Shown: positions 1 through 33,163 of the stretch, one piece after another | Position numbering within the stretch: the stretch's first letter is position 1 | Layout of the letters: the number at the start of each line of letters is the position of its first letter | DNA from: a virus | IMG/VR virus record: IMGVR_UViG_3300007735_000631 | Coordinates: 1-33,163 of that record | DNA length: 33,163 nt | Strand: one strand, 5' to 3' | Translations under genes and position numbers: made by a program | Notes under the pieces: generated by a model | What the model saw: only the letters and a program-made list of their open reading frames with translations | Told to the model about the DNA's origin: nothing | Database searches by the model: none

Positions 1-127
1 TATGCTCTGCTTTTGAGTAGTCGTTATCTTTAATCCACTTAACGTAATGGTCTAAACCCACCCCATGATTCTCGTAGTAGTCAAGTAATCTGACCTCAGT
101 ACCAACCAACTGAGCCACCCAGATAGA
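1..127. repeat. Terminal direct repeat, first copy (circular-assembly overlap)
   Basis: Bases 1-127 are identical to 33037-33163. The repeat lies inside the large terminase coding sequence and the reading frame continues across the join, so the molecule closes into a 33,036-bp circle. The length, 127, equals a commonly used maximum assembler k-mer, so this is more likely an assembly overlap than the phage's physical terminal repeat. The true packaged ends cannot be told from the sequence. Confidence 0.95.
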
Positions 128-898
128 TGTAGAGTCACCCATACCCAAGTCCCAAGCAGTAAAAGTTCTACTCAATTCCTCTCTGGGAATCTCTTGCATA
201 TGCTTCTTTTCTTCTAACTCGTTGAGCATTTGACCATAGTAAGAACCCTCTACAGCAGCGTCAAAACTACACTCAAACTCTTGCCTGTACTTGTCTTCAC
301 CCATCTCATTCTTAGCTGCCTTCAGTTCTGTCTCATCTACTACCCCTGTCTCAGAGGCTTTAAACTCCAACAGACCCCATCCTTCTTCTTTCTCTGCCCT
401 GTCTCGCAACTCTTTGAAGTGGTTGTGTCCTTTGGGTGTACCAATGAACAAGCACCAGCCCTGTCTGTCAACCAAGGCGGGTCTGCATATGTCTGTCCAT
501 ATCTTAGGGTTTTGGTCGCCAATTTCATCTAGTATGACCCCATCAAAATACTGACCACGAAGTGAATCGGGATTGTCAGAGCCATACAACTGAATGCGCC
601 TACCCCAAAAATCCACCCTAAGTTCCGAGATGTTTGTTGTACCGCCTAGAGGTTCTGCGTATTTAACAAGGTAGTCCCATGCCACTCGCTTGGCTTGTCC
701 GTAGGTCGGGGCTATATAGGCGTACCTTGGGGCTTCTTTTTGGTTAAGCAACGATTCACGGATTAAATGATTTAACGCTGCAACAGTCTTGCCAAACCGC
801 CTGTGAGCAACCACTACCGCAAAGCGTTTGCCTACCAGTAAATCATGCACCTTTAACTGGTGTTCCCTTGGTTTATAAGGAATTATTAACTCTGCCAT
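1..898 (-). CDS. terL: Terminase large subunit, N-terminal 299 codons (continues at 33036)
   Basis: This is the ATPase half of the DNA-packaging motor. Read with the segment at 32675-33036 it gives one 419-aa protein across the circle junction. Visible motifs are a Walker A variant HRRFGKT (residues 32-38), Walker B VILDE (121-125), the coupling motif GTPKG (153-157) and the start of the RNase H-like nuclease domain at WDLGMGDS (249-256, first catalytic Asp). The ATG at 898 overlaps the end of the terS frame (stop at 886), the usual coupled terS-terL arrangement. The length is near the short end of the family but all core motifs are present. The split is an artefact of where the circle was opened, not a truncation. 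Confidence in the function is high. Confidence 0.95.
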   Translation of the reverse strand, partial: MAELIIPYKPREHQLKVHDLLVGKRFAVVVAHRRFGKTVAALNHLIRESLLNQKEAPRYAYIAPTYGQAKRVAWDYLVKYAEPLGGTTNISELRVDFWGRRIQLYGSDNPDSLRGQYFDGVILDEIGDQNPKIWTDICRPALVDRQGWCLFIGTPKGHNHFKELRDRAEKEEGWGLLEFKASETGVVDETELKAAKNEMGEDKYRQEFECSFDAAVEGSYYGQMLNELEEKKHMQEIPREELSRTFTAWDLGMGDSTSIWVAQLVGTEVRLLDYYENHGVGLDHYVKWIKDNDYSKAEH

Positions 899-1212
899 TT
901 AATTACCAGTTCAGAACCTTCTGGCCCACTATGCTCTACGGCATGGGTTTCTTTCCATCTAGCCCTAGTCTTTAACCAGAAGATAGCAGCAGCAGTATTG
1001 CCGTTCTTAGCCTGTTGGAACAAGGTCTGTCCAATACTAGCGTTAGCATCGATGCGCCCATCATCAAGTTCCTTTTTGTAATACTTCACTAGCGTATCGG
1101 AACTAATCTCTAGCTTGGTAGCTATATCTTCAAAGGTAATGCCTACAGCAGCCAAAGTCTTTACTAGCTTCTTGTTCTCATCAGTCGGCTCATATTTTTT
1201 GCCCTGTTGCAT
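886..1212 (-). CDS. terS: Terminase small subunit
   Basis: A 108-aa DNA-binding packaging initiator. The N-terminal half holds a helix-turn-helix (segments VGITFEDIATKLE and SSDTLVKYYKKEL). The C-terminal half has the AAIFWLKTRARWKE signature common in phage small terminases, which precedes the oligomerisation region. An in-frame ATG exists 21 nt upstream at 1233, but a GGAG Shine-Dalgarno sits 7 nt before the ATG at 1212, and starting there leaves just one base after the methyltransferase stop (1214-1216), so 1212 is preferred. The end overlaps terL by 13 nt. By family role it binds the pac or cos site and loads TerL; the site itself is not recognisable here. Confidence 0.9.
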   Translation of the reverse strand: MQQGKKYEPTDENKKLVKTLAAVGITFEDIATKLEISSDTLVKYYKKELDDGRIDANASIGQTLFQQAKNGNTAAAIFWLKTRARWKETHAVEHSGPEGSELVIKWQS

Positions 1213-1213
1213 T

Positions 1214-2446
1214 TTATATCTCCGAAGGTTCATTGTTAGCGTTTACTAACATAGCTTTTTTACCTGTAAATTCTTCCCATCGTTTTACTATGACATCGCA
1301 ATACTTGGGGTCTAGTTCCATTATTCGGGAATGTCGGTTATGTTTTTCGCATGCAATAATGGTTGTACCGCTACCACCAAACAAATCTAAAACAATTCCA
1401 TTTATGGCACTACCATCTAAAACTGCTTTTTCGACAAGTTCGACAGGCTTCATAGTTGGGTGTAAATCATTTTTGGCGGTTCTTTTGATACGCCAAATGT
1501 CCATTCCGTTCTTGCCACCATAAAACTTGTGGTTGTTTACCCACCCATAAAACATAGGTTCATACATGCTCATGTAATCGCTATTGCTTAAAGTATGGTT
1601 TCCCTTGTCCCAGATAACCAAAGAACGGCATTTAAGTCCTGTTCTTTCCATACTGGCAAAGTATTTGTTTATGCCTAAGCGATAAAATGTTATGTAAAAA
1701 GCACCATCTACTTTAGATGTAATTACGCTGTTAATTGCATCCAGAAAGTCATTGCCTTCTTTGTCTGACATTTTGTCGTTTTTAATGCTTCCATGTTTAG
1801 CATTAAATGATTTAGAGCCATCGCCATGAATACCACCAGTAAAGTCCATCAAATAAGGTGGGTCAGTAAAAATCATGTTTGCTGTCTCAGGCATCAACTT
1901 ATCCACAGCGTCAATGCTAGTGGAGTCCCCACACATCAATCGATGGTTGCCTAATTGGTAAATGTCGCCTAACTTGGTAATTGGCTCGTCAGGTATATCA
2001 GGAACATCGTTCTCATCTGTAAACCCTACCACCATTTCTGGCTCAAGTAGTGCGGCTAACTCTTTAGGGTCAAAACCTAATATATCCAAAGCAAAGTTGT
2101 CAGCCAATAAGTCGTTTAACTCAATGGTCAGCATTTCATTGTCCCACCCTGCGTTTAGGGCTAGGCGGTTGTCGGCAATGATGTAAGCCTTGCGTTGGGT
2201 CTCGGTTAGGTCTTTTAACTCAATAACTGGAACTTCCTCATGTCCTAGCTTACGAGCAGCAGAAAGTCTGCCATGACCTGCAATGATGCCGTTGTCGCCA
2301 TCAACAAGAATCGGGTTAGTCCACCCAAACTCTTTAATGCTTGCTGCTATCTGGGCAATCTGTTCATCAGAATGAGTCCGTGAGTTCCTAGCGTATGGAA
2401 TCAATGTTGATACTGAACGCCATTCTAATTTACGATTTTGTGTCAT
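1214..2446 (-). CDS. ParB-like domain fused to a DNA methyltransferase
   Basis: A 410-aa two-domain protein. Residues about 8-100 form a ParB/Srx-type domain with the GHGRLSAARKLG motif (57-68). Residues about 160-395 are an S-adenosylmethionine-dependent DNA methyltransferase with catalytic DPPY (195-198), HPTMKPVEL (329-337) and the AdoMet-binding FGGSGT (356-361). The catalytic motif precedes the AdoMet motif, the beta-class order, so the product should be N6-methyladenine or N4-methylcytosine; DPPY alone does not decide which. Such fusions are frequent in phages and usually have no partner endonuclease, and none is adjacent here. Likely roles are protection from host restriction or marking of DNA for packaging, the latter inferred from its place directly before terS. 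The ATG at 2446 has a good GGGAG ribosome site. Confidence 0.92.
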   Translation of the reverse strand: MTQNRKLEWRSVSTLIPYARNSRTHSDEQIAQIAASIKEFGWTNPILVDGDNGIIAGHGRLSAARKLGHEEVPVIELKDLTETQRKAYIIADNRLALNAGWDNEMLTIELNDLLADNFALDILGFDPKELAALLEPEMVVGFTDENDVPDIPDEPITKLGDIYQLGNHRLMCGDSTSIDAVDKLMPETANMIFTDPPYLMDFTGGIHGDGSKSFNAKHGSIKNDKMSDKEGNDFLDAINSVITSKVDGAFYITFYRLGINKYFASMERTGLKCRSLVIWDKGNHTLSNSDYMSMYEPMFYGWVNNHKFYGGKNGMDIWRIKRTAKNDLHPTMKPVELVEKAVLDGSAINGIVLDLFGGSGTTIIACEKHNRHSRIMELDPKYCDVIVKRWEEFTGKKAMLVNANNEPSEI

Positions 2447-2478
2447 GTTGTATCACTCCCTTTCGGGTTGGTGAAGTT

Positions 2479-2503
2479 AAAAGGCTAGTTTATACCACTA
2501 GCC
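2479..2503 (-). terminator. Candidate intrinsic terminator after the 54-aa gene
   Basis: On the minus strand a 7-bp stem GGCTAGT/ACTAGCC with a 7-nt loop is followed by TTTT. It lies just after the stop at 2510 and before the methyltransferase. The stem is moderate and the T-run short, so it may only attenuate transcription between the small basic genes and the methyltransferase-terminase genes. Confidence 0.5.
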
Positions 2504-2509
2504 AAGGTT

Positions 2510-2674
2510 TTATTTCATTCTACCCATTTTCTTAGCTGCTTCTGCCATAGCAATAGCAATGGCTTGCTTTGGGTTTTTTACAACCTTACCACCTTTGCCA
2601 GAGTGCAGAGTACCTTCTTTGTACTCACCCATTACTTTGCCAACTTTTTTCTGACCTACTTTTGTCATTTTCAT
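2510..2674 (-). CDS. Small basic conserved phage protein, DUF6496-like
   Basis: A 54-aa protein, below common ORF cut-offs. It has the pattern KVMGEYKEGTLHSG followed by VVKNPKQAIAIAMAEAAKK. I recognise this as the DUF6496 type of small basic phage/bacterial protein (KQAIAIAL-like helix and Lys-rich tail); its biochemical function is unknown. It starts 5 nt after the TGA of the 2680-2931 gene. An alternative ATG lies two codons downstream at 2668. It is the last of four consecutive very small, very basic proteins (41, 52, 83 and 54 aa), which could be minor nucleic-acid-binding or virion proteins (inference). A terminator-like hairpin follows. Confidence 0.8.
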   Translation of the reverse strand: MKMTKVGQKKVGKVMGEYKEGTLHSGKGGKVVKNPKQAIAIAMAEAAKKMGRMK

Positions 2675-2679
2675 GTTAG

Positions 2680-2931
2680 TCACCATTTAACCTTGTTAGC
2701 CCAATATGCTGCACTCATCTTACCCTTGGCAATGTTCTCAGCATGACGAGCCTTGAACGCTTCGTTACGCTTCGTGCCATCAGGAGAACCCTTTACACCC
2801 TGTTGACCAAAGCGAATTAGCTTCACATCCTCACCAGACTTCGCTAAAACAGCGTGAGACTTAGTAGGATGGTCAGGAGTCTTCTTAGGCTTGTTATAGC
2901 CAGAAAACTGCTCAGAGCCTCGTTTAATCAT
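2680..2931 (-). CDS. Small conserved basic phage protein
   Basis: An 83-aa Lys-rich protein. Segments such as GYNKPKKTPDHPTKSH, KLIRFGQQGVKGSP, FKARHAENIAKGKMSAAYW and the terminal NKVKW match a small family I have seen in many phage genomes and metagenomes, often beside DUF6496-type genes. Its role is not established. No signal peptide, membrane helix or cysteines are present. The ATG at 2931 overlaps the stop of the preceding 52-aa gene as ATGA, indicating translational coupling. A virion-associated or DNA-binding role would suit the charge and the compact RFGQQG core, but this is inference. Confidence 0.85.
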   Translation of the reverse strand: MIKRGSEQFSGYNKPKKTPDHPTKSHAVLAKSGEDVKLIRFGQQGVKGSPDGTKRNEAFKARHAENIAKGKMSAAYWANKVKW

Positions 2932-3086
2932 TTCTTTTTAGCAGTCTTAGCCGCTTGCTTAAACGCATCCGCAGTTGGCGCACCCTTCGAGCCTACCTTA
3001 CGCATACGCTCTGGAGTTTTACCAGCAGCCTTTTGCGCTTCAATACGCTTCTGCTTTTTGTGGATGTTTTCGTACAAGCCACTCAT
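2928..3086 (-). CDS. Small basic hypothetical protein (52 aa)
   Basis: A 52-aa ORF bounded by ATGA overlaps on both sides (with the genes ending at 3083 and starting at 2931). The N-terminal helix is Lys/Gln-rich (YENIHKKQKRIEAQKAAG) and the C-terminus reads KGAPTADAFKQAAKTAKKK, a composition typical of small phage proteins next to DUF6496-like genes. Nothing identifies an activity. Support for it being real comes from its tight packing, the coupled start and stop, and its likeness to neighbours in composition. Confidence 0.72.
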   Translation of the reverse strand: MSGLYENIHKKQKRIEAQKAAGKTPERMRKVGSKGAPTADAFKQAAKTAKKK

Positions 3087-3208
3087 TTTTTAGCCTTTTT
3101 CTGTGCGTTTTTAGCAGTTCTCTCACCCCTGACAGGCATGGGTTTAGGCGCAGGTTTCTTTTTGGCTGTGAGTTTAGGATAAAGTCCCATCATCTCAGCC
3201 GCTTGCAT
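3083..3208 (-). CDS. Small basic hypothetical protein (41 aa)
   Basis: A 41-aa ORF whose ATG at 3208 lies 1 nt past the upstream stop (TAA at 3210-3212) and whose stop overlaps the next ATG as ATGA. The sequence is Lys/Ala/Pro-rich (LTAKKKPAPKPMPVRGERTAK), probably disordered and nucleic-acid-binding by charge. I recognise no family. It is the first of four consecutive small basic genes. Confidence 0.62.
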   Translation of the reverse strand: MQAAEMMGLYPKLTAKKKPAPKPMPVRGERTAKNAQKKAKK

Positions 3209-3209
3209 A

Positions 3210-3695
3210 TTAGTCGTCCCCATTTTCTTCCTCCATATCGCCAGACATTTTCTCGGAATCGTCAGTAATCGGGCCTCCAGTTACCCAAGCTGTGCAAGTA
3301 CGTTTGGCAGCACACTTAAAGTCCCAAATCTCGCAGTAACCTAAGTCTCCAGCATCAATAACTGCCCATGCGTCAGCTTCTGTATCACCAGTTTTTAAGC
3401 CTGATTCAATGCAATCTAGCATCTTAGTGGTTTGGATAAAAGCAGCGCAGTTACCGCAACGAGACTTTTTAGCCTGTTCTGGAGAGTTTCGCCATACTTT
3501 AGAGACTTCACGCCAGTAGCCAGCGTTTGCTTCGTTGGGATTCATTGGGCCATAGTTAGCCTTGTCGATAGCCTTCTGGCGACACTCAAGATTGACTTCT
3601 ACGTCACCTGTGGCAACTGGACACGCTTCGCCTTTTTTCTCTTGGCTTTGTATCTCAATCTCAATTTTTACGGATGGCTCAAGTAAACCAGACAT
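3210..3695 (-). CDS. Cysteine-rich conserved phage protein
   Basis: A 161-aa protein with an N-terminal 40-aa acidic/basic region and a Cys-rich core. The cysteines occur as CGNCAAF, LDCIESGL and GYCEIWDFKCAAKRTCTAW, a spacing suited to one or two metal sites or a small Fe-S cluster. I have seen the same core (YGPxNP...CGNCAAF...GYCE...CAAxRTCxAW) in other phages, but know of no assigned function. The tail is very acidic (GDMEEENGDD). The ATG at 3695 has an AGGGAT ribosome site. It is the first gene after the early terminator, so it likely heads the late transcript. The sequence alone does not decide between structural and regulatory roles. Confidence 0.82.
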   Translation of the reverse strand: MSGLLEPSVKIEIEIQSQEKKGEACPVATGDVEVNLECRQKAIDKANYGPMNPNEANAGYWREVSKVWRNSPEQAKKSRCGNCAAFIQTTKMLDCIESGLKTGDTEADAWAVIDAGDLGYCEIWDFKCAAKRTCTAWVTGGPITDDSEKMSGDMEEENGDD

Positions 3696-3718
3696 GGTTA
3701 TCCCTATGGAGTTTATTT

Positions 3719-3747
3719 ATTATCTCATAAAAAAAAAGAGGGAACAA
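3719..3747 (-). promoter_or_regulatory. Candidate promoter overlapping the terminator
   Basis: On the minus strand, TTGTTC (3747-3742) and GATAAT (3724-3719) are separated by exactly 17 nt. The -35 lies in the loop and descending arm of the terminator hairpin at 3729-3755 and the spacer contains its T-run. It points at the Cys-rich protein gene at 3695 and is the obvious place for transcription to restart into the packaging and structural genes. Confidence 0.45.
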
Positions 3748-3755
3748 GTCCCTCT
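3729..3755 (-). terminator. Strong rho-independent terminator of the leftward early block
   Basis: On the minus strand the stem AGAGGGA/TCCCTCT (7 bp) with a 5-nt loop runs into nine consecutive T. It lies about 30 nt past the stop of the HNH protein gene (3787) and before the Cys-rich gene. It is the best intrinsic terminator in the window and marks the end of the block that starts at 8402. Confidence 0.9.
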
Positions 3756-3786
3756 AAAGTCTCAATGGCAACTGAGTGCGTCCATT

Positions 3787-4044
3787 CTATCTGAAAAGTT
3801 TTGCAAGTGTTTCATTTAATACCGACATTTCATCTTGCTTGTAAACAGACCATATCCTAGCTGACCCATGTATCCCATTGTGTGGGCCTTGGTGACAGTC
3901 TTTGCATAAAGGAATACATAAGTATTGGTTATGCTGAACAATATGGTGTGCATCACTAGGAGGAGAAGCATCACAGACCCCACAAGGCATTTCCTTAATC
4001 TTTGCCAAGTGGAGTCGTTCCTTGTTATTGGGTCTGTTGTTCAT
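3787..4044 (-). CDS. HNH nuclease-like protein, Ref-like fold
   Basis: An 85-aa small zinc-finger/HNH protein: CGVC, then DAHHIVQHNQ, CIPLCKDCHQG and PHNGIHGSARIW. Two Cys pairs (CxxC and CxxC) suit a structural zinc, with DAHHI and the second His cluster as the His-Me finger active site. The layout resembles the Ref family of RecA-dependent nucleases of phage P1 and many prophages, though it is shorter than P1 Ref and has no clear RecA-binding N-terminus. It probably nicks or cuts DNA during recombination or replication. The ATG at 4044 overlaps the stop of the 56-aa gene (ATGA). A strong terminator follows. Confidence 0.75.
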   Translation of the reverse strand: MNNRPNNKERLHLAKIKEMPCGVCDASPPSDAHHIVQHNQYLCIPLCKDCHQGPHNGIHGSARIWSVYKQDEMSVLNETLAKLFR

Positions 4045-4211
4045 GTAATTTCTATGATTACAGGGTTTAACAACAGACGAGCATATTCCAATGCTCTTTT
4101 CTCTGCGTCATCACCAAGCATACATTTGCGATAAGTCCATTCAAACTCGTACCATTTTTTAGTCTCGACACTCCATGCGCCATCAGCGTCTTTTCTAATT
4201 CTTACTTTCAT
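4041..4211 (-). CDS. Hypothetical protein (56 aa)
   Basis: A 56-aa ORF with an excellent AAGGAG ribosome site 5 nt before its ATG at 4211 and an ATGA stop-start overlap with the HNH gene, so it is very likely translated. It begins MKVRIRKDADGAWSVETKKWYEF, a short beta-rich start with several aromatics, and contains an Ala/Leu-rich helix (EKRALEYARLLLNP). I recognise no family. It overlaps the end of the upstream 4195-4677 gene by 17 nt. Confidence 0.75.
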   Translation of the reverse strand: MKVRIRKDADGAWSVETKKWYEFEWTYRKCMLGDDAEKRALEYARLLLNPVIIEIT

Positions 4212-4677
4212 TTTTACTCCTTAGTTTGGCTTCAATCTTTTCAGCGTATTCACAATAAGCACCAATAGCCCAATCAACATCTTGAGCAAGTTCTATGCGT
4301 TCATCAAGAGTCAGCCCAACCCATGTGCGCTGTGGTGGGGTGATGTATAAACCAACGTCACCTTCTTCGGGTTCAAGCCCAAGGTTTACACGCCAATCTT
4401 TTGCACCCGCATACGCATTGCCACGCATTACCAAAAGTTCTTTGGGGCTAATCCACGCCACAGGCTCTTGCTCTGGATGTGCCAAGGCTTCTAGTTGTTT
4501 AATATGGGCATTGATACGCTCAATCTCTGGAGCATTGGCTTGTTTAATGCGCTCACGCTCTTGTTGAGCAACCAGATAGGCAAAGCGTTCAAGCATCAAT
4601 TGACAAGTGTTAACTTCGCCATCATCGAAACCAACTTCTAGGGCTATGCGTTTAATTTCTTCTCTAGTCATGGTCAT
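4195..4677 (-). CDS. Phage hypothetical protein with MTREEI N-terminus
   Basis: About 160 aa. The N-terminal 70 residues (MTREEIKRIALEVGF..., CQLMLERFAYLVAQQERERI) form the helical start seen in many phage-encoded unknowns. The middle has EPVAWISPKEL and the C-terminal part has GLYITPPQRTWVGLTLDE. These segments recur in modular phage proteins of unknown role. Start choice is unclear: ATGs lie at 4695, 4677 and 4671 and none has a clear ribosome site; the last two sit against the upstream stop (4664-4666), suggesting translation by coupling. A cytoplasmic accessory role is likely; nothing indicates an enzyme. Confidence 0.72.
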   Translation of the reverse strand: MTMTREEIKRIALEVGFDDGEVNTCQLMLERFAYLVAQQERERIKQANAPEIERINAHIKQLEALAHPEQEPVAWISPKELLVMRGNAYAGAKDWRVNLGLEPEEGDVGLYITPPQRTWVGLTLDERIELAQDVDWAIGAYCEYAEKIEAKLRSKNESKN

Positions 4678-4915
4678 AAGCAATCGTTTTGGCATGGTCA
4701 GATTCAGCGAGTAAGTGGCTGGTCAGTCTCATTGTGCCTTCCATCTCTAATTCTTTAAACTGTACGTCAGTAAAGATGCCCATGACGTTACGTCCTTCAA
4801 ACCAGACTTCATCAATGTTCTCGTTATAAGTTCCTTCTTCGTCCTGCTCGTAAGTCATCACGACAGTAACGATTACAGAACCTTCGCCAGTTGTTGTGTC
4901 AAATTCGTATTTCAT
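4664..4915 (-). CDS. Hypothetical acidic protein (83 aa)
   Basis: An 83-aa acidic protein (EQDEEGTYNENIDEVW) with a beta-strand pattern (GSVIVTVVMTYEQ). I recognise no family. It has a good AAGGAA ribosome site. It is the first gene behind a promoter-leader cassette (4913-4995) that is a near copy of the rightward promoter at 8447-8543, so it may be expressed apart from the genes upstream of it. It overlaps the next gene. Confidence 0.7.
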   Translation of the reverse strand: MKYEFDTTTGEGSVIVTVVMTYEQDEEGTYNENIDEVWFEGRNVMGIFTDVQFKELEMEGTMRLTSHLLAESDHAKTIAYDHD

Positions 4916-4949
4916 TTTGTATTCCTTAAAAGTACCCTTGAGAATTTCT

Positions 4950-4995
4950 TGGGCTGACGTGAGTATAGCAAACTAAACAAAGTATTTACTAGGTG
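4950..4995 (-). promoter_or_regulatory. Duplicate of the rightward promoter, lacking -35 and half-operator
   Basis: On the minus strand, TGTTTAGTTTGCTATACTC (4979-4961) is identical to plus-strand 8474-8492. After three differing bases TCAGCCCA also matches. Upstream, CACCTAGTAAATACT (4995-4981) matches 8447-8461 at 13 of 15 positions. The 12 nt between these blocks at the 8.4-kb site (TGTTGACCTGTC, holding the -35 TTGACC and the half-site TGTTGA) are replaced by one T. An extended -10 (TGCTATACT, 4969-4962) remains. The following leader with its TTTTAAGGAA ribosome site is also similar in both places. Confidence 0.75.
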
Positions 4996-5002
4996 TTTAT
5001 AC

Positions 5003-5335
5003 CTACTCCGTAGTTTTTACGCCAAGACGCTCACTTGCTTGCTCAGACCGCCATATATCTGCTTTCATCTGGGCAGCCACTAGCATCCATTTAAGAGTTT
5101 CTTCTTTTTCAATGGCTACCTGTAATCCTTTTAACAACAATTGGTAGTCAACGCTGGCATAGGCTTCTCTTTCTTGGGCAACAGCACTTTCAAACCCCAT
5201 CTCTAGGGCTTCCTTCATTAGCAAGGCTTTTTTTGTTTTTAAGAAACACTCTAAGTAAATTCTTTGTGACTTAGCCTCACCAAACTTACTTGAGTTTTCC
5301 ATAATGAACTCAATGGCTTTGTAAGGGGCTTTCAT
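5003..5335 (-). CDS. Conserved phage protein next to the RusA gene
   Basis: A 110-aa mostly helical protein. Segments such as YLECFLKTKKALLMKEALE, AQEREAYASVDYQLLLKGLQ and EETLKWMLVAAQMKADIWRSEQA match a family often found next to RusA-type resolvase genes in phages; its function is not known. The longer frame starts at 5356, but the ATG at 5335 overlaps the RusA stop as ATGA and has GGAG 8 nt upstream, so 5335 is the better start. The helix pattern suggests a coiled-coil oligomer, perhaps a partner in DNA metabolism (inference from neighbourhood). Confidence 0.82.
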   Translation of the reverse strand: MKAPYKAIEFIMENSSKFGEAKSQRIYLECFLKTKKALLMKEALEMGFESAVAQEREAYASVDYQLLLKGLQVAIEKEETLKWMLVAAQMKADIWRSEQASERLGVKTTE

Positions 5336-5760
5336 TCCAGACACTCCTTGACGCAAATATCTACACCTGCTTGAGTTGAATAAACCTTACTTACATGGAA
5401 GTTGACGATTTGAGAATCATCCTTGTAAACCACAGAATTCATCCCATCTTCTACACTTTTTAAAATGTTGGACGCATCTGGCTTCTTAATTGGCTTCTCT
5501 AAGCCATTTTGGATAGCCTCCAAGCGTTTTTTAGTGCATGACTTAGGAATTGGTACTCTGATGTACAGATAAAGCGATACAGGGGTTTCTAATGGCTCGG
5601 AACTTCCCATTGCTTGTTTGGCAGATTCCTTGATAAGCGTTTCGTAGCTTCTGGTTTTCTCAGGAGTGTAGGCTTGAACAAAGTTGCCACGCTTGGCATA
5701 CCTTGCTCTTTGTTTGCCAACAGGATTACCTTCAACTTTGAATGTCACTATGAATGTCAT
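5332..5760 (-). CDS. rusA-like: RusA-like Holliday junction resolvase
   Basis: A 142-aa endonuclease that by family role is a dimer cutting four-way DNA junctions to make packageable DNA. The N-terminus FKVEGNPVGKQRAR and the metal-binding segment KKPDASNILKSVEDGM...VVYKDDSQI (residues 92-118) are characteristic. The canonical motif is PDxDN, with both Asp residues and a downstream Asp binding Mg2+. Here it reads PDASN, so the second Asp is Ser97; D95, K101 and D114/D115 are kept. Ser at this position may be tolerated in a phage subfamily, but activity should not be assumed. Both ends have ATGA overlaps with neighbours. Confidence 0.9.
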   Translation of the reverse strand: MTFIVTFKVEGNPVGKQRARYAKRGNFVQAYTPEKTRSYETLIKESAKQAMGSSEPLETPVSLYLYIRVPIPKSCTKKRLEAIQNGLEKPIKKPDASNILKSVEDGMNSVVYKDDSQIVNFHVSKVYSTQAGVDICVKECLE

Positions 5761-5960
5761 TTGTTATTCCTTAGTTTGTTCATTCTGTCCCTCAAAAGCA
5801 AAGTATCTGACTTTCCTCTGATTCGTTCCAAGTCCACGCACACACCCTTCCACCAGAGCAACGCTTTGCTTGAGCCAATCGTCAATCTCTTTTGGTTGTA
5901 CCTGCGTATCCACTCTTGGGCTTCGCAGTTTTTGAAGTGTTCTAATTCTTCTGAAGTCAT
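5757..5960 (-). CDS. Small conserved phage protein (CEAxEWIRRY family)
   Basis: A 67-aa protein. The pattern NCEAQEWIRRYNQK, then a Trp pair (LLWWKG), then DLERIRGKSDT and a basic C-terminus (RDRMNKLRNNK) matches a small helical family I recognise beside RusA genes in phages of Betaproteobacteria; its function is unknown. The ATG at 5960 has GGGAC about 6 nt upstream, and the stop overlaps the RusA ATG as ATGA. A 72-aa ORF in another frame (5764-5982) covers the same bases, but this frame has the recognisable residues. Confidence 0.8.
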   Translation of the reverse strand: MTSEELEHFKNCEAQEWIRRYNQKRLTIGSSKALLWWKGVCVDLERIRGKSDTLLLRDRMNKLRNNK

Positions 5961-5978
5961 CTATGTCCCATTGAAAAT

Positions 5979-6839
5979 TCATGCAAGTTTCATCCCATAG
6001 TTATTAACACCCTGCGGAATAACAATCCCTGCTTTTTTGACCAACTGGTTTTTCTGGAAAACGCTGTAGTCAACGTGATGATGGTGTCTGCCATAACGAA
6101 AGGCTAATCTTGAAACATCTGGGTGCAAGTCAACCAGCATCTGTGATTTCGGAAGTGTTCCTTCTTTTTCGTAAAACTCTGCTGTGTTACCGCCTTTGAC
6201 AGTTTGTGTAGCAGCTTTGTTTTGTAGGAAGCATTGAAACAAAACAGTACACCAGCCATCTTTGAGCATCCTCAAGGAAAGGTCTGTGTCTTCGTTGTAT
6301 CTACCACGCCAACGATAAGGAACATCGTTTCTGTTCAAGATGCAAGAGTAAATCCTTGTGTTCAGTCGGAAAGCAGGTTTCTTGCGTCTGCTGCCACCAG
6401 CAAAGAAGCGATATTCAAACCCTGCCTGAGAGACATTCTCGTAACGCTCAACAAAGTCCTCTGCAATGCGGAAGATAGTCCCAGAAGAAACTTTGTGACG
6501 CTCGTTGCGGTTTAGGCGACAGAAGCCATCAATGTTATCGTCTAGTACCCAATGCCAAGATGCACCGATAGAGATGGAGTGCTGCCAGCAGAAGTTCCTT
6601 GCTGCGCCAGGCCCAACCCCGAGAGAGTTACCCAACGAGTCGCAAGTATCGTAATCACGCAAATATTGTTTATCAAGGATTAAGATTTTCTCTGGCGAAA
6701 TAACTGACGCATAGTTGTCGTACTCTTGTTCCTCAATAACGATAAAGTACGGAACTTGCATTTCTTCAAATGCTTTGCTTGTCAGTCTGGATTCCCATCT
6801 GCCTTTTGAGACAATGTAAACAGGGTGTTTAGGATTCAT
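5979..6839 (-). CDS. TET-associated-type glycosyltransferase (TAGT-like)
   Basis: A 286-aa GT-A-like glycosyltransferase. Visible features are the N-terminal nucleotide-sugar strand VYIVSKGR (7-14), GPGAARNF (77-84), the metal-binding VLDDN (98-102, DxD equivalent), the acceptor-side RYNEDTDLSLR (180-190) and RHHHHVDY (251-258). This order matches TAGT enzymes, proposed from comparative genomics to glycosylate hydroxymethyl-pyrimidines made by TET/JBP oxygenases in phage DNA. I see no TET/JBP gene, hydroxymethylase or nucleotide-modifying enzyme here, so substrate and modification are open; a host-made base or a protein could be the acceptor. It overlaps the upstream 77-aa gene by 11 nt. The fold call is firmer than the DNA-modification role. 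Confidence 0.8.
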   Translation of the reverse strand: MNPKHPVYIVSKGRWESRLTSKAFEEMQVPYFIVIEEQEYDNYASVISPEKILILDKQYLRDYDTCDSLGNSLGVGPGAARNFCWQHSISIGASWHWVLDDNIDGFCRLNRNERHKVSSGTIFRIAEDFVERYENVSQAGFEYRFFAGGSRRKKPAFRLNTRIYSCILNRNDVPYRWRGRYNEDTDLSLRMLKDGWCTVLFQCFLQNKAATQTVKGGNTAEFYEKEGTLPKSQMLVDLHPDVSRLAFRYGRHHHHVDYSVFQKNQLVKKAGIVIPQGVNNYGMKLA

Positions 6840-7062
6840 CTATCCACACCTTTTTTTCTGTCTGGGTTACTGGAAACAAAACACTCTTGGTTGTAAATGT
6901 GATATTTCTGCCAATCAACTCAGAAAACTTAATCATGTCTTCTGTTGTCAGGAAGTGGACAGTAATGCTGTGTATCTCAGTCAAGTCTTCTTGGACAAAC
7001 TCAGGCATACCTTGCCACTCCTTTTCCCAATTAAATTCTTCGTCACCAAATAAGTCTTTCAT
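6829..7062 (-). CDS. Hypothetical protein, small alpha/beta (77 aa)
   Basis: A 77-aa protein with an acidic N-terminus (MKDLFGDEEFNWEKEW) and a compact beta-alpha-beta segment ITVHFLTTEDMIKFSELIGRNIT followed by FTTKSVLFP. I have seen similar sequences as small phage proteins and beside TAGT-like genes; no activity is assigned. The ATG at 7062 overlaps the loader stop (ATGA), and its own end overlaps the glycosyltransferase start by 11 nt. Close coupling to the glycosyltransferase suggests a helper role in the same process (inference). Confidence 0.72.
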   Translation of the reverse strand: MKDLFGDEEFNWEKEWQGMPEFVQEDLTEIHSITVHFLTTEDMIKFSELIGRNITFTTKSVLFPVTQTEKKVWIDES

Positions 7063-7775
7063 GCTTTTCTCACTTGCTTGGCAAACTGTCTAAAACTTTC
7101 TGGCATTGGTGCAGCCTTTTTTGCATCCTCAATAATCTTTGTGAGGGCAGGGTCAGGCTCATTTGATGGCGCAACTGTGAGCCTTACTCTATCGGCAGGG
7201 TTTGGTTTGACAGCAACCCACTCAGCTTTAAATGTTTGCCAGTTACGAACAACAATTTCGTTTAAAGCGTTATCCAGAGTCCAACCCGCAATTTTTGCTT
7301 GCTCTCGGATTGACTTCATTACTCGTTCAGTAATCTGAGCCTTTCGTGCTTTTCTCTGTTTGACAAAAGAATCCCAAACTTCAATTGAAACGCCTTCTGG
7401 CGTATCTGTCTCTGTCTCTCCCTCTCTCTCTGTCTCTGTCTCTGTCTCTGTCTCTGGGATAGCACTTTGCTTGCGTTCTGCTAGCACTCCGCTAACAAGT
7501 ATGAAAAAGTCGTTATCAATCAATGGTTTAAGTCCATCCTGATATTCTTTTTTGGTAATGTGCAATCGAAAGACTAGCTCATCTAGTGAGCCATCAAAAA
7601 CACCATCTTTTGACTCACTTGCAAGCAACCAGAGCATAGGTGCTATCGCTTTGCTAGCAATAGGCAAGCGCATGAAAGCTCTGTCGTTTAACAGGTCACG
7701 ATGAAGTTTTATCCACGGAGGGCATCTGTCTTTGTAATGTTGAAAGACTGCCCAATTCTTTGGCTGTAATAGCAT
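7059..7775 (-). CDS. Putative replication initiator / helicase loader
   Basis: A 238-aa protein of the phage replication-organiser type. The N-terminal ~90 residues look like a winged-helix DNA-binding domain (PPWIKLHRDLLNDRAFMRLP..., LVFRLHITKKEYQDGL). A low-complexity ETETETETE linker follows, then a C-terminal helical domain with VWDSFVKQRKARKAQ and WQTFKAEWV, as in many phage O-like/DnaT-like proteins that bring the host helicase to the phage origin. No polymerase, primase or helicase is encoded here, so host recruitment is the likely strategy. The frame extends to a TTG at 7793, but the ATG at 7775 has a better-spaced AGAGA and is preferred. Confidence 0.75.
   Translation of the reverse strand: MLLQPKNWAVFQHYKDRCPPWIKLHRDLLNDRAFMRLPIASKAIAPMLWLLASESKDGVFDGSLDELVFRLHITKKEYQDGLKPLIDNDFFILVSGVLAERKQSAIPETETETETEREGETETDTPEGVSIEVWDSFVKQRKARKAQITERVMKSIREQAKIAGWTLDNALNEIVVRNWQTFKAEWVAVKPNPADRVRLTVAPSNEPDPALTKIIEDAKKAAPMPESFRQFAKQVRKA
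7405..7456. repeat. TCTGTC-type microsatellite in coding sequence
   Basis: About 50 bases of repeated tctgtc/tctc units encode the Glu-Thr linker of the loader protein. The 6-bp periodicity is a multiple of three, so copy changes would lengthen or shorten the linker without a frameshift. Such tracts are prone to slippage. Confidence 0.85.
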
Positions 7776-7884
7776 GATTGTCTCTTGTTCCAATTCTCCC
7801 AGAAAAGAAACTGCGGCAGGAGGGGAGACTTCTCTTTTCGTATCGGGTAATTAGTCCGAACTAGCCGTGTTTCAAAACATTGTA

Positions 7885-8253
7885 TCAAATAAACTGATTG
7901 TTGGTTATTTCTTGTGAAAAAGATTTGCCAAGCAGTCTTTTAGCCTGTGCGTTCATTACCGCATACTCAGCTTTAGTAAAGATGCCTTGGGCGTTACGAA
8001 TGTCAAAGGGATTTAGCTTGTTGTAAGGCTCATCATTGGCGGCTTTTTGAGCCTCAATCATATGTGGCTCTAGCGTGTACTGAGAAACCCAAGAACGCCC
8101 CATCTTGACCTTTTCAATCTTTAGTTTCTTTTTATAGCGCATTTTTGTGCAACAAGCTGCAATAGATAGTCTTGGGATGCCAGTTAAATCCTCTAATTGG
8201 TAGGATGTAAGTGGGCCGTTCTGTAATGCTCTGATAACTGCTTCTTGTGTCAT
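7885..8253 (-). CDS. Winged-helix DNA-binding protein
   Basis: A 122-aa protein beginning MTQEAVIRALQNGPLTSYQL. Residues about 13-40 form a helix-turn-helix (LTSYQLEDLTGIPRLSIAACCTKM) followed by a basic wing (RYKKKLKIEKV) and a Trp-containing strand. It is probably a regulator or replication accessory protein. The frame stays open to an ATG at 8316, but that stretch is the Cro-like gene read in another frame; the ATG at 8253 overlaps the Cro-like stop as ATGA and is the likely true start. About 110 nt without a clear gene separate its stop from the loader gene; I found no convincing promoter there. Confidence 0.75.
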   Translation of the reverse strand: MTQEAVIRALQNGPLTSYQLEDLTGIPRLSIAACCTKMRYKKKLKIEKVKMGRSWVSQYTLEPHMIEAQKAANDEPYNKLNPFDIRNAQGIFTKAEYAVMNAQAKRLLGKSFSQEITNNQFI

Positions 8254-8402
8254 TTGAACCACTCTGGTCTGAGTTCTTTTAGTTGATAAATGCGTAACTG
8301 GGGAACTTTCTTCCATAAAAAGACAGCAGCCCTAGTTATGCCAAGGATTCTAGCAAGCTCACTCTGTGAGCCAGCAAGTGTGATAGCGGTTTGTTTGTCC
8401 AT
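8250..8402 (-). CDS. cro-like: Cro-like repressor (50 aa)
   Basis: A 50-aa protein below common ORF cut-offs. It has an AGSQSELARILGITRAAVFLW helix-turn-helix, then KKVPQLRIYQLKELRPEWF, the layout of short Cro-type repressors of prophages and phages of Beta- and Gammaproteobacteria (helix 2-turn-helix 3 at about residues 11-30, then the RVxxL...RPEW tail). It is the first gene leftward from the divergent control region. The extended -10 (8414-8409) lies only 6 nt before the ATG at 8402, so the mRNA is predicted to be leaderless, as lambda cI is from PRM. No CI-like partner or integrase is present. Its likely job is to bind the palindrome at 8421-8435 and damp the two divergent promoters. Confidence 0.88.
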   Translation of the reverse strand: MDKQTAITLAGSQSELARILGITRAAVFLWKKVPQLRIYQLKELRPEWFK

Positions 8403-8408
8403 CCAAGA

Positions 8409-8417
8409 AGTATAGCA
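8409..8417 (-). promoter_or_regulatory. Leftward extended -10 promoter for the Cro-like gene
   Basis: On the minus strand TGCTATACT (8417-8409) is an extended -10. The best-spaced -35 hexamer is poor, so activity would depend on the extended -10 or an activator. The ATG at 8402 lies where transcription should begin, with no room for a Shine-Dalgarno site. Confidence 0.6.
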
Positions 8418-8420
8418 AAA

Positions 8421-8435
8421 TCAACAAAATGTTGA
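8421..8435. promoter_or_regulatory. Palindromic operator candidate
   Basis: TCAACA-AAA-TGTTGA is a perfect 6-bp inverted repeat with a 3-bp centre, lying just upstream of the leftward -10. A half-site TGTTGA recurs at 8462-8467, overlapping the -35 of the rightward promoter. TGTTGAC is shared by both sites. This fits binding by the adjacent Cro-like protein, but binding is inferred. Confidence 0.55.
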
Positions 8436-8463
8436 CTTAGGGAAAGCACCTAGAAAATAATTG

Positions 8464-8491
8464 TTGACCTGTCTGTTTAGTTTGCTATACT
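8464..8491 (+). promoter_or_regulatory. Rightward promoter of the recombination operon
   Basis: TTGACC (8464-8469) and TATACT (8486-8491) are 16 nt apart, with TGC directly before the -10, making an extended -10. It is the best promoter in the window. A weaker candidate 5' of it is TTGACT (8432-8437) with AATAAT (8456-8461), 18 nt apart. The leader ends in an AAGGAAA ribosome site before the ATG at 8541. Confidence 0.8.
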
Positions 8492-8540
8492 CCAATCAGC
8501 CCACAACAAAACGTAAGTGGGTATTTTTAAGGAAATCAAG

Positions 8541-8633
8541 ATGAAAAGTAAGATTATTCAAACGCTAGTTGAGTATGTGTTAGCCATTGTTATCTTTGGC
8601 GGTATTGGTGTCCTCTTGGCATGGAGAGGATAA
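8541..8633 (+). CDS. Small single-span membrane protein (30 aa)
   Basis: A 30-aa ORF, first in the rightward operon, with an AAGGAAA ribosome site. A basic start (MKSKIIQ) is followed by one membrane helix (about residues 9-27: LVEYVLAIVIFGGIGVLLAW) and a short RG tail. Its stop and the next ATG overlap (TAATG). The function is unknown; being made first and membrane-inserted, it could act on the host envelope early (inference). Confidence 0.65.
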   Translation: MKSKIIQTLVEYVLAIVIFGGIGVLLAWRG

Positions 8634-8788
8634 TGAACACACACTACCTAATCCATGTCCGTAGGATATTTGCTACCTACGATGCCCCTCCACAGGTCAT
8701 CAGAAGCTATCAAAAGCAATGGGTGAAGTCAGTACGCCAGTTGGGTGATAAATGGCTTGTAGCAAAGCCTATCGAAAGAATCCAATGA
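8633..8788 (+). CDS. Hypothetical protein (51 aa)
   Basis: A 51-aa basic protein coupled to both neighbours (TAATG upstream, ATGA downstream). It begins MNTHYLIHVRRIFATYDAPP and ends DKWLVAKPIERIQ; a QKQWVKSVRQLGDKW segment is likely helical. I recognise no family. The coupling makes translation likely. Confidence 0.6.
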   Translation: MNTHYLIHVRRIFATYDAPPQVIRSYQKQWVKSVRQLGDKWLVAKPIERIQ

Positions 8789-8961
8789 CCAGACAAGACG
8801 CTATCAAAGACTTGTCGCATGACGATTACTGCTGTTACTGCGCTGAAACTAAGGGTAGCAAATACACTTGCTGCCATGAAAACCACTTCGTACCTTTCGA
8901 GGATTTATACGAGGAAGACAAAGAAGCCCTAATTGAAGAATATTTAAGTGAAGGAAAATAA
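8785..8961 (+). CDS. Small Cys/His-rich protein (58 aa)
   Basis: A 58-aa protein beginning MTRQDAIKDL. It contains YCCYCAETKGSKYTCCHENHF: closely packed Cys and His residues (CCYC, CC, H, H) suited to a zinc finger. The C-terminus is acidic (EDKEALIEEYLSEGK). The open frame extends upstream to 8752, but the ATG at 8785 overlaps the preceding stop as ATGA. It could be a small DNA- or protein-binding zinc module; nothing more can be said. Confidence 0.68.
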   Translation: MTRQDAIKDLSHDDYCCYCAETKGSKYTCCHENHFVPFEDLYEEDKEALIEEYLSEGK

Positions 8962-8962
8962 A

Positions 8963-9622
8963 ATGTCAATAGAAGCACTACTCAAGACGAATGTTAATGA
9001 GCATATTGAAAAGAAGAATGGTCTATCCTATCTGTCATGGGCATGGGCATGGGCTGAAGCACTCAAAGCAGACCCTAAAGCTACCTTCAAGGTAGAAATG
9101 TTTGATGGCAAGTGCTACATGGAAATCAATGGCACAGCAATGGTTTGGGTGACAGTTACCATGTTTGACAAGCCAATGACTTGCCAGTTACCAGTAATGG
9201 ATTCGGGCAATAAAGCAATCCCTTTAAAGGGTTATACAGCAGTCTCTAAGTATGGCAAAGAGTATCGGGTTGAGTGTGATGCGTTTGCGGTTAACACAGC
9301 CATCATGCGCTGTATGACCAAAGCACTTAGCTTGCATGGGCTTTCTCTGTACATCTACGCTGGTGAAGATTTACCAGAAGAAGATAGTCAGCCAGAGAAA
9401 GTAATCATCACGCCAGCACAAGGCATCCGAGATGAGTTACCTATTGAAATACTAAAGTATCTTGACGAGTTAGCAGTTGAACTAATTGCTACTTGTGAGA
9501 AAGACCCCAAGGCAGCTTGGGTAAGATTGGAACAAGAAAACCTAGAGGCTGACCAGAAGGTAGCTTTGTGGGGCTTGATGCCAAGTAATGTAAGAAGCGC
9601 AATTAAGAAAGCGAAAGGTTAA
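8963..9622 (+). CDS. Single-strand annealing protein, DUF1071/Sak-like
   Basis: A 219-aa recombinase of the DUF1071 (Sak-type) family, which anneals complementary single strands during phage recombination and replication. The hallmark LSYLSWAWAWAEAL (21-34) is near the N-terminus, then a beta-rich core (VKGYTAVSKYGKEY-like) and FAVNTAIMRCMTKALSLHGLSLYIYAGEDL, the C-terminal end of the conserved domain (about 105-137). A GTG at 8948 opens the frame, but the ATG at 8963 directly follows the previous stop and has AAGGA 8 nt upstream. The following SSB-like gene fits a two-component annealing module. Confidence 0.9.
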   Translation: MSIEALLKTNVNEHIEKKNGLSYLSWAWAWAEALKADPKATFKVEMFDGKCYMEINGTAMVWVTVTMFDKPMTCQLPVMDSGNKAIPLKGYTAVSKYGKEYRVECDAFAVNTAIMRCMTKALSLHGLSLYIYAGEDLPEEDSQPEKVIITPAQGIRDELPIEILKYLDELAVELIATCEKDPKAAWVRLEQENLEADQKVALWGLMPSNVRSAIKKAKG

Positions 9623-9624
9623 TC

Positions 9625-9876
9625 ATGGAATACGATAACAATAATAGAGGAAGTTTATTCAAGAACGACAGGAAAGACGATGCCAAGTTTCCTGATTACA
9701 AAGGCTCGTTAAATGTAGATGGGGTAGAATTCTGGCTATCTGCTTGGATTAAAGTAAGCAAGGATGGACAGAAGTTTATGTCCCTGTCTATCAAGAATAA
9801 GAACGCTGATGCTTCTTTAAACAAGCCAACAAAGCCTAAAAAGGCTGAGTTTGATGATTCGGAAATTCCGTTCTGA
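9625..9876 (+). CDS. Small SSB-like protein with acidic DDSEIPF tail
   Basis: An 83-aa protein with a beta-rich core (FPDYKGSLNVDGVEFWLSAWIKVSKDGQKFMSLSIK) of the size of a minimal OB-like domain, a short Lys/Pro linker and the C-terminus DDSEIPF. That tail closely resembles the DDDIPF tail of bacterial SSB, which binds SSB partner proteins, so the protein probably coats ssDNA and may dock host replication and repair proteins. It lies 2 nt after the annealing-protein stop. Being shorter than a full SSB, it may be an OB-fold variant or a DUF736-like protein. Confidence 0.72.
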   Translation: MEYDNNNRGSLFKNDRKDDAKFPDYKGSLNVDGVEFWLSAWIKVSKDGQKFMSLSIKNKNADASLNKPTKPKKAEFDDSEIPF

Positions 9877-9928
9877 TTACGATGGGAAAGTTGTGCAAAG
9901 GCTTTTTCAGCTTGCGGACGAGCAATGA
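9854..9928 (+). CDS. Possible 24-aa leader ORF coupling SSB-like and nuclease genes
   Basis: A 24-aa ORF (starts MIRKFRSDYDGKVV) begins inside the SSB-like gene and ends in an ATGA overlap with the next gene's ATG. It fills the only gap (48 nt) in an otherwise abutting operon. There is no clear ribosome site. It may be a real micropeptide, a coupling device, or chance; I judge it just worth annotating. Confidence 0.4.
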   Translation: MIRKFRSDYDGKVVQRLFQLADEQ

Positions 9929-10302
9929 GTACCATCACCAGTATGAGAAATCCGTATGCAACTCATACGGACTTCCGTGATTTCCAAGGGTTGATTCCTA
10001 GTAACTCGCATTTCTTGCCTAGCAACATAGACATGATTTGCGAGAGGAAGGGACACTTCCTAATCGGAGAGTGGAAGAAACCTAATGAGAATATGGCTAC
10101 TGGTCAGCAATTGCTACTCAAGGCTTTTGCTCAAGTACCTAAATTTACTGTGTTAGTCATCATTGGTAACACAGACGGAGAAACAGAAGTTGGAGATGTG
10201 TTCCAAGTTGTTCTGGGTAAGTGCGTCAAGATAGGAGAAGGTCTTGATTACTTAAAAGACTTTTATGTCATGTGGTACGAATTTGCAAACTCGAAAGGAT
10301 AG
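9925..10302 (+). CDS. PD-(D/E)XK nuclease-like protein
   Basis: A 125-aa protein with the layout of a small restriction-endonuclease-fold domain: NIDMICERKGHFLIGEWKKP (34-53) carries the Asp (D36) and the ExK (E49-K51) on consecutive strands, followed by a helix ATGQQLLLKAFAQ with the usual Gln (Q61/Q62) and a strand (FTVLVIIGN). This fits a Mg2+-dependent nuclease acting in phage recombination, consistent with the annealing and SSB-like genes before it. The ATG at 9925 overlaps the stop of the 24-aa ORF. The assignment is from motif spacing only. Confidence 0.65.
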   Translation: MSTITSMRNPYATHTDFRDFQGLIPSNSHFLPSNIDMICERKGHFLIGEWKKPNENMATGQQLLLKAFAQVPKFTVLVIIGNTDGETEVGDVFQVVLGKCVKIGEGLDYLKDFYVMWYEFANSKG

Positions 10303-10304
10303 TT

Positions 10305-10616
10305 ATGTCATCATACGCACACATTGAAATGTTGATAATCCAATGGGCAGAAGCTCGAAAGATTATTCCTAATAGCAACCCAGAGTCTCAGCTACTCAAA
10401 GCAGTCTCAGAGATGGGTGAACTAGCTGACGCAACCATCAAGCACGATAAGGAAGCAGTCATAGACGCAGTAGGGGATGTTATGGTCTGTCTTATCAATT
10501 ATTGTGTGCTGCAAGACATAAACCTAGTAAACTGCATGGAAGTTGCGTATGACCAGATTAAGAATCGCAAGGGCATACTATTGCCTAACGGAGTCTTCCA
10601 AAGAGATACTACTTAG
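10305..10616 (+). CDS. MazG-like nucleotide pyrophosphohydrolase
   Basis: A 103-aa all-alpha NTP pyrophosphatase-like protein. The Mg2+-binding pattern EMGE (36-39) and, about 17 residues later, DAVGD (54-58) are the MazG/dUTPase-2 superfamily signature. In phages such enzymes hydrolyse (d)NTPs or lower host alarmones. The ATG at 10305 has AAGGA 6 nt upstream; the frame extends further 5' but only into the preceding gene. It is the last gene of the rightward operon and its stop overlaps the convergent 47-aa gene by 8 nt. Confidence 0.85.
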   Translation: MSSYAHIEMLIIQWAEARKIIPNSNPESQLLKAVSEMGELADATIKHDKEAVIDAVGDVMVCLINYCVLQDINLVNCMEVAYDQIKNRKGILLPNGVFQRDTT

Positions 10617-10752
10617 CCAACAGGTAAAGACCCACGTTTGAAAAAGCATAACCTGCATAAACAATAGCCATGTGCGGGTTATCTTTCCAAAGCTGCTCAC
10701 CAGCAATGTAGGCGTAGATTGCCCCTGTCAGAATAATGAGCCAAGCACTCAA
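10609..10752 (-). CDS. Small membrane protein with TTG start (47 aa)
   Basis: A 47-aa hydrophobic protein with two probable membrane spans: SAWLIILTGAIYAYIAG, then PHMAIVYAGYAFSNVGLYLL. The GYAFSNVGLY segment recurs in small membrane proteins of other phages, so I consider it real. No ATG precedes it; a TTG at 10752 overlaps the metallophosphoesterase TGA as TTGA, with AGGTG upstream. It is the last gene of the leftward mega-block and overlaps the convergent MazG-like gene by 8 nt. The function is unknown. Confidence 0.7.
   Translation of the reverse strand: MSAWLIILTGAIYAYIAGEQLWKDNPHMAIVYAGYAFSNVGLYLLAK
10648..10682 (+). terminator. Candidate hairpin terminating the rightward operon
   Basis: ATAACCTGCA (10648-10657) pairs with TGCGGGTTAT (10673-10682) with one G-T wobble, giving a 10-bp stem and a 15-nt loop, followed only by CTTTCC. 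It lies 31 nt after the MazG-like stop, inside the convergent 47-aa gene. Without a T-run it may be a weak terminator or an RNA processing site. Confidence 0.3.
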
Positions 10753-11735
10753 AATGCACCTACATCAATGACTTCACCCCTAAACATTATTTGGTCTTCA
10801 TCAAATTTCTGAGCCAACTCTGGCAACAATAAGTGTCCATTAAAGAAGTTCAGCACCGCAAAGCCTGACCTGTGATTACTAGGGTTTATCTCAGCATAAG
10901 TAAATTGTGGGCCATCAGTCTCAGCAAGTGTTCCTGTATCTACTCCGTATCTACATCCGTTATAGTCAGAAAACGGAGTAACCTTTAAAGAGTGCAAGTG
11001 TCCAGTTACGATTGACACACCAGCGTTGACTGTATTGTTGTGTGCGGCATGAATACCACCTTTGTAACGATGCTTAACAATGACGCTATCGGTAGGCCAT
11101 ACTGCCCAACAGAAGTCCCAATCTGGGATATGGTCTGTCAGCTTAAACCCGACAACATCCTTAAACTGTGGTGCGTGTTGCGCTAAACGATTGCCAAATC
11201 GAATGTCGTGATTACCCCATGTAAAGCATAACTTTACATTGTGCCTCGCTGCTTTAGCGGTTTCCTCAATCTCACCCAACGCACCTTGCGTAGCTTTTAG
11301 TTCTTGGATAACAGAAGTCTGTGGCTGGTCAGTTATATCGTGACGTGATATAGACGCACCATCAAACGCATCACCATTGCATATTACTGCTTTGGGTTTG
11401 AACTCTTGGATAGCCCATAGAAGCCCTTTAAACGCTGTTGTACGCTGTGCAGGTATGAAGTGAGCATCTGAGAACACAATTACAGTTCCGTCTAGGATGC
11501 CTAGTTCTATCTGCTTTAAAGGAGAGAATGATTTGGGTCTGTTTTTGTCGTAGTAAGCACCACGATGGTCACTTGCACTAAGTGCTACGTTGTATTGTTT
11601 TTCAATCCACCTTCTGCGTAGATGAACCGCCCTATTGTGTATCCCAAGATGTTCAGCTATTTTTGTGGCAGACTGAAGTTGACCCCATAACTGGATGAAC
11701 TCCATATCCGTACAAGTTTCATTATGTGAACTCAT
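10749..11735 (-). CDS. Calcineurin-like metallophosphoesterase with N-terminal HTH
   Basis: A 328-aa protein. Residues 10-45 carry a helix-turn-helix-like segment (SATKIAEHLGIHNRAVHLRRR). The rest is a metallophosphoesterase with all dimetal motifs: SDAH (89-92), GDAFD (121-125), GNHD (174-177), a histidine cluster near 229-232 and GHLH (245-248). Such phage enzymes are phosphodiesterases or phosphatases on nucleic acid or nucleotides; the DNA-binding N-terminus suggests a DNA substrate. The ATG at 11735 has AAGGA 5 nt upstream and overlaps the metallopeptidase gene by 14 nt. It lies beyond the lysis genes at the far end of the leftward block, an unusual place for a DNA-metabolism gene. Confidence 0.88.
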   Translation of the reverse strand: MSSHNETCTDMEFIQLWGQLQSATKIAEHLGIHNRAVHLRRRWIEKQYNVALSASDHRGAYYDKNRPKSFSPLKQIELGILDGTVIVFSDAHFIPAQRTTAFKGLLWAIQEFKPKAVICNGDAFDGASISRHDITDQPQTSVIQELKATQGALGEIEETAKAARHNVKLCFTWGNHDIRFGNRLAQHAPQFKDVVGFKLTDHIPDWDFCWAVWPTDSVIVKHRYKGGIHAAHNNTVNAGVSIVTGHLHSLKVTPFSDYNGCRYGVDTGTLAETDGPQFTYAEINPSNHRSGFAVLNFFNGHLLLPELAQKFDEDQIMFRGEVIDVGAF

Positions 11736-12096
11736 TGGAATCCTTGGAGAGTAAGTTTTCTAGCAAGTTGATAACTCTATGCTCTTGCATCTCTATTTCC
11801 TCATCTGAAGATTTAGGGTCTGTCGCTACACACATCAAGTCGTGTAAAAAAATGTGCAATAACTCATGTAGTGCTGTCTTGTCTAGGCTATCAGGTGTTA
11901 TCTTTTCAGCACCAAAATCACCAAGTCGATAGGTAGCCAATCTAGCAGTCTGGTTAAACTCCACAGAAGCCATTGCTTGCTTGGCAGGTTTACTTCCCTT
12001 TTCTATTCTCCAATCCCCAAGACTCAGCACTTGTTGCCACTTTCTGACACTTTGTGCAAAGAGTTTTGCGTCTTCTGGTGTAGGTATATTAGACAT
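11722..12096 (-). CDS. Putative zinc metallopeptidase (HELLH)
   Basis: A 124-aa protein with HELLH (77-81) in a hydrophobic helix (TALHELLHIFLHDLM), a further His at 85 and a downstream Glu-rich helix (EEIEMQEHRVINLLENLL) that could supply the third zinc ligand. The preceding region has alternating strands (ASVEFNQTARLATYRL), as in SprT- or Wss-like peptidases. No signal peptide is seen, so it acts in the cytoplasm or virion. Its position after the endolysin and before the phosphoesterase gives no clear target. The start at 12096 has an AAGGTG ribosome site. Confidence 0.78.
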   Translation of the reverse strand: MSNIPTPEDAKLFAQSVRKWQQVLSLGDWRIEKGSKPAKQAMASVEFNQTARLATYRLGDFGAEKITPDSLDKTALHELLHIFLHDLMCVATDPKSSDEEIEMQEHRVINLLENLLSKDSNEFT

Positions 12097-12126
12097 ATCA
12101 ACACCTTATATGGATATTATGACATT

Positions 12127-12570
12127 TTAATTTAACAATGCACACTCAGCAACTCTACGCTTGGTCAAACCTGCTAGAACCTTCCCACCGCCTTTGTTCC
12201 ATAGCATCAGTTGTTCTTTAGCACCTTCCCAATCTTGGGCATTGATTTTCCGCTTGAGAGTGGATGTTTGAAGTCTGCCAATACCTAAGTTATAGCAAAA
12301 GTCCACAATGGCATTGCACTTGCGCTCATCAGTCATAAGGATAGGGCAGTTTCTTAAAACGCCCTGTAGGTAGGTATGTTCCAATTCGTGCATTAAAAGA
12401 ACATGAGCCTCCTCTTGTGTCGTTGGAGGGTCATTTAAAGTAACCTTTACTCCATTAGCATAGTAGGTAGAGCCGTAACCAATCGTGGCTACGTTAGCAG
12501 GACAAAGGTAGGGTTTACTTCTAAACCCCTCAAACTGCTTACATAAAGATGCAGCCAGTTCTAAGTTCAT
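12127..12570 (-). CDS. Endolysin, glycoside hydrolase family 24 lysozyme
   Basis: A 147-aa muramidase that degrades peptidoglycan at the end of infection. The GH24 catalytic triad spacing is clear: E14 (FEG), C23 and T29 (TIGYG), i.e. E-8aa-C-5aa-T, with Cys in the Asp/Cys position as in P1-type lysozymes. The C-terminal GGGKVLAGLTKRRVAECAL is the usual helical end of the fold. There is no signal or SAR anchor, so export needs a holin; candidates lie directly upstream. The ATG at 12570 overlaps the holin stop (ATGA). Confidence 0.95.
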   Translation of the reverse strand: MNLELAASLCKQFEGFRSKPYLCPANVATIGYGSTYYANGVKVTLNDPPTTQEEAHVLLMHELEHTYLQGVLRNCPILMTDERKCNAIVDFCYNLGIGRLQTSTLKRKINAQDWEGAKEQLMLWNKGGGKVLAGLTKRRVAECALLN

Positions 12571-13061
12571 ATTCCACGCTTAGACAAAGTTCTATCAAGA
12601 AACCAGTAGTTAATAGTTCCTGATAGCAAAGCAGAAAAGTCTGGTGTCATCATTGTTTTGAAGACTTCAGTAGCTGGCGCACCTAAAAGCCATGCGTTCC
12701 AAGCAAACCACACATGGATAAATGACCAAACGAATAGCACCCAATAAGTGACCACAGGACGCACAGAAGCAGAAAGTGAGGCTACCCATCCACCTGCGGC
12801 TTTAACCATCTCTGCCTGTTGTGTAATAGCGTTGTTGAAGGCATCCATGACCCCTACGTCAATAGCCGCTTCTCTTTGTGCGCCAATCTCAGCTAACTTC
12901 TGTTGACCACGTTGGGCTTCCAAGTCGCATTGGAACTTGAACATATTAAGTTCATGCTCACGCTCGTTTTTCTTATCCATCCATTTAAGAACTTCTGGGG
13001 CTAGTCGAAACACACCACCAAAGATAGAGCCTAGTAAACCGCCAGATAATACTTCAAACAT
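12567..13061 (-). CDS. Holin, three-transmembrane type
   Basis: A 164-aa protein with a short N-terminal hydrophobic segment (about 5-20), a charged helical stretch (KKNEREHELNMFKFQ..., about 29-68), then strongly hydrophobic RPVVTYWVLFVWSFIHVWFAW (101-121) and a third span near 141-155. This resembles the 3-TM holins of gene transfer agents and many phages. It directly precedes, and is translationally coupled to, the endolysin, supporting a pore-forming role. The 75-aa protein at 14421-14648 is a second holin or antiholin candidate. Confidence 0.8.
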   Translation of the reverse strand: MFEVLSGGLLGSIFGGVFRLAPEVLKWMDKKNEREHELNMFKFQCDLEAQRGQQKLAEIGAQREAAIDVGVMDAFNNAITQQAEMVKAAGGWVASLSASVRPVVTYWVLFVWSFIHVWFAWNAWLLGAPATEVFKTMMTPDFSALLSGTINYWFLDRTLSKRGI

Positions 13062-13063
13062 AA

Positions 13064-13213
13064 TTAGAGTCCAATCTTTCCAAGTAGGAGATTAACAATC
13101 TTATCCGACAAATTGTTAGGAAGAAATTTTAGAAAGCCTAAAAAATATTGAGCCACACATCCGTAGACAAATATTTTTAAAGCCAAATCAAATGTTTTTT
13201 GATACTCGTTCAT
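13064..13213 (-). CDS. Small membrane-associated protein (49 aa)
   Basis: A 49-aa ORF starting in an ATGA overlap with the preceding stop (13210) and ending 2 nt before the holin ATG. A hydrophobic segment spans ALKIFVYGCVAQYFLGFLKFL (about 11-31), followed by NNLSDKIVNLLLGKIGL. It probably acts with the neighbouring membrane proteins in lysis timing. I recognise no family. Confidence 0.62.
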   Translation of the reverse strand: MNEYQKTFDLALKIFVYGCVAQYFLGFLKFLPNNLSDKIVNLLLGKIGL

Positions 13214-13707
13214 CGTCCACATTTAGCTTTAGCACATATATCTTGAATTTCAGATATGCCAAATGCAACAGCTAATCCAAACAAAATCAGCACAAAAGCA
13301 CCCGCAACAATAGCCATTTGTTCCTCTTGTTCTTCTTTCTTTTTCTTGGCTTCTTCTTTGGCTTGTCTAGCAGCATGAGCATCTTCTACGTCCATCAACT
13401 GCGCTCGTTCTTTAATCTTGTTCCATACGTCAATCTTTCCAGATTGCATAAACAACATCTTAAGTTCTTCTTCAAATGCTCTGGCTTGCTCTAAAGCCAT
13501 CTCAATCTGAATAGCCGTACCCATGTTAGAGCCACCAGACTTCTTAGCATGAACCATTGCTTTTGTAGCAGTAGACTTGGCATCAAATAGCTTCCCAATA
13601 ACACCCGCAAGAGAGCCTAAATCGTGAGCGACCTGTGCGGCTTGCTTGACTACTTTAATTGCTGACTGTATGCCAGCAAGGGCGGATAGAGGGTCTATGG
13701 GTATCAT
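13210..13707 (-). CDS. Conserved phage protein with C-terminal membrane helix
   Basis: A 165-aa protein. The N-terminal part (IDPLSALAGIQSAIKVVKQAA..., FDAKSTATKAMVHAKKSGGSNMGTAIQIEMALEQ) matches a family I have seen in marine and freshwater podovirus genomes. A charged coiled coil (about 109-130, Lys/Glu-rich) leads to a membrane helix MAIVAGAFVLILFGLAVAFG (131-150) and a short tail with two Cys. The topology (soluble N-terminus, anchored C-terminus) and location among lysis genes fit a lysis-associated or inner-membrane role such as an unusual spanin component; the family itself has no proven function. Confidence 0.75.
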   Translation of the reverse strand: MIPIDPLSALAGIQSAIKVVKQAAQVAHDLGSLAGVIGKLFDAKSTATKAMVHAKKSGGSNMGTAIQIEMALEQARAFEEELKMLFMQSGKIDVWNKIKERAQLMDVEDAHAARQAKEEAKKKKEEQEEQMAIVAGAFVLILFGLAVAFGISEIQDICAKAKCGR

Positions 13708-14192
13708 GCAATCTCTGGTAAGTTGTAATACTTGGATTCACCAGCTTTTCTTGCTACTACTGCATCATCCAAATTTTTGTAGTAACCGAGCCATTTATTC
13801 TTTTTCTTTACTTTGACAAATACAGTCCAACAATTATGACTTTTAATCCACGACACTCCTATGTGCCCGCTTTTGTTGTGGCTTGGCAATGAAATGTTTT
13901 GTGCATTATCCGTTGTGTTTACATCACGCAAATTGCAAAGTCTGTTGTCATTTCTAACTCTATTTTTATGGTCTATATATTTGTTTGGAAAACTTCCATG
14001 CACATAAAGCCACGCAAGTCGATGAGCTAAATAAGACTTTCCATGTATTTTGGCAATGTAATAACCATGACCATTTTTAGCTTTAACTTCTTGCCAAGGT
14101 TTAACATTGCGCCCATTGCCATTACGCCAAAGTAGCATCCCGCTTTCAGCATCATAGTGAAACAACTTTTTAACTGTCTCTTGGTCTATCAT
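13704..14192 (-). CDS. HNH homing endonuclease with AP2-like domain
   Basis: A 162-aa free-standing homing endonuclease. The N-terminal YDAESGMLLWRNGNGR and AHRLAWLYVHGSFPNKYIDHKNRVRNDNRLCNLRDV carry the HNH core (H of AHRLAW, Asp-His of IDHKN, the Asn residues of RNDNRLCNLR). The C-terminal SGHIGVSWIKSHNCWTVFVKV...YYKNLDDAVVARKAGESKYY is an AP2-type DNA-binding domain. Such enzymes spread by cutting genomes that lack them. It sits inside the lysis region, fitted by ATGA overlaps at both ends. Codon use is a little more A/T-rich than its neighbours by eye. Confidence 0.92.
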   Translation of the reverse strand: MIDQETVKKLFHYDAESGMLLWRNGNGRNVKPWQEVKAKNGHGYYIAKIHGKSYLAHRLAWLYVHGSFPNKYIDHKNRVRNDNRLCNLRDVNTTDNAQNISLPSHNKSGHIGVSWIKSHNCWTVFVKVKKKNKWLGYYKNLDDAVVARKAGESKYYNLPEIA

Positions 14193-14335
14193 CTCTTATC
14201 TACCTTTTGCCATTCAAGACACACAACTTTTCGGTTGTAAACATCACCTGTCCATGCCCATCTGACACAACGATATTGCTCTTTGCTAGATGCTACCAAT
14301 GTAAAAAGAATTGATAGCACTAGTATCCATCTCAC
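14189..14335 (-). CDS. Small secreted or membrane-anchored protein, GTG start (48 aa)
   Basis: A 48-aa protein starting at a GTG (14335) that overlaps the preceding stop as GTGA. The start RWILVLSILFTLVASS looks like a signal peptide or membrane anchor. The mature part has CVRWAWTGDVYNRKVVCLEWQK with two Cys, a pattern I have seen in small phage proteins near lysis genes. A periplasmic o-spanin-like or disulfide-bonded role is conceivable. A longer open frame to 14452 exists but overlaps two other genes and is unlikely. The stop overlaps the HNH start as ATGA. Confidence 0.68.
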   Translation of the reverse strand: MRWILVLSILFTLVASSKEQYRCVRWAWTGDVYNRKVVCLEWQKVDKR

Positions 14336-14424
14336 GGCATAGCCCAAAGAATGACATGAGCGCAAAACATGACAAAACAAAAGAGAAAGGCTAGAGCCAC
14401 AATAGCTTCTAGCCAATCCATCAT
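14332..14424 (-). CDS. Small membrane protein (30 aa)
   Basis: A 30-aa ORF, MMDWLEAIVALAFLFCFVMF..., essentially one membrane helix. It starts in an ATGA overlap with the 75-aa holin-like gene and ends in a GTGA overlap with the next gene, so it is embedded in a coupled chain of membrane-protein genes. A second ATG directly follows the first. Its role is probably in lysis control, by location. Confidence 0.6.
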   Translation of the reverse strand: MMDWLEAIVALAFLFCFVMFCAHVILWAMP

Positions 14425-14648
14425 TTTTTAATCCAAGTCTGCCAAACAGCACCAGCCGCCATGATTAACCCACCTATCCATAAAAGTGGTTTAGCAGCAG
14501 AGGCAACCCATCCCAAGACCTTAAAAGCCCCATCAAGAGCCTTTATAGCCTCTACAAGACCTTTTGTGTTCTTGTCTATCTCATCTACCTTAGATTCAAC
14601 TGCAAGCAGTCTCTCGTAGATTTGCGAGTGGGTTACTTGGTCTTCCAT
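14421..14648 (-). CDS. Holin-like small membrane protein with coiled coil (75 aa)
   Basis: A 75-aa protein. The N-terminus (QIYERLLAVESKVDEIDKNTKGLVEAIKAL) is a heptad-patterned coiled coil. The C-terminus has a hydrophobic region AASAAKPLLWIGGLIMAAGAVW-like (about 48-70) ending in basic TWIKK. Small proteins of this type are often annotated as holins or holin-associated. With the 3-TM holin at 12567-13061 it could form a holin/antiholin pair (inference). It begins 3 nt after the stop of the 46-aa gene. Confidence 0.7.
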   Translation of the reverse strand: MEDQVTHSQIYERLLAVESKVDEIDKNTKGLVEAIKALDGAFKVLGWVASAAKPLLWIGGLIMAAGAVWQTWIKK

Positions 14649-14651
14649 AAC

Positions 14652-14792
14652 TCACTCCGCTTCTTTAGGAACTTGCGCTTCAGCCTGTTCTTTAATCTTA
14701 ACAATCAAAGGCCACACACCAGACTTGGCTGGCATCTCACCCAATACATTCAAAATGAATTGGACTTCGTTTGTTTCTAAATTCAGATTCAT
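14652..14792 (-). CDS. Small conserved protein downstream of the tail fibre (46 aa)
   Basis: A 46-aa ORF starting in an ATGA overlap with the 99-aa gene. The sequence MNLNLETNEVQFILNVLGEMP...GVWPLIVKIKEQAEAQV follows a pattern (NLxLExxEVxxILxxLGxxP, then LIxKIKxQAxAQ) that I recognise in short ORFs after tail-fibre genes of podoviruses. No function is known. Confidence 0.72.
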   Translation of the reverse strand: MNLNLETNEVQFILNVLGEMPAKSGVWPLIVKIKEQAEAQVPKEAE

Positions 14793-15088
14793 GCTTGTCC
14801 CCAAGGAGTACCAGTAGCCGTAACAGGATTCTTCTGCAAAGCAATGTTAGCTGCTAGTGCATCTTCTGTGGCTTGCTTGTCGACCGATTCCCATACCCAG
14901 TTAAGGACTGTTTCTTGTGTCAGGTCTGCATAGGGAATCGTAGGTGTTCCATCAGCCCATGAGCAAGTGGAATAGATTTGGGCTGTGTAATCACCATCAG
15001 TAGCAGTTGCTTGCCAATGGGCAGTGGTGACAAAACCATCAGAAGTTTGTCGGTCTAATTGGCTGATGTTCCAAACGATTGTTGACAT
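14789..15088 (-). CDS. Small tail-fibre-linked protein (DUF7936-like)
   Basis: A 99-aa protein, MSTIVWNISQLDRQTSDGFV..., with a beta-rich middle (DGDYTAQIYSTCSWADGTPTIPYADL) and a C-terminal helix (QATEDALAANIALQKNPV). I recognise a family of about 100-aa proteins encoded next to phage tail fibres, probably DUF7936; the number is from memory. It could be a minor tail component or fibre chaperone. It starts 3 nt after the tail-fibre stop. Confidence 0.78.
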   Translation of the reverse strand: MSTIVWNISQLDRQTSDGFVTTAHWQATATDGDYTAQIYSTCSWADGTPTIPYADLTQETVLNWVWESVDKQATEDALAANIALQKNPVTATGTPWGQA

Positions 15089-15091
15089 GGT

Positions 15092-16927
15092 TTATGCTCC
15101 TTCTAAAGCGGTTATACGGGCGGTGAGTTGGGTGATGAGGGCTTGTTGTTCTTTAATTGCGGCAACCAACAAGGGCATTACATCTGTGTACGCCAAACTC
15201 AATGTGCCAATTTCATCATCTTGAGTTACAACAGCTTCTGGCAGAACAGCTTGAACATCTTGAGCAATTAAGAATGAACGGCTTACAGATTCATCATCTG
15301 TCAAATAACGACCTGTGCCAGAACGAAGTGTGCAAACTTTTTCTATTGCATTTTCAAATGGAACAATTGCTGTCTTTATTCGCTCATCGGAGTCTGATGC
15401 CCATGATGTACCGCCATTAGAAAGGCGAACACCGTTACTATTTGCAACAACATAAGCACCACCACTATTTCCACCAAACCAATAATTGTTTGCTACGCTA
15501 TCTGTGAACTGAAGACTAGAGTCTGCTCCGCTTGCATATGATGCTAATCGCATAAGAGAATTAGCATTTCTCGTTGAACTGGTTGCCGCTGTGTTAACCA
15601 CATTTACGGTTAGAGCACTCGTTGCAATACTTGTCCTCCGAACATTTAATCTTTCTGCGGCTTCAAGACCTGTGTTCCCCACCAGCAAGTTACCGCTGGA
15701 GTCGAAACGGGCACTCTCTGAGGATGAACCATCGCCCATAAATACTAAATTATTTCCAATCGCACCTACAGATGGTGCAACAGATGGGGATGCTCCACTA
15801 TCAATAAAGTTTATAAATGCTCCAGAACCGCCTGAAGAACCTATACGAGAAACAACAGCCGCAGATGAAACTGCATGAAGTCTGAAACTAGGACTTGTAG
15901 TCCCAATACCCACATTGATGCCGCTTGCGGTGTATAGCGATGTGCTTGTTAGGCGCATTTGTTCTGCTGAAGCAACATAAAACCTCATGTAATCACTTGC
16001 GTGTGAATACCCAATTGCACCTGCGTAAGTTCCAGAGCCTGATGTTGCATCACCCCATTGAATAAAATGCTCTTGTGCAGAACTTGCAAACAATTGCAAG
16101 CCACCAGAAGTTGTTCCCGCAACACCAATAGACGCTGTAATAGTCCCCGCATCTCCATAAGATGATGAGCCAATACCTAATGAAGTGCCGTTAAAAGTAA
16201 GCGCAGAGCCAGTAGCCAATGCACTTGTACTTGAGGCGTAAACCACACCGCCTGATGTGAATGATGTTAAGCCTGTGCCGCCATTGGCAGTAGGAAGTGT
16301 TCCTGTCACACCAGTAGTTAAAGGAAGTCCTGTCGCATTGGTCAGGGTTGCACTTGTAGGTGTTCCCAATACTGGAGTCACCAAAGTAGGGGAAGTCGCA
16401 AAAACAGCAGAGCCTGTTCCTGTCTCATCTGTCAAGGCAGAACGTAGATTAGCTGAACTAGGAGTCGCTAGAAAGGTTGCTACACCTGTTCCTAATCCTG
16501 ATACACCTGTAGAGATAGGAAGACCTGTAGCGTTCGTTAAAGTTGCGCTGGTTGGTGTTCCAAGGATGGGGGTTACTAAGGTAGGGGAGGTAGCCAGTAC
16601 GTTGTTACCAGTACCTGTATTAGTTACAGAGACTACGTTCTTACTAGCATCTAACGCTAAAGCAGTCGAGGCAGTTAAACCAGACAGAGTAGTCGTGCTA
16701 GATGCTGACAGAGTGGTAAACGCACCTGTGGAGGCTGTGGTAGCACCGATAGGGCCGTTAAACGAGTCGCCAACAGCACCTGTCTGAAAGTCCTTCAGTT
16801 GAGCCATCAACTCACGGATAGCATCGTTAATGCCAGAAGGAGCGCATCCTTCAGCAATGTTAATCGAGTCTATGTCTGTGTTATTAGCAGGGGTTGCGCT
16901 AAATTCACTAATCTTTGTCTTGGGCAT
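15092..16927 (-). CDS. Tail fibre with C-terminal S74 intramolecular chaperone
   Basis: A 611-aa receptor-binding or side fibre. Residues 1-60 (MPKTKISEFSATPANNTDIDSINIAEG...INDAIRELMAQLKDF) are the conserved virion-attachment start. Residues about 60-240 are Thr/Ser/Gly-rich beta repeats, including two near-identical 30-residue units (about 108-137 and 172-202) sharing SPTLVTPxLGTPTSATLTNA. A variable beta-rich shaft and tip follow. The last ~100 residues form a peptidase S74 chaperone starting at SDSDERIK (511-518), with Ser513 and Lys518 as the expected Ser-Lys dyad, and ending in a coiled coil (LLVAAIKEQQALITQLTARITALE). The S74 domain trimerises the fibre and then cleaves itself off. The tip is the likely host-range determinant. 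Confidence 0.93.
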   Translation of the reverse strand: MPKTKISEFSATPANNTDIDSINIAEGCAPSGINDAIRELMAQLKDFQTGAVGDSFNGPIGATTASTGAFTTLSASSTTTLSGLTASTALALDASKNVVSVTNTGTGNNVLATSPTLVTPILGTPTSATLTNATGLPISTGVSGLGTGVATFLATPSSANLRSALTDETGTGSAVFATSPTLVTPVLGTPTSATLTNATGLPLTTGVTGTLPTANGGTGLTSFTSGGVVYASSTSALATGSALTFNGTSLGIGSSSYGDAGTITASIGVAGTTSGGLQLFASSAQEHFIQWGDATSGSGTYAGAIGYSHASDYMRFYVASAEQMRLTSTSLYTASGINVGIGTTSPSFRLHAVSSAAVVSRIGSSGGSGAFINFIDSGASPSVAPSVGAIGNNLVFMGDGSSSESARFDSSGNLLVGNTGLEAAERLNVRRTSIATSALTVNVVNTAATSSTRNANSLMRLASYASGADSSLQFTDSVANNYWFGGNSGGAYVVANSNGVRLSNGGTSWASDSDERIKTAIVPFENAIEKVCTLRSGTGRYLTDDESVSRSFLIAQDVQAVLPEAVVTQDDEIGTLSLAYTDVMPLLVAAIKEQQALITQLTARITALEGA

Positions 16928-16935
16928 ATCAGTCC

Positions 16936-19182
16936 TTAGTCGGGGTTAGCCATTCCAGTTAGGTCAATTTTATAGCGTAAATCAGGCGCAAGACCCAATA
17001 AACCTTGTGGTGAAGCAGCAAACATCTGAGTAGCCTCTGCTGGTGAAGCCATGTAGTTTAACAATGGCTCTGTAATGTTCATACGCTGATAAAAGTTCTG
17101 AACAGCAGGGTTTAAATATGCTTTTGTTAATATAGGAGATAGACCTAAACTAGCAGCACCAGCCGCCAATGGAACGCCCATAGTGCTAGTCCCGCCTAAG
17201 ATGGCAGCAACCTTGGCAGGGCCTGATGTAAGCATATCCTTCATTGTTGCTCGCTCTGTTGTAAAGCTACTTCCAATTTTAGGTTTCAAAGCAGACTGAG
17301 CAACATCAGCCAAAGCTACCATTGTGCTTGCTGGCTCTTGTCCAAAGATGCTTGGCAATGTAGAAGGTGACCTTTCGTCAGTCTTAATGATATTTTTACC
17401 AAACTTGGTAATGTCCAAATCACCTGCATTGTTTAAAGAGCCTAGTTTAATGTCAGCCAATACACCACGAGCCAACATCAATTTACCTTCTTCATCTAAT
17501 AGAGGAATAATCTTTTCAGCAGCACCACTCTCATTGTTTGCTATTGTTTTAACAATGGTTTCATCTTTAGCATTTGAAAAACGCTGATTTAAGTTAGTTG
17601 CTTCACCATAAGATGAACGTAATGCTTTTAACTTTGTTAAATCATCATCAAGACCTTGGTTTTTAAATGTAATGTCTCGTGCATCATCTAACGTATCTCG
17701 TAACTTTCTAAACGCTTCACCCATTTTTCTGCCACGATTTTCATAAGCTAAGTCAGAAAACATTTTGCGTTGGTCTTGGTAGTCAGCACCAGAAATGTAG
17801 CCTTTTTGCTCATATCCTTGGAATGAATATTCAGGCGTACCAGAGTTAATTAACTCTTGACGAATCTTGTCACCAAACTGTTTGTAGTTAGGATTTGTTG
17901 GTTTTAAACCAGCCTCATCTAACGCTGCTTGAACTTGTTTCTCTAATGCTTCATTTTTAGCACCAAAGTAGAATTCTTCAAAACCTTTTAATCGTCTATC
18001 TTGTCTCTCAGAAGGAGGTAAAGATTCCAATAATTTTCTTGCTTGCAAGATGTTGTTTTTAAAGTTAGGAACTTCAGCTAAAACAATATCAGATTGAGAT
18101 GAGATTTTTTTAATTGCTTCACCAATATTATTTACGTTAGTTTCAGCAGCTTGTTTAACGGCTTTTGCACCACCAGAAAATGCTACATCAGGTGCGCTTG
18201 GCATACCACCAAACATATTAGCAATTTGATTTAGAACCTTCTCAGCATAGTCTGATTGAAGATTAAACTTCTTGGTAAACTGAGAAGATGAGAATGGCAA
18301 TGTAGAAGCAACAGCCTCAAACAATTGAGCAGTTTTACCTGCGCCAGCTTGAGCAGGAGTTAACCCTAACTCATCAGTAAATCCAAGAACTTTAGCCTTG
18401 CCAGCCATAGCAGCATTACGTTGTTCAGCAAACGTCAAAGGCTCTACAGGTCTTGCCTTAGTTTGCATACCCATAGCACCTACTGGAACACCAGCAACCA
18501 AACCTAAAACACTAGCTGGAATATCACCAACAATGGGTTGTGCTTTTTCTGCAACAAATTGGCTTGTTGCGCCAGCAGGTACAGCAGTCGCTAATTGTTG
18601 TGCAGGATTAACAGCCATACGAGTAGCCATCTCTCGTGTTATAGGCGTAGTTGCTTGTCGAGCAATGTTTGGCAATGATGAAACTGCTGCGCCTGTACCG
18701 CCTAAAGCCCCAAAACCAGCTTCTACCATGCGCTGACCAGTTGTCTCAGGCTTTGCTACCCCTGCGCTTGTCATAGCGTCTTGGACTGTTTTAGACAACA
18801 TCTGCAAACGAGGTAAATCCTTACCTGTAAGTTGTTCACCACCAATAAGAATCATGTTGATAAGTGCATTAAGTGCATCACCAACTGGAACAGCCATAGA
18901 ACCTGCAAGTTGTCCGTATGGGCCTAGCGGAGTAAGCGCAGCAGCACCAATCAAAGGAGGGGCTAAGCCACGAGTCGCAGCACCCGCATATTTAACAGAT
19001 GAATCCTCAGATTTACCTGCTCTTTTGCTACCCATCTGTGGATAGTAGCCAAAAGTTGCAGAATCAGCACTCTGAGGCACTAATCTTGCAGCCAAGCCTT
19101 TACCAAAAACTTCATCAAATTGTGATGCAGTCTCTGGATGTGCTTTTAAATAAGCAATATCTTTTGCCGTTGGCTTTTCCAT
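16936..19182 (-). CDS. Large virion protein, probable DNA-ejection/internal protein
   Basis: A 748-aa protein. After a soluble 60-aa start (AYLKAHPETASQFDEVFGKG) comes a long Ala/Gly-rich, membrane-active stretch (about 65-245: GAATRGLAPPLIGAAALTPLG..., GFGALGGTGAAVSSL, SVLGLVAGVPVGAMGM). A long helical region follows (about 300-590, e.g. FEEFYFGAKNEALEKQVQ, YQDQRKMFSDLAYENRGRKMG), then another Ala/Gly-rich segment near the C-terminus. This amphipathic/helical layout is typical of podovirus internal proteins that exit the capsid and form the channel across the host envelope. I recognise no named domain. It precedes the tail fibre and follows two other candidate ejection proteins. Confidence 0.72.
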   Translation of the reverse strand: MEKPTAKDIAYLKAHPETASQFDEVFGKGLAARLVPQSADSATFGYYPQMGSKRAGKSEDSSVKYAGAATRGLAPPLIGAAALTPLGPYGQLAGSMAVPVGDALNALINMILIGGEQLTGKDLPRLQMLSKTVQDAMTSAGVAKPETTGQRMVEAGFGALGGTGAAVSSLPNIARQATTPITREMATRMAVNPAQQLATAVPAGATSQFVAEKAQPIVGDIPASVLGLVAGVPVGAMGMQTKARPVEPLTFAEQRNAAMAGKAKVLGFTDELGLTPAQAGAGKTAQLFEAVASTLPFSSSQFTKKFNLQSDYAEKVLNQIANMFGGMPSAPDVAFSGGAKAVKQAAETNVNNIGEAIKKISSQSDIVLAEVPNFKNNILQARKLLESLPPSERQDRRLKGFEEFYFGAKNEALEKQVQAALDEAGLKPTNPNYKQFGDKIRQELINSGTPEYSFQGYEQKGYISGADYQDQRKMFSDLAYENRGRKMGEAFRKLRDTLDDARDITFKNQGLDDDLTKLKALRSSYGEATNLNQRFSNAKDETIVKTIANNESGAAEKIIPLLDEEGKLMLARGVLADIKLGSLNNAGDLDITKFGKNIIKTDERSPSTLPSIFGQEPASTMVALADVAQSALKPKIGSSFTTERATMKDMLTSGPAKVAAILGGTSTMGVPLAAGAASLGLSPILTKAYLNPAVQNFYQRMNITEPLLNYMASPAEATQMFAASPQGLLGLAPDLRYKIDLTGMANPD

Positions 19183-19184
19183 AT

Positions 19185-20585
19185 TTACCTTCTGTATGGA
19201 TTATTTGCTTTTGCAAATGGGTCTGGAGGAGGAATAAACTTAAATCCACGCAAACTCTTATTGTTTTCGTAGAAATAGTTTTCAGCCTGTTCAGCGTATG
19301 CTTTTTTCTTTTCACTTAAATAAATAATTTCTTTCAAAGCAGATTTTTTAGCCTCCAATGAAACTGATGGGTTATCTAAAGAACCAGCAGCTTTATCATA
19401 TCGTTCTGCATCAGCATTTGACGTACTACCACCAAGTTTAGGAGAGTTCAAAACTAATGTCTGTGCTATTGTTTTTAATTTATCATTTGCATCTTTAGCA
19501 TCTGAACTAATGCCAAATGCTGCCCCAACACCCTTAACACCAGCTTCAAATTTTGTACCATATGCTTGGTCTAATAATGGCGAAGCTCTCATTGCAGCAC
19601 TAGCCATATCATCAGCTTTATTAGCTTCTGATTTCTCTTTGTTAAGAATATCCAACTCTTTCTTCTGAGCATAAGAGAATTGTTCTGGCTTATTAGCTTC
19701 TGTTGCTGTTTTAAGTGCCAACAATGTAGCAGTATTTTGTGCTTGCAATTGCTTGTATTCAGCAGAGTCTTGTTGTCCTTTTTCCTTTAAGTCAATCATT
19801 GCTGTTTGAAATGCTTGGGTTTGTGCTTGTGCCGCTTTAATAGTATCTTGAGATTGTTGGAAAGTTTGACTTCTAAATATAGCATCAGTAATTTCTTTTG
19901 CTCGTTGGTCAGCTTTCTCAGGGTCAATCAGACCTTTATTAAAGCTAGTCGCATACTGAGTAGCAAGATTTTTAAGATGTGTAGGGATAGTTGGGTCAGT
20001 TGTAAACTGTAAAAACGGATTGTCTTCTTGACCACCAGCACCAAGAAACCCTGCTTTACGCAAGTCAGGAACAAGTTTAGCCATTTGCGACAATGACGCT
20101 ATTGGGTCATTTGACAACATAGCTAAGGCTTGTAACTTGTTAGGGTCAATGGTGCGTGTAGTCTGAGCAGGTTTTACAGCCATATCAGGCATTAAATTAC
20201 CCTCCTCATCACGAGCAGGGAATTGGCTTGGTTGACCTTGGAAAGTTACTTGTTCTGGCGTAGTTGTAGTGCTAAAGATTTGAGGCGCAAGTTGACGCAT
20301 TTGTTCTTCTTGCTTACGCTTACGCAATAATTCTTGCAGTTGGTATGTCTGCAATTGTTCTTGCATTACATCCTTCATACCGCCCTTATAGGCTTTCTGA
20401 CCAAGTTGCAAGCCTTCAGCAATAGATTGCCCTGTGTTACCGCCTTGGAACAAACGTCCTGCTAAAGCATAGAGTGCTTGTGCTTGGGCATCGTCACGAT
20501 TACGAGTAATGTCCTCTGGAGACATACCCAGAAGACCCATAGTGCTTGAGCCACCAGTACCAAAAATGTCTAATAGTCCAGCCAT
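19185..20585 (-). CDS. Virion protein, probable ejection protein (466 aa)
   Basis: The N-terminus is Gly-rich (MAGLLDIFGTGGSSTMGLLGMSPEDI), then predicted helices (DDAQAQALYALAGRLFQGG, QSIAEGLQLGQKAYKGGMKDVMQEQLQ). The middle and C-terminal parts are rich in Gln/Ala/Lys helices. This N-terminal pattern (GLLDIFG followed by ALYALAGRLFQGGN) is common in structural proteins of environmental podoviruses, typically adjacent to other internal proteins. No enzyme motif is visible. It is 2 nt from the next gene and likely co-translated. Confidence 0.7.
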   Translation of the reverse strand: MAGLLDIFGTGGSSTMGLLGMSPEDITRNRDDAQAQALYALAGRLFQGGNTGQSIAEGLQLGQKAYKGGMKDVMQEQLQTYQLQELLRKRKQEEQMRQLAPQIFSTTTTPEQVTFQGQPSQFPARDEEGNLMPDMAVKPAQTTRTIDPNKLQALAMLSNDPIASLSQMAKLVPDLRKAGFLGAGGQEDNPFLQFTTDPTIPTHLKNLATQYATSFNKGLIDPEKADQRAKEITDAIFRSQTFQQSQDTIKAAQAQTQAFQTAMIDLKEKGQQDSAEYKQLQAQNTATLLALKTATEANKPEQFSYAQKKELDILNKEKSEANKADDMASAAMRASPLLDQAYGTKFEAGVKGVGAAFGISSDAKDANDKLKTIAQTLVLNSPKLGGSTSNADAERYDKAAGSLDNPSVSLEAKKSALKEIIYLSEKKKAYAEQAENYFYENNKSLRGFKFIPPPDPFAKANNPYRR

Positions 20586-20587
20586 AT

Positions 20588-21439
20588 TTAACCTACTTGA
20601 AAGTAAGGATTGATTACAGCGTCAGCATTTGAACCACCCCAATTACTAAGCCAATTACCACCTAGATTCTTATATAGTCCACCACCAACAGCAGCCAAAC
20701 CAAGCACATTTTGTAACATAGATGTGTCTTGCGTTCCACTAGCGGTAGTCTGTCCAACTCGTCCTAATGGATTCCCATAGACCAATGATAGATAGTTCTG
20801 CAAGTTCTGTTGTGGTTGGTTTTGCAGGAAGTTAAACTTAGCAATGTCAGATTGCATTTGCTGACCTTGATAGCCTTCACGCATTTGACCTGCTTGCAAC
20901 ATTTGCTGAATGTCTTGATAGTCAGCACCAGCCATTTGAGGCGCAGCCATCGTAGCGGCTTGTTGTCTTGCTCGCTCATCAGCATAGTTCTGGTAAGCCA
21001 GTTGTCCAGCAGTATTAGCCAATTGTTGACCAAACTGACCAGTAGCCCTGTCTTGCAAAGAACCCATAGCACCAGAGCCATAACGTCCTGCTAGACTAGA
21101 TTTAGATGCAATGTCGCCTAAAGTCGTTTTAAACTGAGTCTCAGCAGCACGAGCAGCAGGTTGAAACGCACCTTGAAAGAATGGATTACCACCCAAGAAG
21201 CCACCAGAAACTGTGTTCTGGAGTTGATTCTGTGCAGACTGTAGTAGTGGGTTACCCAAAGAAGCACGAGCCTCTAAAGCCTGTAATCCTGTCTGAGTGG
21301 TAGTGGATGGAGAAACGTAGGTTTGACCACCATAGTATTGAGGGCCACCGCCCTGATACAACTGCTGTGCTTGCTGTAATCCATAACCTAGAAAAGGTTG
21401 GATTGTTGGGTCAATTTGTGATGTGGTAGTAGTTCCCAT
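20588..21439 (-). CDS. Gln/Gly-rich virion protein (283 aa)
   Basis: A 283-aa protein with an N-terminus typical of structural proteins (TTTTSQIDPTIQPFLGYGLQQAQQLYQGGG). It contains a run of Gln/Ala-rich helices with Gly turns (GRYGSGAMGSLQDRATGQFGQQLANTAGQ, MLQAGQMREGYQGQQMQSD). The C-terminus is Gly-rich (GLAAVGGGLYKNLGG). Composition and place suggest an internal or ejection protein. The ATG at 21439 has an AGGAG site. A candidate promoter (21489-21517) lies just upstream. Confidence 0.72.
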   Translation of the reverse strand: MGTTTTSQIDPTIQPFLGYGLQQAQQLYQGGGPQYYGGQTYVSPSTTTQTGLQALEARASLGNPLLQSAQNQLQNTVSGGFLGGNPFFQGAFQPAARAAETQFKTTLGDIASKSSLAGRYGSGAMGSLQDRATGQFGQQLANTAGQLAYQNYADERARQQAATMAAPQMAGADYQDIQQMLQAGQMREGYQGQQMQSDIAKFNFLQNQPQQNLQNYLSLVYGNPLGRVGQTTASGTQDTSMLQNVLGLAAVGGGLYKNLGGNWLSNWGGSNADAVINPYFQVG

Positions 21440-21488
21440 CTTTTACTCCTAAAAGTTCGGATTCCAAGATGGGTCATCCATAGAATCC

Positions 21489-21517
21489 ATTATACATAAA
21501 TTATTAAAATCAACCAA
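21489..21517 (-). promoter_or_regulatory. Candidate promoter ahead of the ejection-protein genes
   Basis: On the minus strand, TTGGTT (21517-21512) and a perfect TATAAT (21494-21489) are 17 nt apart, in the 70-nt gap before the 283-aa gene; the -35 overlaps the preceding stop. It is one of the few gaps in the structural block. The -35 matches only in its first three bases. Confidence 0.5.
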
Positions 21518-22289
21518 TAATTGCATACCGATACGTCTTATTAGCCGTTGAATTGGCAAAGTGGCTAATCGTAGCCGTACCCTGTCCTTGAGAACTAGCA
21601 TAGATGTTTGTCAATGAATTTACTGAAACAAAGTTCATTGTGGCAATTAAAGACGCTGTAGTAGGTCTAGTAGGGCTTGTTCCAGCAGCATAAAACTGTA
21701 AGGAAACATTGGTACTTGGTGCAGACCAATATAACTCAATGTAATCATTAGCCGCTAGGTCTAAAAAGTAGTTCCATCCGACAACTGTATGCCCATCAAT
21801 TCCACCATGAGAACTAGGAACACCAATAAGACCAGTAGAGCCAACAATATTAGTGCCATTTTTACGCAACCAAACGCTTACATCATGCTCTTGAGTATCT
21901 GTATTTTGAAACTGCCCAGACCATTGGAAGTTATAAACTCCTGCGTTTTTAATATTTATCCTAGAACTATTGCTTAAAGTTATTCCATTAGAAACGTCTG
22001 TAGTGTCTAAAGTCATTGCATAGGCAGTATTTGCCGCAGCTAAAGTCTGGTCAACAACGCTCTGGAAAGCCCCATATGGGGTGTAATCAGCATAAGAAGC
22101 ACTAGAGATAGGAACAAATAGGATTACGCTTTCTGGGCCAATCCTTCTGTCTGTCAAAGTGGTACTTGTAGCACCACCAGTTGCCAGAGTCAAAGTCCCT
22201 GTGTTATTAGTCTTTCCGTCCATGATGCCACGGACGACTTCAGCTACTGCCCTCTGGTCACCACCAAACGCAGGTAGGCTTCTAAACAT
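21510..22289 (-). CDS. Tail/virion surface protein with beta-sandwich domain
   Basis: A 259-aa protein. The N-terminus (MFRSLPAFGGDQRAVAEVVRGIMDGK) is a typical short virion-attachment start. The rest is beta-rich, with the segment INIKNAGVYNFQWSGQFQNTD...DVSVWLRKNGTNI and YIELYWSAPSTNVSLQFYAAG, as in C1q/TNF-like or jelly-roll domains on phage surface proteins. It is likely a tail accessory or decoration protein. The ATG at 22289 shares its last base with the preceding stop. Confidence 0.75.
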   Translation of the reverse strand: MFRSLPAFGGDQRAVAEVVRGIMDGKTNNTGTLTLATGGATSTTLTDRRIGPESVILFVPISSASYADYTPYGAFQSVVDQTLAAANTAYAMTLDTTDVSNGITLSNSSRINIKNAGVYNFQWSGQFQNTDTQEHDVSVWLRKNGTNIVGSTGLIGVPSSHGGIDGHTVVGWNYFLDLAANDYIELYWSAPSTNVSLQFYAAGTSPTRPTTASLIATMNFVSVNSLTNIYASSQGQGTATISHFANSTANKTYRYAIIG

Positions 22290-23728
22290 CAGCGAACCCC
22301 TTGTGGAGTTACATCCACATCCACGGAGATAGCGTTATTCCAGTTAGCACCAGTAGGAGTCACTTTGAGTCTGTGATACCTACCTGCGCTTCTTAAGGGA
22401 ACACGATTCTCGGAACTAGCAGCCACGGCAGTATTAAAACTTACACCTTGGTTTAGCAATGTACGAGAGGCAATAGCCACAGTCGCAGAGCCATTGTCAA
22501 CAATAGGTCTAGCTAGGGTTACTACTGAGTTAGCACCAATGTCCAAGTCACCAGTAGAAATTACGGCTGTTTGGTTAGCACCTGTAAAACTCATCACACG
22601 AGTGGCTAAAGTACCACCCAAAAAGTATTTACCGCCAACATACAAACGTGAGTCCAAAGAAGTGGTCAAAGCATCAATAGAACCAGAGATACTATCTAAT
22701 TGCTCAAGCGTTACAGACGATGTAGAGGCTTCAGACAAGTAGTCTGTACCTGCATCCCCATAAGTCCACTTTTGCGTCTTAAAGTTGTAAATCAGTACAT
22801 TCCTGTTTCCATTAACAGATTTGTAATTCCAGATTACAAGTTTACGGATAGGGTCAACGGCAGCAGACATAGTTCCATAGTCTGAATCCGAGGCATCTTG
22901 TAAAAAGAATCTATCTACTTTTTCTGCGCCAATAGGTGTGACGTTTTGTCCATCACACAAATAAAATCCATCGTCAGACAAAAAGAAAGTTATACCTTGG
23001 TATTGTGCAATTGAGCCAGCTACCATACATCCCTTGCCACGAGAGATATTGTCAAACTGGAAAATGAACGGAGTTCCTACATAACTCATTCTATGAATTG
23101 CTCGCTCTAAAAGAACAAGACCAAACTCACCACCACGGATTCCTACAATCTGTCCACCATCAGGAATGTCCTGATAATCAGACTGAGTGTTTACGTTCTC
23201 AGTCCAATCTGTTTCATCATTTAATGCTGACCAACGCACACGATATTGTTGTTGTGTCGTTTCTAGTGTATTGGCACAAACCACAAAATCACGAACCACA
23301 GTAATGAATTTAGCAATAGGCGCAGTAGCCGATAGGTCAGCAAACGATGTAGATGTTCCTAGCGTCCATGCTTGGAGTCTTTCAGCATTGTTTGTAGTGA
23401 TTACAGTCTTGCCAAACTGAGTAAAACGAACCCTATCGTTAGCACCAGTTGTCATGCCAGTTTTAACCTGAGTGATAGCCCCTACACCGCTTACTGTATA
23501 AATCTTGGTAGAACCAGCCGCAAACAAGGCAGTATCACCATTGGGTTGCTTGGCAGCGTAGAGTGAAGTTAAATCCTCAGCAGCATTACTCGATGAAAAC
23601 GTCACAGGCGCAGGGAATGGGCCATAACCGATAGCCTGAGAAACCACGTTCTTAGCGTCAGTCAACGCACCAGACACGCTAGGTTGGTCAGGCATCCACT
23701 CACCAAAAGTTAGTTTTGTCGTAGCCAT
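22289..23728 (-). CDS. Tail nozzle / DNA-stabilisation-like protein
   Basis: A 479-aa beta-rich protein with repeated short strands and turns (SLYAAKQPNGDTALFAAGSTKIY, GQIVGIRGGEFGLVLLERAIH, GITFFLSDDGFYLCDGQNV), consistent with a beta-propeller. Size and order (after the adaptor gene, before tail/surface genes) match podovirus nozzle proteins such as P22 gp10 (packaged-DNA stabilisation protein). Sequence likeness to gp10 is at the level of layout and motif style only. The ATG at 23728 overlaps the repeat-protein gene by 19 nt and has a strong AAGGAA site. Confidence 0.72.
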   Translation of the reverse strand: MATTKLTFGEWMPDQPSVSGALTDAKNVVSQAIGYGPFPAPVTFSSSNAAEDLTSLYAAKQPNGDTALFAAGSTKIYTVSGVGAITQVKTGMTTGANDRVRFTQFGKTVITTNNAERLQAWTLGTSTSFADLSATAPIAKFITVVRDFVVCANTLETTQQQYRVRWSALNDETDWTENVNTQSDYQDIPDGGQIVGIRGGEFGLVLLERAIHRMSYVGTPFIFQFDNISRGKGCMVAGSIAQYQGITFFLSDDGFYLCDGQNVTPIGAEKVDRFFLQDASDSDYGTMSAAVDPIRKLVIWNYKSVNGNRNVLIYNFKTQKWTYGDAGTDYLSEASTSSVTLEQLDSISGSIDALTTSLDSRLYVGGKYFLGGTLATRVMSFTGANQTAVISTGDLDIGANSVVTLARPIVDNGSATVAIASRTLLNQGVSFNTAVAASSENRVPLRSAGRYHRLKVTPTGANWNNAISVDVDVTPQGVR

Positions 23729-24600
23729 GTATTACTTCCTTGAGACTGAATTGTCCAATCGTTGTCATTAGCAGCAACTGGTGTCCATGTATTTGAATCT
23801 ACTGAAACTGTTGTCCAAGTATTTGTGTCTCTGCTTACTGGTGTCCAAGTGTTGTCATCTACGACAACAGGAGTCCAATTGTCACCAAGGATAACGCCAT
23901 TAGCAGTAATCGTAGCAGTCGCAGTAAACGCAATCACATTTCCATATGTAGCGTTAGCTTGTGCAGATACGTTTGCATTAGCCGTAACACTTGCTATCGC
24001 ATCTCTAACCTTGATTGCATCAGCAGTTACTGTAGATGTTCCGTTAACACTAGCAGAAGCGTTTTGCTGACGGATACCAATTGCGCTTACTGTTGCATTA
24101 CCAGTAATACTTGCGACACCTTCAGCGACAATACCGCCATTTGCGACAACTGTAGCTACGCAAGTAACGGAGGCAACGCCATCCTTGATGATGCCACCAA
24201 CAGCAGTTACATCAGCACTACAGGTAACGCTTGCACTAGCAAACTGAACACGGATAGCATCACAGATAACAATCGCTACTGCGTCTATTCCTACTGTAGC
24301 GTTCTGTACCCTAGTTCCTGCGCATGAGGCACTAGCAGAACATTCAATGCTTGCACTAGCGTATTGAACCCTTACTGCATCTGCTGTAACAGTCGCTGAA
24401 CCATCTACTGCCCCACTACCAAACTGAACCCTAGTACCATCGGCTATAACGCTTGCAGACGCAGTTACAGACCCATAGGCATCCCATAGGGTTACAGAGG
24501 TTTCATAAAGTGGACTATCGAGTGTGAGTGTTAAGTCATCAATGCTAGACTTTAAATTGTCTAGCGAGTCAATTGTCCACGGAGGCAGTAAGTCAGCCAT
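23710..24600 (-). CDS. Two-tier repeat protein, probable virion protein
   Basis: A 296-aa protein. Residues 1-40 are unique (LLPPWTIDSLDNLKSSIDDL...). Residues 41-240 are ten 20-residue repeats, mostly in exact register, of the kind ASASVTxxAxVTADxxRVQ, with alternating Ala/Ser/Val small residues suited to a beta-solenoid or stacked strands. Residues 241-296 are about five and a half 10-residue repeats of the type TWTPVxxDxN. I recognise no named domain. Position between the 128-aa tail-fibre-like gene and the nozzle gene indicates a tail or surface part. A regular 20-aa array followed by Trp-containing 10-aa units suggests an elongated spike or spacer with an adhesive end (inference). Confidence 0.85.
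   Translation of the reverse strand: MADLLPPWTIDSLDNLKSSIDDLTLTLDSPLYETSVTLWDAYGSVTASASVIADGTRVQFGSGAVDGSATVTADAVRVQYASASIECSASASCAGTRVQNATVGIDAVAIVICDAIRVQFASASVTCSADVTAVGGIIKDGVASVTCVATVVANGGIVAEGVASITGNATVSAIGIRQQNASASVNGTSTVTADAIKVRDAIASVTANANVSAQANATYGNVIAFTATATITANGVILGDNWTPVVVDDNTWTPVSRDTNTWTTVSVDSNTWTPVAANDNDWTIQSQGSNTWLRQN
23713..23880. repeat. 30-bp coding tandem repeats (10-aa units)
   Basis: About five and a half units encode the TWTPV(S/A)xDxN-type decapeptide at the C-terminus of the repeat protein. The ggtgtccaagt/attt core is nearly unchanged between units, so this part looks young or subject to recombination. Confidence 0.88.
23881..24480. repeat. 60-bp coding tandem repeats (20-aa units, ten copies)
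   Basis: Ten in-frame 60-bp units, residues 41-240 of the repeat protein, keep period with almost no indels. The protein pattern is conserved but the DNA has diverged more than in the 30-bp array. Confidence 0.88.
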
Positions 24601-24601
24601 C

Positions 24602-24988
24602 TCACGCTAAAGTAACGCTCAATGAACCAGCAGCAATGCGGAACACATCACCAGTTGCAATAGTCTTAGAAGCGTCTAATGGTGTGTGATACAACAGATT
24701 ACCTGCGGTAGAAGCATCACGAATACCAACATAGGCAACAGTACCCCATGAGCCACCAGCTTGAGGAAACTCAATAGCAGCAGAGTTGGTAGTTGCACCA
24801 TTGCTAGGCGCACCAAATGTAATTGACTGACGAGCATAGCTAGTACCAGATACTTCTGTACCTGTGTCAGCGTCTGTTGGGTCAGATGTATAAAGGGCTA
24901 AGTACACAGTTGTTGGTGCTGTGTACGTTGTTGCTCTCAATGTGCCGTTAATCAGCGCATTTTCGAGATAGTTACTAAGTTCAGCCAT
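24602..24988 (-). CDS. Small tail-fibre-like structural protein (128 aa)
   Basis: A 128-aa protein that matches a widespread family often labelled tail fibre or structural protein: an N-terminal helix (LSNYLENALINGTLR), VYLALYTSDPTDADTGTEVSG, YARQSITF, WGTVAYVGIRDA and a terminal SLSVTLA. It has a beta-sandwich composition. It sits between the adaptor and the repeat protein, in keeping with a tail-attached role. The TGA is 1 nt from the next ATG. Confidence 0.85.
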   Translation of the reverse strand: MAELSNYLENALINGTLRATTYTAPTTVYLALYTSDPTDADTGTEVSGTSYARQSITFGAPSNGATTNSAAIEFPQAGGSWGTVAYVGIRDASTAGNLLYHTPLDASKTIATGDVFRIAAGSLSVTLA

Positions 24989-24992
24989 AGTT

Positions 24993-25613
24993 TCACCTTG
25001 GAGTTAGTTTCATTGCTAAAGGAACACCAGAATACTGACCTTCTTCGTCAGACTTGGTTAGGGACGCAATCGCTCTGTCATACATAGTTCCCCATGTATT
25101 GATTCGTGCGTCATTCATTAAGTAAGGCTCTGCTTCAATCAAAGAAGCGTAGAGCAAAGCATCTGGTGCTGTTGTCAAAAATGTATTACTTGTATTACTG
25201 CTAGACAAGTATGCTGGCGCAGAGTAGTACAGTAGTTTTACTGTGTAAACACCATCAGGAGGAGGAGACACTTGAAAGTCATTAGCAAGAATAGTGTAAG
25301 ACTTAGGAACACCAACTTCTGATGTTCTAGGGTCATTAGACAATGCTGATGGACTAGAGTAACTTAATGGCTGAATTGGGTTTGTCATTACAACAAAATC
25401 ACGCACCTGCAAAAAGTCAGCAGGTATTTCAATGGTATTGTCACCAGATACTGTAGCAGTCGTAACGGATTTCAACATCTGGCGAATACGCAACTCTCTA
25501 CGGAGTCGGTTTTCAGCAAATGTAATAAAGTCTGGAATCTGAGAAGTTAAGTCAGACCTAGCCAAGTAGTTGGCTATTGAAGTCTGCAAGTCAGAATATG
25601 TTGAGAGGCTCAT
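24993..25613 (-). CDS. Head-tail adaptor, SU10 adaptor-like / gp4-like
   Basis: A 206-aa protein. It shows the adaptor pattern of short-tailed phages: MSLSTYSDLQTSIANYLARSDL...IPDFITFAENRLRRELRIRQM at the N-terminus, a beta domain (NTIEIPADFLQVRDFVV, VYTVKLLYYSAPAYL) and a C-terminal helix (ALLYASLIEAEPYLMNDARI...MYDRAIASLTK). Homologues form the ring under the portal that connects the nozzle. Its position after capsid-related genes fits. The ATG overlaps the 101-aa gene's stop as ATGA. Confidence 0.85.
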   Translation of the reverse strand: MSLSTYSDLQTSIANYLARSDLTSQIPDFITFAENRLRRELRIRQMLKSVTTATVSGDNTIEIPADFLQVRDFVVMTNPIQPLSYSSPSALSNDPRTSEVGVPKSYTILANDFQVSPPPDGVYTVKLLYYSAPAYLSSSNTSNTFLTTAPDALLYASLIEAEPYLMNDARINTWGTMYDRAIASLTKSDEEGQYSGVPLAMKLTPR

Positions 25614-25915
25614 ACCACTCCAGTTCTAGTGCGCCACGCACGATTCATTGGGTCATTTAACCAAGCAGCAAAACGCTTGTCATCCAGAACAGCAAAGCCA
25701 CGCATGATTCCTTGTTTGTTCAAGTCATCAATAACTGTCATAGGAATGGATGCAACTTTATTGCCAAATAGTTGGTCAGACCATCTTGCTCGCTCATCGT
25801 ACGAGTTATATTCTTTTTTATTCTGCTCAACAATGTCAGAAACATCCTGACGAGTCTGGATAATGATGCCACCTTCGCCATCAGCATGAACAGCAGTTTG
25901 TCTAAAGTTTTCCAT
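25610..25915 (-). CDS. Conserved virion-region protein (101 aa)
   Basis: A 101-aa protein. The segments EYNSYDERARWSDQLFGNKVASIPM, VIDDLNKQGIMRGFAVLDDKRFAAWLNDP match a family I have seen between capsid and adaptor genes in environmental podoviruses. The function is unknown; by position it may be a minor head or head-completion protein. It lies directly after the capsid terminator. Confidence 0.8.
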   Translation of the reverse strand: MENFRQTAVHADGEGGIIIQTRQDVSDIVEQNKKEYNSYDERARWSDQLFGNKVASIPMTVIDDLNKQGIMRGFAVLDDKRFAAWLNDPMNRAWRTRTGVV

Positions 25916-25945
25916 AGTGCAATTCTATCAGTTTGACTAGAAAAG

Positions 25946-25980
25946 AAAATGCCCCAGAGGTTTAAGTCTGAGGCATTTTT
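25946..25980 (-). terminator. Intrinsic terminator after the capsid gene
   Basis: On the minus strand an AT-flanked stem (TGCC-T-CAGA paired with TCTG-G-GGCA, one mismatch, 8-nt loop) is flanked by A-runs and T-runs (TTTTCTTTT downstream). It follows the capsid stop at 25996 by about 15 nt, so transcripts may be trimmed or ended here, favouring capsid over tail. The flanking AAAA/TTTT makes it usable on either strand. Confidence 0.85.
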
Positions 25981-25995
25981 CGGGGTTACCTTAGA

Positions 25996-26946
25996 TTAAG
26001 GTGTCAAGTCAGCAATGATGCCATGTGCTGCTTCGTTCTTAACTTCCAAAGTGTACTCAGCCAACAACTGTGTGCTTTCGTTGTCACCAGTTACAGCCAA
26101 CTCGTTGGTCTGGAAAGGACGCAGATAGGCTACAGCAGCCATGTCGGGGTCAAGCACAAACGCAGTTTCATCACAGCTATTGGTAGATGTCATAAAGCGG
26201 TTGGGAACAATTGAAATTGCACCGAAATCGCTCAGGTAAACATCGGCCGCTGAAATGATAGTCGTAGGCGCATTGCTTGGGGCCATGAAACGCTGTGCAG
26301 CAATACCTGTGAAAGCGGAAACTGTCTGCTTGTGAGCAGGGTTAACCATCAACACTTTGGGATTGCCACCAGAGGAGTAAACGCTCTTAACAACAGTTTG
26401 CAACAAGGCTTCTGTGAAAGTGCGGTTTGTGCCGTTGGTACGAGCAGTAGTGCCAGAAGCACCAGCAGAACCACTAGTTCCAAAAGAACCATTGGAAGCT
26501 AACCATGCTTGCAGACCACCCAATTTACGAGCAGTAGAAGAATCACCATTGGTAGCAACTTGGTTGCTCAACAGGGAAGTCTCCATGTCACGCTTAATTT
26601 CGGCCGATGCTTTCGCAAGTTGATAGGCTTTTTCTGATTTGCGGCCCGCCTTATCGACAGATTGCAAAGTGCCAGAAATCTTTACAGTCTTCTGTGCAAT
26701 CTGAGTGCGGTTGCCTACACGAGTCGTAGGAGACATAGTGGCATCAGATGCCGTGGCCCCTTCGACTGCGTAGTTCGTTAAAACCGCAGCGGAAAGTGAA
26801 TCCGTTTGCCACTCGTGATAAACAGCAGTTGCCTTTGTTTTGCCGATAGACGACATAAATGGGACATCTGTTGGTGAAATCGAGTAGATAACATCCGAAA
26901 GGTCTTCACGCTGACCAATAGCGGTGTACGTTTGATAGGTAGCCAT
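25996..26946 (-). CDS. Major capsid protein, SU10-type
   Basis: A 316-aa protein with the signature of the SU10 major head protein family (DUF5309-type HK97 fold): an N-terminal QTYTAIGQREDLSDVIYSISPTDVPFMSSIGKTKATAVYHEWQ arm, TQIAQKTVKISGTLQSV, RKLGGLQAWL and a C-terminal AYLRPFQTNELAVTGDNESTQLLAEYTLEVKNEAAHGII. It follows the scaffold gene at 18 nt with a GGAG site. It forms the icosahedral shell. Confidence 0.95.
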   Translation of the reverse strand: MATYQTYTAIGQREDLSDVIYSISPTDVPFMSSIGKTKATAVYHEWQTDSLSAAVLTNYAVEGATASDATMSPTTRVGNRTQIAQKTVKISGTLQSVDKAGRKSEKAYQLAKASAEIKRDMETSLLSNQVATNGDSSTARKLGGLQAWLASNGSFGTSGSAGASGTTARTNGTNRTFTEALLQTVVKSVYSSGGNPKVLMVNPAHKQTVSAFTGIAAQRFMAPSNAPTTIISAADVYLSDFGAISIVPNRFMTSTNSCDETAFVLDPDMAAVAYLRPFQTNELAVTGDNESTQLLAEYTLEVKNEAAHGIIADLTP

Positions 26947-26964
26947 AATTTAATACTCCAAAAT

Positions 26965-27888
26965 TTATAAAAATCGTTCAAATGCTCTGGCTGCGTCAGT
27001 AACTTTTCCAGTTTCACGCAGCCTTTGCATAGCCTGTTTATCTTGTGAAGACCTTGTAGGAGGCGCAGAAGTCCCAGAACGCATCATCTTAGGGGCAGAC
27101 TGGAGTTTCTTATTCAACTCTGGTTTGCTCTTTTGAAGTTGCTCATACTTCATTGCTTTATACAAGGTATGCACAGCACGACTGTCATACACGGAACTGA
27201 GTTCTTGGTCAGACCATCCAACAGACTTCGCATAGTCACGGATTTGTTTCCGTACCGCATCACCCTGTGGCGTAGCTAACTCAGGAATCAGACTAACTAG
27301 CTTCTCAGATTCTTGACGGAGATGGTTTTGCAAAGAGGCTTGTTGCTCGGCTTGTTGCTGTTGGGCAATGCGTTGCTGTTCATTCCTGACTACTGCTAAC
27401 TGTTTCTCACGCTGACTCTGTTCAGCTACCGCTACCGCATAACCGATAGGGTCTGTTTCCTTTAGAACTTCTAAGTCCACACCCTGATGTTGCTGCGTAA
27501 GGAAGCTATCCAACGCTTGCAACTTCTGAGCATATGCTTGTCGCTCTTGTTTCACATACTCTAAATGATTACGTTCAGCTTCAATTGCCTTACGTTGTTC
27601 AGCTAGAGCCTGAGACTTTTTAGTGTAGTCCGTACCTTGTTGATAACCCTTGATAAGTTCGTCTAGTTCTACTTCGACTTCCTCACCAGATGCTTTGACT
27701 TTATATCTCTGCTTGGGTTGTTCTTCTTCTTCAGAATACTCAACTTCATCAGTCTCTTGAATTTCCTCTGACTGTTCCTCGGCTTGGCCTTGTTCGGCTT
27801 CCTCAGAATCACCCATCAGACTTTCAAACGCTGAAGCGGCTTGGTTTACATTTAGGCTTTCACTCCCTTGTGGGTTGGTGTTTTCCAT
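26965..27888 (-). CDS. Scaffolding protein
   Basis: A 307-aa helical, highly charged protein: an acidic N-terminus (DSEEAEQGQAEEQSEEIQETDEVEYSEEEE), a small beta domain (YKVKASGEEVEVELDELIKGYQQG), long Gln/Lys coiled coil (about 90-200) and a basic C-terminus (APPTRSSQDKQAMQRLRETGKVTDAARAFERFL), the usual capsid-binding end. Order portal-side to capsid-side and the composition are diagnostic. It organises procapsid assembly and is lost on maturation. Confidence 0.88.
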   Translation of the reverse strand: MENTNPQGSESLNVNQAASAFESLMGDSEEAEQGQAEEQSEEIQETDEVEYSEEEEQPKQRYKVKASGEEVEVELDELIKGYQQGTDYTKKSQALAEQRKAIEAERNHLEYVKQERQAYAQKLQALDSFLTQQHQGVDLEVLKETDPIGYAVAVAEQSQREKQLAVVRNEQQRIAQQQQAEQQASLQNHLRQESEKLVSLIPELATPQGDAVRKQIRDYAKSVGWSDQELSSVYDSRAVHTLYKAMKYEQLQKSKPELNKKLQSAPKMMRSGTSAPPTRSSQDKQAMQRLRETGKVTDAARAFERFL

Positions 27889-27906
27889 TTGTCATCTCAA
27901 TAATCA

Positions 27907-27944
27907 CCAGAAACCTTCTGGACGGAGGGTAGCTTTTAGGCTAC
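27907..27944 (-). other. Two tandem RNA hairpins before the scaffold gene
   Basis: In the 52-nt gap upstream of the scaffold ATG (27888) two perfect inverted repeats occur: CCAGAA-ACC-TTCTGG (27907-27921) and GTAGC-TTTTAG-GCTAC (27929-27944); the second covers the stop of the 79-aa gene. No T-run follows. They may be RNA processing or mRNA-stabilising elements just before the two most-needed head genes. Confidence 0.5.
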
Positions 27945-28180
27945 AGAATCTTCCACTTCTTCTCTTTAATTACAGTTTCCGAGGCTAAACCTTCTAGGTG
28001 TCCTGTAATCAGTTCCAATGTCTTTATGTGCCGATAAGCATCCTCACGCCTATCAGATTCTTCTGCACTTGTGTTAATTATTACACTAATCTGCTCATTT
28101 TTCAAATTATTTAATACTTCTTTGAAAAAGTCATCATTTAATAGGTTTTTAGCCCATTGTGCTAACAGGTGCTTGTCCAT
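27941..28180 (-). CDS. Hypothetical helical protein (79 aa)
   Basis: A 79-aa helical protein (MDKHLLAQWAKNLLNDDFF..., YRHIKTLELITGHLEGL). I have seen small proteins of this kind between portal and scaffold genes of podoviruses, with no function assigned. It overlaps the end of the SGNH-like gene by 32 nt and has no strong ribosome site; translation may depend on the upstream gene. Confidence 0.7.
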   Translation of the reverse strand: MDKHLLAQWAKNLLNDDFFKEVLNNLKNEQISVIINTSAEESDRREDAYRHIKTLELITGHLEGLASETVIKEKKWKIL

Positions 28181-30407
28181 ATTGGTTTTGTATTCCAGAA
28201 ATAATGTCGTTGATACTCAATCCACTTGCTGAAGGCATACCCTGCTTGCTACCCAAGATGCTCATTAAGTCGTTGTAACTCATGCTTGAGGGTTGTGAAT
28301 ACTTAACTGGCTCTGGTACTTTTCCATAGTTAGGGTCTAAGAACTTCTCCCATTGCGTCCCAATGAGTAGGTTTCTGTCTCCAAAGTTAATCGGAGGCAA
28401 TGCAATAAATGGTGCAGTCGTTGGTTTAGGAGGAGTCTTCCAATCTTCTGGAATAGGAACAATATCGAATCCAGTTGGTGTGCCAGTATTAGACAAAGCA
28501 GCACCTGCACCAAGCAAACCAGCCGCAGACAAAGCCAACTGAGCAATCTTAATTGGGTCAGTTTCTTTTGGTTTTTCAGCAGTTATTTTAGGAACTTCTA
28601 ATGGTGTAGTTGGCTGAATCAATGGAATTGTTGCAGCAGTAATAGCATCTGTAATGCTAGATGGTCTTTGACCAATAATAGTTTGTTGCGGAATGGGTTG
28701 TGTTACGGCAGGAGGGGCAGTAGGAGTTGTTGCCAATAAATTTACTACTTGGTCTGCTGTAAGTGGTCTATCACCAGTAATTTTTACAGTTTCTGGTGCA
28801 TTTGTAATCAATGCGTTATTTATAGCATTTAATGTTTGTTGGTCAACTTGTTTTGGTGCTTCTACCTTAACAGTTCCTGCATCTGGTATTGTAGCTATTG
28901 TGTTTAATACACTGCTTAATGATGTGGGCGCAGAACCTGTAATCGCAACAGTACCGCCATCCGTAACTGGTGTGCTTACTGCTACTGGTGTTGTAATAGC
29001 AGTACCACCTGCATTAGTAATGAAATCATCAATCTGAGCATTAGTCAAACCTGCTCTTTGCAAGTCATTGATAAAGTTAGTCTCAGTTGCATCAGCAATC
29101 TGCGCTGGAGTCATCGTGTTAAAGTTAACAGGAACATCCATTGAGGCAATATAGTCCTTCAATGCACTACCTGCGTAAGCACCACCACCACCCAATAAAG
29201 CGGCTTTTAATGTGTCTTCTGCACTACCACCCGTCAAAGCAGTAGAACCACCTGCAATGGTTGCGCCAGTAGCACCAGCCAAAGCAGAACCAGTTAGACC
29301 AGTAGCACCTGCAATCAGATTGCTTAAATAAGGCGCACCAAGAACACTGGCAGCCAAAGCAAGAACAGGACGAGAAGCGGCTAACAAGCCTTGGTCACCA
29401 CCACCTGCAAAAGTACCAGAATCAATTACTTCGCCAGTTTTAGGGTTAACTGTCTGCCAATTAGCTTTGTTATTAGGGTCAACTCGTGTTTCATAAACAA
29501 CTTGAGGAACACCTGCAATCTGTTGCTCAATGTTATCGCCTTCGATAACTTTACCTCTGGTAGTTGGTATTACAGGCATAGTCTGTCCAGTTTGTGCTAT
29601 CTGTGTAATCTGTGCAGGTGTAGTCGCAACTACGTTTGATGTTTGTACTTGCTTAATTGCCTCTGGTGTACTAGATGGGACATCATTCTTAAACTGAGAT
29701 AAAGAATCAATAACAGCTTGGTTATAGACTGCTGTTCCTTCTGCGTTTGTGTGCAAAGCATCTACTAACAACTTCTTGTTTTGCAGAATCTCACCCTGTA
29801 CGCCTACTAAAGCAACATTCTTATTTTCTTTAGCAATCTCGTTAAATAATGGGTCAACTTTAGGGTCAAAGTTGTTTGTCACCACATCATTGATAGACGC
29901 AGCATAAGGAGAACCAGTAAGGACAACATTAACACCTTGGTCACCCAAAGTTTTAACAATCTGGTTTATGTTGTCTTTGATAGTTCCTTTATCTACGCCT
30001 TGTAGAAAATCAACTCCACCTGTTTGCAAGAACACAGTAGCGTTAGAGTCAAACTGACCACCACCTGCTAGGTAAGTATTTAGCTGATTGAGAGTGTCAG
30101 CAGTCGTAGCACCACCTACCGCATAGTTAGATGTAGCTTGACCAGTTGCTTGTGTTAGTTGTTCTGGCAATGCAGTATTAAGGCTATTCCAACTAGCACC
30201 AGCCAAAATGTTCCCACCAAGCAAACCGCCTGACTTACCACCAGTTGCATTGGCTACGTCTTCACCAGAGATTCCATACTGAGCCATAGCTGCTTGAGTA
30301 GTTGCGGCATCTGGACTAGAAGCTAGAAAATCACGGATGGTTGCATAAAGGTCTTCAGCAGAACCACCTGTGTTTATCCGATAGCGCATTGCATCAGAGA
30401 TAGCCAT
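28149..30407 (-). CDS. SGNH-esterase-like virion protein
   Basis: A 752-aa protein. Residues 1-60 form a helical start (AMRYRINTGGSAEDLYATIRDFL). Residues about 65-238 look like an SGNH/GDSL hydrolase: block I GASW (70-73; Ser72 the nucleophile, Ala replacing the usual Asp), NYAVGGATTADTL (94-105) for block II, FLQTGGVDFL (126-135) for block III with Asp in the Asn place, and DALHTN (216-221) for the catalytic Asp-His. Next come Ala/Gly-rich membrane-like segments (342-412), repeats of the type VxITGxxP (about 487, 541, 576, 606) and a C-terminal region (DRNLLIGTQWEKFLDPNYGK) that I have seen in virion proteins of other podoviruses. Esterase activity on host surface glycan acetyl groups is plausible; the altered motifs make it uncertain. 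Confidence 0.75.
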   Translation of the reverse strand: MAISDAMRYRINTGGSAEDLYATIRDFLASSPDAATTQAAMAQYGISGEDVANATGGKSGGLLGGNILAGASWNSLNTALPEQLTQATGQATSNYAVGGATTADTLNQLNTYLAGGGQFDSNATVFLQTGGVDFLQGVDKGTIKDNINQIVKTLGDQGVNVVLTGSPYAASINDVVTNNFDPKVDPLFNEIAKENKNVALVGVQGEILQNKKLLVDALHTNAEGTAVYNQAVIDSLSQFKNDVPSSTPEAIKQVQTSNVVATTPAQITQIAQTGQTMPVIPTTRGKVIEGDNIEQQIAGVPQVVYETRVDPNNKANWQTVNPKTGEVIDSGTFAGGGDQGLLAASRPVLALAASVLGAPYLSNLIAGATGLTGSALAGATGATIAGGSTALTGGSAEDTLKAALLGGGGAYAGSALKDYIASMDVPVNFNTMTPAQIADATETNFINDLQRAGLTNAQIDDFITNAGGTAITTPVAVSTPVTDGGTVAITGSAPTSLSSVLNTIATIPDAGTVKVEAPKQVDQQTLNAINNALITNAPETVKITGDRPLTADQVVNLLATTPTAPPAVTQPIPQQTIIGQRPSSITDAITAATIPLIQPTTPLEVPKITAEKPKETDPIKIAQLALSAAGLLGAGAALSNTGTPTGFDIVPIPEDWKTPPKPTTAPFIALPPINFGDRNLLIGTQWEKFLDPNYGKVPEPVKYSQPSSMSYNDLMSILGSKQGMPSASGLSINDIISGIQNQYGQAPVSTMG

Positions 30408-30409
30408 GA

Positions 30410-32542
30410 TTAACCCCTAATCTCTACGTTAGATGTTATGCCAGCACCAATCTTCATTGCTTTCAATTGTGCTTCTGCTTCAAACTCTTGTTGCTTTAAA
30501 GCAAAATAAGCCTGTTGCTTCTCACGCTCTAGTTGCAACTTAGACGCTTCCTTCTCACGCATTAACTGCATATCAAGACCAGCCTTCTGTTGAGCCATCT
30601 GCAAATCTGCTTGCATTTGTTGTTGTTGCATCTGCAAATCAGCTTGTGCTTTAGCTTGGTTGGCTTGTATCTCAGCCTGAGTCCTAGCCATCAATGCTTG
30701 AACTTCTGGAGGCATCTGCTGTTGTTGAGGAGGAGGATTACTTAACGCTTGGTCTTGCTCTGGTGTAATCGCTTTGTAGAACTCAGCACTATCTTTAAAA
30801 CCAGCAATCTCTACCATGCGTCCCAAAGTACCACGATACTGAGCAGGTGAAACGTAAGGGTTGGCAGGGCCATACTGAGCAATCAACTGCTCTTGTTTAG
30901 CAAGAACCATCGACAACATAGCCATCTGTTCCTGACGATTTCCTGCACCCAGACCCACGTTGATAGACACATCGTATTGGTTAGCCCATGTACGAGGGTC
31001 AAACTCTACGAATTCTCCTCTCATACGCACCAAACGAGCCTTATCTTGATACTTACAAAGCAAGTGCAAGATACCCTTAAACAATGACTTAACGCCTGTC
31101 TCAGCAAAGATTCTAGCCATCAGTTCAATCTTACCTGCGCCAGCTTGTTGCATCGAGGCTACTGCTGCTGCCGTGACATTCTGCAAGATAGATGGGTCTA
31201 AACCCTGTGAAGCATCACTAACGCCTGTACGCTTAGACTGAACAGTATCCAAATACTGAAGCATTGGGAAAGCCTGATTTGCTACGTTCTGAACTACAAG
31301 TTGTTGAACAGCGTTCGGAGACTTAACACGAATAACACCACCAGCAGTAGATGTAAGTAGGTCATCTAAATTTGCCTGTCCTTCCACGGCTACTACTCGT
31401 GCGTTGTTGGTCAGATATAAGTTATCCAACATCTGACGAGTGATAGTCGTCTTGATTAACTGAATGTCTGTTGTTCTATCGGCTAGTGAATTACCAAAGA
31501 ACTTATGTGGGATAGGGATAGGACAAATAGAGTGGAAAGGAACATAGTCCACTTCCTCAACCATCTCCTTACCCTTCTCGTCCTCAAGAATCTCGTTAGA
31601 AGCGTAGAACACTTGAACCAATGAAGCAATGCCTTTTCCGTCTATATCAGTTTTGACATAGCACTCAAAGACTTCAATCTCTTGCATTGATGGGTCATCA
31701 GTCTGAACTTGGTAAGGCTGCTCACCTGCGGAGTAACGAGCCACACGCTCTGGTGTGTACGCCAAAGCATCACCCATCTGCAAGCCTTCTACCTGCTTCT
31801 TGTTAAACCCCATAGCCACTAAGGTGCTACGAGTTAACATTTGTCTGTGGGCTACGAAAGGTGAATCAGCAATAGTTCTAGCCTTCTTGCTAATCAGAAA
31901 TTCCTCTGGAGGCACGTTCTCAATCGTTACCTTGCCTGATTTCTTTTTCTTCTGCACTACCACGTTATGAGTAGCACCCATGACAGGCATACCCATAGGG
32001 TCAATTACTGGTTGTCCATTAGGGTCAAATATTGGAAACTCTGTCGTATCTTGTTCGACAATCTCCATGCTCTCGTCAGACATCAGCATTGCTAACTCAT
32101 CGTTTGATAAGTCAAAGTAACGCTCTTTGATAATGTCTTCTTTGTCTTCCCAATATGCTTTTACGATGCCGTTCTTCTGTAGCAAGGCATCCTTAAACCA
32201 ATCGTGCAGAATAGCTACGCCTTCATTATCTCGATTGAACACCCAATTACAGTAGTCTGTCGCTTGTTTTGCGGATGCTTCATCCCTCGGGCCTTGTGGC
32301 TCAAAGACTACGATATTGTCTGAGCCTGTAAAGATACGGACTAGACTAGGCAAAGCACCATCAATCGCCTCTGCCACTTCACCAGTAACGATTTGAGACT
32401 TACCCTCAACCTCATTTCCGTAAGGTTGACGGAGATATGCTTCTAAAGCCTGTTTGCGTTGGTCAACAGTCTCGCTTTCAATAAATCCAATAGCATCATC
32501 AATCTCTGCTTGTAGGATTGATTTCAAGTCGTTCTGTTCCAT
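30410..32542 (-). CDS. Portal protein
   Basis: A 710-aa protein that forms the dodecameric portal through which DNA passes. Recognisable features are QALEAYLRQPYGNEVEGKSQIVTGEVAEAIDGALPSLVRIFTG at the N-terminus, NWVFNRDNEGVAILHDWFKDALLQKNGIVKAYWE, PEEFLISKKARTIADSPFVAHR and RQMLDNLYLTNNARVVAVEG. The C-terminal ~130 residues are a Gln/Ala-rich coiled coil (MQQQQMQADLQMAQQKAG...) resembling the barrel extension of P22-type portals, which contacts the packed DNA. The ATG at 32542 has AAGGA 6 nt upstream. Confidence 0.95.
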   Translation of the reverse strand: MEQNDLKSILQAEIDDAIGFIESETVDQRKQALEAYLRQPYGNEVEGKSQIVTGEVAEAIDGALPSLVRIFTGSDNIVVFEPQGPRDEASAKQATDYCNWVFNRDNEGVAILHDWFKDALLQKNGIVKAYWEDKEDIIKERYFDLSNDELAMLMSDESMEIVEQDTTEFPIFDPNGQPVIDPMGMPVMGATHNVVVQKKKKSGKVTIENVPPEEFLISKKARTIADSPFVAHRQMLTRSTLVAMGFNKKQVEGLQMGDALAYTPERVARYSAGEQPYQVQTDDPSMQEIEVFECYVKTDIDGKGIASLVQVFYASNEILEDEKGKEMVEEVDYVPFHSICPIPIPHKFFGNSLADRTTDIQLIKTTITRQMLDNLYLTNNARVVAVEGQANLDDLLTSTAGGVIRVKSPNAVQQLVVQNVANQAFPMLQYLDTVQSKRTGVSDASQGLDPSILQNVTAAAVASMQQAGAGKIELMARIFAETGVKSLFKGILHLLCKYQDKARLVRMRGEFVEFDPRTWANQYDVSINVGLGAGNRQEQMAMLSMVLAKQEQLIAQYGPANPYVSPAQYRGTLGRMVEIAGFKDSAEFYKAITPEQDQALSNPPPQQQQMPPEVQALMARTQAEIQANQAKAQADLQMQQQQMQADLQMAQQKAGLDMQLMREKEASKLQLEREKQQAYFALKQQEFEAEAQLKAMKIGAGITSNVEIRG

Positions 32543-32678
32543 TTTTGTCCTTTGGAGGGCGACCCATTCGGGGTTTATCCGATTGTAATACTTTTACCAC
32601 ATTTTCCAACATTTCGAGTCGCAATTCAAGTTCTTTTACTTTAGGGGCTAAATTAACGCCTTGTCGTTCAACAATCAT
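32499..32678 (-). CDS. Small protein between terL and portal, with GRPPK motif
   Basis: A 59-aa protein. The N-terminus (VKELELRLEMLENVVKVLQSD) is a heptad-patterned coiled coil, then KPRMGRPPKDKNGT, an AT-hook-like GRP(P)K basic patch. The ATG at 32678 overlaps the terL stop as ATGA (a GTG at 32687 extends the frame by three codons). Its last 44 nt overlap the portal gene, so two frames are used there. It may be a DNA-binding or packaging accessory factor; only the motif supports this. Confidence 0.7.
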   Translation of the reverse strand: MIVERQGVNLAPKVKELELRLEMLENVVKVLQSDKPRMGRPPKDKNGTERLEINPTSRD

Positions 32679-33163
32679 ACAATCCACTTCGGTGCTGAGT
32701 TAATAGGCTTAGACCACGTTGAATGACCTTCATCCAATCCAAGGGCTAAGTAACGGAAAGAATCAGAGCCATGACTAGACCAATCGTGTAGTGGTCTTTC
32801 ATAGAATATCTTACGCTTCTCATCGTAATCTCTGCGGTAATTTCTCAGGCAGTTCAGTCCTGTTTGCACTTTTGGTACATTAAACCAGCACCTTGGAAGC
32901 AACCTTCTAACCGCTTGGATGCCATCGTCTAGTCCCATCCTCGGGGCTATTTTGACTTCTAACCCTGAATCCTCAAGCATCTCTAGTCGGCTTTTACCTG
33001 TGCCTAACTCCCTAACTCTTACGTCATGGGGCAGAATATGCTCTGCTTTTGAGTAGTCGTTATCTTTAATCCACTTAACGTAATGGTCTAAACCCACCCC
33101 ATGATTCTCGTAGTAGTCAAGTAATCTGACCTCAGTACCAACCAACTGAGCCACCCAGATAGA
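32675..33163 (-). CDS. terL: Terminase large subunit, C-terminal part (continues from position 1)
   Basis: This is the nuclease half of TerL; the ORF enters from base 33163 and, after closing the circle, joins the ATPase half at bases 1-898. Conserved points are VRLLDYYENHGVGLDHYVKWI (strand-helix of the RNase H-like fold), HDVRVRELGTGKSRLEML and the C-terminal HDWSSHGSDSFRYLALGL, whose Asp is a catalytic metal ligand. Together with the WDLGMGD Asp in the other segment this gives the expected nuclease site. Bases 33037-33163 duplicate 1-127. Confidence 0.95.
   Translation of the reverse strand, partial: SIWVAQLVGTEVRLLDYYENHGVGLDHYVKWIKDNDYSKAEHILPHDVRVRELGTGKSRLEMLEDSGLEVKIAPRMGLDDGIQAVRRLLPRCWFNVPKVQTGLNCLRNYRRDYDEKRKIFYERPLHDWSSHGSDSFRYLALGLDEGHSTWSKPINSAPKWIV
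33037..33163. repeat. Terminal direct repeat, second copy
   Basis: Identical to bases 1-127 over its full length; see the first copy. Confidence 0.95.

Follow-up and report, generated by a model that had tools for sequence, protein, structure and literature searches.

The TAGT family of glycosyltransferases (PF20691) has been equated with the enzyme by which phages T2 and T6 attach a second glucose, and solitary TAGTs, found without an alpha- or beta-glucosyltransferase in 288 of 753 phage genomes, may encode novel transferases (PMC13216743, 2026). Among giant Aeromonas T4-like phages, Aeh1ORF087c has been described as a glucosyltransferase with a presumed DNA target and an unknown base (PMC8056088, 2021, citing Iyer et al., 2013), and to the extent of that citation the family is already predicted to be a DNA glycosyltransferase. 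The table of gene 42 carriers given by Petrov et al. (2010; PMC2993671) omits phages Aeh1 and 65, in agreement with our own search for gp42. The same study remarks that some T4 relatives without the T4 modification genes have DNA that type II enzymes can cut. This speaks against complete modification of cytosine and suggests that the modification of such phages lacking gp42, if any, is partial or not on cytosine. Beyond this general remark we found no restriction-digest report on Aeh1-type phages in the literature.

Results

The window, by which we mean the whole 33,163-nucleotide stretch of DNA analyzed (IMG/VR record IMGVR_UViG_3300007735_000631), carries an exact 127-bp terminal repeat (positions 1-127 equal 33037-33163) and therefore represents a complete genome that closes into a circle of 33,036 bp, with the reading frame of the large terminase subunit running across the circular join. 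A Pfam scan of its 52 predicted proteins reveals the gene content of an SU10-like podovirus (SU10 portal, capsid and adaptor), with additional matches to a Sak annealing protein, RusA, a ParB-N6/N4 methylase, a MazG-like protein and a metallophosphoesterase. The MazG-like nucleotide pyrophosphohydrolase and the calcineurin-like phosphoesterase (10272-10616 and 10749-11735) possibly have functions in the dNTP pool.

The gene pair under study lies on the minus strand, where a 77-aa reading frame (6829-7062) comes first and overlaps by 11 nt the start of a gene for a 286-aa glycosyltransferase (5979-6839). On the same strand the pair is flanked directly upstream by an O-like replication protein (7059-7793; PHROG 26426, E = 3.3e-31, and PHROG 678) and downstream by a RusA Holliday junction resolvase (5332-5760; PF05866, E = 1.5e-33). 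The replication gene contains a TCTCTG-type low-complexity repeat (7400-7460) that encodes an ETETET-like stretch. Positions 2-2446, again on the minus strand, hold in a row a 410-aa fusion of ParB_N to an N6/N4 DNA methyltransferase (1214-2446; PF02195 and PF01555), a 115-aa probable terminase small subunit (886-1233), named solely for its position between this fusion and TerL, and the N-terminal part of the terminase large subunit (2-898; PHROG 2, E = 7.3e-35), the rest of which follows through the join at 32675-33163. The slot beside the terminase genes is thus held by the ParB-methyltransferase; that it has the same direction as the glycosyltransferase pair had been reported in the initial annotation of this sequence.

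The 286-aa protein matches PF20691 over positions 2-205 of 205 (E = 5.4e-42; 144.5 bits, with the curated cut-off at 27.5), in keeping with the TAGT-like label that it first received, and PHROG 842, 'beta-glucosyl-HMC-alpha-glucosyltransferase' (E = 1.1e-45). An AlphaFold2 model built from 73 homologues has a mean pLDDT of 93.4, and its residues 1-264 match GT-A enzymes, among them GalNAc-T2 (Z 14.1), cellulose synthase (13.8) and GnT-I (13.4), while a sequence search of solved structures gave no significant match. The motifs WVLDD (97-101), NED (182-184) and GG (216-217) can be aligned in other TAGT subfamilies as well, and the alignment of the 73 homologues shows no variation at D100-D101, D184 and G216-G217 and very little at E183. 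Judged by the confident GT-A model and the conserved active-site residues, the enzyme looks intact, with a predicted GT-A fold that is complete and predicted active-site motifs that are conserved. Since the best structural neighbors include protein O-glycosyltransferases, the fold does not by itself point to DNA. The family is widespread, with at least 600 matches in viral contigs, and its subfamilies are clear in a tree whose long branches leave the order among them unreadable. Membership in PF20691 stands without a TET enzyme because it is the profile on which the name of the family is based; in the window both the profile match and the GT-A fold are present, and the TET/JBP association is absent.

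The 77-aa protein has no Pfam or PHROG match, which agrees with its first description as a coupled protein of no visible family, and 27 of its relatives likewise match nothing in these collections apart from one weak PHROG match. We name this the MPEF domain (consensus EWxGMPEFxQ...IxVHFxxxEDxxxFxxLxGQxITxKTKxIWxP). By tblastn it corresponds to the N-terminal part of longer TAGTs, including those of Pectobacterium phage POP12 (45%, E = 7e-4) and Tenacibaculum phage PTm1 (32%, E = 1e-4). MPEF is fused to the glycosyltransferase in Ah1, POP12, PTm1 and two Vibrio phages, and in Ah1, POP12 and the two Vibrio phages the gene is 384-399 aa with MPEF in front. MPEF is a near-obligate, sometimes fused partner of TAGT: across 207 loci, 195 of 203 MPEF copies lie beside the glycosyltransferase or are fused to it (180 directly upstream, 15 within its reading frame), in counts that are not independent, as some loci share a contig and the best 80 per search were used (170 distinct glycosyltransferase loci counted), and that come mostly from contig fragments. 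The remaining copies are mostly at contig ends, separated by an inserted extra gene, or second copies (Ah1, POP12), and the glycosyltransferase adjoins also at the loci retrieved by MPEF alone (L086-L161).

The usual layout, surveyed in 85 loci, is a short reading frame overlapping the glycosyltransferase start, with frames that vary between loci. Because the frame offset varies, MPEF and the glycosyltransferase are coupled genes, and a programmed frameshift from one into the other is ruled out. Several loci depart from this layout. A second, diverged MPEF-like reading frame lies directly downstream of the fused MPEF-TAGT of Ah1 and POP12 (L084, 6879-7094; L085, 6831-7031), a SAM-methyltransferase-like reading frame is inserted between MPEF and TAGT in L155 (694-1494) and also in L160, and a GT4-like one in L187 (8902-9987). 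Tandem TAGT genes stand behind MPEF in L166 (10001-11856), L122 (2984-4670) and L156 (4197-5815), suggesting that two sugars are added sequentially.

Modelled alone, MPEF reaches a pLDDT of 82 and a pTM of 0.47 and forms no sheet, and hhalign of MPEF with the tails of ParB-linked Mom, TET, TAGT2 and GNAT proteins yields a single weak match, to the tail of Mom, over 25 columns (58%). MPEF appears to be an adaptor or targeting domain and not an enzyme that makes the acceptor. The early suggestion that a small protein is involved thus survives in part: the partner is conserved and sometimes fused, but it does not resemble a maker of the acceptor.

The closest described system, the Aeh1ORF087c-type TAGT, is a direct homologue of the window enzyme (about 55% identity, PF20691), and it resembles the window in that Ah1 and Aeh1 have no gp42 and Ah1 no TET, but there MPEF and the glycosyltransferase form one protein, whereas the window has two overlapping genes. 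The T2/T6 beta-glucosyl-HMC-alpha-glucosyltransferase shares with the window enzyme PF20691, the GT-A class and recognizable WxxDD, acidic and GG motifs, yet has no BLAST similarity to it (E = 0.38). In T6, moreover, a hydroxymethylase and an alpha-glucosyltransferase act upstream in the pathway, whereas the window phage has neither, and no MPEF is seen beside the T6 gene, unlike the window, where MPEF adjoins.

We searched the window for enzymes that could make an acceptor. The Pfam scan of the 52 predicted proteins (25 of 26 families listed) contains no oxygenase, thymidylate synthase or C5-methylase, and the families listed do not include the alpha- and beta-glucosyltransferases PF11440 and PF09198; searches of the entire record with Tet_JBP, Thymidylat_synt, DNA_methylase and T4 gp42 give no match. 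Of the T-even glucosyl-HMC pathway, neither gp42 nor, among the families listed, the alpha- or beta-glucosyltransferase that adds the first glucose was found. Positive controls indicate that these searches could have worked, as PF12851 matches five TET-carrying ParB loci, and only those, among 12 searched, and the gp42 query matches T4 and T6. That no TET/JBP protein or hydroxymethylase is visible, as noted at the outset, therefore applies to a complete genome scanned both by protein family and across the whole record.

This absence extends to the relatives of the pair. PF12851 has no match in 30 MPEF-glycosyltransferase records, and TET is absent from 18 further unselected records (0/48 overall), with locus L100 positive in the same search; an iterated TET profile matches at one of 214 MPEF-glycosyltransferase loci (L100) and is without a match in the window and the other 213. 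Among the MPEF-glycosyltransferase records searched, Ah1 and POP12 alone have thymidylate-synthase matches, which are td-like rather than gp42, and the T4 gp42 query has no match in Ah1, Aeh1 or POP12. A C5 methylase occurs in 3 of 31 records, and six records besides the window have terminal repeats, of 27-127 bases, and thus count as complete genomes. Clustering of the reading frames of 19 records placed the glycosyltransferase in 18 and ParB/MPEF in 14, with the next family in 7. Since there is no third widely shared family and the TET and synthase searches are near-empty, no acceptor-making gene travels with the MPEF-TAGT subfamily.

A different TAGT subfamily (the L274 type) has ParB before and TET after the enzyme at 17 of the 17 loci found, and this frequency, set against one in 214 for MPEF-TAGT, makes the missing acceptor-making gene a property of the subfamily. 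The L274-type cassettes are like MPEF-TAGT in having a TAGT enzyme, a ParB partner and, in relatives, a position next to the terminase genes, but they differ in the constant presence of TET, another adaptor tail, the lack of MPEF and a very distant TAGT subfamily. The view of TAGT as a partner of TET/JBP proteins, from which the initial annotation started, thus holds for the L274 subfamily but not for MPEF-TAGT, and the neighborhood survey of TAGT homologues lacking TET/JBP that it proposed finds TET absence to be normal for the latter.

Of the MPEF-TAGT loci seen, L100 alone stands within a TET hypermodification cluster, with a TET-like, an aGPT-like and a P-loop reading frame followed by MPEF and TAGT in one row (216-3979); the aGPT-like frame, so labelled by resemblance, is homologous to one in the TET cluster of L334. 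A TET-like reading frame also lies near the fused relative L185, and the nearby TET at these two loci points to at least occasional use, or the possibility, of a hydroxymethyl acceptor.

In 29 of 85 loci, about a third, a ParB_N domain opens a protein of ~200 aa and MPEF makes up its C-terminal part. The ParB-MPEF/glycosyltransferase arrangement is followed closely by the genes of the small and large terminase subunits in 39 of 52 loci, whereas terminase genes are downstream in 6 of 97 loci with the short MPEF, which favor replication genes (45/97); the contrast in terminase adjacency corresponds to p of about 2e-18 for loci that are not independent. The window MPEF is of the short form, with ParB neither fused nor adjacent, and the pair is situated in the replication region rather than just upstream of the terminase genes, so that the argument from this slot rests on relatives.

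The slot itself accommodates a variety of enzymes. Psychrobacter phage pOW20-A has a ParB-methylase, TerS and TerL in a row, and Psychrobacter phage Y8A has a near-identical ParB domain followed by Mom (PF25680, E = 1.8e-55), TerS and TerL. Across 80 ParB loci, 66 of which contain the terminase large subunit, the partners of ParB include N6/N4 methyltransferase fusions (45), Mom (12), TAGT (7-8), C5 methyltransferases (5), TET (5) and an ABC-ATPase with GNAT (2). At L258-L337, L256 (4462-5719) and L257 (4461-5675), ParB_N upstream of the terminase genes is followed by, or fused to, varied DNA-modifying enzymes (N6/N4 and C5 methyltransferases, Mom, ABC-GNAT, TAGT, TET and a P-loop kinase), and the tail domains vary with the type of enzyme. 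In L035-related terminase neighborhoods of E. coli and Yersinia phages, the slot contains no recognizable modification gene.

Methylases and Mom act on unmodified bases, and the ParB-methyltransferase and ParB/Mom cassettes accordingly have no precursor gene. They share the ParB scaffold and the slot with the module of the MPEF-TAGT relatives but are unlike the window in their chemistry, and the window pair is separate from its ParB-methyltransferase. By context, the MPEF-glycosyltransferase pair appears to be one of several exchangeable DNA-modifying units, and it probably puts a sugar on phage DNA, since relatives keep it where other phages have DNA-modifying enzymes.

Discussion

We propose, with a probability of roughly 0.6, that MPEF and TAGT constitute a two-component enzyme that glycosylates phage DNA without a phage-encoded TET or dCMP hydroxymethylase. 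DNA as the target is well supported by the genomic context of the module, and we infer that the two proteins form a complex for which DNA is the substrate. TAGT would be the catalytic GT-A subunit, transferring a sugar from a nucleotide sugar to phage DNA, and MPEF a dedicated adaptor that would hold the glycosyltransferase on DNA, either through ParB or directly. The acceptor may be an unmodified base (an exocyclic amine), or a hydroxyl supplied without a conserved phage gene, by enzymes of the host, as the initial annotation suggested, or by unrecognized ones. Glycosylation would probably be restricted to a limited set of sites, or to specific sequences, and would not replace a base across the whole genome, and the sugar would presumably protect or mark the phage DNA. 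We found no biochemistry or nucleoside data in the literature for phages carrying the module.

Within this proposal, we tentatively raise the possibility that MPEF-TAGT glycosylates an unmodified base directly, for example at the exocyclic amine of adenine or cytosine, with no prior hydroxymethylation and by analogy with Mom and the N4/N6 methylases. Such direct action is favored by parity with the other enzymes of the ParB slot and by the lack of an acceptor gene, and a hydroxymethyl acceptor is favored by the TAGT precedent and locus L100. All characterized TAGT chemistry uses a hydroxylated acceptor, the T2/T6 enzyme extending glucosyl-HMC (PMC13216743), and if the window enzyme did the same, a hydroxymethylated pyrimidine could come from an oxygenase or synthase too divergent to be recognized, or from the host or a co-infecting element. 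The TET, aGPT-like and P-loop kinase cluster of L100 and the TET-like gene near the fused L185 speak for such a supply. Nevertheless, we regard it as rather unlikely, as PF12851 does recover phage TETs and the iterated profile found none in the window or 213 other loci, the glycosyltransferase-bearing records have no third gene family in common, and the Thymidylat_synt and gp42 searches are empty except for the td-like matches of two T4-like phages.

GREB1 has been proposed to be distantly related to the J-base transferase and is reported to transfer O-GlcNAc to proteins, and the GT-A neighbors of the window enzyme include polypeptide GalNAc transferases and GnT-I. If the pair glycosylated a host or phage protein, such as a factor bound to DNA at packaging or replication, the missing acceptor-making gene would need no explanation. 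This reading, which takes up the initial suggestion that the target is not DNA, seems improbable to us because the module of the relatives carries a ParB_N fusion and sits in the terminase-adjacent slot common to five kinds of DNA-modifying enzyme, the methylase, Mom, GNAT and TET positions among them, and because TET accompanies a sister TAGT family. Sugar genes of phages commonly change the surface of the host, and a GT4-like or SAM-methyltransferase reading frame between MPEF and the glycosyltransferase (L187, L155/L160) recalls glycan operons; that the gene serves to modify a small molecule or cell-surface glycan as auxiliary metabolism, or is an inactive relic, is nonetheless very improbable given motifs conserved in 73 homologues, an intact frame, a confident model, the near-obligate MPEF/ParB partner and the placement beside terminase or replication genes.

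Collectively, glycosylation of phage DNA by the MPEF-TAGT pair is the reading that we prefer. This analysis adds a partner protein, MPEF, with its fusions to ParB, a genomic slot held in common with Mom, methylases and TET, and the finding that TET is nearly excluded; in the literature covered we found no earlier account of these features, Iyer et al. (2013) being represented by its citation in later work. DNA glycosylation in the literature covered always starts from a base hydroxylated by another phage enzyme. MPEF-TAGT is a widespread phage family with a defined partner and a DNA-modification slot, in genomes consistently without such a hydroxylating enzyme. Relatives occur in the cultured phages Aeh1, Ah1, phiAS5, 65, POP12 and PTm1, which makes the question of the acceptor accessible to experiment, and if the acceptor is indeed an unmodified base, this would be a new kind of DNA chemistry.
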